This document shows positions 1 to 64,000 of a stretch of 64,000 bases of DNA, piece by piece. A model generated the notes under the pieces. The model was not told the DNA's origin. It did not search any database and worked only from the letters and a program-made list of their open reading frames with translations. The stretch's first letter is position 1. The number at the start of each line of letters is the position of its first letter. Location of the stretch: positions 62,001 through 126,000 of the forward strand of contig JAEUMR010000055.1 of assembly GCA_016791385.1 (NCBI GenBank), read 5' to 3'. A program made the translations under genes and the position numbers. The stretch is from Hyphomonadaceae bacterium. GTDB taxonomy: Bacteria; Pseudomonadota; Alphaproteobacteria; Caulobacterales; Aquidulcibacteraceae.

Positions 1-263
1 GTTTTCAGGGGTCTTCCGCGCCGGCTCTGGTTCTCGTTCGAGCAGCCTCACGCTCAATCACGTCCCGCACGTTCAAGCTGTTCGGCTAGCACATGAACCT
101 CTCTTGTGCGGGATGGGTGCAGTATCGCGCAGGTTTGGCGGTGTGGGATAGATTTTCGCAAGGGCGTGGTGTTTTCATGGTGGGGCCAATGTTGGCCCGG
201 AACGCATGTTGCGAGCGGACCATTTGGGGGCGCGTTCAGACTGCCTGTGCGGAGGCAAGGGCG

Positions 264-473
264 TTGAAGAAAATTCTGCATGACTGGGTTGGTTTTGTAG
301 CCGCGGCAATGGTAATTGCGGCGGCCCTCTACTTTCTATCGCCCTGGGTTGAGGGCCTCATCGGCTCGGAGCGCACCCGCATTTTGCAGATCGTAATCGT
401 AGCGCTGCTTGCGATCCGCGGGCTGGGCTACCTCTTGCGCTTCCTGGGCATCATTGTGTGGCGCGAGGACTAA
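264..473 (+). CDS. small two-helix membrane protein, function unknown
   Basis: I do not recognise this 69-residue protein. I chose the TTG start at 264 because GGAGG lies at 251-255, eight bases upstream. An ATG at 93 in the same frame would add 57 residues that do not look like a protein domain. The sequence is two hydrophobic stretches (about residues 7-24 and 37-60) separated by a short polar segment containing GSERTR, and it ends in a charged tail (WRED), so it is probably an inner-membrane protein. The neighbouring gene at 503-946 runs convergently. Nothing in the context suggests a role. Confidence 0.45.
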   Translation: MKKILHDWVGFVAAAMVIAAALYFLSPWVEGLIGSERTRILQIVIVALLAIRGLGYLLRFLGIIVWRED

Positions 474-502
474 CGTCCGACATTGGCCAGAGCGGACATT
501 CG

Positions 503-946
503 CTAGTCCCACCAAACAATGATGTGACATTCTCCTGGGGCACACGCTGCGCTCGTTCCTGCCACGTCGTTGACGACGTCGCTCAGCGTCACCGGATCGA
601 CAGTGTCAGGCTCAAGGTGGTCAAGCCGGGCGGCAATGTCGTCCGCATCAAGTCGCGTGCGAACGAGTATCTCGTCGGAATGCGGCCAAGCGGATTTCCA
701 GTCATGCTGCTTTGCCAGAACCCATACACCTGAAACCTCAGGATCGCTGCGCAGCTTAAGCAGGGTCTCGTAGAAGGCTGCTATTCCCGGATGTCGTGGC
801 AAGTTGCAGCCGAGTGACCCTGCGTCGTCATTTCCATCAAAGAACAACTCTAGGGGCACGAGCGGCGCTGGCCGGTAGCAATCTTGTTCGTCGATGTACG
901 GCTCCAACAACTTCACAAGAGCCAACCGCTTTGGTTCGTCCGGCAT
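503..946 (-). CDS. conserved-looking hypothetical protein, 147 aa
   Basis: This is a soluble, acidic 147-residue protein with no signal peptide or membrane segment. The start at 946 has GGAG about seven bases upstream. Recognisable stretches are PLVPLELFFDGNDD near residue 30 and an alternating hydrophobic pattern around VSGVWVLAKQHDW, consistent with a small alpha/beta fold. It resembles the small acidic proteins of unknown function scattered through bacterial accessory regions, but I cannot name a family. It lies 84 bases downstream of the dipeptidase gene on the same strand and may be read from that transcript. Confidence 0.55.
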   Translation of the reverse strand: MPDEPKRLALVKLLEPYIDEQDCYRPAPLVPLELFFDGNDDAGSLGCNLPRHPGIAAFYETLLKLRSDPEVSGVWVLAKQHDWKSAWPHSDEILVRTRLDADDIAARLDHLEPDTVDPVTLSDVVNDVAGTSAACAPGECHIIVWWD

Positions 947-1030
947 CCAAAACTCCGTTGGCGATTGTTAGCGCGACTGAAGCTCGATGTCCGCCTCCGG
1001 CGAAAAGCGAAAATGCTTTCCAGTCAAAAT

Positions 1031-1705
1031 CTAGCGTACCGGAAAGTCGAAATACGTTTCCGGGTGCGGCTCGCCGTTCAGCGTGAAATGCCACCATTCT
1101 TCGCGCAGCGACCTGAAGCCGTGCGCGAGCATAGCGGTTTGCAGCGCCATGCGGTTGGCGCGCGCTTGCGGAGAGACGCTCTGATCGCCCGGCCATGAGC
1201 GCGGGTCGAACAGATCGAACGGCGTCCCCATGTCGAGCTCCGCGCCGGTGGCGAGGTCGATCAAAGTAAGGTCAACAGTCGAGCCGCGTGAATGGCCGGA
1301 GCGCTCCGCAATGTAGCCAAGCTCGAACAGCTGGCTCTTATCGACGTTGGGATAGAATTCGGCGCGCATGGGCTGATCGTCGAGATCGCGGGCCCAGGCG
1401 GCGAAGTCGGCCACCGCGCGCGCCGGCCGATAACAATCATAGACCTTGAGGCCGCGCCCAGACGCGGCGAGGTCGGCCTGCACCGCAACCAACGCCGCCG
1501 CCGCTTCGCGCGTCAGCAAACATACAGGGGCTTCGTAGCCCACAATGGGCCGGCCGACGAAATTGTGTGCGCCTCCATAGCGCATCTCCACCACGAGACC
1601 CGGCACGACGGAAGCCGCATCGACAAAGCCGCTCGGGCGTGCTGCAGGCGCCGACGCACACGCGCCTAGGGCTAACGCGAGCGAAAGCAGCGCCGCGCGG
1701 ATCAT
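1031..1705 (-). CDS. ddpX: D-alanyl-D-alanine dipeptidase (VanX/DdpX family), lipoprotein
   Basis: This 224-residue zinc peptidase is predicted to cleave D-Ala-D-Ala, releasing D-alanine from cell-wall turnover products. The N-terminus is a lipoprotein signal with LGAC, lipidated Cys16, so it should act in the periplasm. The family zinc and catalytic motifs are intact: SGHSRGSTVD (residues 136-145, with His138 and Asp145) and EEWWH (Glu203 and His206), and the substrate-pocket YR is at 92-93. The start overlaps the stop of the upstream permease gene by four bases (ATGA), so the two are translationally coupled. No vanA- or vanH-type genes are nearby, so a housekeeping recycling role is more likely than vancomycin resistance. 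Confidence 0.88.
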   Translation of the reverse strand: MIRAALLSLALALGACASAPAARPSGFVDAASVVPGLVVEMRYGGAHNFVGRPIVGYEAPVCLLTREAAAALVAVQADLAASGRGLKVYDCYRPARAVADFAAWARDLDDQPMRAEFYPNVDKSQLFELGYIAERSGHSRGSTVDLTLIDLATGAELDMGTPFDLFDPRSWPGDQSVSPQARANRMALQTAMLAHGFRSLREEWWHFTLNGEPHPETYFDFPVR

Positions 1706-3117
1706 CCGGCCTTCTGCGCCAACGCGCTCTTGTGCGAACCCCAGAGCAGGTACACGGGGATGCCAATCGCCATCCAGATGAAGAAGCGTTCGATGGTGCC
1801 GCTGTTGAGGCTGGAGAAGAGATAGAGGCAGCCGAGGATCGCCGCGGGCGCGACGATCCAGGCGAGCGGCGTGCGGAACGGGCGTTCGAGGTTCGGCTCG
1901 CGCCGGCGCAGCACCATCAGCGACACCGCCACGGCGATGAAGGCCGCAAGCGTGCCTGCGTTGGCGAGCGAGGCGATCTCGCCGAGGGTCAAGAGACCCG
2001 CCAGCGCCGAGCACACGATGGCGGTGAAGATGGTCATGATCACCGGCGTGCCGAGCTTGGAGTGCACCCGCGCCCAGGAGCGCGGCAGCAAGCCGTCGCG
2101 CGCCATCACGTAGAAGATGCGCGTTTGCCCATAGAGGAACGCCAGAATCACGGTTGGGATCGCGATCGAGGCGACGCCGCCGATCACCGCCGCTGCTTCC
2201 GGCTGATCGAGCGAACGTACGATCAGCGCGATTGGCTCGCCGCTGGCGGCGAAGCCGCGGAAGTCCATGGCCCCGATCGCTGCCGCGCCCACCGCCATGT
2301 AGAGCAGCGTGCAGATCAGCATCGAGCCGACAATGCCGATGGCGAGGTCGCGGCCCGGGTTCTTGGTTTCCTCCGCCGCCGTCGACACCGCGTCGAAGCC
2401 GTAGAAGGCGAAGAACATCACCGCTGCGGCGGCCATGATGCCGGTGTTCGTGCCCGTCTGCGTCGGCGTTGAGCCCCAGCCGAACGGCGCGAACGGCGTG
2501 AAGTGTGAGATGTCGAAGGCGGGCAGGGCGATGACCAGGAACAGGATCAGCGCCGCGATCTTCAGCACCACGAGCGCCGAGTTGACCCACGCGCTCTCGC
2601 GCGTGCCGAGGACCAGCAGGCCCGCGACGACGAAGATGATGAAAACGGCCAGCGGATTGAAGTGCATCGCGTGGCCGGCGATCTCGCCGAACGGCAACAT
2701 TTGCGGCACGTCGATGCCCCAGCCCGTAAGCAGGCCCGAGGCGTAGCCCGACCAGCCGACCGCAACCGCGCTCACCACCACCGAATATTCCAGGATCAGC
2801 GCCCAGCCGACGATCCAGCCGACCAGTTCGCCGAGCGCGGAATAGGAATAGGTGTAGGCGCTGCCGGAAGCCGGCATCATCGTCGCCAGTTCGGCGTAAC
2901 AGAGCGCTGCGCAGGCGCAGACGAGGCCGGCGACGCCGAAGGAAACGATCACGCCCGGACCGGCCATCCCCGCGCCTTGGCCGATCAGCGCGTAGATGCC
3001 CGCACCCACGATCGCGCCGACGCCGAGCGCCACCAAGTGCGGCCAGGACAGCGTGCGCTTCAGCTCTTGGTGATGATGCGGCGCCTCGATCGGCTTGCGT
3101 CTATTCCAGAATGCCAT
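1702..3117 (-). CDS. APC-family amino acid permease
   Basis: This 471-residue integral membrane transporter has about 12 predicted helices. The first helix carries the APC signature AIVGAGIYALIGQGAG near residues 35-50, followed by a conserved region with AELATMMPASGSAYTY. The length and pattern match the cationic amino acid transporter/YfnA branch, which moves amino acids by H+ symport or exchange. I chose the ATG at 3117 because AGGGGGAG lies five bases upstream; a longer frame to 3270 has no such site. It is coupled to the D-Ala-D-Ala dipeptidase, so uptake of D-alanine or other amino acids from wall turnover is a reasonable but unproven inference. Confidence 0.88.
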   Translation of the reverse strand: MAFWNRRKPIEAPHHHQELKRTLSWPHLVALGVGAIVGAGIYALIGQGAGMAGPGVIVSFGVAGLVCACAALCYAELATMMPASGSAYTYSYSALGELVGWIVGWALILEYSVVVSAVAVGWSGYASGLLTGWGIDVPQMLPFGEIAGHAMHFNPLAVFIIFVVAGLLVLGTRESAWVNSALVVLKIAALILFLVIALPAFDISHFTPFAPFGWGSTPTQTGTNTGIMAAAAVMFFAFYGFDAVSTAAEETKNPGRDLAIGIVGSMLICTLLYMAVGAAAIGAMDFRGFAASGEPIALIVRSLDQPEAAAVIGGVASIAIPTVILAFLYGQTRIFYVMARDGLLPRSWARVHSKLGTPVIMTIFTAIVCSALAGLLTLGEIASLANAGTLAAFIAVAVSLMVLRRREPNLERPFRTPLAWIVAPAAILGCLYLFSSLNSGTIERFFIWMAIGIPVYLLWGSHKSALAQKAG

Positions 3118-3315
3118 CGGCTCCCCCTGAGGCCGGCATTGTTGCGTAGTTCGGGGCGGCGCGAAATGACGAGGTGACGAGCAGCGGGGGTGCGTGAGCC
3201 GGCGTCGTACTTTCGCGGCCGCGCGGGGGGCTGCGAACACCCAGAGAACAGAATCGTTCTGACTTCGCATCGAATGTTTGTTTCGGCTCCGCGCTGCAAA
3301 TTTTTCCTAGCGCCC

Positions 3316-3391
3316 GGCGCACCATGTCCTGTGTGTGCGCCGTTGAGAGCGACGCAAGCACTAGCGGGTTCCGGTCTAACCCGCTGATTTT
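3316..3391 (+). ncRNA. candidate small RNA or leader with terminator-like 3' end
   Basis: Two hairpins stand in tandem: GGCGCAC pairs with GTGCGCC (3316-3322 with 3335-3341), and AGCGGGTT pairs with AACCCGCT (3363-3370 with 3378-3385). The second is followed by GATTTTAT, so the end resembles a rho-independent terminator on the plus strand. No plus-strand protein gene lies upstream that would need termination. This suggests either an independent short transcript starting somewhere in 3260-3315 or an attenuator in the ftsB-pdh leader. I recognise no known RNA family: the conserved 6S, SRP and tmRNA parts are absent. Confidence 0.3.
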
Positions 3392-3421
3392 ATGCAAGAA
3401 GAACAAAAACAGAATGATTTT

Positions 3422-3470
3422 GAGTCTTTACGATTCTTTTACCGAACAGAATCAGCGTGCCTGCCGAATC
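3422..3470. promoter_or_regulatory. cluster of four GANTC (CcrM methylation) sites upstream of ftsB
   Basis: GAGTC (3422), GATTC (3432), GAATC (3449) and GAATC (3466) fall within 49 bases just upstream of the ATG of the ftsB-like gene; a fifth is at 3251. In Caulobacter and relatives, GANTC sites methylated by CcrM cluster in promoters of cell-division genes and couple their transcription to replication. The density is far above what a GC-rich genome gives by chance. That CcrM exists in this organism is inferred from the lineage, not seen in the window. Confidence 0.45.
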
Positions 3471-3480
3471 GGGTGTCGGC

Positions 3481-3771
3481 ATGGGAAATCGGGCTTCAGT
3501 GGCGGTGAGTGTCGGCCTCGGCGCCGCCATTCTGTACCTCGGCGCGCACGCTGTGACGGGCCGCCAAGGCCTCGTCGCCTATGTCGATCTGCAGGCGCAA
3601 GAACGCGCGCTTGAACAGCGTGTGGCCGCGCTCGAAGGGGAGCAAGCGAATCTTGAAGCGCGCGCGGCGCGGCTGCGTCCGGCGTCGCTCGACGCCGACT
3701 ATCTCGACGAACGCGCGCGCATCACGCTGGCGGCCGGCAACCCGGACGAGATCGTCTTCCGCCTCGACTGA
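3481..3771 (+). CDS. ftsB: septum formation initiator protein, FtsB/DivIC family
   Basis: This 96-residue bitopic membrane protein has one N-terminal transmembrane helix (about residues 5-22), then a short linker (TGRQGLVAYVDLQ) and a coiled coil rich in Leu, Glu, Ala and Arg (about 38-65), ending in a conserved DYLDERARITL segment. FtsB bridges FtsL and FtsQ in the divisome at midcell. I chose the ATG at 3481; a GTG at 3457 would add eight residues but would place a GANTC site inside the coding region and has no ribosome-binding site. The position immediately upstream of pdhA is typical of alphaproteobacteria. Confidence 0.82.
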   Translation: MGNRASVAVSVGLGAAILYLGAHAVTGRQGLVAYVDLQAQERALEQRVAALEGEQANLEARAARLRPASLDADYLDERARITLAAGNPDEIVFRLD

Positions 3772-3900
3772 TCTTTGCCGCGCTGCAGCAACGCAAAGCT
3801 TCCTAGCGAGCCACGTCAATCCCGCATAAGAGGAGCGCGCCTCGGTCCGTGGACTTCGGGCGCGCATGCTGGATTACGTGACGGCGGAGGAACTTCGACG

Positions 3901-4908
3901 ATGGCTCAAGCTGCCCAGAAGCCGAACGGCAAGCATACTGCTGAAGCAAGCAAGGACGAGCTGTTTCAATATTACCGAGACATGCTGTTGATCCGCCGCT
4001 TCGAAGAGCGCGCCGGCCAGCTTTACGGCATGGGGCTCATCGGCGGCTTCTGCCACCTCTATATCGGCCAGGAGGCGGTTGTCGTCGGCATGCAGGCGGC
4101 GCTGAGGGATGGCGATCAGGTCATCACCGCCTATCGCGATCACGGCCACATGCTCGCCGCCGGCATGAGTGCGAACGGGGTGATGGCCGAACTTACAGGC
4201 CGCCGCGACGGCTATTCCAAGGGCAAAGGCGGCTCGATGCACATGTTCAGCATCGAGAAGGCGTTCTATGGCGGCCACGGCATCGTCGGCGCGCAAGTCT
4301 CGCTCGGCACCGGCATCGCCTTCTCCAATAAATACCGCAAGGACGGCAAAGTCTGCCTCACGTACTTCGGCGACGGCGCCGCCAACCAGGGCCAAGTGTA
4401 CGAGAGCTTCAACATGGCGAGCCTTTGGAAGCTGCCTGTTGTCTACATTATCGAGAACAACCAATACGCGATGGGCACCGCAATCCAACGCTCGTCCTCG
4501 GAAACCCACCTCTACAAGCGCGGCATCAGCTTCAATATTCCTGGCGAAGAGGTCGACGGCATGGATGTCGTCGCCGTGCGCGAAGCGGGCAGGCGTGCAG
4601 TTGAGCGCGCGCGCGCAGGCGAGGGGCCGTATCTGCTGGAGATGAAGACCTACCGCTATCGCGGTCACTCGATGTCCGATCCGGCCAAGTACCGGACCAA
4701 GGAAGAAGTCGAGGCGATGAAGACCAAGCACGATCCGATCGAGCACGTGAAGAAGCTGCTGATCGATGCTGGTTACGCCAGCGAAGAGGAACTCAAGAAC
4801 ATCGATCGCGACATCCGCGCCGTCGTCACCGATAGCGCCGAGTTCGCACAAAAGAGCCCAGAGCCCGATCCGAGCGAATTGCTGACGGATGTGTACATCG
4901 AGGCGTGA
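3901..4908 (+). CDS. pdhA: pyruvate dehydrogenase E1 component subunit alpha
   Basis: This 335-residue subunit forms, with PdhB, the thiamine-diphosphate-dependent E1 that decarboxylates pyruvate and reductively acetylates the lipoyl group of E2. The ThDP motif GDGAANQGQVYESFNMA lies near residues 158-174, ending in ENNQYAMGT. The loop YRYRGHSMSDPAKYR corresponds to the region phosphorylated in mitochondrial E1 alpha, but no kinase is visible here. The ATG at 3901 has GGAGGAAC eight bases upstream; the longer frame back to 3775 lacks homology and is rejected. It begins the pdh cluster, 129 bases after ftsB. Confidence 0.97.
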   Translation: MAQAAQKPNGKHTAEASKDELFQYYRDMLLIRRFEERAGQLYGMGLIGGFCHLYIGQEAVVVGMQAALRDGDQVITAYRDHGHMLAAGMSANGVMAELTGRRDGYSKGKGGSMHMFSIEKAFYGGHGIVGAQVSLGTGIAFSNKYRKDGKVCLTYFGDGAANQGQVYESFNMASLWKLPVVYIIENNQYAMGTAIQRSSSETHLYKRGISFNIPGEEVDGMDVVAVREAGRRAVERARAGEGPYLLEMKTYRYRGHSMSDPAKYRTKEEVEAMKTKHDPIEHVKKLLIDAGYASEEELKNIDRDIRAVVTDSAEFAQKSPEPDPSELLTDVYIEA

Positions 4909-4931
4909 ATAAGCAGGGGGAGGAAACAACA

Positions 4932-5330
4932 ATGAGCATCGAACTCACTTATCTTGCCTACACCATCGCCGTTTTCTTCGTTGTCGTGCTGGCGCAGGCG
5001 ACCACGGGGATCGCCAATAATGGCGGCGCGGCCATGGCCAATGCGCGCGATAACCTGAAACCGCCGACAGTGATCCAAGCGCGCATGAAGCGCCTGACCG
5101 ACAATTTCCGTGAAAACCTCTGGTTCTTCACTCCGCTCATCCTGATCGCCGCCATCTCGAACATCTCCAATCAATGGACCGTTCTCGGCGCGCAGCTCTT
5201 CTTCTGGTCGCGCCTCGCGCACGCGGTCTGGTACGCGTTCGGCTGGCCGATTGTCCGTCCGCTGTTTTGGCTCGCCGGCGTGATCGCTTGCGTCCTGATC
5301 TTCCTTGCTCTGTTCGGGATTCTCGCCTGA
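4932..5330 (+). CDS. MAPEG family membrane protein
   Basis: This 132-residue protein has four predicted transmembrane helices. The MAPEG pattern is clear: [19 protein letters not shown] followed by the [11 protein letters not shown] helix, and later [24 protein letters not shown] proteins include glutathione-dependent membrane enzymes, but most small bacterial members have no known activity. The start at 4932 follows a strong AGGGGGAGGAAAC. The stop overlaps the pdhB start in TGATG, so it is translationally coupled into the pyruvate dehydrogenase operon. Its presence between pdhA and pdhB is unusual and its job there is unknown. Confidence 0.78.
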
Positions 5331-6712
5331 TGACGCAAATCCTCATGCCTGCCCTCTCGCCGACGATGGAGGAGGGCAACCTCGCCAAGTGGCACGTGAA
5401 GGTGGGCGATGCGATCGAGCCTGGCCAAGTCATAGCCGAGATCGAAACCGACAAGGCGACGATGGAAGTCGAAGCCGTCGATGAGGGTACGGTGACGGCG
5501 CTGTTGGTCGAAGAAGGCGCGCAAGGCGTGAAGGTCAACACGCCAATCGCCGTGCTCGACGATGGGAGCGCTCGCGCTGCAACTCCTCCTCCGCTTGCGG
5601 GGGAGGTCCGCGCGAAGCGGGGGGAGGGGGGCCGCCCCCTCAGTCAGCCCGCTACGCGGCCTGACAGCTCCCCCGCACGCGGGGGAGCATCAAGTGCAAC
5701 CGATCCGGAAGTTCCGGCTGGCGTACAGATGGTGAAGATCACCGTGCGCGACGCGCTCCGTGACGCGATGGCGGAAGAAATGCGCCGCGATCCGGACGTC
5801 TTCCTGATGGGCGAGGAAGTCGCGCAATACCAAGGCGCTTACAAAGTCAGCCGCGATCTGTTGCAGGAGTTCGGCCCCGAGCGCGTGGTCGATACCCCGA
5901 TCACCGAGCATGGCTTCGCTGGCCTGGGCGTGGGCGCGGCGATGTCGGGCCTTAAGCCCATTGTCGAGTTCATGACTTGGAACTTCGCGATGCAGGCGAT
6001 CGACCACATCATCAATTCCGCCGCGAAGACGCTCTACATGTCCGGCGGTCAGATCAAATCCTCGATCGTCTTTCGCGGCCCCAATGGCGCTGCCGCGCGC
6101 GTCGCCGCGCAGCACAGCCAGGATTACTCGTCCTGGTACAGCCACGTGCCCGGCCTGATCGTCATCGCCCCGTACGACGCGGCCGACGCAAAAGGTCTGC
6201 TCAAAGCCGCCATCCGCAATCCGAATCCAGTCGTCTTCCTCGAGCACGAAATGCTCTACGGCCAGGAATTCGAGATCCCGGATGTGAAGGATTGGGTCGT
6301 GCCGATCGGCAAGGCCAAAGTTCGCCGCGAAGGCGGCGACGTCACCATCACCGCGCATTCGCGCATGGTGGGGTTGGCGCTGAAGGCTGCCGAGCAGCTT
6401 GCAAACGAAGGCATCGAGGCCGAGGTGGTGGACCTGCGTACGCTGCGTCCGCTCGACACCGCCACCATCGTCGAAAGCGTGAAGAAAACCAGCCGCCTCG
6501 TCACGGTTGAAGAAGGCTGGGGCCAGAATGGCATCGGCGCGGAAGTCGCCGCGCGCGTCGTCGCCGAAGCGTTCGATTACCTCGACGCGCCGCCCGCGCG
6601 CGTGCACCAGGTCGATGCGCCGTTGGCCTACGCCGCCAATCTCGAAGCGCTGGCGCTGCCGAGCGTGGAGAAGATCGTCGATGCCGTGAAAGCGGTGACC
6701 TACCGGAGCTGA
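5330..6712 (+). CDS. pdhB: pyruvate dehydrogenase E1 component subunit beta with N-terminal lipoyl domain
   Basis: This is a 460-residue alphaproteobacterial-type PdhB: a biotinyl/lipoyl domain at residues 1-78 with the lipoylated Lys42 in [12 protein letters not shown], a low-complexity linker (about 79-132), and the transketolase-like E1 beta domain from VQMVKITV onward, including [17 protein letters not shown] and the C-terminal transketolase domain. It pairs with PdhA in E1. The start overlaps the upstream stop (TGATG). The linker at 85-121 is encoded by a palindromic repeat element (5583-5689), and the lipoyl-domain DNA is almost identical to that of pdhC. Confidence 0.97.
5345..5487 (+). 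repeat. lipoyl-domain DNA duplicated in pdhB and pdhC, copy 1
   Basis: This 143-base stretch of pdhB matches 7621-7763 of pdhC with only two mismatches that I can see (GTG/GTC for a valine and GCC/GCG for an alanine). The match is far better at the DNA level than protein conservation requires, because synonymous positions are identical too. Outside the block the two lipoyl domains diverge quickly. This points to recent duplication or, more likely, ongoing gene conversion between the two genes. Confidence 0.9.
5583..5689 (+). repeat. palindromic repeat element inserted in frame in pdhB
   Basis: About 107 bases made of nested hairpins: CTCCTCCGC/GCGGGGGAG (5586-5594 with 5597-5605), GTCAG/CTGAC (5643-5647 with 5661-5665) enclosing CCGC/GCGG, and CTCCCCCGC/GCGGGGGAG (5668-5676 with 5679-5687). 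This composition and architecture are those of the small palindromic repeats normally found between genes in GC-rich alphaproteobacteria. Here it is read through as 37 or so residues of the linker between the lipoyl and catalytic domains. Confidence 0.7.
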
Positions 6713-6714
6713 AC

Positions 6715-7101
6715 ATGAAGCGCGTCGTGCACTTCGAAATCCACGCTGACGATCCCGCCGCCTGCGCGCGCTGGTACGGCGCTCTGTTCGGCTGGACGAT
6801 GCAGGAAATGCCCGCGCTCGATTATTGGCTGATCAACACCGGCGAAGGCCCTGGCATCAGCGGCGGCATCGTTCGCCGCAAAGGCCCCAAGCCCGCGATC
6901 GGCGCGCCAGTCTCCTCGTTCGTCTGCACCATCGGCACCGACACGCTCGACGCCGATTTCGCCGCCGCGCTCAAGGCGGGCGGGGTTGAGGCGCTGCCGA
7001 AGACGCCGATCCCAGGCGTCGGCTACATCGCTTACGTGATCGATCCGTTCGGCAACATTTTTGGCCTGCACCAGGCCGATCCGAACGCTGGCCGCCCATG
7101 A
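6715..7101 (+). CDS. VOC (glyoxalase/bleomycin-resistance) family protein
   Basis: This 128-residue protein is one vicinal-oxygen-chelate domain with two beta-alpha-beta-beta-beta modules. It starts VHFEIHADDPAACARWYGALFGW, the usual N-terminal module, and ends GYIAYVIDPFGNIFGLHQ, the usual C-terminal strand with a metal-ligand-type DPFGN. Substrate cannot be inferred; members include glyoxalase I, dioxygenases and binding proteins. It starts two bases after the pdhB stop, so it is in the same operon. A role in removing a reactive by-product of pyruvate metabolism is speculation. Confidence 0.8.
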   Translation: MKRVVHFEIHADDPAACARWYGALFGWTMQEMPALDYWLINTGEGPGISGGIVRRKGPKPAIGAPVSSFVCTIGTDTLDADFAAALKAGGVEALPKTPIPGVGYIAYVIDPFGNIFGLHQADPNAGRP

Positions 7102-7126
7102 CGCTTGCCAAAGCAGGAGAGACGCC

Positions 7127-7606
7127 ATGACCGAAGGCGAAGTGATCGAGCAATTGATCGAGTTCACCTCCATCCTGCTGCTGGGCGTGTCGCTGATCTT
7201 CAGCATCGTCTCGGCCTACGTGGTCGCGCTCAATTATTTCATCGGCTCGGCCAATCTTGCTGCGCGCATCGCCAGCTTCGTGTTCATGACTCTGGTGCTC
7301 GGCATGCTGATGGCGACGATGGCCGGCGCTTCCTCCACGCAAGCGGGCCTGATCGCTCGCCTGCATGAGCTTGACGCCGCCGGCCAACTCACCGCCGCTG
7401 GCCGCGCCGCGCTGGCCAACGCCACACCGGAAATCATCGGCGTCGTCACGCATCATGCCTACAGCATCGACCAGATCGTGCTCTTGTGCGCCTGGGTGGG
7501 CATGGGCGCGGTGTATCTGGGCCTTGGCTATCTCACCTTCTTGCACCGCTGGCGCCCGGACGTGATCAACGTTTCGGTGCAGCCCAAGGAAAGACGCACC
7601 GCATGA
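7127..7606 (+). CDS. uncharacterised three-helix membrane protein in the pdh operon
   Basis: This 159-residue protein has hydrophobic segments at about residues 13-38, 44-66 and 118-142, and a soluble loop of about 45 residues ([20 protein letters not shown]) between the second and third. The ATG at 7127 has AGGAGA six bases upstream. The stop overlaps the pdhC start (ATGA), so it is translationally coupled to E2. I do not recognise a family. With the MAPEG protein and the protein at 8977, it is one of three small membrane proteins threaded through the pyruvate dehydrogenase genes. Confidence 0.72.
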
Positions 7607-8913
7607 CCACGCAAATCACCATGCCTGCCCTCTCGCCGACGATGGAGGAGGGCAACCTCGCCAAGTGGCACGTGAAGGTCGGCGATGCGATCGAGCCTGG
7701 CCAAGTCATAGCCGAGATCGAAACCGACAAGGCGACGATGGAAGTCGAAGCGGTCGATGAGGGCGTGATCGAAGAATTGCTGGTGCCCGAAGGCGCGCAG
7801 AACGTGAAGGTCAACACCCCGATCGCGCGGCTGAAGGGCGAGGGTGAAGCGAAGACGCCGCCGAAGCAGCAGGCTCAACCGCAACCTTCCCCCCGTGCGG
7901 AGGAGGGCAAGGTGGGCGCCGGCGCGGCCAAGTTCAGCACCCCCACCCCCGGCCCCTCCCCGCAAACGGGAGGGGAGAGAATATTCGCTTCGCCGCTGGC
8001 GCGACGGCTGGCCAAGCAAGACGGCATCGATCTATCCGGCCTGCATGGCTCCGGCCCGCATGGCCGCATCATCAAGCGCGACATCGAAGCGGCGCTGAAG
8101 GCGCCGCGGCCGCAGGCTGCCCCGGAAGCGCGCGCGCAATCGCGCGAACTCACCACCGGGCGCGAGGCGCGCAGCGAGACGCCGGCGCTGCGCCGTTCGC
8201 TGGAGCAGATGGGCATCCGCGCCGGCAGCTACGACCTCGTGCCGCTCGACATGATGCGCAAGACCATCGCCAAGCGCATGACCGAAAGCTTCCGCGATGT
8301 GCCGCATTTCCCGCTGACCATCGACATCGAGATCGACGCGCTGCTCAAAGCGCGCGGCGAGATCAACAAGCGCTTCGGCGACAACGGCGTGAAGATCTCG
8401 GTCAACGACATGTGCATCAAGGCCGCTGCCCTGGCGCTGAAGCTGGTGCCGGAATCCAACGCCAGCTACACGCCCGATGGCGTCGCCATGCACCATCACG
8501 CCGACATCGCCGTCGCCGTGGCGATCCCCGGCGGCTTGATCACGCCGATCATGTGGGCGGCGGAAACCAAGGGCCTCGCGCAAATCAGCGCCGAGATGGC
8601 CGATCTGGCGCAGCGTGCGCGCGAAAAGAAACTGCGGCCCGAGGAATTCCAGGGCGGCACGTTCTCGATCTCGAACATGGGCATGCTCGGCATCAAGAGC
8701 TTCGCTTCGATCATCAACGAGCCGCACGGCATGATCATGTCGATCGGCGCGGGCGAGAAGCGCCCAATCGTCAAGAACGACGCGCTGGCGATCGCGACAA
8801 TGATGACCGTCACCGTCACCTGCGATCACCGCGTCGTCGACGGCGCGCTGGGCGCCGCCTTCCTGAAGGCCTTCCGCAGCTTCCTGGAAGACCCGATGGC
8901 GATGTTGCTCTAA
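7603..8913 (+). CDS. pdhC: pyruvate dehydrogenase E2, dihydrolipoamide acetyltransferase
   Basis: This 436-residue protein is the core of the pyruvate dehydrogenase complex and transfers acetyl groups from lipoamide to CoA. In order: one lipoyl domain (1-80, lipoyl Lys43), a linker, a peripheral-subunit-binding domain ([17 protein letters not shown], about 128-165), a second linker, and the catalytic acyltransferase domain from about 210, with the active-site CDHRVVDG near residue 406. The ATG start overlaps the preceding stop (ATGA). The first linker (about 95-127) is encoded by a palindromic repeat element at 7884-7978. Confidence 0.97.
7621..7763 (+). repeat. lipoyl-domain DNA duplicated in pdhB and pdhC, copy 2
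   Basis: This is the partner of 5345-5487, with two mismatches over 143 bases. Immediately downstream the genes part (pdhB reads GTVTALL, pdhC reads GVIEELL), which sets a sharp boundary for the homogenised block. Confidence 0.9.
7884..7978 (+). repeat. palindromic repeat element inserted in frame in pdhC
   Basis: This stretch of about 95 bases holds a CCCCTCCC/GGGAGGGG hairpin (7953-7960 with 7968-7975, loop CGCAAAC) and an upstream imperfect one (TTCCCCCC...GGAGGAGG). In protein it reads PSPRAEEGK and then [15 protein letters not shown]. The latter is the typical translation of a common intergenic palindromic repeat of GC-rich alphaproteobacteria. It forms the linker between the lipoyl and subunit-binding domains of E2. 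Confidence 0.65.
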
Positions 8914-8976
8914 CGCTCCGCGCTTGACGGCGCAGCTTATCCCAGGTCCATTCCGCCCGCGGGCGAGGGGGCATTC

Positions 8977-9411
8977 ATGGGCAGCATCAGCGCACAGCTC
9001 GATCTTCTGGCGGATCGGGCCAGCGATCTGTGGTTCTTGGCGCTGGTCGGCTCGTTCTTCGTCATGATCTGCGAAGCCGCCAAGCCCAAGCGCGCCGAAG
9101 GCGAAGCGCGCGAGGCGACCGGCGCGCTCGGCGTCTGGATCGGCATCCTCAGCCTGCTGACGCCGCTCTTGCTGTTCGTGCACGCCTTTCTCACCGCGCA
9201 GGGCTCGCTGATCGCCATCATCGTGCTGATCGGCGCCGCCATTATCGGCGCCAGCCTGATCGGCTGGATCATCAGCGCCGCAGCGAAGGATTTCGGCCGC
9301 GTGCTCAATCGTGCAGCGCCGATCCTGGCGCTCGCCGTGTTCGCGCTGACGCTCTATGTGACCTGGGACAGCGTCTTCGCCTTCATCGGCATTTTCGTGG
9401 GCCGGCGATGA
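8977..9411 (+). CDS. uncharacterised four-helix membrane protein
   Basis: This 144-residue protein has hydrophobic helices at about 18-33, 48-72, 77-101 and 112-140; the charged loop EAAKPKRAEGEAREATG lies between the first and second. No family is recognised. It begins 63 bases after pdhC and its stop overlaps the marC start (ATGA), so it is probably co-transcribed with both. Codon use matches its neighbours. Confidence 0.72.
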   Translation: MGSISAQLDLLADRASDLWFLALVGSFFVMICEAAKPKRAEGEAREATGALGVWIGILSLLTPLLLFVHAFLTAQGSLIAIIVLIGAAIIGASLIGWIISAAAKDFGRVLNRAAPILALAVFALTLYVTWDSVFAFIGIFVGRR

Positions 9412-10052
9412 TCTCGCTCTTCCTGGCTTCGTTCGTGACCTTCTTCGTCGCCATCGATCCAGTGGCGATGGCGCCAATGTTCACGACCATGACCTCGCGC
9501 ATGAGCCCCGCCTGGCGGCGGACCATGGCGTGGAAATCGGTCGCCATCGCCACCGGCATTCTGCTCTCGTTTGCCTTCGGCGGCGCCTGGCTCTTGGCGC
9601 AGATCCATGTCTCGATGGATGCGTTCCGCATCGCCGGCGGCTTGCTCTTGTTCCTGATCGCCGTCGACATGCTGTTCGAGAAACGCAGCGAGCGGCGTGA
9701 GGAGCGCGCCGAGCAGGTGGCCGCGCATCAGGCCGAACACCCCGAGCACCAGGACGACATTTCCGTTTTCCCGCTAGCGATCCCGCTCATCGCCGGCCCC
9801 GGCGCCATTGCTTCGATCATGTTGTTCTTCGCCCAATATCCCGGCGCGCTGGAGCGCGCGCTGGTGCTTGCCGGCGTCGCCACAAACCTCGCGCTTTGCC
9901 TGATCGCCTTCCTCGCCGCCGGCCCGATCGCGCGCGTGATGGGCCCCACCATCGGTTCGATGCTGACGCGCGTGTTCGGCATTCTGCTGGCCGCGCTGGC
10001 GGCGCAGTTCGTCGTCGACGGCATCCGCAACGCGTTCGGCATCGGCGGCTAG
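9408..10052 (+). CDS. MarC family inner-membrane protein
   Basis: This 214-residue protein has six predicted helices and the MarC/YchE pattern: an N-terminal FFVAIDPVAMAPMFTTMT, and after a charged His- and Glu-rich loop (about 95-120) the second repeat FPLAIPLIAGPGAIASIM. The repeated P-x-x-x-P-x-G-P arrangement is characteristic. The cellular role of MarC proteins is not established; the early link to multiple antibiotic resistance has not held up. The ATG at 9408 overlaps the upstream stop (ATGA). The next gene is lpd, 67 bases away. Confidence 0.85.
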   Translation: MISLFLASFVTFFVAIDPVAMAPMFTTMTSRMSPAWRRTMAWKSVAIATGILLSFAFGGAWLLAQIHVSMDAFRIAGGLLLFLIAVDMLFEKRSERREERAEQVAAHQAEHPEHQDDISVFPLAIPLIAGPGAIASIMLFFAQYPGALERALVLAGVATNLALCLIAFLAAGPIARVMGPTIGSMLTRVFGILLAALAAQFVVDGIRNAFGIGG

Positions 10053-10119
10053 CGCCGGCGCAGAGCAGGCGCGCCAATCCGCGCCTTCACCTTGCGTGCG
10101 AGCCTGCTAAGTACAGAGC

Positions 10120-11514
10120 ATGAGCAACAGCTTCGACCTCATCGTCATCGGTTCCGGCCCCGGCGGCTATGTCACCGCCATCCGCGCCAGCCAACTCGGC
10201 TTGAAGACCGCCATCGTCGAGCGCGACAAGCTCGGCGGCATTTGCCTCAATTGGGGCTGCATCCCGACCAAGGCGCTGCTGCGCTCGGCGGAGGTGTATC
10301 GCAACTTCCAGCACGCCAAGGAGTTCGGCCTCACCGCTGAAGCCGTCTCGTTTGATCCGCAAGCGGTGGTGAAGCGCTCGCGCGGTGTCGCCGACCGGCT
10401 ATCGAAGGGCGTCGGCTTCCTGATGAAGAAGCACAAGATCACCGTGATCGAAGGCGAAGCGCGGCTTGAGAAGGGCAGCGCTGCGCCGAAAGTCATCGTC
10501 AAAGATCAAGCCTACGAGGCTAAGCACGTCATCCTCGCCACCGGCGCACGGGCGCGCGAGATTCCCAGCGCAGGCCTCAAGGGCGACGGCAAGCGCATCT
10601 GGACGTACCGCGATGCGATGACGCCGCCGGAATGGCCGGACTCGCTGCTGGTGTTCGGTTCGGGCGCCATCGGCATCGAGTTCGCCAGCTTCTACGCCGC
10701 CTTCGGCGTCAAGGTGACGGTGGTCGAATTGCTCGATCGCATCTTGCCGGTCGAAGACGAAGAGATATCCGCTTTCGCCAAGAAGCGCTTCGAGAAAGAA
10801 GGGCTGAAGCTGCTCACCTCCACCGAGGCGAAATCGCTGAAGGCCAATGCGAACGGCGTCGAGGCGATCATTTCATCGAAGGGCAAAGAAGAGACGCTCA
10901 CCGCCTCGCACGCCATCGTCGCAGTCGGCATCACCGGCAATGTCGAGAACCTGGGCCTCGAAGCGCTGGGCGTTCAGGTGGAGAGGGGCCACGTCGTCAC
11001 CGATCCGTTCGGCAAAACCAATGTCGCCGGTCTCTACGCTATCGGCGATGTCACCGGCGCGCCCTGGCTGGCGCACAAGGCCAGCCACGAAGGCATTATT
11101 TGCGTCGAAGCCATCGCCGGGCAGAAGCCCGCGCCGATGCTCAAGGAACGCATCCCGGGCTGCACCTATTCGCACCCACAGATCGCCAGCGTCGGGCTTA
11201 CCGAAGCGAAGGCGAAAGCGGCGGGGCGCGAGGTGCGCGTGGGCCGCTTCCCGTTCGTCGGCAATGGCAAGGCGATTGCGCTGGGCGAAGACCAGGGCCT
11301 CGTCAAAACCGTGTTCGACGCCAAGACTGGCGAATTGCTTGGCGCCCACATGGTCGGCGCCGAAGTCACCGAACTGATCCAAGGCTACGTGATCGCGATG
11401 AACGCCGAAGTCACCGAACACGAACTGATGGACACCATCTTCCCGCACCCGACGCTGTCAGAAACGATGCACGAAGCGGTGCTGGATGCGTACGGGCGGG
11501 TGCTGCACGTTTAA
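10120..11514 (+). CDS. lpd: dihydrolipoyl dehydrogenase (E3)
   Basis: This 464-residue flavoprotein reoxidises dihydrolipoamide on E2 and passes electrons to NAD+. It carries the FAD-binding GSGPGG (residues 11-16), the redox-active disulfide CLNWGC (Cys42 and Cys47), an NAD-binding GSGAIGIEFASF in the middle, a second FAD motif YAIGDVTGAPWLAHKA, and the C-terminal FPHPTLSE with the catalytic His. The length is normal. It completes the pyruvate dehydrogenase set. The gene ends three bases before a 25-base inverted repeat that fills the space to the convergent gene. Confidence 0.97.
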   Translation: MSNSFDLIVIGSGPGGYVTAIRASQLGLKTAIVERDKLGGICLNWGCIPTKALLRSAEVYRNFQHAKEFGLTAEAVSFDPQAVVKRSRGVADRLSKGVGFLMKKHKITVIEGEARLEKGSAAPKVIVKDQAYEAKHVILATGARAREIPSAGLKGDGKRIWTYRDAMTPPEWPDSLLVFGSGAIGIEFASFYAAFGVKVTVVELLDRILPVEDEEISAFAKKRFEKEGLKLLTSTEAKSLKANANGVEAIISSKGKEETLTASHAIVAVGITGNVENLGLEALGVQVERGHVVTDPFGKTNVAGLYAIGDVTGAPWLAHKASHEGIICVEAIAGQKPAPMLKERIPGCTYSHPQIASVGLTEAKAKAAGREVRVGRFPFVGNGKAIALGEDQGLVKTVFDAKTGELLGAHMVGAEVTELIQGYVIAMNAEVTEHELMDTIFPHPTLSETMHEAVLDAYGRVLHV

Positions 11515-11517
11515 AAT

Positions 11518-11614
11518 ATGGAGCGCCGGCGTCCTCGCCGGCATCCACGCGAAGCAGGGGACTCGCACCTTAGCGTTTGTGCGAAGAAGGCCGGCGAGGA
11601 CGCCGGCGCTCCAT
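11518..11614. repeat. palindromic repeat with perfect 25-base arms between convergent genes
   Basis: Bases 11518-11542 are the exact reverse complement of 11590-11614 (core GCGCCGGCGTCCTCGCCGGC), with a 47-base middle. The element occupies essentially the whole gap between the lpd stop (11514) and the stop of the acyl-CoA synthetase (11617). It can act as a bidirectional transcription terminator, but its length and composition also match a dispersed intergenic repeat of alphaproteobacteria. It shares no obvious sequence with the pdhB and pdhC elements. Confidence 0.8.
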
Positions 11615-11616
11615 GC

Positions 11617-13185
11617 TCAAGCCGCCTTCGCTTCCGCGAAGCGCTCCGCCGCCATGCGTTGCAGCACGACGTAATCGGTCTTGCCGCTGCCGAGCACCGG
11701 GATCGAGTCGATCGCCACGATCCGCTTCGGCGCCGCCAGCTCGCTCGCGCCATGCTCCCTGCACCAGGCTTGCAGCGCATCTGTGCTCGCATCGACGCGG
11801 TCGGTGAAGAGGATGATGCGTTCGCCCTTGCGTGAATCCGGCAGCGCCACGGCGGCGTGCAGATTGTCCGGCCACACATGCGCGGCGTAGCTCTCGACCG
11901 CGTTCAGCGACACCATCTCGCCGCCGATCTTGGCGAAGCGCTTCACGCGGCCAAGGATGGTGACGTAACCATCGGCGTCGACATCGACCACATCGCCGGT
12001 GTCGTGCCAGCCGTCCGGCAGCAGATCGATGCCGAACGGTTTGGTCGGATCGAGATAGCCGCGCATCACGTTGGGGCCGCGCACATAAAGCTTCTGGCCG
12101 CCATCGATGCCGGGCACGGGCTCAAGCCGCCATTCCAGGCCGGGCAGGAATTGGCCAACCGTGCCGTGCTTGTTGTGCAGCGGCGCGTTCACCGCGATCA
12201 CCGGCGAGGCTTCGGTGGCGCCGTAGCCTTCCAGGATCTCGATATCGAAGCGGCGCTTGTAGAGTTCGCGCGTCTCGTCCTTCACCCGCTCGGCGCCGCA
12301 GACCATGATTTCGATCGAGGAGAGATCGCCGTCGGCGGCGTTGCGCGCATATTGCTGCGCGAAGGTGTCAGTGGCGAAGAAGACGTTGGCGCCGGTGTCT
12401 TTGATCAGTTTCGGAATTTCCTTCACCTGCAGCGGCGAGGGAAACAGGAACGTCTTGTGGCCGGTAAAGATCGGCAGCAGCACGCCCCCGGTCAGGCCGA
12501 AGCAATGGAACATCGGCAGCGGACAAAAGAACGACCATTTCGGATCGAACGGAATGTGCGCGTGCGCCTGCTCGACATTGGCGACGATATTGGAATGGCT
12601 CAGCACCGCCCCCTTGGGCGTGCCATACGAGCCCGAGGTGAAGAGGATGACGCCGGTGTCGTCCGGATTGGCCTTGGCCGCGAAGACGCGCGGAAAGAAG
12701 CTCTTCACCAGCGCGACGATTTTGTCGCCGAAGTCGACTTTCTCGCGAACATCTTCGAGGTAGATGAGCGTCGCGAACTTGGAGAGCTCGGCCTCCAACG
12801 CCTCCAGTCTCGCCATCTGGATGAAACGGCGCGAGGTGAGAATTTTTCTGACGTTCGCCGCTTGGCAAGCGGCCTTCAGGTTCATCGCACCGGCAGTGAA
12901 ATTCAGCATCGCCGGCGTGCGGCCGGCCGCATGGCAGGCGAAGAACACCACCGTACAGCCCGCCCCCGTCGGCAACAGGATGCCGGCGGTCTCGCTCTTG
13001 CGGATCAGCGACTCGATCTTGCCGCCGAGCGCGAAGGCGCCGCGGACGATGTCGTCATAACTGAGGACTTTGCGCTCGTGGTCTTCGAGGATCGGGTGCT
13101 TGCCGCCCTTCGCGTCGCGCGCTCTGAGCAGGGCTTCGAACAAGGTGACGCGGGTGCGCGCCAACTCGAACGGACTATGCGCCAT
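11617..13185 (-). CDS. acyl-ACP/acyl-CoA synthetase (AMP-forming), Aas C-terminal-like
   Basis: This 522-residue ANL-superfamily enzyme activates a carboxylic acid through an acyl-adenylate. The AMP signature is LFTSGSYGTPKGAVLSH, with GYGATEASPVIAVN and the hinge GRVKRFAKIGGEMVS further on. The stretch AGRTPAMLNFTAGAMNL is close to the synthetase half of Aas (2-acyl-glycerophosphoethanolamine acyltransferase/acyl-ACP synthetase), so a long-chain fatty acid or lysolipid recycling role is likely. The acyltransferase half is absent. I chose ATG 13185, with GGAGG ten bases upstream, over an in-frame start at 13236. Confidence 0.8.
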   Translation of the reverse strand: MAHSPFELARTRVTLFEALLRARDAKGGKHPILEDHERKVLSYDDIVRGAFALGGKIESLIRKSETAGILLPTGAGCTVVFFACHAAGRTPAMLNFTAGAMNLKAACQAANVRKILTSRRFIQMARLEALEAELSKFATLIYLEDVREKVDFGDKIVALVKSFFPRVFAAKANPDDTGVILFTSGSYGTPKGAVLSHSNIVANVEQAHAHIPFDPKWSFFCPLPMFHCFGLTGGVLLPIFTGHKTFLFPSPLQVKEIPKLIKDTGANVFFATDTFAQQYARNAADGDLSSIEIMVCGAERVKDETRELYKRRFDIEILEGYGATEASPVIAVNAPLHNKHGTVGQFLPGLEWRLEPVPGIDGGQKLYVRGPNVMRGYLDPTKPFGIDLLPDGWHDTGDVVDVDADGYVTILGRVKRFAKIGGEMVSLNAVESYAAHVWPDNLHAAVALPDSRKGERIILFTDRVDASTDALQAWCREHGASELAAPKRIVAIDSIPVLGSGKTDYVVLQRMAAERFAEAKAA

Positions 13186-13382
13186 GAGACGAATGCCTCC
13201 GAAATGACCGACCGGCGTTCCCGTGGAGAGCGCCAATCCCCGTGATTATTGTTTCACAGTTGTAACAGAGCCTACCGGGGGCCGGGGCGGTCGGCAAGAC
13301 GGGGTGCGGCGCAGCGTCCAGTGCATGGATGCCCTGCCGCGGCGGCGTTGCGGGCGAGCCCGGCGCGCCTGATATTAGCGCG

Positions 13383-14357
13383 GTGCCGACACTGATCGAT
13401 ATGCGCCAGGAAGGCGAAAACGGCGGCGAAGTTCGCCCGCGCCACCCTGAAAAGCAGGGCAGGCCCGATGCGCCGAGCCCGCGCAAGCCCGACTGGATAC
13501 GGGTCAAGGCGCCGACGAGCGCAGGTTACCACCAGACCAAGGCGCTGGTGCGCGATCTCAAGTTGCATACGGTGTGTGAAGAAGCCGGCTGCCCCAACAT
13601 TGGCGAGTGCTGGGCCCAGCAGCACGCCACCTTCATGATCCTCGGCGGCATCTGCACGCGGGCATGCAGCTTCTGCAATGTCGCCACCGGCAAGCCGTTG
13701 CCGCTCGACGAGAGCGAGCCGGAGAACGTCGCAACGGCGACGGCGGCGATGAAGCTCAAGCACGTCGTTATCACTTCGGTCGATCGCGACGATCTCGAAG
13801 ACGGCGGCGCCAATCATTTCGTGCGCACGATCAAAGCCATCCGCGCCGCGGCGCCGGACACGACCATCGAAATCCTGACGCCGGACTTCCTGCGTAAGCC
13901 GGGCGCGGCGGAGAGCGTGATTGATGCGGTGCCTGACGTGTTCAACCACAATCTCGAAACCGTGCCGCGGCTCTATCACTCGATCCGGCCCGGCGCGCGC
14001 TATTATCAGTCGCTGCGCCTGCTCGACTCGGTGAAGTCGCGCGATCCGAACCAGTTCACCAAGAGCGGGCTGATGGTGGGCCTTGGCGAGACGAAAGACG
14101 AAGTGCTGCAGGTGATGGACGATTTGCGCGTAGCGAACGTCGACTTCCTCACCATCGGCCAATACCTGCAGCCCACCAAGAAGCATGCCGCCGTCGACCG
14201 CTTCTGGACGCCGGAGGAGTTCAAGGCGCTCGAAACCATCGCTTACGCCAAGGGCTTCCTGATGGTTTCCGCCTCGCCGCTGACGCGCTCCTCGCACCAC
14301 GCCGGCGAAGATTTTGCGCGCCTCAAGGCTGCGCGCCTGGCGCAAGCATCTGCATAA
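13383..14357 (+). CDS. lipA: lipoyl synthase
   Basis: This radical-SAM enzyme inserts two sulfurs into octanoyl groups on lipoyl domains, making the cofactor needed by PdhB, PdhC and other 2-oxoacid complexes. Both iron-sulfur motifs are present: [12 protein letters not shown] for the auxiliary cluster and CTRACSFC for the radical-SAM cluster, and the C-terminal SSHHAGE region is intact. With the GTG at 13383 the protein has 324 residues, normal for LipA; an ATG at 13401 or an upstream start at 13329 is possible. Its location next to the pdh cluster makes functional sense. Confidence 0.95.
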
Positions 14358-14828
14358 ATGGCGCGCACGACCATCAGCGCTGAGCGCATCCTGCCGTACC
14401 CGCCGGCGGATCTCTGCCGGCTCGTGGGCGATGTGCGCGAGTACCCGCAGTTCATTCCCTGGCTGCAAAGCCTGCGCGTGGTGAAGGACGAGCCCCGTCC
14501 CGAAGGCGGCTGGGAAGGCGTCGCCACTGCCGTCGTCGGCTGGAAGGCCATCACCGAGCGCTTCTCAACGCGCGTGCGCTGCGAACCTGCGAAGGGGGAG
14601 GTGGACGTGGCGCTGGTCAGCGGTCCGTTCCATGCACTCGACAACAGCTGGCGCTTCGAGTCGCATGGCGAGGGCTCACGCGTGCGCTTCCGCATTTCCT
14701 ACCAGTTCAAGAACCCGGTGCTGCAAGCGCTGGTCGCGGCGAACAAGGACAAAGTGGCCGCGCGCGTGATGAGCGCTTTCGAGCGCGAAGCGAAGCGGCG
14801 TCTGGCTAGGCCAGCAACCGCGTCATAA
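14358..14828 (+). CDS. RatA/Coq10-type START-domain protein
   Basis: This 156-residue single-domain protein has the Coq10/RatA START-like fold. Typical features are [20 protein letters not shown] at the start, YPQFIPWL, and [15 protein letters not shown]. Coq10 homologues bind ubiquinone and support its use in respiration; the E. coli homologue RatA was described as a ribosome-association toxin. In alphaproteobacteria next to lipA, the Coq10-like role is the better guess. The ATG follows directly on the lipA stop (TAAATG), so they are co-translated. Its 3' end overlaps the convergent gene by 23 bases. Confidence 0.85.
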
Positions 14829-15297
14829 GCGCAAGCGCCGCGAGCGCCGTCTCGGCCTGCACCCGTTGGCGGCCAATATCGCCGAAGCGGCGCTCCTCGT
14901 GCAGCCGCGGCCCGCCGCGCAGCGCCGCGGCTATGTGCACAAGCCCGACTGGCTTCTCGCCGCTGCCACCGCCTGGACCGGCGATGCCGGTCACGGCCAC
15001 CGCAACGTCAGCCGGGCTGTGCTTCAACGCGCCTTCGGCCATCGCCAGCGCGACCTCCTGACTGACCGCGCCTTTGCGGGCGATCAGTTCGGCCGGCACG
15101 CCCAGTTCCTCGGTCTTGGCTTCGTTCGAGTACGTAACGAAGCCGCGCTCCACCACATCGGAGGCGCCGGCGGTGGCCGTCAGCGAGGCGGCGATCAACC
15201 CGCCCGTGCAGCTCTCGGCCAAGACGATGCGTCGTCCGCGCGCTTTGGCGAGGTCGAGCACGGCGGCGGCTTCCTGCACGAGTCTTTCGGCTATCAT
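14806..15297 (-). CDS. pncC: nicotinamide-nucleotide amidase, CinA C-terminal domain
   Basis: This 163-residue stand-alone CinA C-terminal domain deamidates nicotinamide mononucleotide to nicotinate mononucleotide in pyridine nucleotide salvage. The characteristic [15 protein letters not shown] and [19 protein letters not shown] motifs are intact. The start ATG at 15297 fits the usual family N-terminus ([12 protein letters not shown]). Longer upstream frames read into the divergent gene region and are rejected. It faces the fused synthase gene across an 86-base divergent region. Confidence 0.9.
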
Positions 15298-15383
15298 GCC
15301 TGGAATTGGATACCCTGGCGCTGGCCTTGTCCATTCCCAGGAATCGCCTGCGGTGGCAGAAGCCCCGGGCTGAGGGATTTGAC

Positions 15384-18071
15384 ATGCAAGCATTATCACG
15401 CCGCGCCGCCGCGCCTGTCTTCGCGCTGGCGATGTTTTCGAGCGCCGCGCTGATCTTCGTGCTGCAGCCGCTGTTCGCCCGCATGGTGACGCCGCTCCTG
15501 GGTGGCTCGCCCGCGGTCTGGAACGCGTCGATGGCGTTTTTCCAGGCGGCGTTGCTGGTAGGGTACGTCTATGCGCACCTGCTGGCGCTGGTGCGCGACC
15601 TTCGCGTTCAGGCCGGCGTGCATGTGGCGGTGCTGCTCGTCGCTTGGCTCGTTCTGCCGGTGCATGTGACGACATTGCTGGGCGAACCGAGTTCGGAGCA
15701 CCCTGCGCTTTGGCTCGTTGGCGTGCTCACGCTGTCTGTCGGCGCGCCGTTCGCAGCGGCCTCTGCGACTGCTCCCTTGCTGCAAGCCTGGTACGCCCGC
15801 ACCGGCCGCGCTGACGCGCACGATCCCTACTATCTCTACGCCGCCAGCAATCTCGGCAGCTTCGCCGGACTGCTTGCATATCCGGCGCTGATTGAGCCTG
15901 CGCTCGGCGCCCATGCGCAGAGCGCTGCATGGAGCGTCGGCTATGTGATTGTCGCGGCGCTGATCGTGCTGTCGGCGGCGATGACCATCAGCGCGGACGG
16001 GCCTGCGCCCGAGCGCTCGGAACGGCCGCAGGGCCATGCGAGCTGGCGCGAGCGGCTCTATTGGATCGCCGCTGCGGCGATCCCCTCGGCGCTCACCCTC
16101 GGCGTGACGTTGCACATCTCCACCGATGTCGCTTCGGCGCCGATGTTCTGGGTCGTGCCGCTGGCGCTCTACCTGGCCACTTTCGTCATCGCCTTCATGA
16201 AGAACAGCGCGAAGGTCGAACCTTCGACGCTGCTCATCCATCCCGTCGCGGTCGCGCTCCTGGTGATGTCGTATTACGCGTCGGAGAACTGGATCGGCTC
16301 GGTTTCGGGCATTTTGGCCGGGTTCTTCTTCAGCGCGCTGATCTGCCATTTGGCGCTGTCAGCCTCGCGCCCGAGTGCTGACCGGCTGACCGAGTTCTAT
16401 CTGTTTGTGTCGCTCGGCGGCGTCATCGGCGGCGCGTTCGCCGCGTTCCTGGCCCCCGTGATCTTCAACAACGTCTACGAATATCCGTTGGCCTTGGCCG
16501 CCGCGTGTCTGTTCCGGCCGCGCGAGGGAAGCACGATGCCGCGCGTGACCGACGCGTCTGTCGGCGCCGCCGGCATCATGGTGGTCGGCGCGCTCGTGTT
16601 GATGCGGCTCGATACGCTCGACGCGGTCCTTGTCCTGGCCGCGCTCGGCGCGGCGGCGGCAATCGTCGCTGCCGGCTGGGGTGACGACAACCGGCCCGCG
16701 CCAATGCGCTATTTCTTCCTCGGCGCAGGATTTGTGCATGCCGGCTTGGTGATCTGGTGTGCGTTCAACAATGCGGGGGTATTCCTGCGCAGCGTCATCG
16801 ACAACAAGCCGCACATCGACATCGCCGCCCCCTGGGGGGCCGTGCTGACCATCTCCAGCTTGTTGATGCTGATGTTTGCGGTGCATGGCACGGTGCAGCC
16901 GCGCCGCAACACCAAGAACGTGCTTGGCGATTACGCGTACGGCGTGGCCATCCCGACTCTTCTGTTGCTGATCGTGCTCGTGCTTGTCGGGCAGGGTCTT
17001 GGCCCGCCCTTGATGATCGCGCTGGGGCTCAGCTTTTGCGGCCTTGCGATTTTCCTCAACCGCGGACGGCCGATCGTCATGGCAGCGCTGGTGCTGTCGT
17101 CGTTCTTGATCATCTTCCTCGAAGACGCGCGCGGGGGTCGCATCATCACGCAGGAACGCAGTTTCTTCGGTGTTTTGCGGACGCGTGTGGTGGAGGATAG
17201 CGACGATCCGCGCGTGCCGCCGCTCCGCATCTTGATGCACGGCACGACCATTCACGGCGCCCAGCTCGCCGCGCCGGGATACACGCGCCAGCCGTTGACC
17301 TATTACAATCCACGCACCGCGCTGGGTGAAGCGATCCTTGCGGGCCTCAGCACCGCCGACACCGCCAACATGGCGCTGATCGGGCTTGGCGCCGGCTCCA
17401 GCGCCTGCCTTACCCGGCCGCAGGATCATCTCACCATCTTCGAGATCGACCCGGCGGTGGTGCGCCTGTCGGCGATGCCGGGGGGTGATTTCACCTACGT
17501 GCCGGAGTGCCAACCCCACGCACGCGTGGAACTCGGCGATGCGCGTCTGCAAATCCGCGAGGAACCGGACAATTCGTATGACGTCATCGTCGTCGATGCC
17601 TTCTCATCGGACGCCATTCCCGCCCACCTGCTGACGCGTGAAGCGCTGGCGCTTTATCTGCGCAAGGTGAAAGACACCGGCATCGTCGTGCTGCATTTGT
17701 CGAACCGCAATCTCGCGCTGGTGTCAGAAGCAGCGCGGGTTGCGCGCGATCTGCACGCCCCGACGCTGTTCCGCATTAGCGAGCGCTTCCAGCAGCCTTA
17801 TGTCTCGTATTACGGCGGCCTCGCGGCCAGCGTGATGATCGTCGCGCGCTCGCCGGAGACGCTGAATCGCCTGCAATTGCCCAGTCACGATTGGCGCATG
17901 TTCGAGGCGCCGTCAGGCCCGGGCTGGACCGACGATTACATCAATATGCCGCGCGCATTGTGGGAAGGGCTAACCGGGGCTGAGGAATGCCGGCTCTATT
18001 CCTATCTTGAGCGCTGCGGAGGCGGCGCTGCGCAGCAGACGGCGCCAAACGCGCCTGCGGCGCCCAACTAG
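15384..18071 (+). CDS. membrane protein fused to a spermidine-synthase-like domain
   Basis: This 895-residue protein has an N-terminal half with about a dozen or more hydrophobic helices (first one [20 protein letters not shown] near residue 10) and a C-terminal Rossmann methyltransferase/aminopropyltransferase-like domain from about 650. The latter has [10 protein letters not shown] near 666, [12 protein letters not shown], and [20 protein letters not shown]. Such fused transporter/spermidine-synthase proteins are widespread in proteobacteria, and their substrate is unknown. The ATG at 15384 follows GAGGG. The stop overlaps the convergent ispDF by four bases. Confidence 0.8.
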
Positions 18072-19207
18072 CGGCGGCGCTCCAACGTCGCCGTTGCCTG
18101 CGCAGCGAGGCCTTCTTCACGGCCCAGGAAACCCATGCGCTCGGTGGTGGTTGCTTTGACGCTGACGCGTTCGACAGGGAGCCCAAGCACTGCGGCGGTG
18201 CGGGCGCGCATAGCCTCGCGGTGCGGCCCGATCTTCGGCCGCTCGCAGAGGATGGTCACGTCGACGTGCAGAATGCGTGCGCCAGCGGCTTCGGCCAGTT
18301 CGCGTGCATGACGCAGGAAGCGTTCCGAATCCGCGCCCTTCCAGCGCGGATCGCTGGGCGGGAAATGGGCGCCGATGTCGCCCTCGCCAAGCGCGCCCAA
18401 GATCGCGTCGACAAGTGCATGCCAGCCCGCATCGGCGTCTGAATGGCCGAGCAATCCCTTGTGATGCGGGATGCGGACGCCGCAGAGCGTGACGTGATCG
18501 CCCTCGCCGAAGCGATGCGCATCGACGCCATTGCCGACACAGGTGAAGCGTTCGCCGCTCATGAGCGTTTCGATCACCGTGATGTCCTCCGGGTAAGTCA
18601 GCTTCATCAGCCGCACGTCGCCGCGTACGAGTTGTGTTTCACCGCCATAGGCGCGCACCACCGACAAATCGTCGGTGAAATCGGCGCCCGCGGCGGCGTA
18701 GGCGGCGCGCAGCACGGCGCCGCGAAACGCCTGCGGCGTCTGCACCGCGTGCGCGTCTGCCCGATCAATCGTCTCACGCACGCGCCCTGCTCCGTCGCTG
18801 CGTAGCAGGGTATCGGAGAGGGGGAGGGCAGGGGCGACTGCATCGGCGCCCTGCTGCACTTGCTCGACTAAGGTGCGAACCATCGCTGCCGTCAGCCCCG
18901 GACGGGCGGCGTCATGCACCAGGACAGTGTCCGCATTGCTCGCCGCGGCAAGCGCGGCGCGAACCGACGCTGTGCGGGTTGCGCCGCCATTCACGAAATC
19001 GACCTTCCAGGCCGCAAGCGCTTCCCGCGCGCGAGCTTCCTGGTCCGGCGCTATCGCGACCACGATCTGCTCGACCCCCGCTTCCGCGAAGGCCGCCACA
19101 GACCAAGCCAGTACCGGCCGGCCGAGCAGGGGCCAGAATTGCTTCGGCGTGCCCCCGCCTGCCCGCTGGCCGGAGCCGGCTGCGACAATGATCGCGGCGG
19201 TGCTCAT
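18068..19207 (-). CDS. ispDF: bifunctional IspD/IspF of the MEP isoprenoid pathway
   Basis: This 379-residue fusion carries two steps of the non-mevalonate pathway: IspD (2-C-methyl-D-erythritol 4-phosphate cytidylyltransferase, about residues 1-215, with AAGSGQRAGGGTPKQF) and IspF (2-C-methyl-D-erythritol 2,4-cyclodiphosphate synthase, about 222-379, with metal-binding VGNGVDAHRFG and GLLGHSDADAGWHAL). Fusion of IspD and IspF is usual in alphaproteobacteria. In many relatives dusB lies between ispDF and ntrB; here the divergent ntrB follows directly. Confidence 0.96.
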   Translation of the reverse strand: MSTAAIIVAAGSGQRAGGGTPKQFWPLLGRPVLAWSVAAFAEAGVEQIVVAIAPDQEARAREALAAWKVDFVNGGATRTASVRAALAAASNADTVLVHDAARPGLTAAMVRTLVEQVQQGADAVAPALPLSDTLLRSDGAGRVRETIDRADAHAVQTPQAFRGAVLRAAYAAAGADFTDDLSVVRAYGGETQLVRGDVRLMKLTYPEDITVIETLMSGERFTCVGNGVDAHRFGEGDHVTLCGVRIPHHKGLLGHSDADAGWHALVDAILGALGEGDIGAHFPPSDPRWKGADSERFLRHARELAEAAGARILHVDVTILCERPKIGPHREAMRARTAAVLGLPVERVSVKATTTERMGFLGREEGLAAQATATLERRR

Positions 19208-19363
19208 CGTCTGGAGAATTCCTCGCGTTCGTGTTGCATTGCAGCATAAACCCTTGGCGCCCGCTTTTTAGGCGCCCTAGGGTGGGGATGCAAAGGGCAG
19301 GGCCATGTTTGGTTTGAGCCAGTTCAGCCGCCACGTCACGTCTGCGCGCCTTAGGGGGCGCAG

Positions 19364-20443
19364 ATGAGCGATACGGCGCTGCTCCCACTGGGCCGGATTG
19401 CCGGACCGGATGTCGAGCGTTGGCTCGAAGCGCTGCCGGCTCCGGTTATCGGCGTCGCCCCCGACGAACGGGTGCGCTTCCTGAACTCGGCCGCAGCTGA
19501 CCTGCTCACCGGAATAGGGCGCGGCATCCTCGGCCGGCGCCTCGATGAGATATTCGGCCCGGACGCGCCCATCATCAGCCTGGCCCGCCGCGCCCTCAGT
19601 GGCTCGACCGGCTTTGCCGAAGCCGACGTCGCGCTGATGGGCCCAGGCTTTGCGCTTGGCCATGCTTCGGTCGCGGCAAGCCCGGTGGGCGAACACGGCT
19701 ATATCGCGCTCGTCATCACGCGCCAGCCGCGCGCACGGCATGCGCCGCCGCTGACGGGCGCATCGGCCGCGCGCACGCTGGCGCATGAAGTGCGCAATCC
19801 GCTCGCCGGCATCCGCGCTGCAGCGCAGCTCATCTCGCGCGGCGACGATCCCGATGCGGCCGCGCTCGGCAAGCTCATCTGCGACGAAGTCGATCGCATC
19901 CGGCGGCTCACCGATCAGATCGATCCAATGGCCGGCATGGCGCCGCCAAACTTCGAACGCTTCAATATCCACGAAGCGCTTGAGCGCGTGCGCATGCTGA
20001 TCGGCTCCAGCGCGCCGGACGTGATGATCCGCGAGCGCTACGATCCGAGTCTGCCGCTGGTCACCGGCGATCTCGATCAGCTGATCCAAGCTTTCCTGAA
20101 CATCGCTAAGAATGCAGTCGAAGCAGTGACCGGCCAGCCTGACGGCGAGGTGGCGCTGGTGACGTCCTATCGCCACGGCGTGCGCATTCGCTCTGGCGCC
20201 AGCGGGGCGGCGCGCACGCAGCTCGAAGTGCAGATCATCGACAACGGCCCAGGCGTCTCGCCTGAGATCGCTGAGCGTCTGTTCGAAGCCTTCGCCACCA
20301 CCAAGCCGAATGGCATGGGCCTTGGCCTCACCGTCGCCGCCGACATCATCGCCCGCCACGATGGGCGCATCGAAGTCACCAGCGCGCCGGGGCGCACCGC
20401 TTTCAGAATTCTCCTCCCGCTCGATACGGATGAACGCTCATGA
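19364..20443 (+). CDS. ntrB: nitrogen regulation sensor histidine kinase NtrB (GlnL)
   Basis: This 359-residue soluble kinase senses nitrogen status through PII and controls phosphorylation of NtrC. It has an N-terminal PAS domain (about 15-120), a dimerisation and phosphoacceptor region with LAHEVRNPLAGIRAAAQL (His141), and a HATPase domain with NIAKNAVEAV, IIDNGPGV and GMGLGLTVAADI. The length is normal. The first gene of a plus-strand run, its stop overlaps ntrC (ATGA). The 156-base region upstream to ispDF should hold the promoter; I see no clear sigma-54 type site there. Confidence 0.94.
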   Translation: MSDTALLPLGRIAGPDVERWLEALPAPVIGVAPDERVRFLNSAAADLLTGIGRGILGRRLDEIFGPDAPIISLARRALSGSTGFAEADVALMGPGFALGHASVAASPVGEHGYIALVITRQPRARHAPPLTGASAARTLAHEVRNPLAGIRAAAQLISRGDDPDAAALGKLICDEVDRIRRLTDQIDPMAGMAPPNFERFNIHEALERVRMLIGSSAPDVMIRERYDPSLPLVTGDLDQLIQAFLNIAKNAVEAVTGQPDGEVALVTSYRHGVRIRSGASGAARTQLEVQIIDNGPGVSPEIAERLFEAFATTKPNGMGLGLTVAADIIARHDGRIEVTSAPGRTAFRILLPLDTDERS

Positions 20444-21819
20444 GCGCACGCGTACTGCTCGCCGATGACGATGCTTCGCTTCGGTTCGTGCTGTCGCAAG
20501 CGCTGAGCAAGGAAGGCTATCAGGTTCGCGCCACCAGCAACGTGTCGACGCTGGCGAAATGGGTGAAGGAGGGGGAGGGCGATATCGTCCTCAGCGACGT
20601 CTATATGGGCGAGGAATGCGTGTTCGACGCCCTGCCCGATATGCGCATCGCCCGGCCCAACCTGCCGATCATCGTCATGAGCGCACAATCGACGGTGAGC
20701 ACCGCCCTCTCCGCGGCGAGCGCGGGCGCGTATGATTACTTGCCCAAGCCGTTCGATCTCGACGAGCTGATGCAGGCGCTGAGACGCGGCCTTTCCGGCG
20801 GACCTGATCCGAAAACCCGCGCGCAGACTTCGAAGGCCGAGAAGGAAGAAAAGCTGCCGCTGATTGGCCGGTCGGCGGCGATGCAGGACGTCTATCGCGT
20901 GATGGCGCGCGTGGCCGGCTCCGACCTTACAGTGCTGATCGAAGGGGAGAGCGGCGCAGGCAAAGAGCGCGTGGCGCGCGCCATCCACGATCACAGCCGC
21001 CGCGCTAAGGGACCGTTCGTGGCTGTGAGCCTCGCCGGCATCGGCGCGCGGCAGATCGAGACGGATCTGTTCGGCGGCGGCGGCAAGCTCGAGCAAGCGC
21101 GCGGCGGTACGTTGTACTTGGAAGACATCGACGAGATGCCGACGGAATCGCAGCTGCGCTTTGCGGCGATGCTGCAATCAAGCGAGGCTGAAGAGGCGGA
21201 TGTCCGCCTGATCGTCGCTGCGCAGCGCAATCTTGCAGCGCTCGCGCGCCAGGGTGCGTTCCGCCAGGATTTGTTCTACCGCCTCAACGTCGTCACCATC
21301 CATCTGCCGCCGCTGCGTGACCGGCTCGATGACGTGGGAGACCTCGCACGCGCGTTCTTGCTGCGGGCCAAGCGCGAAGGACTGCCGGAGAAATCGATCG
21401 ACGCCGCCGCAGTCGAACGGCTGAAGACGCACGCCTTCCCGGGCAATGTGCGCGAGCTTGAGAACATGCTGCGCCGGGCCGCGGCGCTCAGCCCGGCGCC
21501 CGTGATCACTGACCGCGACATCGCCCAGCAACTCGGCGCAGCGGCGGCTGCGCGCGCCCAAAGCGATAGTCCCGATGAGAGCTTCGAAGCCGCCGTCTCG
21601 CGCCGGCTGACCGAAGAATTCGGCATCGCGGGCGCCGACCTGCCGGTGGCAGGGCTTTATGACCGGCTGCTGGCCGAGCTTGAACGGCCGCTCATTTTGC
21701 AGACCCTGAAGGCCACCGGCGGCAATCAGGTGAAGGCGGCTGCCGTTCTCGGCATCAACCGCAATACCCTCCGCAAGAAAATCCAGTCGCTGGGACTGCC
21801 CACTGGGAAGGGCGATTGA
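20440..21819 (+). CDS. ntrC: nitrogen response regulator NtrC lacking the GAFTGA loop
   Basis: This 459-residue regulator has a receiver domain (phosphoacceptor Asp53 in VLSDVYMG), an AAA+ domain and a Fis-type helix-turn-helix (KATGGNQVKAAAVLGINRNT). Walker A is intact (GESGAGKE, 169-176). Between the TDLFG (208-212) and KLEQARGGTLYL, the loop that should hold GAFTGA is deleted to a short GGG stretch. Walker B reads YLEDID where family members have FLDEIG, so Asp and Glu are swapped. It therefore probably does not remodel sigma-54 polymerase and acts as a sigma-70-type regulator, as described for Rhodobacter capsulatus NtrC. Confidence 0.93.
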   Translation: MSARVLLADDDASLRFVLSQALSKEGYQVRATSNVSTLAKWVKEGEGDIVLSDVYMGEECVFDALPDMRIARPNLPIIVMSAQSTVSTALSAASAGAYDYLPKPFDLDELMQALRRGLSGGPDPKTRAQTSKAEKEEKLPLIGRSAAMQDVYRVMARVAGSDLTVLIEGESGAGKERVARAIHDHSRRAKGPFVAVSLAGIGARQIETDLFGGGGKLEQARGGTLYLEDIDEMPTESQLRFAAMLQSSEAEEADVRLIVAAQRNLAALARQGAFRQDLFYRLNVVTIHLPPLRDRLDDVGDLARAFLLRAKREGLPEKSIDAAAVERLKTHAFPGNVRELENMLRRAAALSPAPVITDRDIAQQLGAAAAARAQSDSPDESFEAAVSRRLTEEFGIAGADLPVAGLYDRLLAELERPLILQTLKATGGNQVKAAAVLGINRNTLRKKIQSLGLPTGKGD

Positions 21820-21845
21820 CGCCAGTGTGATTTCTCGCCACACCC

Positions 21846-24113
21846 ATGTTGCCAGAACGCAACATGAGGCCCCCGGCCATGGTGCACCAAATCGCAGCGC
21901 AGCCGGCTGAGTCGGCTGTCCTCAGCGACCGCCCCCAGGGGCGGAGCACCATCGCATTTATCGTCGGCATGGCCATCGCCGGCCTCCTCACCGGCTCCGC
22001 CACCATCATGCTGCTGATGGGGGAGGGCTTGGCCGGCGAAGCCAACACTGCGGTTGGCGCGCTGCTGATCGTCAGCCTCGTCATTTCGGCAGCCCTGGCC
22101 GGCATCCTGCTGCATCGGCTGATGCGGGTGGCGCGCGCCTGGCGCGCCTCGGCCACGGGCGCACGGCTGCACGTCCGTTTCGTCACCCTGTTTAGCCTCG
22201 CCGCTCTGGCGCCGGCGATCATCGTCGCGGCGTTCCTGGGCTTCACCTTCAGCCAGGGCGTCGAGCGCTGGTTCAGCCAGCGTGTCGAGACCACGATCGA
22301 GAACGCGGCCAATGTCGGGCGCGCTTATGTCGACCTCGCCTCGGGCGGCATCAGCGGCGAGGCCGAGGCGATGGCGGTCGATCTCAATCTCGCTCAGCGC
22401 GGCTTGGTTGAGGAGCCGCAGCGCTACCTTTCATTTCTTGCCGCGCAGGCCGAGCGCCGCGACCTCGTCGCCGCTTATGTCATCGACAACAGCGGCCGTG
22501 TGCTGGCGCGCGCCGAGCGCGATGGCTCGCTTGGCTATGTTGCGCCGACGGCCGAGGCGTTCGCGTCCGCCAATCAAGGCGATGTCTCGGTGCAGTTCGA
22601 TCAGGCGCAGGACCGTGTCCGCGCGCTCTACCGGCTCACCGGATACAACGACGCTTATCTGTACGTCTCCCGGCCGGTCGAGCCCGGCTTGGTTGCGCGG
22701 CTGCGTGCATTCGATGAATCCGTGGTCGATTATCGCAATGCGCGCGAACAACAGGGCGCGCTGCGCGGGCTGTTCGGACTGGCCTACTTATCCACAGCCT
22801 TGATCGTACTGCTCGCGGCAGGGTGGGTCGGACTGACCAGCGCCTCGCGCGTGGCTGAACCGATCGGCCGTCTTGTCGGCGCCGCACGCCGCGTTGCCTC
22901 CGGCGACTTGAAAGCCCGCGTCACCGTCGGCGAAGAACGCGACGAAATCGACGCACTCGCGAGCGCGTTCAACTCAATGACGGAGCAGCTCGAAACGCAG
23001 CGGCGCGATCTGGTGTCGGCGCAGGAGCAGGCGGAATCGCGCCGCATGTTTATCGAAACGGTGCTGGGCGGGGTTAGCGCCGGCGTTGTCGGCCTTGATC
23101 GCGATGGCCGCATTACCGCGGCCAATCGCTCGGCCGCGCAGCTGCTCGGCTATGGCGACGGCAACATGGTGGGCCGGCGTCTGATCGATATTGCGCCAGA
23201 GTTTTCCGAACTGCTCAATCAGCCCGCGCCCACGACAGAAACACCGCCGCAGCGCGTCGACCTCGTGCGCGAAGGCGGCAGCCTGAATCTCAGCGTACGC
23301 ATGAGCCCTGACGCCGAGCGGGGCCTCGTGTTGACCTTCGACGACATGACCAAGCTTATTTCCGCCCAACGCCAGGAGGCTTGGAAGGACGTCGCACGCC
23401 GCATCGCGCATGAGATCAAGAACCCGCTAACGCCAATCCAGCTTTCGGCAGAACGGCTGCGCAAGAAGTATTCGAGCGAGATCACCTCGGATCCCGACAC
23501 CTTCGCCAAGTGCACCGACACGATCCTGCGGCAGGTCGCCGATATCGGCCGCATGGTGGACGAGTTCTCCTCCTTCGCGCGCATGCCGACGCCGAAAATG
23601 TCGTTCGCCGACATGAGCGATATCGCGCGCTCGACCGTGTTCGGACAGCGCCTTGCCTTCGCCGACATGCGCATCGAGGTCGAGGGCGTGGACAAGCCGA
23701 TCGGGCTGGTGTGCGACGAGCGTTTGATCGCGCAAGCGCTGCTCAATCTGATCAAGAACGCAGCTGAAAGCGTGCAGGCGCGCCGCGCCCGCGACGGCGA
23801 GCCGAAGGACGGCTTTGTGTTGCTGCGGTTGCGTGATTTGGACTTCGGCGTGCAGTTCGAGGTGATCGATAACGGGTTGGGCTTCCCGGAAAAGGATCGG
23901 CACCGCTTGATCGAACCGTACGTGACGACACGCACCAAGGGCGCCGGCCTTGGCCTGGCCATCGTTGCGCGCATCGTTGAAGACCACGGGGGGCTGATTG
24001 AGTTGGACGACGCACCCGGGCCAAATCCCGGCGCCGTCGTCCGTTTCGTTCTTCCAAAGCGTGGCGAAGAGCCAACTGAACTCGCCTCAGAACATGGCGC
24101 AGGAGCCCAGTAG
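21846..24113 (+). CDS. ntrY: nitrogen regulation sensor histidine kinase NtrY
   Basis: This 755-residue membrane kinase is the partner of NtrX. It has two N-terminal hydrophobic helices (about 38-60 and 70-90), a third at about 107-130, an extracytoplasmic sensor region to about 310, a helix followed by a HAMP domain (SRVAEPIGRLVGAARRVASG), a PAS domain, a HisKA domain (DVARRIAHEIKNPLTPIQLS, His near 522) and a HATPase domain with NLIKNAAESV and KGAGLGLAIV. In other alphaproteobacteria NtrYX responds to nitrogen and redox conditions and affects the envelope. It directly abuts ntrX. Confidence 0.94.
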   Translation: MLPERNMRPPAMVHQIAAQPAESAVLSDRPQGRSTIAFIVGMAIAGLLTGSATIMLLMGEGLAGEANTAVGALLIVSLVISAALAGILLHRLMRVARAWRASATGARLHVRFVTLFSLAALAPAIIVAAFLGFTFSQGVERWFSQRVETTIENAANVGRAYVDLASGGISGEAEAMAVDLNLAQRGLVEEPQRYLSFLAAQAERRDLVAAYVIDNSGRVLARAERDGSLGYVAPTAEAFASANQGDVSVQFDQAQDRVRALYRLTGYNDAYLYVSRPVEPGLVARLRAFDESVVDYRNAREQQGALRGLFGLAYLSTALIVLLAAGWVGLTSASRVAEPIGRLVGAARRVASGDLKARVTVGEERDEIDALASAFNSMTEQLETQRRDLVSAQEQAESRRMFIETVLGGVSAGVVGLDRDGRITAANRSAAQLLGYGDGNMVGRRLIDIAPEFSELLNQPAPTTETPPQRVDLVREGGSLNLSVRMSPDAERGLVLTFDDMTKLISAQRQEAWKDVARRIAHEIKNPLTPIQLSAERLRKKYSSEITSDPDTFAKCTDTILRQVADIGRMVDEFSSFARMPTPKMSFADMSDIARSTVFGQRLAFADMRIEVEGVDKPIGLVCDERLIAQALLNLIKNAAESVQARRARDGEPKDGFVLLRLRDLDFGVQFEVIDNGLGFPEKDRHRLIEPYVTTRTKGAGLGLAIVARIVEDHGGLIELDDAPGPNPGAVVRFVLPKRGEEPTELASEHGAGAQ

Positions 24114-25508
24114 ATGGCGCAGGATATTCTCATCATCGACGACGAAGCGGACATCCGCGACCTCGTCTCCGGCATTCTCGAAGATGACGGACACCAAGTC
24201 CGTGCAGCGCGCGACAGCGATGAAGCAATGGAGGCGTTCCGCCGCCGCAAGCCTTCGCTGGTGGTGCTCGACATCTGGCTGCAAGGCAGCCGCATGGACG
24301 GCCTCGAACTCTTGAGCATGTTTAAAGAGATCGATCCGGACATGCCGGTGGTCGTGATCTCCGGTCACGGCACGATCGAGACGGCGGTCGCGGCGATCCG
24401 CAAGGGCGCCTACGATTTCGTCGAGAAGCCCTTCACCGCCGACCGCTTGCTGCTGGTTGTCCAGCGCGCGCTCGAAGCGGCGCGGCTTAAGCGTGAGAAT
24501 ATCGCGCTGAAGGCGCGGTCGGCGGCCAGTGATGAGCTGATCGGCTCCTCCCCGGTGATGGCGGCGTTGCGCAGCGCCATCGACCGGGTGTCGCAGACCA
24601 ATTCGCGTGTCTTGATCAATGGCCCAGCGGGCTCCGGTAAAGAGCTGGTCGCGCGTCTGCTGCACGAACGCAGCCCGCGCGTAGGCGGTCCGTTCGTCGC
24701 CATCAACGCGGCCTCGATTGCACCCGAGCGGATGGAAAGCGAAATCTTCGGCGAAGAGGGCCCCGATGGGCGTCCGCGCAAGATCGGCGTGTTCGAGCAA
24801 GCGCATGGCGGCACGCTGTTCCTCGACGAAGTTGGCGATATGCCGCTTGAGACGCAGTCGAAGATCTTGCGGGTTCTGGTCGAGCAACGCTTCCGCCGCC
24901 TCGGCGGCAGCACCGACGTGCAGGTGAACGTGCGCGTTGTCTCCTCCACGTCCCGAGAACTCAGCGGCGACATCGAAGCCGGGCGCTTCCGCGAGGATCT
25001 CTACCATCGCCTCAACGTCGTGCCGCTGCGCGCGCCGAGCTTGGCTGAGCGCCGCGACGACATCCCAGAACTGGCCGGCTATTTTGTCGGCCGCCTAGCG
25101 GGGATGTCCGGCGTGCCTGCGCGGCAAATCGGCGAGGACGCGCTCGCGGCGCTCCAGGCTGCGGACTGGCCGGGCAATGTGCGTCAGCTGCGCAACGTGA
25201 TCGAGCGCATCCTCATCCTCGCCACCGGCGATGTGGCGACGCCGGTCACCGTCGACACGCTGCCGCCTGAAGCCTGGCCGCAGGCTGGCTTCTCCAAGCA
25301 TGATGGCTTGCAGGAAGTGATTGCACTGCCGCTACGCGACGCGCGCGAGCGCTTTGAGCGCGAATATCTCAACGTGCAGATCACCCGCTTCGGCGGCAAT
25401 ATCTCGCGCACCGCCGCCTTCATCGGCATGGAGCGCTCGGCCCTGCACCGCAAGCTCAAGTCGCTCGGGGTTGAGCCGCCGGGACGCAACGGTCAGGAAG
25501 CTGAATGA
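24114..25508 (+). CDS. ntrX: nitrogen/redox response regulator NtrX
   Basis: This 464-residue regulator has a receiver (phosphoacceptor Asp53 in VLDIWLQG), a AAA+ domain with Walker A GPAGSGKE (170-177) and intact Walker B LFLDEVGDMP, and a Fis-type helix-turn-helix at the C-terminus (FGGNISRTAAFIGMERSALH). As in other NtrX proteins the GAFTGA loop is missing (IFGEEGPDGRPRKIG in its place), so it is expected to work without sigma-54. The ATG follows the ntrY stop (TAGATG). Its stop overlaps the next gene by four bases. Confidence 0.95.
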   Translation: MAQDILIIDDEADIRDLVSGILEDDGHQVRAARDSDEAMEAFRRRKPSLVVLDIWLQGSRMDGLELLSMFKEIDPDMPVVVISGHGTIETAVAAIRKGAYDFVEKPFTADRLLLVVQRALEAARLKRENIALKARSAASDELIGSSPVMAALRSAIDRVSQTNSRVLINGPAGSGKELVARLLHERSPRVGGPFVAINAASIAPERMESEIFGEEGPDGRPRKIGVFEQAHGGTLFLDEVGDMPLETQSKILRVLVEQRFRRLGGSTDVQVNVRVVSSTSRELSGDIEAGRFREDLYHRLNVVPLRAPSLAERRDDIPELAGYFVGRLAGMSGVPARQIGEDALAALQAADWPGNVRQLRNVIERILILATGDVATPVTVDTLPPEAWPQAGFSKHDGLQEVIALPLRDARERFEREYLNVQITRFGGNISRTAAFIGMERSALHRKLKSLGVEPPGRNGQEAE

Positions 25509-26356
25509 GGCGCATCGCCTACGTCAACGGCGTTTATCTGCCTGCCAATGCGTCGGCCCTGTCCGTGCAGGAACGTGGCTTCCTGTTTGGCGACGGCATC
25601 TACGAAGTGTGGGCCGTGCGCGCCGGCAAGCTGTTCGACAACGCGGCGCACTTGGCGCGCTTGAAGCGCTCGCTGCAGGAGGCGCTCATAGCAGCGCCGA
25701 TGAGCGAGGCGGCGCTGATGGCAGTGATCGGCGAAACGCTGCGGCGCAATGGCGTGCGTGACGGCATCGTCTACCTGCAGATCACACGGGGCGCCGCCCC
25801 GCGCGATCACGGCTTTCCGCCGTCCGGTACGAAGCCGACCGTGGTTGTCACCGCCTCCTCGATCAGCCCCCGCCTCTCCGATGCGCGCGCTGAGAAGGGG
25901 GTTGCCGTGATCACACTGCCGGAAGCGCGCTGGGCGCGCTGTGACATCAAGACGGTCAACCTCCTGCCCAACGTGCTGGCCAAGCAGCAGGCGCGTGAGG
26001 CTGGGGCGTTCGAGGCTTGGTTCGTCGACAGTGATGGATTTGTGACGGAAGGCGCATCCACCACGGCATGGATCGTTGACGCACAGGGGCGCATCCGCAC
26101 GCGCGATCTTTCCAATCGCATCCTGCATGGCGTGACGCGTGCGGCGATTCTTCAGCTCGCGCGCCAGCGGCAGATGAGTGTCGTAGAATCGCCTTTTACC
26201 CCAGATGAGGCAAAGGCGGCGCGCGAGGCGTTCCTTACCGCCGCTGGAACTCAGCTTTGTCCAGTAATCAGTATCGATGGCGCAAGAATTGGCGATGGTG
26301 AGCCCGGTCCGGCAGCAAAAGCGCTGCGCCAGCTATATTTTGCGTCACAATGCTGA
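25505..26356 (+). CDS. dat: D-amino-acid transaminase (class IV aminotransferase)
   Basis: This 283-residue PLP enzyme of fold type IV probably interconverts D-alanine and D-glutamate for peptidoglycan. It begins AYVNGVYLPANASALSVQERG and FLFGDGIYEVWAV, which is typical of D-alanine aminotransferases. The catalytic Lys is in CDIKTVNLLPNVLAKQQA, and EGASTTAWIV and GVTRAAIL complete the family pattern. Branched-chain aminotransferase or aminodeoxychorismate lyase are the alternatives, but the spacing favours Dat. It is coupled to ntrX by ATGA and lies where trkA often sits in other alphaproteobacterial ntr operons. Confidence 0.85.
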   Translation: MRRIAYVNGVYLPANASALSVQERGFLFGDGIYEVWAVRAGKLFDNAAHLARLKRSLQEALIAAPMSEAALMAVIGETLRRNGVRDGIVYLQITRGAAPRDHGFPPSGTKPTVVVTASSISPRLSDARAEKGVAVITLPEARWARCDIKTVNLLPNVLAKQQAREAGAFEAWFVDSDGFVTEGASTTAWIVDAQGRIRTRDLSNRILHGVTRAAILQLARQRQMSVVESPFTPDEAKAAREAFLTAAGTQLCPVISIDGARIGDGEPGPAAKALRQLYFASQC

Positions 26357-26369
26357 TGGGAATTGAAAC

Positions 26370-26410
26370 ATAGGCGGAACTTGGTTGGCGCCGCGGCTGC
26401 GCCCGCCTAT
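26370..26410 (+). promoter_or_regulatory. long inverted repeat between dat and hfq
   Basis: ATAGGCGG (26370-26377) pairs perfectly with CCGCCTAT (26403-26410), and the interior is GC-rich with further pairing potential (GGCGCC and GCGGC). There is no T run, so this is not a canonical terminator. It lies 55-95 bases upstream of the hfq start and could attenuate the ntr operon transcript or be part of the hfq leader, which is autoregulated by Hfq in other bacteria. Confidence 0.35.
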
Positions 26411-26465
26411 AGCTCCATGCTGCAGCTGCGCACGCGTCGCGGCATAATAGGCATGGGGCTAAACC

Positions 26466-26717
26466 ATGGAAAAGAAACAAAACCTCCAGGACACGTTCCT
26501 CAACGCCGTCCGCAAGGCCAAGACTCCGCTGACAATCTTCCTGGTGAACGGCGTTAAGCTGCAGGGCGTGGTGACTTGGTTCGACAACTTCTGTGTGCTG
26601 CTGCGCCGCGATGGGCAGGTGCAATTGGTCTATAAGCACGCGATCTCGACGATCATGCCGGGCGCGCCCGTGCACCTGTATGAAATCGACAAGGCGGCAG
26701 ATGAAGCCGACGCCTGA
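26466..26717 (+). CDS. hfq: RNA chaperone Hfq
   Basis: This 83-residue Sm-like protein forms a hexamer that pairs small RNAs with mRNAs. Sm1 ([20 protein letters not shown], with Gln8) and Sm2 ([11 protein letters not shown]) are intact, and [20 protein letters not shown] gives the central strands. The C-terminal tail is short, as in other alphaproteobacteria. The gene overlaps hflX by 17 bases. The upstream 109-base gap contains a long inverted repeat, and TAATAG at 26442-26447 may be a -10 element. Confidence 0.97.
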
Positions 26718-28056
26718 GGCGCTCGAAAAAGACATCAACAGGGCCGTAGTTCTGCGCCCTCTGCCGAGCGCCGCTGAGACGGCGCGCCACGGCGAGGCGC
26801 GTTTGCTTGAGGCCGTGGGCCTTGCTCAAGCGCTCGGGCTTGATGTGGCGGCTGCAGAAGCGGCCCCGCTCCGGCAGATCAGCCCACGGACCTATTTCGG
26901 TTCGGGGCGCGTAGAGAAGCTGAAGCAGCAGAGCGAGGCATTGGGCGCAGGCGTCATCGTCATCGACGGCGCGCTCTCGCCTGTGCAGCAGCGCAACCTC
27001 GAGAGCGACACCGGGGCCAAGGTGATCGACCGCACCGGGCTCATCCTCGAAATCTTCGGCCTGCGCGCACAGACGCGCGAAGGCCGGCTCCAGGTCGAGC
27101 TGGCGCGCCAGCAATACGAGCGCTCGCGCCTGGTGCGCACCTGGACGCACTTGGAGCGTCAGCGCGGCGGTCTTGGCAAGACCGGCGGCCCTGGCGAAAC
27201 GCAGATTGAACTCGACCGCCGCATCATCGCCGACCGCATCATCAAGCTGAAGCGGGAGCTGGATGACGTCCGCCGCACACGCGGCCTGCAACGGCGGGCC
27301 CGGGCCCGCGCAGGCCTGCCGGCCGTGGTGCTGGTCGGCTACACGAACGCTGGCAAGTCGACGCTGTTCAATCGCCTCACGCACGCGGGCGTGCTGGCCA
27401 AGGACATGCTGTTCGCCACGCTCGATCCCACAGCGCGGCAAGTGAAACTGCCGAGCGGGCGCGCCGTGATCATGAGCGACACCGTCGGCTTCATCTCCGA
27501 TCTGCCGACCGAACTGGTGGCCGCGTTTCGCGCCACGCTGGAGGCCGTGACTGAGGCGGATTTGCTGCTACACGTACGCGACATCGCCCACGACGAAAGC
27601 GAGCAGCAGCGCGCTGACGTGCTGAAAGTGCTGGAGCAATTGGCGAAGGACGCCGGCGGTAAGGCGCCGCCGGTGCTCGAAGTCTGGAACAAGATCGACC
27701 AGCTGGATGACGCAACGCGCGAGGCGCGGCTGCGGCGGGCGCGGGCGATGGACGAGACCGGGCAGGGCGCCCTGCCCCCAGTTGCGATTTCCGCGGTCAC
27801 GGGGGAGGGTGTCGATACGCTGCTTGCGGCAATCGACCGGGCAGCCTTCTCGGCCACGCGCGTCATCACCCTCACCTTGCCCCCGGACGATGCTGGCCGC
27901 ATGCGTGCGCAGATCGCAGCCGCTGGGCGCATCCTCGAAGAACACACCGATGATGATGGCGCGCTCACGCTGCGCGCGGAACTGCTGGTCGCCGACGCCG
28001 CCCGCTTCGCGCCGTCGGAACCCCTACCCGAAGAAATCCGGCCAGCGGCGGAATAG
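26701..28056 (+). CDS. hflX: ribosome-splitting GTPase HflX
   Basis: This 451-residue GTPase rescues stalled ribosomes, especially in heat stress. The N-terminal HflX domain has [13 protein letters not shown] and the glycine-rich [19 protein letters not shown]; the G domain has G1 [10 protein letters not shown]3 DTVGFI and G4 NKID. I chose the ATG at 26701, inside the hfq 3' end, because it gives the normal N-terminus; the ORF further upstream is an out-of-frame reading of hfq. The C-terminus is slightly extended beyond the G domain. An 18-base palindrome lies in the gene at 27760-27777. Confidence 0.95.
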
Positions 28057-28094
28057 GGCAGACGCCGCAGCGTGACGCCGCGGGTATGCCGATT

Positions 28095-29495
28095 CTAGCT
28101 TCTGAGCCGCTCCCGCAGCTCCGCCGCGAACACGCTTAGCGTGTCGTCGCGCGCGCCCATGACGACGATGCGGTCGCCGGGCTCGGCAAGCTCGATGAGC
28201 TTGTCGCCACACGCAGCGCGCTCAGCGAACGCCAGCGCCTGCAGGCCGCGCGCACGTATGCCCGAGACGATGTGTTCACTGGTGACGCTGCGGTCGACGG
28301 TGCCGCCGAAATAGACCGGGTCAGGCATGATCAGGATGTCGTCGTGGGCCATGTGCTTGGCGAACACGTCGATGAATTCGTTCTTCATCAGCTTCAGCGG
28401 ACCAAAGCCGTGCGGTTGGAACATGACTAGCAGGCGGCCCGGGAAAGCGTGCAACGCGGCGAGTGTGGCTGTGATCTTGTCGGGGTTGTGGGCGAAATCG
28501 TCGATAATGGTGACGCCCTTGGCCGTGCCGACGACCTCAAGCCGCCGCTTCGTGCCGGAAAAACCCTTCAGCGCTTCAGCGGCATCCTTGAGCGGCAATC
28601 CATACGCTCGCGCCGCTGAAAGCGCCGCGAGCGCGTTGGAGACGTTGTGCTCGCCAGGAACCGCGAGGTCGACGGTGGCGCTCTGGCGGGTGTCTTTCTC
28701 CAGCACGTCGAACGAGACGCCGTCGGGCGCAAGGCGGATTGCCACGCAGTGCAAATCGGCCAAGCCCGAACGCAGCGCGTAGGTGCGCGTGCGCACCTTG
28801 GCCGCCAGCACGAGCGCGGCGGTTTCTTCGTTGTCGAGGTTCAGCACCGCGATCTCGGCGCGGTTGACGAAGCCGGAAAACAGCGCCCGCAGCTCATCCA
28901 TGCTCTTGTGGTCGAGCGCGATGTTATTGACGACCGCGATCGTCGGCTCATAGCGCGCAATCGAGCCATCGCTTTCGTCGACTTCGCTGACGAAGGCATC
29001 GCCCTTGCCCACCAGCGCAGAGGCGAACAGCGCATCGGGCGTGACGAAGTTCTTCATCACGGCGCCGTTCATCACCGTCGGATCGCGTCCGGCCCGATGC
29101 AGCAGCCAGGCGATCATGCCGGTCGTGGTCGACTTGCCGCTGGTGCCGGCGACGCCAATGCGGACCTTGGCCGCGTTGAACAGTTCCGCCAGCAGCTCCG
29201 GCCGCTTCATGTCGCGCGCGCCGACGCGCTTGGCGGCGGCGACGTCACCGACCGTGTCTTCCACCGCAGCGGAACGCACCAGGATTTGGTCGGCGCTGGT
29301 AATGCCCGAGCCGTCTTGCGGGAAGAGGGCGATGCCTTGGCTCTTCAGGTACTCAAACTTGGCGCCGAGCCGGCCCTGGTCGAGCGAACGATCCGAACCG
29401 GCCACCTCCACGCCCTTGCCGCGCAGGATCAACGCCAAGGGCAGCATGCCCGAGCCGCCGACGCCGCTGAAGAAATAGGATTTGGCCTGACTCAT
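28095..29495 (-). CDS. Mur ligase family protein (MurC/Mpl type)
   Basis: This 466-residue ATP-dependent ligase has the three-domain Mur architecture: an N-terminal UDP-binding Rossmann domain ([19 protein letters not shown]), a P-loop ([19 protein letters not shown]) and a C-terminal domain starting near [12 protein letters not shown] and [11 protein letters not shown]. It resembles MurC (UDP-N-acetylmuramate-L-alanine ligase) and Mpl, which reattaches recovered tripeptide in wall recycling. MurC normally sits in the division and cell-wall cluster, and this gene is isolated and divergent to an LD-carboxypeptidase, so Mpl-like recycling is the better inference. Confidence 0.8.
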
Positions 29496-29551
29496 CAGCC
29501 CCGGTTATGACGAGAAACGACGCTCACCGGCAAGGACGCGAACGCAGAGAT

Positions 29552-30394
29552 ATGGCGCCACCAATCCGCATTGGCGTTGTCGCGCCCGGGGGGCGCATCG
29601 AACCGGCCTTGGCGGAGCGAGTGAAAGCGTTCGCCGCCGATACGTTTCTGGATCAGGCGCCGGATATTGTTTTTCACCCGCAATGTTTTCTCAGCGCCGG
29701 ACATTTCGCCGGCGACGACGAGGCGCGCCTGAAAGCCTTCGTCGAGGTCGCCAACGATCCTGCGTTCGACGCCATCTGGTTCGCGCGTGGCGGCTACGGC
29801 GCCTGCCGCATCGCCGAGGCGGCGCTGGCGCAGCTCAACGAGGCGTCGCGCAAGAAGACCTATCTCGGCTACAGCGACAACGGCGCGATCCTCGGCGGGC
29901 TCTATGCGCGCCGCTACGCCCATGTCGCGCATGGGCCGATCCCGGTGGACATGACGCGGGCAGGGGGGGAGGCGGCGATCAAACGCGCCCTCGCCTGGCT
30001 GATCGAGCGTGCGCCGGAGAGCGTCGAACTCGGCCTGATGTTCGACAGCAAGGCGGCCGCCTTCAACATTACCGTGTTTCAGTCGCTGCTAGGCACCTCG
30101 CTGGAGCCCGATCTGAGCGGCCACGTGCTGATGCTCGAAGATGTTGGCGAGTATCTCTACCGGCTCGACCGCGCCCTCTTCCAAATTACGTCTTCGGCCA
30201 ACGTGCGGAGCGTGAAGGGGATCAAGCTCGGACGCATTCTGGATGTGCCGGAGAACGACCGTCCGTTTGGCGCTACGGCCGAGGAGATGATGCGCTATTG
30301 GTGCGCCAAGGCTGGGGTTGCTTATCTCGGCCGCGCCGACATCGGCCACGACGTCGAGAACAAGATCGTGCCGTTTGGCGCGAGGCGCGTTTAG
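29552..30394 (+). CDS. LD-carboxypeptidase (peptidase family S66, LdcA-like)
   Basis: This 280-residue S66 peptidase should remove the terminal D-alanine from muropeptide tetrapeptides in the cytoplasm, giving the tripeptide used for recycling. The nucleophile elbow is YLGYSDNGAILGGLY, preceded by WFARGGYGACRIAE; the C-terminal His is expected in the ADIGHDVEN region. I chose ATG 29552 (APPIRIGVVAPGGRIEP) because the in-frame start at 29507 would leave 11 bases to the divergent Mur ligase gene. The stop overlaps the convergent gene at 30391 by four bases. Confidence 0.87.
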   Translation: MAPPIRIGVVAPGGRIEPALAERVKAFAADTFLDQAPDIVFHPQCFLSAGHFAGDDEARLKAFVEVANDPAFDAIWFARGGYGACRIAEAALAQLNEASRKKTYLGYSDNGAILGGLYARRYAHVAHGPIPVDMTRAGGEAAIKRALAWLIERAPESVELGLMFDSKAAAFNITVFQSLLGTSLEPDLSGHVLMLEDVGEYLYRLDRALFQITSSANVRSVKGIKLGRILDVPENDRPFGATAEEMMRYWCAKAGVAYLGRADIGHDVENKIVPFGARRV

Positions 30395-30780
30395 GCCTTC
30401 GGCTCGTAGCCGAGATAGCCGCGCTCGACCATGCGCCGCAGCGCTTCGTAGGCCTCGGTGAGTTCTTCGTACGCTTGGCGCAGCGAAGAGAGCTGCCGCA
30501 CCTGATCGTCGGTAATCGTGGAGGAGGCCTCAGCCATCGCTGCGGCGGCGCTGACCCAGCGGGCGCGCGCCGTGGCGGCGGCGATCGCAAGGCGCTCGAA
30601 CTTGGCCAGCTCGATACGGCCGAGCGCTTGCGCGACCACGGCCTGGTTGGCGGCGTAGGCGGTGAAGTCGATCTGTTCGAGGTGCCCGCGCAGCCGGCGT
30701 TGCTCGGCAGGATCAAGCGCCGGCTCGGGCTCGAAGTGTTCGCTGCGAAAGCGAGCAGTGTTCGTGACAATGCTGGACAT
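30391..30780 (-). CDS. hypothetical helical protein, 129 aa
   Basis: I do not recognise this protein. It is predicted to be almost entirely alpha-helical, rich in Ala, Glu and Arg, with heptad-like spacing in LRQAYEELTEAYEALRRMV near the C-terminus, and the end RGYLGYEPKA. No signal peptide or membrane helix is present. The start at 30780 is chosen over an in-frame upstream ATG at 30816, since neither has a good ribosome-binding site and the shorter form starts at the first segment that looks structured. It is downstream of mazG on the same strand. Confidence 0.55.
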   Translation of the reverse strand: MSSIVTNTARFRSEHFEPEPALDPAEQRRLRGHLEQIDFTAYAANQAVVAQALGRIELAKFERLAIAAATARARWVSAAAAMAEASSTITDDQVRQLSSLRQAYEELTEAYEALRRMVERGYLGYEPKA

Positions 30781-30892
30781 GGACCACCGATCCCGGCTCA
30801 CCTGCTGCTGAGCCATTGCCAGAAGCTTGCAGCCGCGGGAGTTAAGAGCGGGTTCTCCTAACGGCATTAAGGCGGTTAATGGCCGGAAAGAC

Positions 30893-31729
30893 TTAGCGCG
30901 CCTTCTCAGCCCGCTTGGCCTCAAGCCACAGCGCTTCCATCTCGTCGAGCGGCTGCGGTCCGGTACGGCCCTGTTGGTTCAGACGCTGCTCGATGTGCTG
31001 GAAGCGGCGGGTGAACTTGGCGTTGGCGCGGCGCAGCGCTTCCTCGGGGTCGACCTTCAGCTTGCGGGCGAGGTTGGCCATCACGAACAGGACGTCGCCC
31101 ATCTCTTCGGTGAGCGCTTCGTGATCGCCACTGGCGCGCGCTTCCTCGAGTTCGGCCAATTCCTCATCGAGCTTGACGAGAACCTCGTCAGGCGTCGGCC
31201 AATCGAAATTGATGCGGGCCGCGCGCTTGGTGAGCTTCTCAGCGCGCATCAGCGCGGGCAGGGCCATCGCCACATCATCCAACAGCGACGCGCCCTTCGC
31301 CGCCCGCTTCTCCGCCTTGAGCGCCTCCCAGGCCTTGGTCTGTTCTTCGGCGGTGCGTTCGATCTTCTCGCCGAACACGTGCGGATGACGCTCGATCATC
31401 TTGTCGGCCAGCGCCTGGGCCACATCGCCAAAATCGAACGCGCCTTGCTCCTCGGCCATGCGGGCGTGGAAGGCGACCTGGAAGAGGAGGTCGCCCAGCT
31501 CCTCCTTCAGCGCCGCCAGATCCTGCCGCTCGATGGCGTCGGCGACCTCGTAAGCTTCTTCGATCGTGTAAGGCGCGATGGTCGCGAAGGTCTGCTCAAT
31601 ATCCCACGGACAGCCGTGCTGCGGGTCCCGCAGACTGGCCATCACGTCCAGAACGGCCTGAGTGGAGGCGGCGTTTCGGGCGTGACGATCTTCTGTTTCC
31701 CGCACATTTTCAGTGGGTTCCGCGGACAT
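30893..31729 (-). CDS. mazG: nucleoside triphosphate pyrophosphohydrolase MazG
   Basis: This 278-residue enzyme with two MazG domains hydrolyses NTPs to NMP and pyrophosphate and lowers ppGpp levels in E. coli. The first domain has LRDPQHGCPWDIEQT and EEAYEVADAI with the metal-binding EELGDLLFQV; the second has EELAELEEA and EEMGDVLFVMANLA. The length is normal. MazG lies near hflX in Caulobacter as well. The start at 31729 is the only ATG compatible with the N-terminal domain. Confidence 0.95.
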   Translation of the reverse strand: MSAEPTENVRETEDRHARNAASTQAVLDVMASLRDPQHGCPWDIEQTFATIAPYTIEEAYEVADAIERQDLAALKEELGDLLFQVAFHARMAEEQGAFDFGDVAQALADKMIERHPHVFGEKIERTAEEQTKAWEALKAEKRAAKGASLLDDVAMALPALMRAEKLTKRAARINFDWPTPDEVLVKLDEELAELEEARASGDHEALTEEMGDVLFVMANLARKLKVDPEEALRRANAKFTRRFQHIEQRLNQQGRTGPQPLDEMEALWLEAKRAEKAR

Positions 31730-31772
31730 GCATTTCTCGCATAAGATAGATTATGAGAAGCAATGCGGCGAC

Positions 31773-32588
31773 TCAGACCGGAAATTCGCCACGCCAGCCA
31801 TCGTAGCCGGGTTCGACCCCTGTCGGCAGCTTCGCTTTGAGCGCCGCGTAGTCGAGATCGATGTGCATGTTTGTCAGCACGGCGTGCGCCGGCCTCAGCC
31901 GTTCAATCCACTCCAGCGTCTTGGCCAAGTGCGTGTGGGTCGGGTGCGGGGTCTCGCGCAGCGCATCGACAATCCAAAGCGAGAGGCCGCCGAGTTCGGC
32001 GAAGCTTGCTTCCGGCATGTCGACAAGATCGTTCGAGTAGCCGACCGGGCCGACGCGAAAGCCGAGCGAACGCGAGAAGCCGTGATCCTGGTCGAGCGGC
32101 AGCAATTCGAGCTTGCCGCCGGCGCCATCGACGACGAGCGGCACCAGCGGCGAGATATCGCCGGCGTTGCGCACGATCGCGGGATAGCCGCCCAGATTCT
32201 CGAATGCGTAGCCAAAGCGGCGCATGAAGGTGCGCTTGCACGGCTCGTCCATCCAGACCGGGATCTGGCGCCGGTGCTTGATGGCGAAGGCGCGGATGTC
32301 GTCGAAGCCATTGGTCTGATCGGCGTGATCGTGGCTGATGACGACAGCGTCGATGTGCGAGGGCTTCGCTTGCGCGAGTTGCAGGCGCAGATCGGGCGAG
32401 GTGTCGATCAGCACCGTGGTCGCCTCTTCCGCCGCGCCTGCCTCGCCGCGCCATTGCTGCAGCAGCAGCGAGCAGCGCGAGCGGCGGTTCTTTGGCTCGC
32501 TCGGGTCGCACTTGCCCCAATCGCCGGTCGCGCGCGGAACGCCGCCGGAGGAACCGCAGCCGAGCAAGGTGACGCGCAGGGTCGCCAT
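31773..32588 (-). CDS. metallo-beta-lactamase fold hydrolase, PhnP-like
   Basis: This 271-residue protein has the metallo-beta-lactamase fold. The N-terminus TLLGCGSSGGVPRATGDWGKC and the metal-binding HDHADQTNGFDDIR, with a His in LPLDQDHGFSRSLGFR and a final TNMHIDLDY, are characteristic of PhnP-type phosphodiesterases and related proteins involved in tRNA processing or cofactor biosynthesis. The exact substrate is not deducible. The start overlaps the tatD stop by one base (TGATG), so it is the last gene of the dacA-tmk-holB-tatD run. Confidence 0.85.
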   Translation of the reverse strand: MATLRVTLLGCGSSGGVPRATGDWGKCDPSEPKNRRSRCSLLLQQWRGEAGAAEEATTVLIDTSPDLRLQLAQAKPSHIDAVVISHDHADQTNGFDDIRAFAIKHRRQIPVWMDEPCKRTFMRRFGYAFENLGGYPAIVRNAGDISPLVPLVVDGAGGKLELLPLDQDHGFSRSLGFRVGPVGYSNDLVDMPEASFAELGGLSLWIVDALRETPHPTHTHLAKTLEWIERLRPAHAVLTNMHIDLDYAALKAKLPTGVEPGYDGWRGEFPV

Positions 32589-33382
32589 CAGCTGGGCCTC
32601 GCGATGCTTGGGAAGAGCCGGAAGAAGTTCTCGGCGAGCAGGGCGCCCCCCTCCTCTTCGCTGAGCCCCCTCAACTTCAGCAGCGCCGATTGGACATAGG
32701 CGACGTGGAGGGGCTCACAGCGCTGGCCGCGGAACGGCATGGGCGTCAAGTAAGGGCAATCGGTTTCGACGATGATGCGGTCGAGCGGCGCCTCTGTCGC
32801 GATGGCGCGGACGTCATCGGCGTTCTTGAATGTCATGATGCCCGAGAATGAGATGTAGGCGCCGAGTTTCAGCGCGCGCCGCGCCAGTTCGGCGCCGGAC
32901 GTGTAGCAGTGCATCAGGATGCGAAGAGGGCCCTTCCCCGCCTCCTCCTCCAACAGATCCCCCATCGCCTCGTCCGCTTCGCGCGTATGGATGATGAGGG
33001 TCTTGCCGAGTGCGCGCGCCGCTTCGGCGTGGGCGCGGAACACCTGCACTTGGTCGTCGTACGGACTGAACTTGTAGTGCTGGTCGAGGCCGGTTTCGCC
33101 GATGCCCACCACCTTCGGATGCGCACCGAGTTCGATCAGCTTGGCGGCGGTGAGATCGAGGTGGTCCTTCGCATAATGCGGATGCGCGCCAACGCTGGCG
33201 TAGATGTCGGCATGCGCCTCGGCGATGGCGATCACGGTGGGAAAGTTCTCGATCTTGTCACAGATCGTGATCATGCGCGCCACGCCCGCCTCGCGCGCAC
33301 GCTGGATCACCGCTTCGCGGTCTCCGTCGTAGCTGTGGTGATGCAGGTTGACGTGGCTGTCGATCAGCATGGCCGGCTTCAT
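32588..33382 (-). CDS. TatD family metal-dependent DNase/hydrolase
   Basis: This 264-residue TIM-barrel hydrolase is of the TatD type. Members cleave DNA with 3' to 5' preference; some act on tRNA or D-aminoacyl substrates. The conserved VGIGETGLDQHY and CHPH-equivalent VGAHPHYAK are present, with TDCPYLTPMPFRG. The first metal motif reads DSHVNLH, so the second histidine of the usual HxH is replaced by Asn, as in E. coli TatD itself. It is coupled at both ends: ATGA with holB upstream and TGATG with the PhnP-like gene downstream. Confidence 0.9.
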   Translation of the reverse strand: MKPAMLIDSHVNLHHHSYDGDREAVIQRAREAGVARMITICDKIENFPTVIAIAEAHADIYASVGAHPHYAKDHLDLTAAKLIELGAHPKVVGIGETGLDQHYKFSPYDDQVQVFRAHAEAARALGKTLIIHTREADEAMGDLLEEEAGKGPLRILMHCYTSGAELARRALKLGAYISFSGIMTFKNADDVRAIATEAPLDRIIVETDCPYLTPMPFRGQRCEPLHVAYVQSALLKLRGLSEEEGGALLAENFFRLFPSIARPS

Positions 33383-34377
33383 CTACGCGCCGCCGCCGCG
33401 CGATCAAGCACGCCCACCGCGCGCGCGAGGGCGTGGCGCGGGTCCATGTCGAGTCCTTCGGCTTCGCCGCGCAGCGTCTCAAGCGCCGACCATGCCTCGG
33501 CCCAAGCCTCGCCGCCCTCTTCCACGCCGGCGGCGCGGGTCCACTCTTCCGCCAGTTCGAGTACGGCGGCCAGACGCTCGAACGGCTCGCCGCCCATCTG
33601 CTCGTAGAGTGCGCCAAGCACGGCGGCGGCTTCGCCTTTCTTAATCTGCGCAGGAGCGCGATCCAACCGCGCCGCGCCGGCATTGAGCCCTTGCGCCTTC
33701 AGCGCGATAGCGCGGCCTGGGCGGCCTTTCGCCAGCGCGACAAGGGCATCGTCATCGCCGCCAAGCGCATGGCGCACGAGATCGTCTCCCAGCGGACGCA
33801 GCGCCAAGCGGCGGCAGCGTGAGCGGATGGTCGGCAGGATCGCGCCGGGTGCGTGGCAGACGAGCAGCAACACCGAGCGCGCCGGTGGTTCTTCGAGCGT
33901 TTTCAGGATGGCGTTGGCGGCGTTGCGGTTGAGGTCGTCGACGGCGTCGATGATGGCGACACGCATGCCGCCCTCGGACGGCGCCAGCGCGAAGAAGTGT
34001 GCAAGCTCGCGCGCATCATCGACGGTGATTTCGCGCCGCGGCTTGCCACGATCGTTGAGGCCGCGCCGCAGAACGAACAGATCGGGATGCGACAGCGCGC
34101 TGACACGGCGCGCGATTGTGTCTTCCGGATCGACGTCGAATGGGCGCGGCCCGATGCTCCTGGCGCCCAGCGCGACGCGCGCGAAGCGATACGCCAACGT
34201 GGCTTTGCCTAAGCCCTTCGCGCCAGCCAGCAGCCACGCATGGTGCATCCGGCCGCCGCGCAACGCGTCGGCGAGCGCCTGCTCCTCCGCCTCGTGGCCA
34301 ACATAAGAAAACGTCTCGCGCGGATGCGGCGCGTTCGGCTCGCGATCCGTTTCCGGCGTTGCTTTCTCCGCTTTCAC
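33379..34377 (-). CDS. holB: DNA polymerase III subunit delta' (HolB)
   Basis: This 332-residue clamp-loader subunit has the AAA+ N-terminal domain with AWLLAGAKGLGKATLAYRFA (P-loop-like) and a second conserved stretch, VAIIDAVDDLNRNAANAILK, followed by LEEPPARSVLLLVCHAPG and TIRSRCRRLALRPL. The usual zinc-finger cysteines of DnaX are missing, as expected for delta prime. It follows tmk by a four-base overlap and is followed by tatD with another overlap; the tmk-holB-tatD order is widely conserved. Confidence 0.94.
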   Translation of the reverse strand: MKAEKATPETDREPNAPHPRETFSYVGHEAEEQALADALRGGRMHHAWLLAGAKGLGKATLAYRFARVALGARSIGPRPFDVDPEDTIARRVSALSHPDLFVLRRGLNDRGKPRREITVDDARELAHFFALAPSEGGMRVAIIDAVDDLNRNAANAILKTLEEPPARSVLLLVCHAPGAILPTIRSRCRRLALRPLGDDLVRHALGGDDDALVALAKGRPGRAIALKAQGLNAGAARLDRAPAQIKKGEAAAVLGALYEQMGGEPFERLAAVLELAEEWTRAAGVEEGGEAWAEAWSALETLRGEAEGLDMDPRHALARAVGVLDRAAAARR

Positions 34378-35006
34378 AGCCGCGCCTCAATTTCCCTGAT
34401 CGCCGCAGCGAGCACAGCCTCGCGCGGCTGCGCGGAGTCGATAATTGCGCAACGGGCCGGTTCGCGCTTGGCGATGGCGAGGAACTCGTCGCGGACGCGC
34501 GTGTGAAAGGCGCCGTCTTTCTTTTCGAAGCGATCTTCGCCCGCTTCGGCGCCGCGCGAACGGGAGAGGCCGGCGTTCGGATCAAGATCGAGGATCAAAG
34601 TGAGATCGGGCGCAGGCGCTTCGATCAGCGCGTTGAGCTGATCGAGTACGTCGCCGCGCAGGCCGCCGGCTGCGACCTGATAGGCGCGCGTTGAATCGTA
34701 ATAGCGATCGCACACCACCCAGGCGCCGCGCACGAGCGCTGGACGGATGGTGCGGTTCAAATGGTTGAGCCGCGCGGCCGCGAACAGGAGCGCCTCTTCC
34801 AGCGCGCTCCAGCGATTGGCCTCGCCCTGCACCAGCAGAGCGCGGATGGCGTCGGCGCCAGGCGCGCCGCCCGGTTCACGCGTGGCCACGACCTCAAGGC
34901 CGCGCGCGCGGAGGGCTTCGGACAACGCACGTTGAAGCGTTGACTTGCCCGTGCCTTCGCCGCCTTCGAGCGTGATGAAACGGCCGGTTTTCGCCGCTGA
35001 GGTCAT
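34374..35006 (-). CDS. tmk: thymidylate kinase
   Basis: This 210-residue kinase phosphorylates dTMP to dTDP for DNA synthesis. It has the P-loop LEGGEGTGKSTLQ, the substrate-binding DRYYDST after VVCDR, TREPGG, and a lid region with SRSRGAEAGEDRFEKK. The length is typical. It lies four bases after the DD-carboxypeptidase gene and overlaps holB by four bases, as part of a tightly packed minus-strand operon. Confidence 0.96.
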   Translation of the reverse strand: MTSAAKTGRFITLEGGEGTGKSTLQRALSEALRARGLEVVATREPGGAPGADAIRALLVQGEANRWSALEEALLFAAARLNHLNRTIRPALVRGAWVVCDRYYDSTRAYQVAAGGLRGDVLDQLNALIEAPAPDLTLILDLDPNAGLSRSRGAEAGEDRFEKKDGAFHTRVRDEFLAIAKREPARCAIIDSAQPREAVLAAAIREIEARL

Positions 35007-35010
35007 GCCT

Positions 35011-36195
35011 CTATGAAGGGCCGAACAGGGTCAGGCGCAAGCCTTCCCAGGCTCGGGCGAACCAGTTGGCGCGGCCAATGTCACGGCCTGCGACTAGCGG
35101 AAATTCCTGCCGCTCAAAGCCTGGGCCTTCCACGACAAGGCGGGCGACCACCGCGTCTTTGGCGATTGGGGCCGCGAGCGGGCCATTATAGACGATGCGG
35201 GCGCGCAGGCCGGCCTGCACGCCGCGGCGACCGCCAATGACGATGTCATGCTGGGCCATGAGCGGCACGCTTGCGCGCGAGCCGAGGCGGACTTGCGCCT
35301 GGCCGACTTCGTGACCCGCCTCTGCCAGCGTCGTCACCGCAAAATCGTTGAACGCCGCGCGCATCAGGCGCTGCGCCTCGCTGTTGCGGGCAGCCATGCT
35401 GGGCAGGCCGTTGAAGACGATGATGCGGCGTTCGCCGTTCACCAGCGCTGAGCCAACAAGGCCATAGCCGGATTCATCGGTGTGGCCGGTCTTCACGCCG
35501 TCTGCGCCAGGATAAGCGCCGAGCAGCGGGTTGCGGTTCTCTTGCGTGTGGTTGTTGTAGGTGAACGAGCGGCGCGAATAGACCTGATAGAAGTCGGGAT
35601 AGTTCACCATCAGATAGCGCGCGAGGCGCGCCAGATCGGCGGACGAGATGCGTTGCTCGGGATCGTCGAGGCCTGTCGCGTTGCGGAAGCGCGCGGTGGT
35701 GAGACCGATCTCCTGCGCGCGCCGGTTCATCAACTGAACGAAGGCTTCCTCCGAGCCGGCGATGCCTTCGGCCAACACCACGCAGGCATCGTTGGCTGAG
35801 ACGATCACTGCGCCCTGGATGAGGTCGCGCACAGCCACCGATGAGTTCACCGGCAGGAACATGTGCGAGCCAGACGAGGGCGCACCGTGCTCACGCCAGG
35901 CGTAGGCGCTGACTTGGAAGCGGGTGTCGTAGGTGATGCGGCCGGCGCGGAGCTGATCGAGTACGACCAGCACCGTCATCAGCTTGGCCATCGAAGCGGG
36001 CGGGATGGGCTCGTTGCAATTCTCACAGGCGAGGATGGCCCCGGTAGCGCCGTCCATGATGGTGACGTGCTGCGCCACCGCGGGCGCGGGCGGCGGCGAT
36101 GGCGCACGCGCACGGCGGCGCTGTGCGTCCGCCGGCCCGGTGACGGCCACAGCCAAAGCGATCGTGATGGCGACCAGCGCCTGATTAAGTCTCAT
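35011..36195 (-). CDS. dacA: D-alanyl-D-alanine carboxypeptidase (penicillin-binding protein, DacA family)
   Basis: This 394-residue low-molecular-mass PBP trims the terminal D-Ala from pentapeptide stems in the periplasm. It has an N-terminal signal peptide (VTGPADAQ), the SxxK motif PASMAK (Ser68, Lys71), SAN (133-135) and KTG (235-237). A C-terminal PBP5-type beta domain follows from about 290, ending with an amphipathic segment (WFARAWEGLRLTLF) that probably anchors it to the membrane. The gene is the first of the dacA-tmk-holB-tatD-PhnP-like run. Confidence 0.94.
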   Translation of the reverse strand: MRLNQALVAITIALAVAVTGPADAQRRRARAPSPPPAPAVAQHVTIMDGATGAILACENCNEPIPPASMAKLMTVLVVLDQLRAGRITYDTRFQVSAYAWREHGAPSSGSHMFLPVNSSVAVRDLIQGAVIVSANDACVVLAEGIAGSEEAFVQLMNRRAQEIGLTTARFRNATGLDDPEQRISSADLARLARYLMVNYPDFYQVYSRRSFTYNNHTQENRNPLLGAYPGADGVKTGHTDESGYGLVGSALVNGERRIIVFNGLPSMAARNSEAQRLMRAAFNDFAVTTLAEAGHEVGQAQVRLGSRASVPLMAQHDIVIGGRRGVQAGLRARIVYNGPLAAPIAKDAVVARLVVEGPGFERQEFPLVAGRDIGRANWFARAWEGLRLTLFGPS

Positions 36196-36274
36196 TGCTC
36201 CGCCGAATCGTGTGCGCTCTCAGCGCTGCTAGGTGAAGCAAACCGGCGCGGCGCTTTTGCGTCAACAGACGCCG

Positions 36275-37399
36275 TCAGCGGCTTGCGAGGATCGTCTGCC
36301 CGTATCCCATGGACGAGAGCGTCTGGCGCGCCGCAGCAGCCTCCTGCTCGCTCGCCCACGGACCGACCCGGACCCGAAACAATTCCATGCCGCTGGAGCT
36401 GGTGCGCACGTCGACGCTGACCGGGCCAGCGGCGCTGACGGCGTCGCGGACGCGGTTGGCGTTGGCGAGGTCTGAGAAGGCGCCGACCTGGACGTAGTAG
36501 CCGCCTGCGCTCGCTGCCGCCGCCGCGGGGACCGGCGCAGCGGTGCTGCTGACGGTCTGGACTGAATAGAGGGGTGCGCCGGACGGCGGGGCGGCGGGAA
36601 TTTGCTCCGCAGCCGGGAGCAGGGAGACCGGGCCCCCCTCCCCGGGCGCGGCAGCTTGCTGCGGAACGGGGGTGAAGGTTGGCGCAGAGGCGGCTGTCTC
36701 GGCGGTGACGCGGCGCGGCGCCGGGCCCAGATAGCGGACATTGACGCGCGCGCGGCCAGCTTGATCGAAGCCCAGCACTTCGGCGCTGCGGTGCGACAGG
36801 TCGATCAAACGCTCGCCCACGAACGGACCGCGGTCGTTGATGCGCACGATCACTTCACGCCCATTTTCGAGATTGGTGACTTGCACCAGGCTTTGCAGCG
36901 GCAAGGTCGGGTGCGCAGCGGTCAGCGCTTCCTGGTCGTAGACCTCCCCGCTTGCGGTGCGCTGGCCGTGGAAGGTGGGGCCATACCAAGAAGCGATGCC
37001 GTTTTCGGAATAGCCGGGCTCGGGCGTGGGGGCGTACCAGCGGCCATTGGCCTGGTAGGGCGGGCCCACCTGCTCGCGCTCAAGCCAGGGCTGAGCGCCC
37101 TGCTCGCTCGGCGCGGCGGCTTCCGGTTGCGCCGCAGGCGGAGGCGGCTCGTAGGAGACCGGCGTGGGCGCCGGACGCGAGCGCGTCGCCGGACGGCGCA
37201 GATCGATCACCGCGCCGTTGCTGCGCGGCGCGGCAGAACCATAGCCGTAGGAATTCTCTCCGCCGCCTGCGAGGCCGGCGGTTTGCACCGAGCCGCCCTG
37301 GCCCGCATACGTAATCGGCGCGGGATCGGCGAATGCAGCGCCTGCGGCGCTGCAAGCCAAGAGCAGCGCGGCAATGAAACGCAGCGAGGAAGAAAGCAT
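36275..37399 (-). CDS. rlpA: RlpA-family septal protein with SPOR domain
   Basis: This 374-residue protein has an N-terminal signal that could be a lipobox (LLAC, Cys16) or cleaved after ADA, a Pro- and Ala-rich spacer, a double-psi beta-barrel domain (about 134-224, GIASWYGPTFHGQRTASGE and INDRGPFV) and a C-terminal SPOR domain (about 310-374, GGYYVQVGAFSDLANANRV). RlpA proteins are lytic transglycosylases acting on peptide-stripped glycan at the septum, and SPOR domains bind such glycan. Its position downstream of the four-gene envelope cluster is unusual. Confidence 0.92.
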   Translation of the reverse strand: MLSSSLRFIAALLLACSAAGAAFADPAPITYAGQGGSVQTAGLAGGGENSYGYGSAAPRSNGAVIDLRRPATRSRPAPTPVSYEPPPPAAQPEAAAPSEQGAQPWLEREQVGPPYQANGRWYAPTPEPGYSENGIASWYGPTFHGQRTASGEVYDQEALTAAHPTLPLQSLVQVTNLENGREVIVRINDRGPFVGERLIDLSHRSAEVLGFDQAGRARVNVRYLGPAPRRVTAETAASAPTFTPVPQQAAAPGEGGPVSLLPAAEQIPAAPPSGAPLYSVQTVSSTAAPVPAAAAASAGGYYVQVGAFSDLANANRVRDAVSAAGPVSVDVRTSSSGMELFRVRVGPWASEQEAAAARQTLSSMGYGQTILASR

Positions 37400-37552
37400 G
37401 AGGAGAGCCCGCGCAGTGAATGCGATGGGCCTGTTTACGCCAATGCGCGTTTAAAGCGCGTAAGCGGTCATGCTTTCCGGCAGCTTCATCACTAACGCGC
37501 GTAAAGCTTGAGCGCGCTCCGGCATTGGGCCGAAGCGCGCAGCTTTCGCTTG

Positions 37553-38569
37553 TTACTTGGGCGCTGACACGGGCAGATCGTTGTTCGGGCGCGGCCGCGG
37601 AGGCGGCGGGCAAGTTCCAAACGTCGCCGCGTTGGCTGGATAGACGCCACGATCGCGGAATGCGTTCTTCTGCGCGGTAGTCAGACGGGCCCAGGCGTCC
37701 GGACGCAAAGTGCACCAAGTGGTCAGGCCACGCGCACGCGCCGCCGCTTCTTCCGCTTCGCGCTGATAGAGATCGCCCTGGGCGACGGCATAGCCCTCTT
37801 CGACCATGCGCCGCGCGACGCTGAACTCTTCCCGGCCATTGCGGATGGCGGTGCAGGTGACGATGCGGTCACTGGCGCCTGCCGGACGCGGATCGGCTTC
37901 GCCTTCAAGCGCACACATCACGTAGGCGCCGTCGAGGACACGGCGCAGCGCGCGCGTGGCTTCCTCGCCGCAATCCTGCGTGCGGTTGTTGAGGCGGCAA
38001 ATCTGCCCGGCCTCCGGCGCATCGATCGCGCGCAGGCGAACCAGATCGCCGTTCAGCAGCAGCGTGTCGCCACTGTAGACGGTCTCGGCGAGGACGGGCC
38101 CCGCATAAGCGCGGCGCTCTTCGCGCTGGCCAAAACCGGTGCCGACGATCGCGAGTGCGACCAAGCCGCCAACGATGGCGCCGATCATGCCGGCCATGAT
38201 CGGCCGGATCGCGCGCTCCATCCCTTCGCCGGGGCGGAAGGCGACCAGCGCCAGCACCGCCACCAGAACGCCGAAGAAGAGGAAGATGTCGAACAGCGAC
38301 AGGACAATGCGCGCAACGGCCGCGCCATTGCTGTCGAGCATGCGCGCGATCAGGCTGCCGCCGGGATTGCCGATGTGAGCGATGAAGTCGCCGAACGCGG
38401 TAGCAAGTTCGGGATCGCGCGCCGTGTTGCCGAGCAGCAGCCAGGCCACGACGAGCAGCAGCATGCCCCCGCCCCATACCGCCCCGCGCAACCAGAGCGC
38501 CCATTGCCGGGTGCTGACGATGAACAAGATCAGCGCTGCGATCAGCAGCAGAAACGCCAGCGTTGCCAT
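37553..38569 (-). CDS. membrane-anchored staphylococcal-nuclease-fold protein
   Basis: This 338-residue protein has four predicted helices (about 3-20, 30-48, 88-111 and 124-144) and then a thermonuclease (SNase-like) domain. The catalytic pattern is visible: SGDTL (Asp168), VRLRAIDAPEAG (Arg180, Asp183, Glu186), and SDRIVTC (Arg235). Family members degrade nucleic acid with Ca2+. The ATG at 38569 follows GGGAG; a GTG two codons upstream is possible. The topology suggests the nuclease domain lies outside the cytoplasm, but this is not certain. It is the last gene of a run starting at 42018. Confidence 0.72.
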   Translation of the reverse strand: MATLAFLLLIAALILFIVSTRQWALWLRGAVWGGGMLLLVVAWLLLGNTARDPELATAFGDFIAHIGNPGGSLIARMLDSNGAAVARIVLSLFDIFLFFGVLVAVLALVAFRPGEGMERAIRPIMAGMIGAIVGGLVALAIVGTGFGQREERRAYAGPVLAETVYSGDTLLLNGDLVRLRAIDAPEAGQICRLNNRTQDCGEEATRALRRVLDGAYVMCALEGEADPRPAGASDRIVTCTAIRNGREEFSVARRMVEEGYAVAQGDLYQREAEEAAARARGLTTWCTLRPDAWARLTTAQKNAFRDRGVYPANAATFGTCPPPPRPRPNNDLPVSAPK

Positions 38570-38617
38570 ATGCACTCTCCCCCAAACGGGCGCTCACACG
38601 GAGCGCCGGCTGAATTC

Positions 38618-39049
38618 TCAAGGCGGCGCGCTGATGGCGCCGTCGGATGGCGCCGCCGAAGGCGCCGATCCTTGACCGATTTCACGATTCCGCAACCGCG
38701 CCAGATCGATATCTTCCAACAGACGCGGCCTGGGCGGCGGCGTTGGAACCGATTCTGAGCGCCAGTTCTGATTGTACGCTCTAATCTGCCGTTCGAGTTC
38801 GCGTTGATAGGCCACCACAGCGTAGGCGTCCGGCCCTGGCTCTTTGCGTAGCTCGTTAAGCTGCGCCTGCCTTTGCATCATTTGATTGAGCGTGATGCCG
38901 GCAAACGCCGCGCCCGCCAGCAACAGGCAGACCACCCACAAGCGCGCCATCGTACGAATGATCAGTCCGGCGAGCGCCATCCCCGTGTGCGGGACAGCGA
39001 ATAGCGTCTTCTCGTCAGTTACGCGCGGTTCTTGTTCAGCCTCTGTCAT
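38618..39049 (-). CDS. hypothetical single-pass membrane protein, 143 aa
   Basis: I do not recognise this protein. It has one strong helix (about residues 25-52, LAGLIIRTMARLWVVCLLLA) after a cytoplasmic tail, then a helical region rich in Gln, Arg and Glu and a Pro-rich end (PTPPPRPRLLEDIDLARLR). The start at 39049 overlaps the upstream stop in TGATG. It is translated with the 243-residue protein and precedes the nuclease-like gene. Confidence 0.6.
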   Translation of the reverse strand: MTEAEQEPRVTDEKTLFAVPHTGMALAGLIIRTMARLWVVCLLLAGAAFAGITLNQMMQRQAQLNELRKEPGPDAYAVVAYQRELERQIRAYNQNWRSESVPTPPPRPRLLEDIDLARLRNREIGQGSAPSAAPSDGAISAPP

Positions 39050-39780
39050 CACGAAGCCTCGGCGCGGAATTCATCGGGACGACCATGCTGTGGGTTGCAC
39101 CACGGCTCAGCGCTGGCGTCGGAACATACCGGCGCCTGCGCTGCGGGCACGCAACGCAGGGCTGGATCGCTATCAGTGCGGCGGCGATCGAGTTCTGCGC
39201 GCCGCTGCTCCGTCAGCCCAGCAAGATCGCCATCGACACGCGCGCGCTCCACCGGATCGGCCACTTGGCGGCGATACGCCCGCAATTCGGACAAGCGGGC
39301 GTCAATCTGGCCGATGCGGCGATCATAGATGCGCGCGCGAATGGAACGGCACATCGCGTCCCATTGACTACGCAGATCCTCGACGCCGTCGCGGTCCGTG
39401 ATCAAGGGATGCGTTTCACCGCTACGGCGGCGGCCGAGATTATCGGCGCGCACGCGTTCCAGATACTCAAGCAGCCCCTCGGCGCGCGCGTTGACCTCCT
39501 GACGCTCCTCGATCCGCTTGGCGAGGCCGACGGGTTGGCCCTGCGCATAGATGGGCGAGAATTGAGTCTGGTCGTGTCCGGGGTTCCAGACCGTCCAAAC
39601 ACTGAGCGCGATGGCGACGAGGCAGATCGTCAGCAATGTCAGCCAGGAGAGCAGGCCCACCGCATTCGTCGTCGGCGCATCCAGCTGCCCGGGCGGGGGG
39701 CCCTGGTAGATGATGATCGGCCGGTTGGAGTTACGAACGACCTCCGGCAACCCGCTGATATTGTCCTCAGGATCCGGCAT
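39049..39780 (-). CDS. hypothetical single-pass membrane protein, 243 aa
   Basis: I do not recognise this protein. A cytoplasmic N-terminus (1-43) is followed by one helix (about 44-66, LLSWLTLLTICLVAIALSVW) and a large, highly charged, probably coiled-coil domain rich in Arg, Glu, Asp and Ala. Cys residues occur near 144 and in a cluster at the C-terminus (CVPAAQAPVCSDASAEPWC), consistent with an oxidising periplasmic location. It is placed between the large secreted protein and the 143-residue protein. Confidence 0.62.
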   Translation of the reverse strand: MPDPEDNISGLPEVVRNSNRPIIIYQGPPPGQLDAPTTNAVGLLSWLTLLTICLVAIALSVWTVWNPGHDQTQFSPIYAQGQPVGLAKRIEERQEVNARAEGLLEYLERVRADNLGRRRSGETHPLITDRDGVEDLRSQWDAMCRSIRARIYDRRIGQIDARLSELRAYRRQVADPVERARVDGDLAGLTEQRRAELDRRRTDSDPALRCVPAAQAPVCSDASAEPWCNPQHGRPDEFRAEAS

Positions 39781-39801
39781 CCTCGTTCCCCCGCTGCACG
39801 C

Positions 39802-42018
39802 CTAGCGCGGCGCGCCGCCACATGGGTCGGGCATGCCCGACAGCCGGAAGAAAGCACGCACCTCGTCTGACGCGGCCTCGCGGTCTCCGTAATCGAGCCG
39901 CGCGCAGCGCAGCACGTAGCGCTCGCCGTAATGCATCAGGTCTTCGAGCGGCATCGTGGCGGGAAGCGATGGGTGCACACTATCCACCAGCACGCCAGGC
40001 GAAGTCTCGCGAATGCCGCGATTGAAGGCTTGGATCGAGCGCGACCAGCTGCTCATCCGCGTGTCGCGTTCGCGTTGGCCGCGGCGGAGCCAATACATGC
40101 CTTCGTACAGCAGCGATTCCGCACGCTCGTAGCCTTGGCCGGATGCCGAGCAATAGCCCTCGTCGCGGGTGTTGCCGAACAGCATTTGCGCCAGACATGC
40201 CTGATGCCGGAATTCAGGACGCTGGGTGGTGTTGTAGGCTTGGGTGGCGAAGCTGACGGCGTTGGACCCGTCGCCGCCGCCGGCGCGATTGTTGATCAGC
40301 CGGTTCTGCTGCAGCAGAGTCTCGCGGCGGCTGAGCAGGTAGAGCCCCTCAGCGCGTCCTTCTTGGCCAGACCCTACCGGCCGTTCGAAGTAGCGCAGCA
40401 CTTGCGCCGCCTTGGTGAAGGGCGGGGGATCAAGCGTGCCTTCCGAACCGAGCCGCAGATAGATGTGGCCGAGCGTCAGCCGCGCTTCGGAATTGGCGGC
40501 GTCTAGCGAGATCGCGCACTGCAACTCGCCCTCCGCTTCCGCGAGCGCCTGAGGACGCGCTTGCAGGATGTCGGTGATGGTGCGGCTGAAGAGATCTGGA
40601 CTGCTGCGCCGCGCGCCCGCGAGCGGTTCGGTGAAGCGTGTGCGGGCCAGTTCCAAGTAGATGCGCGACGGCAGCTCTGCATGCCCATCCGTGCTGGCTT
40701 GACGGCCAGTGCGGCACTGCGTGTCGGGACCAGCAAGGGACAAAGCGCGCTGGTAGTTCGCGCGCGCCGCTTCGAGTTGGCCTTGCAGCACCTGTGCACG
40801 CGCCAGTGTCAGCAGCGTCAGCGGCCGGTCTGGCGCGCGCTGTAGCAATTGCACCGCCATCGCCAGCTGGCGCTGTTGCTCGCCCGGGTCGGGGATGGTG
40901 CCGACGTTCGCCAGGATGGTGCAGCCAAGGCCCCAGCTCGCAGCCGATGACGCGCCCGAGCCTGCCGGGGCGACACGGACGATGGATTCGAAGGCATATC
41001 GCGCATTCTGGAAATGGCTCACCGCGTCTGGCGCGATGTTGGCGCTGAAGCAATCGAGGCTGCCCGCCTGCCCTGCGCCGCTGCCGGCCATTGCAGCAAG
41101 GCCAGCAGTATCCTGGACCCCTGCGGCCTTCAGATGCGCGACGCCGAGTTGAAAGAATGCGCCCAGCAATTGATCGCCATTCGGAGCGACCGGAAAGCCC
41201 AGGCTGCCGATCGGTTCGGTGGCGCCAATGCCATTGCAATTGGCCGGCGACTGATTGCGGCAGGCCGCGGCGATGGCGCTGGCGACGGGGCCGAAATAAT
41301 TGATAGCGCGTATCGCGTCGGCGCGGCGTTGCTCCTCATCGCGGCCCTGATGCACCAACGCCTCCTGGCCGAGCGACATGCCGAGCCAGTAGAGCCACGA
41401 ACGACCGCGGCGGATTTCGGCGGCTGTCAGCCCGGTCGGATCCTCGGCTGAGCCAAGGAGCTGGGCGTCGTCCTGAACGAACACGCCGCGCAGCACGTCG
41501 AACGCACTTTCGCGGCCCGCCTCGCGCAGCTCGGCCAGGATCAGCATCGCACGCTGGTATGACACCGCCGGATCGCTGGGGCGCAGCCCCGGATTGTTGA
41601 GCAGATTGCGCGCCGCCTCGACGCGGCCGCTGGCGCGATAGGCCTGCACCAGTTCCAAGCGCGCGGCGCGTAGCTCGCGGCCGAACTGGCTCTCAAAATC
41701 CTGACCCGAATTCACGGCGATCTCGAGTTGGCGGATGGCTTCGTCCACCCCGCCCGGGATGTGGTTGTAGGCCCTGCCCGCATAGAAGCGCGCGCGCGCC
41801 GCCTGGATGCCGCGCCCCGTCGCGCCAACGCCGGCGCAGGTCTCGGCGACAGCCCGCTGGGTAGCCACGTCGTCCCAGCTCAGCGTCTCGAGCGTGCTGC
41901 GGGCGAGTTCCCGTGTGCATTGATCCGGCCGGATCCGCTGCTGCTGCGCGACTGCTGTGGATAAACCCAGAGCCCCGGCCAATACGACCGCCGCCAGCGC
42001 AAAGTGCTTCTTGCTCAT
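39802..42018 (-). CDS. large secreted helical-repeat (TPR-like) protein, unknown function
   Basis: This 738-residue protein has a clear signal peptide (KKHFALAAVVLAGALGLS, cleavage after AVA near 24). The rest is Ala-, Leu-, Arg- and Gln-rich, with repeated helix pairs such as RFYAGRAYNHI, RLELVQAYRASGRVEAARNL and LTLARAQVLQGQLEAARANY, resembling tetratricopeptide repeats. A TPR scaffold for protein contacts in the periplasm is likely; no enzymatic motif is seen. It is the first gene of the run to 37553. Confidence 0.65.
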   Translation of the reverse strand: MSKKHFALAAVVLAGALGLSTAVAQQQRIRPDQCTRELARSTLETLSWDDVATQRAVAETCAGVGATGRGIQAARARFYAGRAYNHIPGGVDEAIRQLEIAVNSGQDFESQFGRELRAARLELVQAYRASGRVEAARNLLNNPGLRPSDPAVSYQRAMLILAELREAGRESAFDVLRGVFVQDDAQLLGSAEDPTGLTAAEIRRGRSWLYWLGMSLGQEALVHQGRDEEQRRADAIRAINYFGPVASAIAAACRNQSPANCNGIGATEPIGSLGFPVAPNGDQLLGAFFQLGVAHLKAAGVQDTAGLAAMAGSGAGQAGSLDCFSANIAPDAVSHFQNARYAFESIVRVAPAGSGASSAASWGLGCTILANVGTIPDPGEQQRQLAMAVQLLQRAPDRPLTLLTLARAQVLQGQLEAARANYQRALSLAGPDTQCRTGRQASTDGHAELPSRIYLELARTRFTEPLAGARRSSPDLFSRTITDILQARPQALAEAEGELQCAISLDAANSEARLTLGHIYLRLGSEGTLDPPPFTKAAQVLRYFERPVGSGQEGRAEGLYLLSRRETLLQQNRLINNRAGGGDGSNAVSFATQAYNTTQRPEFRHQACLAQMLFGNTRDEGYCSASGQGYERAESLLYEGMYWLRRGQRERDTRMSSWSRSIQAFNRGIRETSPGVLVDSVHPSLPATMPLEDLMHYGERYVLRCARLDYGDREAASDEVRAFFRLSGMPDPCGGAPR

Positions 42019-42128
42019 GCGCGTCCCCCTCGGACCGCGAACGCGGGCCTTACTACATGGTTAACGCAAGAGGATTTCGGGATAAAGGGCCCGGTTAGAT
42101 TCGCTTTATTGGAGTCAAAGGCCCGAAC

Positions 42129-42141
42129 GCCCTGAGGGCGC
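42129..42141 (-). terminator. short hairpin just downstream of tRNA-Ser
   Basis: CGCCC-TGA-GGGCG lies three bases past the 3' end of the tRNA-Ser on the minus strand, followed on that strand by TTCGGGCCTTTG. This is a plausible but weak intrinsic terminator for the tRNA. Confidence 0.35.
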
Positions 42142-42143
42142 GG

Positions 42144-42230
42144 CGGATGGGGTGGGATTCGAACCCACGGTGGGCTTGCACCCACGCCGGTTTTCAAGAC
42201 CGGTGCCTTAAACCACTCGGCCACCCATCC
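42144..42230 (-). tRNA. tRNA-Ser (anticodon TGA)
   Basis: On the minus strand the sequence folds into a cloverleaf with acceptor stem GGATGGG/CCCATCC, a D arm with GAGTGGTTTAAGGC, an anticodon stem CCGGT/ACCGG with loop CTTGAAA (anticodon TGA, reading UCA), a long variable arm and the T arm with TTCGAAT. The class II long variable arm is typical of serine tRNAs. The CCA end is not encoded. It lies between the scoB gene and the four-gene envelope cluster. Confidence 0.95.
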
Positions 42231-42308
42231 CGCAGGAAGCGCGCGCCCTAACAGCGCGCCGAGTTCTTCGCAACTCACTAAATCGCCGGGCCTGGGCCAG
42301 GCGGGGCG

Positions 42309-42956
42309 TCAGCGCAGCGCGTTGACGAACGGCGCCTCGGTCTTCGCCGTGATCTCGTCGAGCGATACGCCGTCGGCAAGTTGAAGCAACTTCATGGGGG
42401 CCGAGCCGTGCTTGTCGATCTCGAACACGCCGAGGTCGGTGATGACGAGATCGACTACGTTCACGCCGGTCAGCGGCAGCGTGCATTGCTTGAGCAGCTT
42501 GGAGACGCCGTCTTTCGAGGTGTGCTCCATCACGACAACGACGCGCTTGACGCCGGCGACGAGGTCCATCGCCCCGCCCATGCCCTTCACCATCTTGCCG
42601 GGCACCATCCAATTGGCGAGGTCGCCGCGGTCGGTGACTTCCATGGCGCCGAGGATGGAAAGATCGATGTGGCCGCCGCGGATCATGGCGAAAGAATCGG
42701 CGGAAGAAAAATACGAGGTCTTCTTCAGCGCCGTGATGGTTTGCTTGCCGGCGTTGATCAGGTCGGGGTCTTCTTCGCCTTCGAACGGGAACGGGCCCAT
42801 GCCGAGCATGCCGTTCTCCGACTGCAACGTAACTTCCATGCCTTCGGGAATGTAGTTCGCCACCAGCGTCGGGATGCCGATACCGAGATTGACGTAGAAT
42901 CCGTCGCGAAGTTCTTTGGCTGCGCGTTGCGCGAGCTGATCACGGGACCACGGCAT
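42309..42956 (-). CDS. scoB: 3-oxoacid CoA-transferase subunit B
   Basis: This 215-residue subunit, with ScoA, transfers CoA between succinyl-CoA and acetoacetate or similar acids, letting the cell use ketone bodies or polyhydroxybutyrate products. The catalytic glutamate lies in SENGMLGMG (Glu47), and GIGIPTLVANY and VMEHTSKDG are typical. The gene overlaps scoA by one base (TGATG). The subunits are always encoded together. Confidence 0.95.
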   Translation of the reverse strand: MPWSRDQLAQRAAKELRDGFYVNLGIGIPTLVANYIPEGMEVTLQSENGMLGMGPFPFEGEEDPDLINAGKQTITALKKTSYFSSADSFAMIRGGHIDLSILGAMEVTDRGDLANWMVPGKMVKGMGGAMDLVAGVKRVVVVMEHTSKDGVSKLLKQCTLPLTGVNVVDLVITDLGVFEIDKHGSAPMKLLQLADGVSLDEITAKTEAPFVNALR

Positions 42957-43663
42957 CAGGCATTCTCCCGATTGCGGACAGTTCGCTGTTCGATGCGCTT
43001 CTCAAAGCTGCCTCTGACGATGCGGTCGACATAGATGCCCGGCGTGTGGATTTGATCGGGATCGAGTTCGCCGGTCTCGACCAAGATTTCGACTTCCGCG
43101 ACGCACTTCCTCCCGGCCGTCGCCATCATCGGGTTGAAGTTGCGGGCGGTCTTACGGAAGACGAGGTTGCCTTCCTTATCGCCCTTCCAGGCTTTGACGA
43201 TCGAGAGGTCCGCCACGAGGCCGGTTTCCATCACGTAGGTCTCGCCGTTGAAGAGCTTCGTCTCTTTGCCTTCGGCCACCAGCGTGCCGACGCCGGTCTT
43301 GGTGTAGAAGGCCGCGATCCCCGCGCCTCCCGCCCGGCAGCGCTCAGCAAGCGTGCCCTGCGGATTGAACTCGAGTTCGAGTTCGCCGGAGAGGTATTGG
43401 CGGGCGAATTCCTTGTTCTCGCCGACATAGGACGAGACCATTTTGCGGATCTGCTTGGTCTCCAGCAGCAGCCCCAGGCCCCAGCCGTCGACGCCGGCAT
43501 TGTTCGAAATGACGGTGATGCCCTTAACGCCGCAATCGCGCAGGGCGATGATGAGGTTCTCCGGGATACCGCAGAGCCCGAAGCCGCCGCTCATGACCGT
43601 CATGCCGTCGAAGGTGAGCCCTTCGAGCGCGGACTTGGCGTCGGGAAAAACCTTGTTGACCAT
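42956..43663 (-). CDS. scoA: 3-oxoacid CoA-transferase subunit A
   Basis: This 235-residue A subunit of the CoA-transferase has the N-terminal signature GMTVMSGGFGLCGIPENLI, the glycine-rich ISNNAGVDGWGLGLLL and RKMVSSYVGENKEF, and ends with a typical VDRIV region. It pairs with the adjacent scoB. The neighbouring gene for a 2-methylacyl-CoA racemase-type enzyme suggests a fatty acid or branched-acid catabolic group, but they are separated by a strong hairpin. Confidence 0.95.
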   Translation of the reverse strand: MVNKVFPDAKSALEGLTFDGMTVMSGGFGLCGIPENLIIALRDCGVKGITVISNNAGVDGWGLGLLLETKQIRKMVSSYVGENKEFARQYLSGELELEFNPQGTLAERCRAGGAGIAAFYTKTGVGTLVAEGKETKLFNGETYVMETGLVADLSIVKAWKGDKEGNLVFRKTARNFNPMMATAGRKCVAEVEILVETGELDPDQIHTPGIYVDRIVRGSFEKRIEQRTVRNRENA

Positions 43664-43731
43664 CGCTGCCGCCTTTCGCGGCCCCTGTTACGGAGGCTTT
43701 CGCTGCGGCGCAACATGGATCACGCACAGTT

Positions 43732-43760
43732 GCGCCGGCCGCTGAGCCGGCGGCCGGCGC
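43732..43760. terminator. GC-rich 11-base-arm hairpin between racemase and scoA genes
   Basis: GCGCCGGCCGC (43732-43742) pairs perfectly with GCGGCCGGCGC (43750-43760) around a seven-base loop. It lies in the 218-base gap between the racemase stop and the scoA start on the minus strand. It lacks a T run on either strand, so it may be a repeat or a processing site rather than a classical terminator. No other feature is seen in this gap. Confidence 0.4.
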
Positions 43761-43881
43761 TTCTGCTTCGATCCTGAGGTGGATCGAGAACCTGGCCCCG
43801 GTACGAGCGAGGGACGAATAATCGCCCAGGACCGAGAGTGAATAGACACCCTCGCGCTTGAACCGGCGCTGAACGCATTGA

Positions 43882-44988
43882 TCAGCTTGGACGAAGGCTG
43901 ACGCCCCAATCCGCAAGCACCGCTTCGGTGTGGGCGCCCGTCGGCGCCGGCGGGCCCTGCACTTCGCCGGGCGTGCGCGAGAAGCGCGGCGCGGGCGCGG
44001 GCTGAACGACGCCGTCGAGTTCTACGAACGCCTTGCGTGCTGCGTTGTGCGCATGCGCCGGCGCCTCGGCCATCGACAGCACTGGCGCAAAGCACACGTC
44101 GGTGCCCTCCATCAGCGCGTTCCACTCCGCGCGCGTCTTGGTCTTGACCACCTCGGCGACCTTGGCGGTCATCGCGGGCCAGGCGCTGCGGTCCATTTGC
44201 GCGGCGAAAAGCGGGTCGCCGTTGAGGTCGAGTTTCTCCAGGAACAGCGCATAGAATTGCGGTTCAAGCGAGCCAAGCGCCACGAACTGGCCGTCCTTGG
44301 TTTCGTAGACGTCGTAGAACGGGGCGCCGCCATCGAGCAGGTTGGAATCGCGCTCATCGCTCCACAGCCCAGCGGAGCGAAAGCCGTACATCATCGCCAT
44401 CATCGACGCCGTGCAGTCGGTGATGGCGGTGTCGATCACTTGTCCTTTGCCCGAACGCGCCGCCTCAAGCAGAGCCGCGCAAATGCCCATCGCCAAATAG
44501 AGAGCGCCGCCGCCGAAATCGCCGACGAGGTTGAGCGGCGGGGCTGGCGTCTCGCCCTTGCGGCCCATCGCATAGAGCGCGCCCGTGATGGCGATGTAAT
44601 TGAGATCGTGGCCGGCCGCTTGGGAGAGCGGGCCATCCTGTCCCCACCCGGTCATGCGCCCGTAAACGAGGCGGGGATTGCGGGCGAGCGCCTGATCCGG
44701 GCCGAGCCCAAGCCGTTCCATGACCCCGGGCCGGAAGCCCTCCACCAGGACGTCCGCCTTCTCGATCAAGGCCAGCGCCACTGCGACATCGTTCTTGTCC
44801 TTGAGGTCGAGCGCCACCGAACGGCGGCCCCGGGCGGTGACATCGAATTTCGCCCCGCTGCGGCCGCCCTTGCGGTCAATTCGCACGACGTCGGCGCCCA
44901 TGTCGGACAAAAGCATGCAGCAGAAGGGGCCCGGACCAATCCCGGCGAACTCGACGACCTTCACCCCAGCCAGCGGTCCCTTGCCCAT
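43882..44988 (-). CDS. alpha-methylacyl-CoA racemase-type CoA-transferase (CaiB/BaiF family)
   Basis: This 368-residue family III CoA-transferase fold protein most resembles 2-methylacyl-CoA racemase, which inverts the 2-methyl centre of branched fatty acyl-CoAs for beta-oxidation. The racemase motif [15 protein letters not shown] contains the catalytic His, and [16 protein letters not shown] the Asp region. The N-terminus [20 protein letters not shown] is typical. I chose ATG 44988 because GGAG is seven bases upstream within the codons of a longer in-frame start at 45000. Confidence 0.88.
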
Positions 44989-45088
44989 GCAACGCTCCAT
45001 TTACCTTGTTGTTTGCAAACAGTGTTCCTAGCGGCGATACGTTAGCGCGCTAGTCACCATCCCGTCGCCGGCGCCGGAGCGTCCATCT

Positions 45089-46369
45089 TTGCGCATTGTT
45101 GTGCGAGCCAACGACGCCAGAGCCGCCAGGCAAGGGCAGACGCTGCTTGCCGCTGCGGGAGTCAATGCCGCGGCCGTGCTCAGCAGCGCTCCCGCGCCGC
45201 AGGGCGAAGACATTTCCATTTATCCCGCGCTCGACGGCGTCGCTCCCGCTCAGTCGGCCAATGACGCTTCGCTTGTTCGCTTGATCGGTTGCCGCGCGGC
45301 GGCGCCGCCGATGATCGGCCTGCAACAGACAGCGGCATTCTCCGGCGCGGTCATGCTCGACGGCTCGCCCAAGCTGCTAGCGGCGCAACTTGAAGCATGG
45401 ACGCGCCTTGCCACCGCAAATGACGAGCGCGCGCGCCGGGCCGCGACGGCGGCGTCTTTCGAGGTCGCCCCGCCCGCGCCCGCCGATTCCCGCAAACTGA
45501 AGGCGCTCTACATTGGCGCGCCCAGTTCGATGTTCCTGGCGCTTGAGCGCGTGCTGGCGGATGTGGGCGGTATCGTCGCTGCGGCCTTCTCTTCCTACGC
45601 AGGGTTTGACCACCTGCATGACGAGCCGTTCGACGCCGTGGTGCTGAATGGCGCGCAGGACGCTCAGACGGCGATCTCTCTCTGCGCTGCACTGCGCCGC
45701 AATGCGACGCTCTACCATTTGCCGACGATGGTGATCATCGCGCCTGGCGACAGCGCAACCGCGGCCGCTTCGATCGAGCGCGGCGCCTCGGCGGTCGCTG
45801 AAGCGAATACGCCCTGCGGGCCGTCGCTGGGGTGGTTGTTCGAGGCGGTTCGCCGCGAACGCCGCCGCCGCGCCGCCGAGCACGAGATGCTCGCCTATCG
45901 CGACCTGCTAGGCGACGCGCGCACGGGTCTGTGGCGGCGCGACACGTTCGAGGCGCACCTGAGCCGCCTCGCCAGCGATCATCACAGCACTGGCCGCTCG
46001 ATGAGCCTTGCGGTGCTGCGCGTAATGCCGGCCCATGGCGCGCGCGCGCCAGAGGAGAGCGTGTGGCGCAAAGGCTTCGCCGAGATCGCAAGCCTCGCCA
46101 GCCGCCTGATGCGGGACGCCGATTCAGGCGCCGCGTTCGGCGCGGACCTGATCGCTATTGCGCTCCCCGCGTCGGACTTGCGCAGCGCCAAACGCACCGC
46201 AGAGCGGATTGCTTCGGTTGCCGAGTGCACCGCGTTCGCCTCAGGCGATGGCGGCGCCGGGCCGCTCGTGTTCGAACAAAGCGCCGTGGAGTTGCAGCCC
46301 GGCGAAAGCGGCGTCGGCATGCTCGCGCGGGCGCTGCGGGCGCTCGAAGTGGAAGCTATCCCGGCTTAA
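45089..46369 (+). CDS. PopA-like regulator: two degenerate receivers and a degenerate GGDEF domain
   Basis: This 426-residue protein has a poorly conserved receiver-like domain (about 1-115), a second one (about 137-240, LKALYIGAPSSMFLALERVL) where the phosphoacceptor position is Asn187 (VVLNGA), and a GGDEF-type domain (about 265-420). The catalytic GGDEF is GADLI (351-355), so cyclase activity is unlikely, but exactly five residues upstream is RDAD (342-345), matching the RxxD allosteric c-di-GMP site. This architecture is that of Caulobacter PopA, a c-di-GMP effector that recruits CtrA for degradation. It is convergent with mfd by four bases. Confidence 0.75.
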   Translation: MRIVVRANDARAARQGQTLLAAAGVNAAAVLSSAPAPQGEDISIYPALDGVAPAQSANDASLVRLIGCRAAAPPMIGLQQTAAFSGAVMLDGSPKLLAAQLEAWTRLATANDERARRAATAASFEVAPPAPADSRKLKALYIGAPSSMFLALERVLADVGGIVAAAFSSYAGFDHLHDEPFDAVVLNGAQDAQTAISLCAALRRNATLYHLPTMVIIAPGDSATAAASIERGASAVAEANTPCGPSLGWLFEAVRRERRRRAAEHEMLAYRDLLGDARTGLWRRDTFEAHLSRLASDHHSTGRSMSLAVLRVMPAHGARAPEESVWRKGFAEIASLASRLMRDADSGAAFGADLIAIALPASDLRSAKRTAERIASVAECTAFASGDGGAGPLVFEQSAVELQPGESGVGMLARALRALEVEAIPA

Positions 46370-49300
46370 GCGGCCTTTTTCGTCGCAATGCGGCTCAGCG
46401 CTTCCAGCACGCCGCGCAGCGCCTTCAACCGCTGCGCCGGCTCGGGCCACCCGCCCTGCACCACCAGCTTGCCGTCTGGCCGCATCTTGAAATCGTCCGG
46501 ATGCTCCTGGACGAAGCGCACCAGCGCCATCGGATCGGGGAAGCCGGTGTCACGGAAAGAGAAGACTGCGCCTTTCGGGCCAGCGTCCAACTTGGATATC
46601 TGGCAGCGGCGGCAGAGCGCCTTCAGCGCCGCAACCGCGATCAGTTGGTCGGCTTCCGGCGGCAGCGGCCCGAAGCGGTCGATCAACTCGGCGGCGAACG
46701 CCTCGCGCTCCTGATCGCTGTCGATATCGCCGAGCCGGCGATAGAGCGACAAGCGCACCGTGAGATCGGAGACGTAGTCCTCCGGGATCAGCACCGAGGC
46801 TCCGACATTGATCTGCGGCGACCAGGACTTCTCGCTGACGGTGTCTTCCCTGCCCTCGCGCAGAGCCGCGACCGCTTCTTCGAGCATCGATTGGTAAAGT
46901 TCGACGCCGACCTCGCGGATGTGGCCGGATTGCTCTTCGCCGAGCAGATTGCCGCCGCCGCGCATATCGAGATCGTGACTCGCCAAGGTGAACCCGGCGC
47001 CCAAGCTGTCGAGGGAGGAGAGAATCTTCAGCCGCTTTTCCGCAGCGACCGTCATCGCCTGCTCGGCCGCGGTCGTCAGATACGCGTAGGCGCGCACTTT
47101 CGAGCGCCCCACGCGGCCGCGCAGCTGGTACAGCTGAGCCAAGCCAAACATATCAGCGCGGAACACGATCAGCGTGTTCGCGCGCGGAATGTCGAGCCCG
47201 GATTCCACGATCGTGGTCGACAGCAGCACATCGAACGCGCCGTCGTAGAAACTGGTCATGATCTCATCGAGCGCGCCAGCGGCCATCTGGCCGTGGGCAA
47301 CCGCAAACGTCACCTCCGGCACGTTGCGGCGCAGGAACTCGGACGCCTCCTCGAGATCAGAGATGCGCGGGGTGACGAAGAAACTCTGGCCGCCGCGATA
47401 TTTCTCGCGCAGCAGCGCCTCGCGGACCGTCACTGCATCGAAAGCGGTGACGTAGGTGCGCACGGCCATGCGGTCGATCGGCGGGGTGGTGATGAGGCTC
47501 ATCTCGCGGACGCCTGCGAGCGCGAGTTGCAGGGTGCGCGGGATCGGCGTGGCTGACAGCGTCAGCGCGTGGACCTCGGAACGAAGGTCTTTCAAGCGCT
47601 CCTTGTGCTTCACGCCAAAGTGCTGCTCTTCGTCGATGATCATCAGGCCAAGGTCAGCGAACTTCACGGTCTTCGACAACAGCGCGTGCGTGCCGACGAC
47701 GATCTCGACCACGCCTTCCTCCAGGCCGGCCTTGGTCTCGTTTGCTTCCTTGGTGGTCACCAGCCGCGATAGCTGACGCACGCGCACCGGCAAGCCGCGG
47801 AAGCGCTCTTCGAAGGTGCGGAAATGCTGACGGCAGAGCAGCGTCGTGGGCGCAACGACCGCGACCTGCTTGCCGCTCATCGCCACCAGGAAGGCCGCCC
47901 GCAACGCCACTTCGGTTTTGCCAAAACCGACATCGCCGCAGATGAGGCGATCCATCGGCTTACCGGAGGCGAGATCGCCCATGACATCATCGATGGCCGC
48001 GAGTTGATCTTCGGTTTCCTCATACGGGAAGCGCGCGCAGAACTCGTCCCACAGCCCTTCCGGCGGCGAGACGGGCTCGGCCTCGCGGGTGGCGCGGAGC
48101 GCGGCGATGCGCAGCAGCTCTTCGGCCATGTCGCGCAAACGCTGCTTGGCGCGCGCTTTGCGGCTCTGCCAGGCGACGCCGCCCAGCTTGTCCAGCTGCG
48201 CGTCTGAATCTTCGGCGCCATAGCGGCTGACGAGTTCGATGTTCTCGACCGGCAGATAGAGCTTGTCGCCGCCGGCGTAACGCAGATCCAAGCAATCGTG
48301 CGGCGCGCCGGCGACATCGAGCGTCTTCAACCCTTCATAACGCCCAACGCCGTGATCCTGGTGGACGATCAGATCGCCCTGGCTGAGCGCTGCGGCCTCA
48401 GCCATCACCGCCGTCGCTTTGCGCCGCTTGCGCGGGCGGGCGAGGCGGTCGCCAAGGATGTCCTGCTCGGCGATCAGCGCAAACGCCTCGGCCTCGAAGC
48501 CGCGCTCAAGCGGCAGCACGCACAGCCCGTGCGCGCCCTTTGGCAACTGCGTCGCCTCGTGCCACGATTTGATGCGCACGACCGCTTCCACGCCGTGATC
48601 GGTGAGGACGCCCGCCAGACGTTCGGCGGAGCCTTCCGACCAGGCAGCGATGAGCACGCGCTTCTTCGACTTGGTCAGCGCGGCGATGTGCTGCGAGGCT
48701 GCGTCGAAGACGTTGGCGTCCGCGGTTTGACGCTCCGGCGCGAAATCGCGCCCGGCGCGCGCGCCAAGATCAACCTGCTTCTTTGCGTCGCTGTCGAAAT
48801 GGCTGAACCGGCGCACAGGCCGCGATCCAATCGCGTTCTTCAGGGCCTCCGGCTCAAGGTAGAGCAGTTCGGGCTCAGGCGCACGGAAGGGCGCCGCGCC
48901 GCGCGCGAGAGGCGCGCCTCTGCGAGAATCGTAGTGGTCACGCGCGGTTTCCACGCGGTCCTTGATGGCGTCCTCCGCCAGCGCATCGAACGCGATCAAC
49001 GCATTCTCGCCGGCATAGTCGAACACCGTGTCGAGCCGCTCGTAGAAGAATGGCAGCCATTGCTCCATGCCCTGGCGGCGAATGCGAGCGCTGACGCTGT
49101 CATAGAGCGGATCGCTGACGGCGCCGAACGCCTGCGTGAACCGGCGGCGGAATTGCAGCACGGTCATGTCGTCGAGCAGCGCCTCGCTGACTGGCGTCAG
49201 CAGCGCCTGCTTGAGCTTGCCCTTGGATATCTGCGTCTCCGGATCGAAGGCGCGGATGCTCTCAAGGACATCGCCGAAGAAATCGAAGCGGAGCGGTTCG

Positions 49301-49857
49301 GCAGCGCCGGGAGGAAAGATGTCGATCAGGCCGCCGCGCACGGCGAACTCACCCGGCGCACGCACCGTTGAGGCGCGCATGTAGCCGTTGACGACCAGAT
49401 AGCCCTCGAGCTCCTGCATCGAGGTCTCGGCGCCGGCTTCTGCAGCGAAGGCCCCGGCGCCCATGCGCGCGCGCGGCGGAACCCGTTGCGAAACTGACGA
49501 CGCGGTGGCGATCAGCAGCAGCGGAGGATCTTTCTCGCCGCGCCGCGCCAGCGCCGAGAGCGCCGCGCAGCGTTGCGCTGCGATCGCCGCTGCGGGAGAG
49601 ATGCGGTCATACGGCAGCGTATCCCACGCCGGCAGGCGCAGCGTGGCCAAGCCCGGAGCGAAAAAGTGCGCCGCCGCCTCGAATTGCGCGGCGCGCGTCT
49701 CGTCGCGGGCCACGAACATGGTCACGCCGCCGCGCTGGCGGGCGGCTTCGGCGAGCGCTGCGGCGTCAACGCCCTCGGGCGCGCCGGTGACGACCAGCGT
49801 GTCTTTCGATTTCGCCAGTGTCTCGGTCAGGCGCGGTTGCAGTGCGGGCGTGCTCAT
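46366..49857 (-). CDS. mfd: transcription-repair coupling factor Mfd
   Basis: This 1163-residue ATPase removes RNA polymerase stalled at DNA lesions and recruits UvrA. It contains the UvrB-homology N-terminal region, a RNA polymerase-interacting CarD-like domain (QGDLIVHQDHGVGRYEGL), and a RecG-like translocase with Walker A CGDVGFGKTEVALRA, DEEQHFGVKHKERL (DExH) and the motif VI region YQLRGRVGRSK, ending with the UvrA-binding domain. The length is typical. The start overlaps the sdhE stop (ATGA). Confidence 0.97.
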   Translation of the reverse strand: MSTPALQPRLTETLAKSKDTLVVTGAPEGVDAAALAEAARQRGGVTMFVARDETRAAQFEAAAHFFAPGLATLRLPAWDTLPYDRISPAAAIAAQRCAALSALARRGEKDPPLLLIATASSVSQRVPPRARMGAGAFAAEAGAETSMQELEGYLVVNGYMRASTVRAPGEFAVRGGLIDIFPPGAAEPLRFDFFGDVLESIRAFDPETQISKGKLKQALLTPVSEALLDDMTVLQFRRRFTQAFGAVSDPLYDSVSARIRRQGMEQWLPFFYERLDTVFDYAGENALIAFDALAEDAIKDRVETARDHYDSRRGAPLARGAAPFRAPEPELLYLEPEALKNAIGSRPVRRFSHFDSDAKKQVDLGARAGRDFAPERQTADANVFDAASQHIAALTKSKKRVLIAAWSEGSAERLAGVLTDHGVEAVVRIKSWHEATQLPKGAHGLCVLPLERGFEAEAFALIAEQDILGDRLARPRKRRKATAVMAEAAALSQGDLIVHQDHGVGRYEGLKTLDVAGAPHDCLDLRYAGGDKLYLPVENIELVSRYGAEDSDAQLDKLGGVAWQSRKARAKQRLRDMAEELLRIAALRATREAEPVSPPEGLWDEFCARFPYEETEDQLAAIDDVMGDLASGKPMDRLICGDVGFGKTEVALRAAFLVAMSGKQVAVVAPTTLLCRQHFRTFEERFRGLPVRVRQLSRLVTTKEANETKAGLEEGVVEIVVGTHALLSKTVKFADLGLMIIDEEQHFGVKHKERLKDLRSEVHALTLSATPIPRTLQLALAGVREMSLITTPPIDRMAVRTYVTAFDAVTVREALLREKYRGGQSFFVTPRISDLEEASEFLRRNVPEVTFAVAHGQMAAGALDEIMTSFYDGAFDVLLSTTIVESGLDIPRANTLIVFRADMFGLAQLYQLRGRVGRSKVRAYAYLTTAAEQAMTVAAEKRLKILSSLDSLGAGFTLASHDLDMRGGGNLLGEEQSGHIREVGVELYQSMLEEAVAALREGREDTVSEKSWSPQINVGASVLIPEDYVSDLTVRLSLYRRLGDIDSDQEREAFAAELIDRFGPLPPEADQLIAVAALKALCRRCQISKLDAGPKGAVFSFRDTGFPDPMALVRFVQEHPDDFKMRPDGKLVVQGGWPEPAQRLKALRGVLEALSRIATKKAA

Positions 49858-50120
49858 TCGGTCGGTCGGTTCAAACCAAGTTGGAACGCGCGAATGCGCG
49901 CAAGAGTAGTGGTCTCATATTCGGCGGGCGCCGCTGTCTGACCGGTGATCCAGGCATACACATCCTGGTCGGGGGCGTTGAGCAGCGCCTCGAACTCGTC
50001 AAGGCTCGCCGCATCCATCCCTACCAGCGCTGCGTCGGCAAAGTTGCCTAGAATCAGATCAATCTCGCGGAAACCGCGACGCCAGGCGCGGAACTTGAGC
50101 TTTTTGCGGCGGTCGTCCAT
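49854..50120 (-). CDS. sdhE: succinate dehydrogenase assembly factor SdhE
   Basis: This 88-residue protein helps attach FAD to the SdhA subunit of succinate dehydrogenase. The RGxxE signature is here as AWRRGFREIDLILGNFAD, and the C-terminal DQDVYAWITGQ fits. I chose ATG 50120 (DDRRKKLKFRAWRRG), which gives the normal length; the longer in-frame extension overlaps the divergent promoter region of recG. It is translationally coupled to mfd (ATGA). The sdhE-mfd/recG arrangement is usual in this class. Confidence 0.93.
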   Translation of the reverse strand: MDDRRKKLKFRAWRRGFREIDLILGNFADAALVGMDAASLDEFEALLNAPDQDVYAWITGQTAAPAEYETTTLARIRAFQLGLNRPTE

Positions 50121-50203
50121 GGGCCCCAAGCGGCAGGCAAAATCCAAAGGGGCCGCGCTATAACCCATAAGGGCGGGCGAGTCAGCGCCGCCCAGAGTGC
50201 TGT

Positions 50204-52312
50204 ATGAGTGACGTTTCGCCCCCCTCCCCAACCGGCCCGGCGGCCTTGTTCCTCGGGCCGGCCCGTGCGCCCAAGGGCGCGCGGCGCGAGACCATGGATC
50301 TCGTCGCCAAAGTGGCGGGCGGACGGCTGGTGCGCGACGTGCTGTTCCTGCCGCCGAACTCAGCCATCGACCGACGCCTGCGCGTGCCGATCGGCGAGAC
50401 CCGAGACGGCGAGATCGTGACCATCGAGGCAGAGGTGGACGGACACCAACCCGCCTACAAGAACCTGCCCCACCGCATCCGCCTGCGCGATGAGACGGGC
50501 TTTCTGTCCGTGGCCTATTTCCGCGGCAATGAAGAGATGCTGAAGCGCATGTGGCCCGTCGGCCAGAAGCGCCTCGTGAGCGGTACGGTGACGTTCTACG
50601 ACGGCATGCGGCAGATGCTGCATCCTGACTATGTCGTCGATCCCGCGCGCGGGGAAGCGCCGCCCGCTGTTGAGCCGGTCTATCCGCTCACGCAGGGCCT
50701 GTCCGGTCGCACGCTGGCCAAGATCATTCTCGCCGGGCTCGACACCATCCCCGATGTTCCCGAGTGGCTTGAAGCGACGACGGTGAAGGCACACGACTGG
50801 CCAGACTTCCGCACCGCGCTGGAGCACATCCACAGGCCAGCAGCGCCGGAAGATGTCGACGTCGAAGGGCCGTTCCGGACCCGGCTTGCCTATGACGAGC
50901 TGTTCGCGCGCCAGTGCGCTCTGCGCTTGCGGCGCGCTGTGCGTAAAACCGAACCCGGCCGCGCCATAACCGGCGACGGCCGCTTGTCGGAGCGCATTAT
51001 CGCGGCGCTTCCGTTCGCACCGACAGGCGCGCAGCACCGCGCCGTGGAGGAAATCTACAAGGACATGGCCGAGGCCTCGCCCATGCTGCGCCTGCTGCAG
51101 GGCGATGTCGGCTCTGGCAAGACGCTGGTCGCGGCGCTGGCCATGGCGCGTGCGGCAGAGGCTGGCCTGCAAAGCGCGATGATGGCGCCGACCGATCTGC
51201 TCGCGCGTCAGCACGGCGCGACGCTGGCGCCGCTGCTCAATGCCGCCGGGATCAAAATGACCGTTCTCACCGGCCGTGACAAAGGCAAGGAACGCAAGGC
51301 GATTCTGGAGCAGATGGCTTCGGGAGAAATCGGCGTCGTCGTCGGCACGCATGCGCTGTTTCAGGAGGGGGTCGCGTTCCACGACCTGGGTCTCATCGTC
51401 ATCGACGAACAGCATCGTTTCGGCGTCTCAGACCGCGCCCGCATGGTGGCGAAGGGATTTGCGCCGCACGTGTTGGTGATGAGCGCAACGCCCATCCCGC
51501 GCACGCTGGCGCTCTCGATCCATGGCGACATGGACCTCTCCATCCTCGACGAAAAGCCGCCGGGCCGGCAGCCGATCCAAACCGTGGCGATGCCGACAAC
51601 ACGCATCGAGGAAGTGATCGAAGCGATTGGCGAGGCGGCCAAGCGTGGCGAACGCGCCTATTGGGTCTGCCCGCTGATCGAGGAAAGCGAGGAGATCGAC
51701 CTGCCCGCCGTGCTCGACCGCCATCGCGATCTGCAGGCTCGGCTCGGCAAGGGCGTCGAGATCATGCACGGCAAGATGCCGCCCGCGGCGCGCGAAGCGG
51801 CGATGGAGCGCTTCCGTACCGGCGAGTCGTTCCTGATGGTGGCGACAACGGTGATCGAAGTTGGCGTCAACGTGCCGGAGGCCACGATCATGGTGATCGA
51901 GCACGCCGAGCGCTTTGGCCTTGCCCAGCTGCACCAATTACGCGGGCGCGTTGGCCGCGGCGACAGGCGCGGCTCGTGCGTGCTGTTGTGGAAACCGCCG
52001 CTGGGCGAAGGGGGCAAGACGCGGCTCGACGCGCTGCGGCGCAATGACGACGGCTTCGTCATCGCCGAGATCGACTACCAGATGCGCGGCGCCGGCGACA
52101 TGCTGGGCACCCAGCAATCCGGCTTGCCGCCGTTCCGGCTCGTCAACCCAGAGGCGCATGCGAAGCTGCTTGGCGCTGCCGACAAAGAAGCGCGGCTCGC
52201 GATCGAACGCGATCCGCAGCTCGAAAGCGAGCGCGGCAAGAGTATCGCTCTGGCGCTTTCGCTGTTCGGTTACGGCGATGCTGAATTCGTGCGCGCCGGA
52301 CAGGCGGGGTAA
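50204..52312 (+). CDS. recG: ATP-dependent DNA helicase RecG
   Basis: This 702-residue helicase reverses stalled forks and processes recombination intermediates. The N-terminal wedge domain is followed by an OB region (RIRLRDETGFLSVAYFRG) and then helicase motifs: Walker A LLQGDVGSGKTLVAAL, DExH in VIDEQHRFGVSDR, SATPIPRTLALS, and LRGRVGRGDRRG, ending with the TRG motif region. The length is typical. It is divergent from sdhE over an 83-base region. Confidence 0.97.
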   Translation: MSDVSPPSPTGPAALFLGPARAPKGARRETMDLVAKVAGGRLVRDVLFLPPNSAIDRRLRVPIGETRDGEIVTIEAEVDGHQPAYKNLPHRIRLRDETGFLSVAYFRGNEEMLKRMWPVGQKRLVSGTVTFYDGMRQMLHPDYVVDPARGEAPPAVEPVYPLTQGLSGRTLAKIILAGLDTIPDVPEWLEATTVKAHDWPDFRTALEHIHRPAAPEDVDVEGPFRTRLAYDELFARQCALRLRRAVRKTEPGRAITGDGRLSERIIAALPFAPTGAQHRAVEEIYKDMAEASPMLRLLQGDVGSGKTLVAALAMARAAEAGLQSAMMAPTDLLARQHGATLAPLLNAAGIKMTVLTGRDKGKERKAILEQMASGEIGVVVGTHALFQEGVAFHDLGLIVIDEQHRFGVSDRARMVAKGFAPHVLVMSATPIPRTLALSIHGDMDLSILDEKPPGRQPIQTVAMPTTRIEEVIEAIGEAAKRGERAYWVCPLIEESEEIDLPAVLDRHRDLQARLGKGVEIMHGKMPPAAREAAMERFRTGESFLMVATTVIEVGVNVPEATIMVIEHAERFGLAQLHQLRGRVGRGDRRGSCVLLWKPPLGEGGKTRLDALRRNDDGFVIAEIDYQMRGAGDMLGTQQSGLPPFRLVNPEAHAKLLGAADKEARLAIERDPQLESERGKSIALALSLFGYGDAEFVRAGQAG

Positions 52313-52363
52313 TCCACCAGTCCTTCGCGCACGTACGCGCACTGCTAAGCCTTGAAAGTCCCA

Positions 52364-53809
52364 ATGAGTGATGCGCCGGTCATCGTGTGGTTGCGGCAGG
52401 ACTTGCGCCTGGCCGACAATCCCGCGCTGCACGCCGCGGCGCAGACGGGGCGCCCGCTCGTGCTCGCCTACATCCTCGATGATGTGACCCCGGGCCGTTG
52501 GCGCCTCGGCGGCGCGTCACGCTGGTGGCTGCATCGGAGCCTGGAAGCACTGGCTTCTGCAATAGCAAAGCGTGGCGGCGTGCTGGTGCTGCGGCGAGGT
52601 GATGCACACAGCGAGCTTCGCACCCTAATCGGCGAATGTGGCGCAAGCGCCGTGTTCTGGAATCGCTGCTACGAGCCCTACATCATTGAGCGCGACAAGC
52701 GCCTGGTAGAAGATCTCGAACGGAGCGGCGTGGAAACACGGCGGTTCAACGGCGCGTTGCTCAACGAGCCGTGGGAGGCGAAGACCAAGCTGGGCGAGCC
52801 GTTCAAAGTGTTCACGCCCTATTGGCGCGCCGCGCAGCAGAGGCCTGCGCGCACACCTCTCCCCGCGCCGAAGCGCCTAAAGGGCTGCGACACACCGCTC
52901 CGCTCCGACCCTCTTGGTGAATGGAACTTGCTGCCGCGCAGGCCTAATTGGGCGGCGCCGTTCGAAACTGAATGGAAGCCCGGCGAAGCTGGCGCGCTTG
53001 AAGCGCTTCAGCGTTTTGTCAGCGAGCGCCTGCAAGGCTACGCCGAAGGCCGCGATCGAATGGGCCTCGCCGCGACGTCGCGGCTTTCTCCGCACCTGCA
53101 TTGGGGCGAAATCTCGCCGGTGCAGGTGCGCGCCGCCATCGAAAGCGCGGCGCACGCAAAGCCGGCGCTGCAACGTTGCGCCGACAAGTTCCTGAGCGAG
53201 ATCGGGTGGCGCGAGTTCTCGTACAATCTTCTCTACCATTGCCCGACGCTGCCCGAGCGGAATTGGCGCAGCCAATTCGATGCGATGCCGTGGGCCGATG
53301 ACGAGCCGGCGCTGGAAGCGTGGCAGCGCGGCCGCACCGGATATCCGCTCGTTGACGCAGCCATGCGCGAACTTTGGAACACCGGCACCATGCACAATCG
53401 CGCACGCATGGTCGTCGCCTCATTCCTGGTCAAACATCTGATGATCGATTGGCGGCGCGGCGAAGATTGGTTCTGGGATACGCTCGTCGATGCGGACCTC
53501 GCCAATAACGCCGCCTCCTGGCAATGGGTTGCTGGCTCGGGGGCGGACGCCTCGCCCTACTTCCGGATATTCAATCCCGTCGCGCAGGGCGAACGGTACG
53601 ACCCCGATGGCGTCTATGTCCGCCGCTGGGTTCCCGAACTCGCGCGCTTGCCGAACAGCGTCATCCACCAGCCCTGGCAAGCCGAGCGGCAGATTTTGAC
53701 CGCAGCGGGCGTCGAACTGGGGCGGACCTACCCTTTGCCGATCGTGGAACACGCAGCCGCGCGTGCGCGGGCGCTGGCCGCTTACGCAAGAATTTCATCC
53801 GCCGCCTGA
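52364..53809 (+). CDS. phrB: deoxyribodipyrimidine photolyase (class I CPD photolyase)
   Basis: This 481-residue flavoprotein repairs cyclobutane pyrimidine dimers with blue light. It has the N-terminal antenna domain (VWLRQDLRLADNPAL) and the FAD domain with TSRLSPHLHWGEISP, GRTGYPLVDAAMREL and the signature NRARMVVASFLVKHLMIDW, ending DADLANNAASWQWVAGSG and ASPYFRIFNPVAQGERYDP. A cryptochrome role cannot be excluded from sequence alone. The ATG at 52364 is preferred to a TTG four codons upstream. Confidence 0.94.
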   Translation: MSDAPVIVWLRQDLRLADNPALHAAAQTGRPLVLAYILDDVTPGRWRLGGASRWWLHRSLEALASAIAKRGGVLVLRRGDAHSELRTLIGECGASAVFWNRCYEPYIIERDKRLVEDLERSGVETRRFNGALLNEPWEAKTKLGEPFKVFTPYWRAAQQRPARTPLPAPKRLKGCDTPLRSDPLGEWNLLPRRPNWAAPFETEWKPGEAGALEALQRFVSERLQGYAEGRDRMGLAATSRLSPHLHWGEISPVQVRAAIESAAHAKPALQRCADKFLSEIGWREFSYNLLYHCPTLPERNWRSQFDAMPWADDEPALEAWQRGRTGYPLVDAAMRELWNTGTMHNRARMVVASFLVKHLMIDWRRGEDWFWDTLVDADLANNAASWQWVAGSGADASPYFRIFNPVAQGERYDPDGVYVRRWVPELARLPNSVIHQPWQAERQILTAAGVELGRTYPLPIVEHAAARARALAAYARISSAA

Positions 53810-53864
53810 CCTCCCACGTACGAAGCGCATTGAATGCTTCAGCCGGAGGGCTAGACTTATCTCC

Positions 53865-55106
53865 ATGCAAGACACGATCGCCCCCGGCGCGGACGTGCTT
53901 CGCGCCACGCCCGCCCTCATCACCGGCCTCAGAGCGCCGGCGAGCGCGAAAGCTGTGCTGTTGGCGCTGTTGCAGCTCAGAGAGGGCGGGGCTCTGGTGA
54001 CGCTGCCAGACGGACGGCGCTTGCGTTTCGGCGAAGAAGGCGCGCCCCAGGTCGACCTCCAAATCAGGAATTATCGGTTCGCACGCCGTGTTCTGGTCAA
54101 TGGCGACATCGGTTTCGCCGAAGGCCTCATGGCCGGGGATTGGGAGAGCGGCGATCTTTCTGCCCTGCTCACGTTGCTGGCCAAGAATGTTGAGCGCTTC
54201 ATGCGCCTGCTCGAAGGCGGCTTCGTCGGCAAGACGGCCAATTGGCTTCGACATCTCGCGCGCGAGAACTCAAAGCGCGGTTCGCGCCGCAATATCCTGG
54301 CGCACTACGACCTCGGTAACCGCTTCTATGAGGCTTGGCTCGACGCCTCGATGACGTATTCCTCAGCACGCTTCGACGCCAAGGTGCGCGACCTCGAAAG
54401 CGCGCAACAGGCCAAATACAAGGCGCTCGCCGACCATCTCGACCTCAAGCCCGGAGACCATGTTCTGGAGATCGGCTGCGGCTGGGGCGGCTTTGCCGAG
54501 TTTGCGGCCCGTGAATACGGCGCGCGCGTAACAGGCATCACCATCAGCGACGAGCAGCTGGCCTATGCGCGTGCGCGCATGGAGAACGCCGGGCTTGCGG
54601 ATCGGGTCGAGATCCGCCGCCAGGATTATCGCGACGTCGAAGGCCAGTTCGACAAGGTCGCCTCGATCGAAATGTTCGAGGCTGTGGGCGAAAAATACTG
54701 GCCCGCCTATTTCGCCAAGATCGCCAGCGTGTTGAAGCCTGGCGGACGCGCGGGTCTGCAAATCATCACCATCCGCGATGAATTATTCGACCAGTACCGC
54801 CGCCGCGCTGACTTCATTCAGCGCTACGTCTTTCCGGGCGGCATGCTGGTGAGCATGGAGCGATTGCGCGAAGAGACCGCGAAAGTCGGGCTGGTCTGGT
54901 CCAAGGCCGAAGCCTTCGGCCAATCCTATGCCGACACGCTCGCGGAATGGGCGCGGCGTTTCAAGGCGCGCTGGAGCGACATTCGCGCGATGGGTTTCGA
55001 CGAGCGCTTCAAGCAGCTTTGGTTGTTCTATCTCAGCTATTGCGAGGCCGGCTTCCGCACCGGTCGAACCGACGTGGTGCAACTTGAGTTGGCTAAGCCC
55101 GCTTGA
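53865..55106 (+). CDS. cfa: cyclopropane-fatty-acyl-phospholipid synthase
   Basis: This 413-residue SAM-dependent enzyme modifies unsaturated acyl chains in membrane lipids to cyclopropanes. It has the SAM-binding VLEIGCGWGGFAEFAA and ITISDEQLAYARARM, preceded by MTYSSARFD, with the FPGGMLVSMERL and CEAGFRTGRTDVVQ typical of the family. I chose ATG 53865; a longer frame upstream overlaps the photolyase. Expression in stationary phase or stress is common, but no such regulation can be seen here. Confidence 0.92.
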   Translation: MQDTIAPGADVLRATPALITGLRAPASAKAVLLALLQLREGGALVTLPDGRRLRFGEEGAPQVDLQIRNYRFARRVLVNGDIGFAEGLMAGDWESGDLSALLTLLAKNVERFMRLLEGGFVGKTANWLRHLARENSKRGSRRNILAHYDLGNRFYEAWLDASMTYSSARFDAKVRDLESAQQAKYKALADHLDLKPGDHVLEIGCGWGGFAEFAAREYGARVTGITISDEQLAYARARMENAGLADRVEIRRQDYRDVEGQFDKVASIEMFEAVGEKYWPAYFAKIASVLKPGGRAGLQIITIRDELFDQYRRRADFIQRYVFPGGMLVSMERLREETAKVGLVWSKAEAFGQSYADTLAEWARRFKARWSDIRAMGFDERFKQLWLFYLSYCEAGFRTGRTDVVQLELAKPA

Positions 55107-55766
55107 CTAGGCAGGTCCTGCACTGCGCGGCGAGGCCAGTCGGTACACGACATTCTGACCGCGGACGCTGAAGGCGCATCCGACCCAGCGGCCGCGGTCG
55201 TCGTACCAAAGATCAACCGCGAGCGTGCCCTCAACCCTGATCCGCTCGGCGCTGATGCGCTCGCCGCCAACCAGAATTGTCTCTCGCCCCATGCGCGTGA
55301 TGCGCACCGCCATACGCTCGCCGGTTTCGGTGTTGATCAGCGAGTCGGCGTCAGCTGGCGGCCGCGTCCACCAGGACGAGGGAAAAGCGCCGAGCGGAAA
55401 CCATTGATCGCCGCCCGCGCCATCCACGCGAAGGCGGCCTTCAACCGCTTCCGCTCGCACATTGACGCGCCGGCCGTTCTTCAAGGTGGAGCAAGTCAGC
55501 GCCACCAGCGCCCCGCCCCGCCAGCGCTCGTCGCAAGTCTGCTCGTAGTGAAAGGCCGTCACTGGCCCGAAGTTGACGCGAAGCGCCACTTCGCTCTGCG
55601 CACGCAGCGCATCGCCGCTCCCGGACACGCTGATGGCATGACGGCCAAACGGCTGGCCATTGCGCAACACTTCAAATTCGGTTCGGCCTGCATTTGAGGG
55701 CGCTGCTGTGGCGGAGGCTGTAGTTAGACCGAGGGCGATGAAAAGAGCGACTGCAAGGGTGCGCAT
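55107..55766 (-). CDS. DUF6134-type exported protein
   Basis: This 219-residue protein has a signal peptide (ALFIALGLTTASATAAP) and a beta-rich domain with FEVLRNGQPFGRHAISVSGSG, NGRRVNVRA and VEGTLAVDLWYDDRGRWVGCAF. The pattern matches the family DUF6134, found next to cfa in many proteobacteria; the function is unknown, but the context hints at envelope lipid metabolism. Two cysteines (CDERW and LTCST) could form a disulfide. Its stop is directly adjacent to the convergent cfa stop. Confidence 0.75.
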   Translation of the reverse strand: MRTLAVALFIALGLTTASATAAPSNAGRTEFEVLRNGQPFGRHAISVSGSGDALRAQSEVALRVNFGPVTAFHYEQTCDERWRGGALVALTCSTLKNGRRVNVRAEAVEGRLRVDGAGGDQWFPLGAFPSSWWTRPPADADSLINTETGERMAVRITRMGRETILVGGERISAERIRVEGTLAVDLWYDDRGRWVGCAFSVRGQNVVYRLASPRSAGPA

Positions 55767-55862
55767 TGCGATCTCCGTACAGGGGTCGCTACGCGCTGGA
55801 ATCCGCCCTGGATCAGCGGCCGGGCGGTTGAAGCGCCGCGGCTGAGGCCGTAGCTTTCATGT

Positions 55863-56720
55863 ATGCCTCAAACACGTCCCGATCCGATCGTTTCCTGCGC
55901 CTGGCTCGCCGAACGGCTTGATGCGCCAGACATACGGCCGGTGGATGCAACCTGGTTCATGCCGAGCGACCCGCGCGACGCGAAAGCGCTGTTTGCGGAG
56001 CGCCGCATTCCTGGGGCCGTGTTCTTCGACGTCGATGAGATCGCCGACACAACCTCCCCCCTGCCGCACATGTTGCCATCGCCGGAAAAATTCGCCTCGC
56101 GCATGCGTAAGCTTGGCGTCGGCGATGGCGCGCAGGTCGTCGTCTATGACAGCCAAGGCCTCTTCTCAGCCGCGCGCGTGTGGTGGACCTTCCGCGCCAT
56201 GGGGCATGAAGATGTCGTCGTGCTCGACGGCGGCCTGCCGGAATGGGAGCGCGGTGCTTTTCCGATCGAGAACGGCCCGCCGCAGAAACGCATGGAGCGT
56301 CACTTCACGGCGCGCGTGCGCAGCGATCTTGTCCGCGATCTCGGCGACATGCGCCGCATCACCGAGCACAAGACCTCGCCAGTGCTTGACGCGCGTCCAG
56401 GAGACCGCTTTCGCGGCGAGGCGCCGGAGCCGCGGCCCGGCTTGCGCAGCGGTCACATGCCCAACAGCATCAGCGTGCCAAGCGGCTCGCTTGTCGGCGC
56501 CGACGGCAAGCTGAAATCGCACGAGGAGCTGAAGCGCATTTTCGACGCAGCCGGCGTCGATACGCGCCAGCAAGCCGTCTGCAGCTGCGGCTCTGGCGTG
56601 ACCGCATCGATCATCGCGCTGGCGCTGGCGCGGCTCGGGCGCTGGGATGCGGCCGTCTACGATGGCTCCTGGGCCGAATGGGGCGCGCAGCAGGACACCC
56701 CCGTGCTCACCGGCGCTTGA
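55863..56720 (+). CDS. sseA: 3-mercaptopyruvate sulfurtransferase
   Basis: This 285-residue protein has two rhodanese domains. The N-terminal inactive one includes PGAVFFDVDEIADTTSPLPH, and the catalytic one has the active-site CGSGVTAS near residue 240, typical of mercaptopyruvate sulfurtransferase rather than thiosulfate sulfurtransferase. It transfers sulfur from 3-mercaptopyruvate to thiols, cyanide or other acceptors. The length is normal. It is followed closely by tRNA-Arg on the other strand. Confidence 0.93.
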   Translation: MPQTRPDPIVSCAWLAERLDAPDIRPVDATWFMPSDPRDAKALFAERRIPGAVFFDVDEIADTTSPLPHMLPSPEKFASRMRKLGVGDGAQVVVYDSQGLFSAARVWWTFRAMGHEDVVVLDGGLPEWERGAFPIENGPPQKRMERHFTARVRSDLVRDLGDMRRITEHKTSPVLDARPGDRFRGEAPEPRPGLRSGHMPNSISVPSGSLVGADGKLKSHEELKRIFDAAGVDTRQQAVCSCGSGVTASIIALALARLGRWDAAVYDGSWAEWGAQQDTPVLTGA

Positions 56721-56725
56721 GGCGC

Positions 56726-56802
56726 TGGCGCGCCCAGCAGGACTCGAACCTGCAACCGTCCGCTTAGAAGGCGGGTGCTCTATCCGGTTGAGCTATGGGC
56801 GC
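56726..56802 (-). tRNA. tRNA-Arg (anticodon TCT)
   Basis: The minus strand folds as a cloverleaf with acceptor stem GCGCCCA/TGGGCGC, anticodon loop CTTCTAA (anticodon TCT, reading AGA), T arm with GTTCGAGTC, and an encoded CCA at 56726-56728. The total length of 77 bases with CCA is typical. Confidence 0.95.
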
Positions 56803-56833
56803 GATGCGCCGGGAGCCTAGCACACGGACCGGA

Positions 56834-57139
56834 TCAGTGCGTCCAAGGCTCGCGCCGGCGGAACGAGAAGTTGTCGCTATAGGATTTGATCTGCCGCTTG
56901 GTTTCCGGCGGCTCGATGACCTGGTGCGGGATGCCGTGCTCACGCGCGAACGCGATTGCCGCTTCCTTGCTGTCGAACGAGAGACGCACCTGTCCGTTCG
57001 GATCGGCCGAACTGATCCAGCCCATCAGCGCCTCAGGACGCGGCGCGGAGGCCGGCGTAAAGTCGAGCCGCCACTTCTTGGTCTGGGCCTTGCCAGACTG
57101 CATCGCGTTTTTCGCGGGTTTGTAGATTCTCGCCAGCAT
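56834..57139 (-). CDS. complex I accessory subunit, NDUFS4-like
   Basis: This 101-residue protein resembles the ETC complex I subunit family (NDUFS4/18 kDa), accessory in alphaproteobacterial and mitochondrial NADH dehydrogenase. Features are ARIYKPAKNAMQSGKAQTKK, WRLDF, MGWISSADPNGQVRLSF, and KEAAIAFAREHGIPHQV, ending with the SYSDNFSFRRREPWTH that is highly conserved in the family. Its position outside any nuo cluster is usual. It is downstream of hupB on the same strand. Confidence 0.9.
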   Translation of the reverse strand: MLARIYKPAKNAMQSGKAQTKKWRLDFTPASAPRPEALMGWISSADPNGQVRLSFDSKEAAIAFAREHGIPHQVIEPPETKRQIKSYSDNFSFRRREPWTH

Positions 57140-57150
57140 GGGCCCTTCTC

Positions 57151-57182
57151 TTCCGGCGCCCAGCTACAGCCGCGCGCCGGAA
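57151..57182. repeat. hairpin between hupB and the NDUFS4-like gene
   Basis: TTCCGGCGC (57151-57159) pairs with GCGCCGGAA (57174-57182) around a 14-base loop. A run of A follows on the plus strand and T precedes on the minus strand, so it is not a classical terminator of hupB. It may still slow or attenuate read-through into the complex I subunit. Confidence 0.3.
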
Positions 57183-57204
57183 AAAGGAAGTGCGTGGAAA
57201 GCGC

Positions 57205-57477
57205 TCAGGTAAGAGCTTCCTTCAAGGCCTTGCCGGCCCGGAACTTGGCCCGCCGGCCTGCCGGGACGACCACTTCTTCGTTGGTCTGCGGATTGCGCGC
57301 CTTGCGCTCCTTGGTCTCGGAGACCACGAACACGCCAAACGAAGGCAGGCGCACTTCGTCGCCGCGCTTCAACGCATCGGTGATCGCTTCGAAGACGGCG
57401 TTGACCGCCTCTTCGCCCTTGAGTTTGGAATCGCCGATCCGCTCGGCAACGTCCGCAACCAGTTCCGCCTTATTCAT
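57205..57477 (-). CDS. hupB: histone-like DNA-binding protein HU
   Basis: This 90-residue protein bends and compacts DNA. It has the usual start NKAELVADVAERIGDSK, the conserved VRLPSFGVFVV and the arm RKARNPQTNEEVVVPAGRR. I chose ATG 57477, which gives the normal HU length; a longer in-frame version has no support. GAGGGGCAAGG precedes the start. It follows lon, as in many proteobacteria. Confidence 0.96.
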   Translation of the reverse strand: MNKAELVADVAERIGDSKLKGEEAVNAVFEAITDALKRGDEVRLPSFGVFVVSETKERKARNPQTNEEVVVPAGRRAKFRAGKALKEALT

Positions 57478-57576
57478 CCTTGCCCCTCGCCGGCTATGCC
57501 GATTCTGGCTTACCGGCGGCGACGCTAGGCGCATTCGCGCCGCGCGCGCAAGCGGGGCCCGGGAACAAGAGCGAAT

Positions 57577-57600
57577 GTGCGCCCCTTAATGGGGGCGCAC
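57577..57600 (-). terminator. intrinsic-like terminator of lon overlapping its stop codon
   Basis: GTGCGCCCC (57577-57585) pairs with GGGGCGCAC (57592-57600) with a six-base loop. On the minus strand the first arm encodes the last codons of Lon (VRPH) and the loop contains the stop TAA (57586-57588). The sequence after the second arm is ATTCGCTCTT, a weak T-rich tract. Confidence 0.5.
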
Positions 57601-59985
57601 TTCAGCTTCGGTGCCGCCTTCGGCTGTGCGGCGGTTCTCGGCCAATTCGTCCTCGTCCGTCCATTCCACTGGCGTGAGGGGACGCGTCAGCGCGAGCTTC
57701 AGCACCTCATCGACGGTCGATACCGGGATGATCTCAAGGCCGGTGCGGACATTGTCCGGAACGTCAGCCAGGTCCTTCTCGTTATCCTTCGGGATCAGCA
57801 CCGTCTTCACGCCGCCTCTCAGCGCCGCGAGCAGCTTCTCCTTCAGGCCGCCGATCGGCAGCACCCGGCCGCGCAAGGTGATCTCACCAGTCATGGCGAT
57901 GTCCTTGCGGATCGGAACGCCAGTCAGCACCGACACGATCGCGGTCGCCATCGCCACGCCGGCCGACGGACCGTCCTTCGGCGTTGCCCCCTCCGGCACG
58001 TGCACGTGGATGTCACGGGTGCGGAAGACGGGCGGCTTGACGCCGAACTGGATCGACCGCGCGCGCACGTACGAAGACGCGGCCGAGATCGATTCCTTCA
58101 TCACGTCGCGCAGATTGCCGGTGACCGTCATCATGCCCTTGCCCGGCATGGACACGGCTTCGATCGTCAGCAGGTCGCCGCCGACTTCGGTCCAGGCAAG
58201 ACCGGTAACGACGCCGACCTGGTCTTCGAGGTCCGTCTCGCCGAAGCGATATTTCCAGACGCCCGCATAGTCCGGCAAGTTTGCCGCCGTGATCTCGACC
58301 TTTGCCGCCTTCTTCTGTTCGATCTCACGCACCGCCTTGCGCGCCAGATTGCCGATCTCGCGTTCGAGCGAGCGCACGCCCGCTTCGCGCGTGTAGCGGC
58401 GGATCAGGTCGCGCAGCGCATCTTCCGAGACGCTAAACTCGCCCTTCTTGAGGCCGTTGTTCTCGTACTGCTTGGGCAGCAGGTGGCGCTTGGCGATCTC
58501 CAGCTTCTCGTCCTCGGTGTAGCCGGGGATGCGGATGATCTCCATCCGGTCCAACAACGGCTGAGGCATGTTGAGGCTGTTGGCCGTGGTGATGAACAGC
58601 ACGTCCGACAGATCGTAATCGATCTCAAGGTAGTGATCGTTGAAGGTGGAGTTTTGCTCCGGGTCCAACACTTCGAGCAACGCCGCCGCCGGATCGCCGC
58701 GATAATCGGCGCCCAGCTTGTCGATTTCATCGAGCAGGAAGAGCGGATTCGACGACTTCGCCTTCTTCATCGACTGGATCACGCGCCCAGGCATCGAGCC
58801 GATGTAAGTGCGGCGGTGACCGCGGATTTCCGCTTCATCGCGCACGCCGCCAAGCGACATGCGCACGAAATCGCGGCCCGTCGCCTTGGCGATGGAGCGG
58901 CCGAGCGAGGTCTTGCCGACGCCGGGCGGGCCGACGAGGCAGAGGATCGGGCCGCGCAGCTTGTTGGTGCGCGCTTGCACGGCGAGATACTCAAGGATGC
59001 GATCCTTGACCTTCTCAAGGCCATAGTGGTCTTCATCCAGCACGGCCTGCGCCGCCTCGATGTCCTTCTTGACCTTCTTCTTCATGCCCCACGGCAGCGA
59101 CAGCAGCCAGTCGAGGTAATTGCGCACGACGGTTGATTCCGCCGACATCGGCGACATCTGACGCAGCTTCTTCAGTTCAGCCTCGGCCTTTGCCTTGGCT
59201 TCCTTCGACAGCTTCGTGTTCTTGATGCGGTTCTCGAGGTCGGCGATGTCCTCGCGGCCCTCGTCGCCGTCGCCCAGCTCGCGCTGGATCGCCTTCATCT
59301 GCTCGTTCAGGTAATACTCGCGCTGCGTCTTCTCCATCTGACGCTTCACGCGATTGCGGATCTTCCGCTCCACCTGGAGCATGCCGACTTCGCCTTCGAT
59401 GAGCTGCAGGATGCGCTCAAGCCGTTGCGGCACATCGGCGATTTCGAGCAGCGCCTGTTTGTCCGGAATCTTCACAGTGAGATGGCCGGCGACGGAATCG
59501 GCAAGCCGGGCCGGCTCGGTGATCTGCCCCACCGCCTGATGCACTTCCGGCGGGGTCTTACGCGAGAGCTTCACGTAATTGTCCCACTGGTCGATCACGG
59601 CCCGCGCGATCGCGCGGGCTTCGGAACTGTCAGCATTGGTCTCTTCGATCTGCGACACTTCCGCTTGGAAGAAATCGCCATCGCCCACGAACTTCTCGAT
59701 GCGCGCGCGATAGGCGCCCTCAACCAGCACGCGCACGGTGCCGTCCGGCAGCTTGAGCAGCTGCACCACGGTCGCGACGGTGCCGACCGTAAAAATCCGA
59801 TCGCTCGACGGTTCGTCTTCCGAAGCGTCCATCTGCGCAGCAAGCAGGATCTGCTTGTCCTTGCGCATGACTTCATCGAGCGCACGGACGGATTTCTCGC
59901 GGCCGACGAAGAGCGGCGCCGCCATCTTGGGATAGACCACGATGTCGCGCAGCGGCAGTACAGGGAGAACCTTGTTCTCAGCCAT
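57586..59985 (-). CDS. lon: ATP-dependent protease Lon
   Basis: This 799-residue serine protease degrades damaged and regulatory proteins; in Caulobacter it degrades CcrM, DnaA and SciP. In order: the N-terminal substrate domain (1 to about 200, VLPVLPLRDIVVYPKMAAPL), a coiled coil, the AAA+ module (LVGPPGVGKTSLGRSIA near 355; DEIDKLG), and the protease domain with catalytic Ser in PKDGPSAGVAMATAIV and Lys in the later LKEKLLAALR. ATG 59985 follows AAGGAG; an in-frame ATG five codons upstream lacks this. A candidate heat-shock promoter lies at 60042-60072. Confidence 0.97.
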   Translation of the reverse strand: MAENKVLPVLPLRDIVVYPKMAAPLFVGREKSVRALDEVMRKDKQILLAAQMDASEDEPSSDRIFTVGTVATVVQLLKLPDGTVRVLVEGAYRARIEKFVGDGDFFQAEVSQIEETNADSSEARAIARAVIDQWDNYVKLSRKTPPEVHQAVGQITEPARLADSVAGHLTVKIPDKQALLEIADVPQRLERILQLIEGEVGMLQVERKIRNRVKRQMEKTQREYYLNEQMKAIQRELGDGDEGREDIADLENRIKNTKLSKEAKAKAEAELKKLRQMSPMSAESTVVRNYLDWLLSLPWGMKKKVKKDIEAAQAVLDEDHYGLEKVKDRILEYLAVQARTNKLRGPILCLVGPPGVGKTSLGRSIAKATGRDFVRMSLGGVRDEAEIRGHRRTYIGSMPGRVIQSMKKAKSSNPLFLLDEIDKLGADYRGDPAAALLEVLDPEQNSTFNDHYLEIDYDLSDVLFITTANSLNMPQPLLDRMEIIRIPGYTEDEKLEIAKRHLLPKQYENNGLKKGEFSVSEDALRDLIRRYTREAGVRSLEREIGNLARKAVREIEQKKAAKVEITAANLPDYAGVWKYRFGETDLEDQVGVVTGLAWTEVGGDLLTIEAVSMPGKGMMTVTGNLRDVMKESISAASSYVRARSIQFGVKPPVFRTRDIHVHVPEGATPKDGPSAGVAMATAIVSVLTGVPIRKDIAMTGEITLRGRVLPIGGLKEKLLAALRGGVKTVLIPKDNEKDLADVPDNVRTGLEIIPVSTVDEVLKLALTRPLTPVEWTDEDELAENRRTAEGGTEAEVRPH

Positions 59986-60041
59986 TTGCAGCTCCTTCAC
60001 CGCCGAGGGTCGTCCCCGCCCAGCGCGGTATTAACTATCGT

Positions 60042-60072
60042 AGATGTGGATTTGTTCGCGCGACCCTTCAAG
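60042..60072 (-). promoter_or_regulatory. candidate sigma-32 heat-shock promoter of lon
   Basis: Read on the minus strand, CTTGAAG (60072-60066) and CCACATCT (60049-60042) are separated by 16 bases, closely matching the RpoH consensus (CTTGAAA and CCCCATNT). It lies about 57-87 bases upstream of the lon start. Lon is a heat-shock protein in most bacteria. The -35 box sits in the loop of an inverted repeat at 60056-60082. Confidence 0.5.
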
Positions 60073-60082
60073 TGTCGCGCGA
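60056..60082. promoter_or_regulatory. 9-N9-9 inverted repeat around the -35 of lon
   Basis: TCGCGCGAC (60056-60064) and GTCGCGCGA (60074-60082) are perfect inverted repeats with nine bases between, which include the CTTGAAG box. The geometry equals that of CIRCE (9-N9-9) but the sequence is different. It could be an operator for an unknown repressor, or a hairpin. A second inverted repeat (CACTCGC/GCGAGTG, 60124-60130 with 60145-60151) lies closer to clpX and may be its terminator. Confidence 0.4.
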
Positions 60083-60169
60083 CCAGACTCTGTGCATATG
60101 CAGTAAGGCCGAGGCTTGTTCCACACTCGCAGAGCCTACGCATCGCGAGTGCGAAACATTCGCCTCAAA

Positions 60170-61438
60170 TTAGCCGGCCGATTCTTGGCCGTTACGGCGT
60201 TCCGAGTAGATCTGCAGCGGTTTGGCGCGGCCTTCGACGACGTCCGCCGACACCACGACTTCCTCGACAGAGCGCATCGAGGGCAACTCGAACATGGTGT
60301 CGAGCAGGATGCTTTCCAGGATTGATCGCAGGCCGCGCGCACCGGTTTTGCGCTGGATCGCCTTGCGCGAAATCGCCCTCAGCGCCTCATCCGGGAACGT
60401 GAGCTTCACGTTCTCCATCTCGAACATGCGCTGATACTGCTTCACCAGCGCGTTCTTCGGCTCGGTGAGAATGGTCACCAGCGCCGCTTCGTCCAAGTCT
60501 TCAAGCGTCGCCAGCACGGGCAGACGGCCGACAAATTCCGGGATCAAACCGAACTTCAAGAGATCGTCCGGCTCCACTTCGCGCAGGACATCGCCGGTGC
60601 GGCGATCGTCTTCGTCGCGCACCGTGGCGCCAAAGCCGATCGACGAGCCCTTGCCGCGATGGGCGATAATCTTCTCAAGGCCCGCGAAGGCGCCGCCGCA
60701 GATGAACAGGATGTTGGTCGTGTCGACTTGCAGGAATTCCTGTTGCGGATGCTTGCGGCCGCCTTGCGGAGGAACGCTGGCAACCGTGCCTTCCATGATC
60801 TTCAGCAGCGCCTGCTGCACGCCCTCGCCCGACACATCGCGCGTTATTCTCGGATTGTCGGATTTGCGCGAAATCTTGTCGACTTCGTCGATATAGACGA
60901 TGCCGCGTTGCGCGCGCTCGACATTGTAATCAGCGGCCTGCAACAGCTTCAGAATAATGTTCTCGACGTCCTCGCCGACATAACCGGCCTCGGTCAGCGT
61001 CGTCGCATCCGCCATCGTGAACGGCACATCGATGATGCGCGCCAGCGTTTGCGCCAGCAGCGTCTTGCCGCAGCCGGTCGGGCCGATCAGCAGGATGTTC
61101 GACTTCGCCAGCTCGACGTCGCTGTTCTTGGAGGCGTGGTTGAGCCGCTTGTAGTGATTGTGAACGGCGACCGAGAGCACGCGCTTGGCGTGTTCCTGGC
61201 CTACGACGTAATCGTCCAGCACGCCCTTGATTTCGCGGGGGCTCGGCACGCCCTCCTTCGATTTCACCAGCGAGGTTTTGTGTTCCTCGCGAATGATGTC
61301 CATGCAGAGCTCGACGCACTCATCGCAGATGAACACGGTCGGGCCGGCGATGAGCTTGCGCACCTCGTGCTGGCTCTTGCCGCAGAACGAGCAATAGAGA
61401 GTGTTCTTGGACTCTCCGCTGGTGGCGCCTTTACTCAT
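60170..61438 (-). CDS. clpX: ATP-dependent Clp protease ATP-binding subunit ClpX
   Basis: This 422-residue unfoldase delivers substrates to ClpP; in Caulobacter it drives cell-cycle proteolysis of CtrA. The N-terminal zinc-binding domain (CSFCGKS and CDECVELC) is intact. The AAA+ domain has Walker [16 protein letters not shown], Walker [13 protein letters not shown], a [11 protein letters not shown] pore loop and the C-terminal [13 protein letters not shown] sensor region. The IGF loop contacting ClpP is IGFGATV near residue 270. The gene lies between clpP and lon, as is common. Confidence 0.97.
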
Positions 61439-61650
61439 ATACGATCCTTAGCGGACTGGGCTCGCCCATCGGTCAATGTGGGAAGCGGCTGCCTGATGAT
61501 TGGAAGCGCCTCCCCCTACCGCACAGGGTCCACCACCATCCCTTTCAAAAACGTTCACCAACCCGATCGCCCATGGGGACAATACGACCATAGCAAAACT
61601 GGGGCCGCAAGCAGCCTTAGGCGCCGGAAAACCCGGGATCTAAGCCGTAA

Positions 61651-61684
61651 GAAGCCCGAAATGGGGGAACTTACCCCCGGCTTC
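61651..61684 (-). terminator. stem-loop downstream of clpP
   Basis: GAAGCC (61651-61656) pairs with GGCTTC (61679-61684) outside, with GGGGG (61663-61667) and CCCCC (61674-61678) inside, separated by an asymmetrical bulge. It lies about 27-60 bases beyond the clpP stop on the minus strand. The T-rich tract after it is weak, so this is only a tentative terminator. Confidence 0.35.
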
Positions 61685-61710
61685 AAGCAGTTTGCCGGCC
61701 CCAGGCGGGT

Positions 61711-62343
61711 CTAAGCCGCGCCTTCCGGCAGCTCGCGCTTTTCGTAGACCCGGTCGACAATGCCAAAGTTCTTGGCTTCCTCGGCGGTCATGAAGTGGTC
61801 GCGGTCGAGGGTCTTTTCGACCCGTTCATAGGGCTGGCCGGTGTGCTTAACGTAGATCTCGTTCAGGCGGCGCTTGGTGTAAAGGATGTCCTCGGCGTGG
61901 CGCTCGATGTCCGAAGCCGGGCCGCGATAGCCGCCTGAAGGCTGGTGCACCATGACGCGGGCGTGCGGCAGGCAGATGCGCAAGCCCTTCTCCCCCGCCG
62001 CCAGCAGCAGCGAGCCCATCGATGCAGCCTGGCCGATACAGACGGTCGAGACCGGGCTGCGGATGTATTGCATGGTGTCGTAGATCGCCAGGCCGGAGGT
62101 GACGATGCCGCCCGGGCTGTTGATATACATGGCGATTTCGCGCTTCGGGTTTTCTGATTCCAAGAACAGCAGCTGCGCCGTCACCAGGCTCGCCAAGCCG
62201 TCTTCAATGCCGCCCGTGACGAAAATTATCCGCTCTTTGAGCAGGCGCGAGAAGATGTCGAAGGCCCGCTCGCCGCGGCTCGTCTGCTCCACGACCATGG
62301 GGACGAGACTGGCGTATTTGGCGAGGGGATCGAACGAGGACAT
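61711..62343 (-). CDS. clpP: ATP-dependent Clp protease proteolytic subunit
   Basis: This 210-residue serine peptidase forms the barrel of ClpXP. Catalytic Ser108 lies in [15 protein letters not shown], His133 in [13 protein letters not shown], and the Asp is in the TLDRDHF stretch. [19 protein letters not shown] is typical. The N-terminus [23 protein letters not shown] starts in the right place, so no propeptide is long. It follows tig, and a stem-loop separates the two. Confidence 0.97.
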
Positions 62344-62406
62344 GACAGCCTTTCGGGAAGCGCGACCGGAATCGCCCAGTCGCGGAGGTCATATTTGACG
62401 CTTGGC

Positions 62407-62443
62407 CGCCGCCCGCAAGAGCCGTCGGCTGCTGCGGGCGGCG
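62407..62443 (-). terminator. strong hairpin after tig
   Basis: CGCCGCCCGCA (62407-62417) pairs perfectly with TGCGGGCGGCG (62433-62443), with further pairing (AGCCG/CGGCT) in the 15-base interior. It lies 14 bases beyond the tig stop codon (62457-62459) on the minus strand. It has no T tract but is stable enough to act as a terminator or to protect the 3' end. Confidence 0.5.
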
Positions 62444-62456
62444 ATTGACCTATTCC

Positions 62457-63818
62457 TTACGCCGCCGCAGGCGCCTCATCGTCGGCAAACAGCTCCTCAC
62501 GGCTGACCGGCAAGTTGGTGACGTTCACCAACTCAAGCACGTAATCCACGACCTTTTCTTCGTAGATCGGCGCGCGGATCTGCGCGACCAGCTGCGGATT
62601 GCGTTGATAAGCCTCGAAAATCTGCCGCTCTTGGCCCGGGAAGTTGCGCGCCTGCACCGAAATCGCCTGCGCCACTTCCTGGTCGCTCACCTCGATTTTG
62701 TGCCGGCGGCCAATTTCAGCCAGCAGCAGGCCAAGACGGACACGGCGCTCCGCGATCGCACGGTATTCCTTGCGCAGATCGTCCTCGCTCTTGTCGGCGT
62801 CGGACGGATCAAGGCGGCCTTCCGCCTTGTCCTGCTCGATCTGACGCCAAATCTGATTGAATTCGGCTTCGACCATGCGCGGGGGCAGTTCGAAGCTGTG
62901 CTTGGTGTCGAGTTGGTCGAACAGCGCACGCTTGGCCTTGGCGCGTGACTGCTGGGTGTGATCGCTTTCGATGCGCTGCTTGATTGCGTCCTTCAGCGCA
63001 TTCAGGCTGTCGAACCCAAGCTCGCTGGCCCAAGCATCGTCCGGATCGCCGGCGCGCGGAGCGCGCACTTGCTTCACCTTGGTTTCGAACGCTGCAGCTT
63101 TTCCCTTCAGCGTGTCGACCGGATAGTCCTCCGGGAACGTCACATCGAGCGTGCGCTCATCGCCCGCCTTGGCGCCGATCAGTTGTTCTTCGAAGCCCGG
63201 GATGAATTGCTTCGAGCCAATCACGACCTGTGCGTCGTTCGCCGAACCGCCCTGGAACGCTTCGCCATCAATGCGGCCGACGAAGTCGATCACGACCGCA
63301 TCGCCTTCCGCGGCAGCGCCGTCCTTCTCTTCGAAGCCGCGGTTCTGGCGCGCCAGTTCCTTCAGCGCTTCATCGACTTGTTCCTCGCTCACCGCCGCCG
63401 TCGGACGGGTGATGGCGATGGTTTTCAGATCGACTGGTTCGAAGTCCGGCATGATCTCGAGCGAAAGCTCGAATTGCAGATCGGATTGACCGGCGACGAC
63501 TTGGTTGATGTCGCTCTTGAGGTCCAGCGACGGCTCCGAGGCGGGCCGCGCATTGACCTTATCGAGGCTCTCTTTGGTCGATTTCTGCACCGTCTCATTG
63601 ATGATGTCCTGCATCATCGAGGGGCCGTAGAGCTTGCGGATGTGGCTGGCCGGCACCTTGCCCGGGCGGAAGCCGTTGATTTTCACGCGCGGCTGCACTT
63701 CCGCGATCTTGGCGTTGAGTTGTTGCTGCAATTCCGACGCCGGAACGAGGACGTCATAAACGCGCAGGAGACCTTCAGAACGGCGCTCAGTGAGCTGCAT
63801 GAGTTGGGCTTTCGGCAT
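62457..63818 (-). CDS. tig: trigger factor
   Basis: This 453-residue ribosome-bound chaperone has the N-terminal ribosome-binding domain with NGFRPGKVPASHIRKLYG, a PPIase (FKBP-like) domain around residues 155-245 (VVIDFVGRIDGEAFQGG), and a long helical C-terminal domain. ATG at 63800 (QLTERRSEGLLR) would be the usual family start; I list the upstream ATG 63818, which has a weak AGG six bases before it. It precedes clpP as in most proteobacteria. Confidence 0.95.
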   Translation of the reverse strand: MPKAQLMQLTERRSEGLLRVYDVLVPASELQQQLNAKIAEVQPRVKINGFRPGKVPASHIRKLYGPSMMQDIINETVQKSTKESLDKVNARPASEPSLDLKSDINQVVAGQSDLQFELSLEIMPDFEPVDLKTIAITRPTAAVSEEQVDEALKELARQNRGFEEKDGAAAEGDAVVIDFVGRIDGEAFQGGSANDAQVVIGSKQFIPGFEEQLIGAKAGDERTLDVTFPEDYPVDTLKGKAAAFETKVKQVRAPRAGDPDDAWASELGFDSLNALKDAIKQRIESDHTQQSRAKAKRALFDQLDTKHSFELPPRMVEAEFNQIWRQIEQDKAEGRLDPSDADKSEDDLRKEYRAIAERRVRLGLLLAEIGRRHKIEVSDQEVAQAISVQARNFPGQERQIFEAYQRNPQLVAQIRAPIYEEKVVDYVLELVNVTNLPVSREELFADDEAPAAA

Positions 63819-63924
63819 CGCGCCTGACGCTGCAAGTGCCTTGCCGCCAGCCGCCTGTCTTCAAGAAAGGCGGGCTTATGGCACGCTGAAAACCGGGTGT
63901 CCACGCGGCGTGGGCGCGGTTTTC

Positions 63925-64000
63925 TGGTGCGGACGGCGGGAGTCGAACCCGCACGCCTTGCGGCGCTGGAACCTAAATCCAGTGCGTCTGCCAGTTCCGC
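63925..64000 (-). tRNA. tRNA-Leu (anticodon TAG), truncated by window end
   Basis: On the minus strand the 3' part of a class II tRNA is present: D arm with AACTGGCAGACGC, anticodon stem CTGGA/TCCAG with loop TTTAGGT (anticodon TAG, reading CUA), long variable arm, T arm with GGTTCGACTCC, acceptor 3' strand CGTCCGC, discriminator A and encoded CCA (63925-63927). The first nine or so bases of the 5' acceptor stem lie beyond 64000. Confidence 0.92.

Follow-up and report, generated by a model that had tools for sequence, protein, structure and literature searches.

The pdhB gene of this genome raises the question of how palindromic DNA comes to be translated in the middle of a conserved enzyme. 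The window, which is the whole stretch of 64,000 nucleotides that was analysed, corresponds to positions 62001-126000 of contig C37 in an assembly of 2.65 Mb, 87 contigs and 83% completeness. The gene (5330-6712, plus strand) encodes a 460-residue pyruvate dehydrogenase E1-beta with an N-terminal lipoyl domain, and Pfam places Biotin_lipoyl at residues 3-76, Transket_pyr at 136-311 and Transketolase_C at 327-449. BLAST and an alignment of copies delimit an in-frame palindromic element at 5583-5692 (plus strand), approximately residues 85-121 of PdhB, which is assigned to family A; the family letters (A, B, D and so on) are our own labels. An earlier note had described 5583-5689 as a palindrome read in frame as the linker between the lipoyl and catalytic domains, and both the palindromic structure and the location are borne out. 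Residues 80-123 have an AlphaFold2 pLDDT below 50 and no secondary structure; the linker with its element is predicted to be disordered, which agrees with the flexible linker proposed in the note.

The element consists of two outer palindromes of 20 nt and two inner stems, all given on the plus strand. The head palindrome (5586-5605) has one mismatch to CTCCCCCGCNNGCGGGGGAG and the tail palindrome (5668-5687) is exact. Between them are the stem GAGGGGG/CCCCCTC (5624-5641), which is taken from the predicted fold, and the stem GTCAG...CTGAC (5643-5665), which is seen in both fold and alignment and has an inner part that varies among copies. The element with its flanks (5575-5700) has a folding energy of -81.3 kcal/mol compared to a mean of -61.0 in 200 dinucleotide shuffles, a z of -5.4, and none of the 200 shuffles folds equally well. 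The note had counted three nested hairpins. The hairpins are present, but their arrangement, nested or adjacent, varies with the fold considered; in the lowest-energy fold the two outer palindromes pair with each other instead of forming side-by-side hairpins. This mutual pairing of the outer arms, which is imperfect, provides the terminal inverted repeats used to recognise MITEs. The outer palindromes are conserved in the consensus of 12 aligned family A copies, the window's included. Both sides have changed in 7 of 31 predicted pairs among these copies and the covariation term is small (-0.12); such two-sided changes are the normal expectation for any palindrome family. The 20-nt hairpin, at up to 3 mismatches, has 3 matches in the window compared to 0.23 expected. 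Rfam, run on positions 4800-9000 of the window, returned two matches, both under their gathering scores and neither at the element.

Family A is dispersed in its own genome, as the note had supposed, with 14 BLAST matches at 11 places including the window copy. At five of these places the family models put the element in frame inside a conserved gene: PdhB, UvrC, ThiC, TrmFO and a second E2-type acyltransferase, in which it lies between the E3-binding and catalytic domains. The others are mostly intergenic. One copy between rimP and nusA forms the C-terminal tail of RimP, another separates serC from a gene that looks by eye like serA, and further copies precede thiG, recF and, at the end of a contig, a paaE-like gene. 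The copy on contig C72 is at a place with no family match; a coding-frame scan put it in a minus-strand frame, and therefore it was left out of the intragenic count. The same scan, run on 9 own-genome copies, missed the second E2, which is in frame according to Pfam. At up to 2 mismatches the hairpin is found at 16 places in the own assembly, 15 of which are these elements and one of which (C37:10767) looks unrelated; the reversed-hairpin control gives 2 matches per strand. Of 81 genomes, counting this one, 43 have the exact hairpin and none has the reversed control; there are 12 copies in the own genome and as many as 35 in G011.

Among 30 genomes of the genus, 16 have the head of family E and 21 that of family B, with 0 for the control. 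Thirty family E loci, a non-random choice of at most two per genome, were scanned for coding frame; the scan placed 4 in frame and 21 out of frame, with 5 too near contig ends. The four in-frame copies are in four other genes (L268, L272, L273 and L277), two of which resemble, by eye, DNA polymerase I and isoleucyl-tRNA synthetase. Y1_Tnp, the Y1 transposase (RAYT) with which GTAG/CGTC REPs are associated, is present in 21 of 49 genomes without a clear link to hairpin copy number. By hand tally it occurs in 8 of the 11 genus genomes with at least 7 hairpins compared to 8 of the 19 others, and it is absent from G018, which is 99% complete and has 19 hairpins. Neither a transposase nor a target-site duplication nor an observed transposition event links the families to a way of moving. 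Empty and filled ThiC sites, compared by eye, are strongly different around the insert and a target-site duplication is unreadable there.

Of the 81 genomes, counting this one, 77 gave a PdhB match, and the linker was read in 74. Rows were dropped for G011, G024, G028 and G032 (no match) and for G012 and G039 (partial or paralogue). By eye, the linker holds family A in G000, G022, G005 and G008, half a family A copy in G018, family B in six genomes (G029, G006, G003, G020, G016 and G026), an A/B chimera in G025, family E in G021 and family D in G013; 11 genus members have a plain Lys/Ala/Pro linker. In close relatives the segment is absent or replaced by an unrelated one. The note would have given up its reading had there been no other copy in the genome, or had the segment been conserved as protein with other codons; copies exist and the relatives differ. 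In G023 (L074) the pdhB reading frame breaks inside a family A copy, possibly a genuine separation of the lipoyl region from the catalytic one, or else a GC hairpin misread in sequencing.

The fold z under synonymous recoding separated repeat-bearing from ordinary linkers poorly; therefore, an occupied slot is called supported when its DNA has BLAST matches (E<1e-5) to repeat copies at non-orthologous places. PdhB linkers have such matches in 17 of 74 rows and in 13 of 25 genus rows. Across the class 7 of 80 PdhB rows are supported, with L145 weak. Two of these seven, L135 and L139, duplicate the linkers of G003 and G036; L135 is a Hyphomonadaceae MAG with a linker identical to that of the genus member. 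L136, listed only as Proteobacteria, has the same linker as G013. Inspection by eye suggests that repeats of further families are translated in the linkers of L186, L209, L147 and L151, which come from MAGs of Parvularculaceae, Methyloceanibacter and Caulobacteraceae. The mean linker length in the genus, by hand arithmetic, is 54 residues with an element (n=14, 13 of them BLAST-supported) and 46 without (n=11). Since the element is about 37 residues long, the old linker has mostly been replaced by it, and the earlier suggestion that repeats now set the linker length is not upheld.

A second slot lies in the same window. The lipoyl-PSBD linker of pdhC (7834-7986, plus strand, inside pdhC 7603-8913) is a degenerate stretch read by eye as a repeat remnant. 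It contains a hairpin match with 3 mismatches at 7886-7905 and gave no non-orthologous BLAST match at 1e-5. Among relatives, this linker matches non-orthologous repeats (E<1e-5) in 10 of 29 rows. The second PdhC linker, from the PSBD to the catalytic domain, has repeat matches in 0 of 30 rows and was never occupied. This type of control linker is not barred everywhere, because the second E2 of the own genome holds its element there. The E2 rows that were read are the best 30 loci. The lipoyl domains of the two window genes (pdhB 5324-5487 and pdhC 7600-7763) have 96% DNA identity over 164 nt, which suggests a recent gene conversion or duplication.

Three further slots are in UvrC, ThiC and TrmFO. 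The UvrC slot, after the RRFARM motif, is occupied in 18 of 25 extracted rows (BLAST, E<1e-5) by family A, B, E or an A/B chimera. Rows could not be extracted for G001, G011, G014, G026 and G028; that of G002 was extracted, has no repeat match and was omitted from the change count. The UvrC slot of G011 (L239) appears to be a compound in which one repeat family is nested in another. The region has about 3 residues in the solved chain 3c65 compared to 69 here, 47 of which are the slot.

The ThiC loop, as delimited here, has 22-24 residues in 10 genomes and 34-60 in 13. Six families were distinguished in it by eye: A in G000 and G005, with an A-like form in G008; F1 in G003 and G014, with a remnant in G022; F2 in G001, G006 and G025; G in G021 and G028; H in G009; and I in G004, which was read on a second contig piece. 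Of the 23 rows, 13 were called filled and 7 have BLAST support. Rows with F1, G and H gave no BLAST match at 1e-5, even though an F1-like copy from the window was in the searched set. That copy, at 11516-11616 of the window, is a palindrome of another kind than family A with 25-nt arms that are 100% complementary, and by eye the same kind is in frame in ThiC of G003 and G014. It takes up nearly the entire gap between the convergent lpdA and acyl-CoA synthetase genes (names by eye). The ThiC slot has 4 residues in the solved chains 4s2a and 3epm, which we take to be from Caulobacter, compared to 34 here. Because the ThiC and UvrC regions are short in the solved chains, the inserts there are additions, and the empty ThiC slot is probably the ancestral state. 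ThiC rows were dropped for G011, G012, G015, G016 and G024 (no match) and for G017 and G026 (partial).

The TrmFO slot was extracted automatically in 21 genomes, and 13 of the 14 slots long enough for testing have repeat matches. These 13 hold family A, B, J or K, all with matches below 1e-5, those of G021 and G017 only barely so. The slot is 10-11 residues long in 7 genomes (G016 by eye) and 13-15 in G029 and G011. G028 had no TrmFO match, and G001, G004, G007, G015, G019, G023 and G024 were not extracted.

Random 150-nt segments from the same loci served as controls. Repeat matches were found for 0 of 105 segments of ThiC, 1 of 150 of UvrC, 14 of 375 of PdhB and 19 of 150 of E2. The E2 and PdhB control matches fall on a paralogous E2 locus and on the window, and the single UvrC match falls on dispersed repeat copies.

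The same positions are occupied repeatedly and by different occupants. Changes were counted as minimum numbers on a quick four-gene tree of the genus, in which 10 of 31 inner branches have less than 80% support, G014 is a long branch and G011, G012, G024 and G026 are under half filled; labels and filled or empty states were assigned by eye, with ten labels besides family A. The G023 PdhB row with its broken frame was added by eye, and G009 was left out for E2 as its state is ambiguous. The minimum number of occupant changes is 9 for PdhB (26 rows), 12 for ThiC (23), 14 for UvrC (24), 11 for E2 (22) and 11 for TrmFO (22), a total of at least 57. Changes between filled and empty alone number 6 for PdhB, 7 for ThiC, 5 for UvrC, 7 for E2 and 7 for TrmFO, a total of 32. 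The calls by eye exceed BLAST support for PdhB (15 compared to 13 in the genus), E2 (12 compared to 10, with G000 and G022 lacking support) and ThiC (13 compared to 7), and equal it for UvrC (18) and TrmFO (13).

The sister pair G005/G018 (97.0% identity over 1429 residues) differs in 4 of 5 slots, every filled one being supported by BLAST, and is the most divergent in its slots among the six sister pairs compared. The pair G000/G022 (95.6%, 977 residues) differs in 3 of 5 slots and G027/G029 (95.2%, 1429 residues) in 1 of 5. Among comparable slots the differences are 1 of 3 for G001/G010, 1 of 2 for G007/G017 and 1 of 2 for G012/G013. Since these differences are unequal, turnover is rapid in some lineages and slower in others. 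What persists across the genus is the slot and not the element, as it may be empty or filled by family A or by other palindromic families.

The explanation favoured here, with a probability of about 0.75, is that mobile palindromic repeats strike genes widely and that in-frame copies persist in a few tolerant loops. On this view the PdhB segment belongs to a palindromic repeat that is about 105-135 bp long, dispersed, and built of two outer hairpins joined via inner stems, and family A would behave like a small non-autonomous mobile element. Many repeat families would insert broadly across the genome. Copies that hit genes would be purged unless the frame is kept and the loop or linker tolerates about 10-50 extra residues. 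Because of this purging outside tolerant loops, the same few loops would be filled repeatedly by whichever families are active in a lineage, and the occupants would later decay or be deleted or replaced. In PdhB the element would have displaced the greater part of an older swinging-arm linker rich in Ala, Pro and Lys, and would act as a passive flexible tether. We infer from the pattern of occupancy that the repeats are mobile and that they last only at protein positions able to take additional residues.

The occupants could instead have been exchanged in place, with each slot colonised once and its repeats then swapped by homologous recombination or gene conversion in the absence of new insertions. 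Chimeras that join a head resembling A to a tail resembling B (PdhB of G025 and G038, UvrC of G010), the compound or nested UvrC occupants of G011 and G022, and the head-centre-tail layout that families A, B, D and E have in common by eye are consistent with exchange. However, the families in ThiC (A, F1, F2, G, H and I) and TrmFO (A, B, J and K) have no visible similarity to each other, and such dissimilar occupants, together with some empty sisters, are more easily explained by fresh insertions. Exchange in place is rather unlikely. That the pattern is an artefact of assembly or binning in fragmented metagenome genomes is very improbable. The own genome is in 87 contigs and 83% complete, and some repeats are at contig ends (L010, for instance, and in G011 many matches to families B and E), but the single-contig G020 holds BLAST-supported occupants in PdhB, E2, UvrC and TrmFO, the single-contig G027 holds one in UvrC, and orthologous A copies are at the same PdhB position in G000, G022, G005 and G008.

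A service to the host, whether through an mRNA hairpin that would delay the ribosome between domains or through a selected linker peptide, is improbable. Such a role would suit the domain-boundary position in PdhB and E2. It would also suit the pN/pS values below 1 in the linker: in 9 element-bearing pairs the linker has 0.25-0.49 compared to 0.11-0.18 for the catalytic domain, and in 3 plain-linker pairs 0.17-0.22 compared to 0.04-0.11. The element linkers evolve faster than their catalytic domains and lie above the plain linkers, but at values below 1 they are under some constraint. The fold results are divided. Against synonymous draws with the window's codon use, the PdhB linkers of G079, G025 and G013 fold better (z -6.2 to -4.3), but G008 (+0.6) and G022 (+0.4) are at chance and the window copy is only slightly better (-1.8). 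When each linker's own synonymous codons are permuted instead, the family A linkers of G005 (-4.9), G008 (-3.0) and G000 (-2.9) score low, as would be seen for a recent palindrome, but G022 is again at chance (+0.1); the two null models conflict for some rows, as the values for G008 indicate. The head hairpin has been lost from the PdhB elements of G018 and G023, empty forms and unrelated families do equally well, and none of the slots in UvrC, ThiC and TrmFO is a lipoyl-domain linker. Selection for the hairpin itself is not established.

The note had compared the element to the Rickettsia palindromic elements (RPE), and the comparison is apt in that both are palindromic repeats in frame in conserved genes; protein-coding palindromes similar to RPE have reportedly been found in Wolbachia as well. 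RPE are described as dispersed palindromic repeats of about 100-150 bp, located in frame in conserved protein genes and between genes (PMC2229807, PMC10969869). Family A is likewise palindromic, dispersed and present both in frame inside conserved genes and intergenically, and in size, palindromy and in-frame position it is analogous to RPE. The differences are a GC-rich, Hyphomonadaceae-like host and the turnover of several families in a few common slots between sister species. Intragenic REPs of the GTAG/CGTC type are described within genes, especially those for excinuclease ABC and DNA polymerase I, and insertions in flexible linkers or loops are considered there to be possibly neutral (PMC3733652). 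The repeats here are also inside genes, UvrC among them. By eye, no conserved GTAG or CGTC end is present in the 12 aligned family A copies, and unlike the REPs as described in that paper (PMC3733652) the orthologous slots here are refilled by different families. The alphaproteobacterial CIR repeat is described with long stem-loops at both ends (PMC2229807), as strictly intergenic (PMC10969869) and as tied to DNA methylation sites. Family A differs in its five in-frame intragenic copies in the own genome. The methylation-site motif of CIR is GANTC, and by eye none is present in the window's element.

In-frame palindromes such as RPE and intragenic REPs, excision-repair genes among their hosts and linkers or loops proposed as tolerant sites, already appear in the published accounts (PMC2229807, PMC3733652, PMC10969869). 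Orthologous slots common to several families that turn over were not found reported in the open-licence literature searched. Within that literature, and as far as found, the refilling of slots by different families across sister species outside Rickettsia is new. The literature matches listed for the element's DNA and peptide strings look unrelated by title.

It is conceivable, at somewhat less than even odds, that the loops of PdhB, E2, UvrC, ThiC and TrmFO are shared and renewable landing sites, where unrelated repeats come and go at a pace that lets sister species differ in the majority of slots and where mobile DNA is the main source of new linker sequence. For annotation, strings such as PPPLAGEV or SPLAGEGWEGG are in these genomes translated repeats and not protein motifs. 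The reviews appear mostly to treat palindromes in genes as single insertions, gene by gene. With multi-family slots, empty orthologues and an unoccupied control linker, insertion tolerance becomes countable, and the slots supply naturally occurring sets of loop insertions within conserved enzymes.
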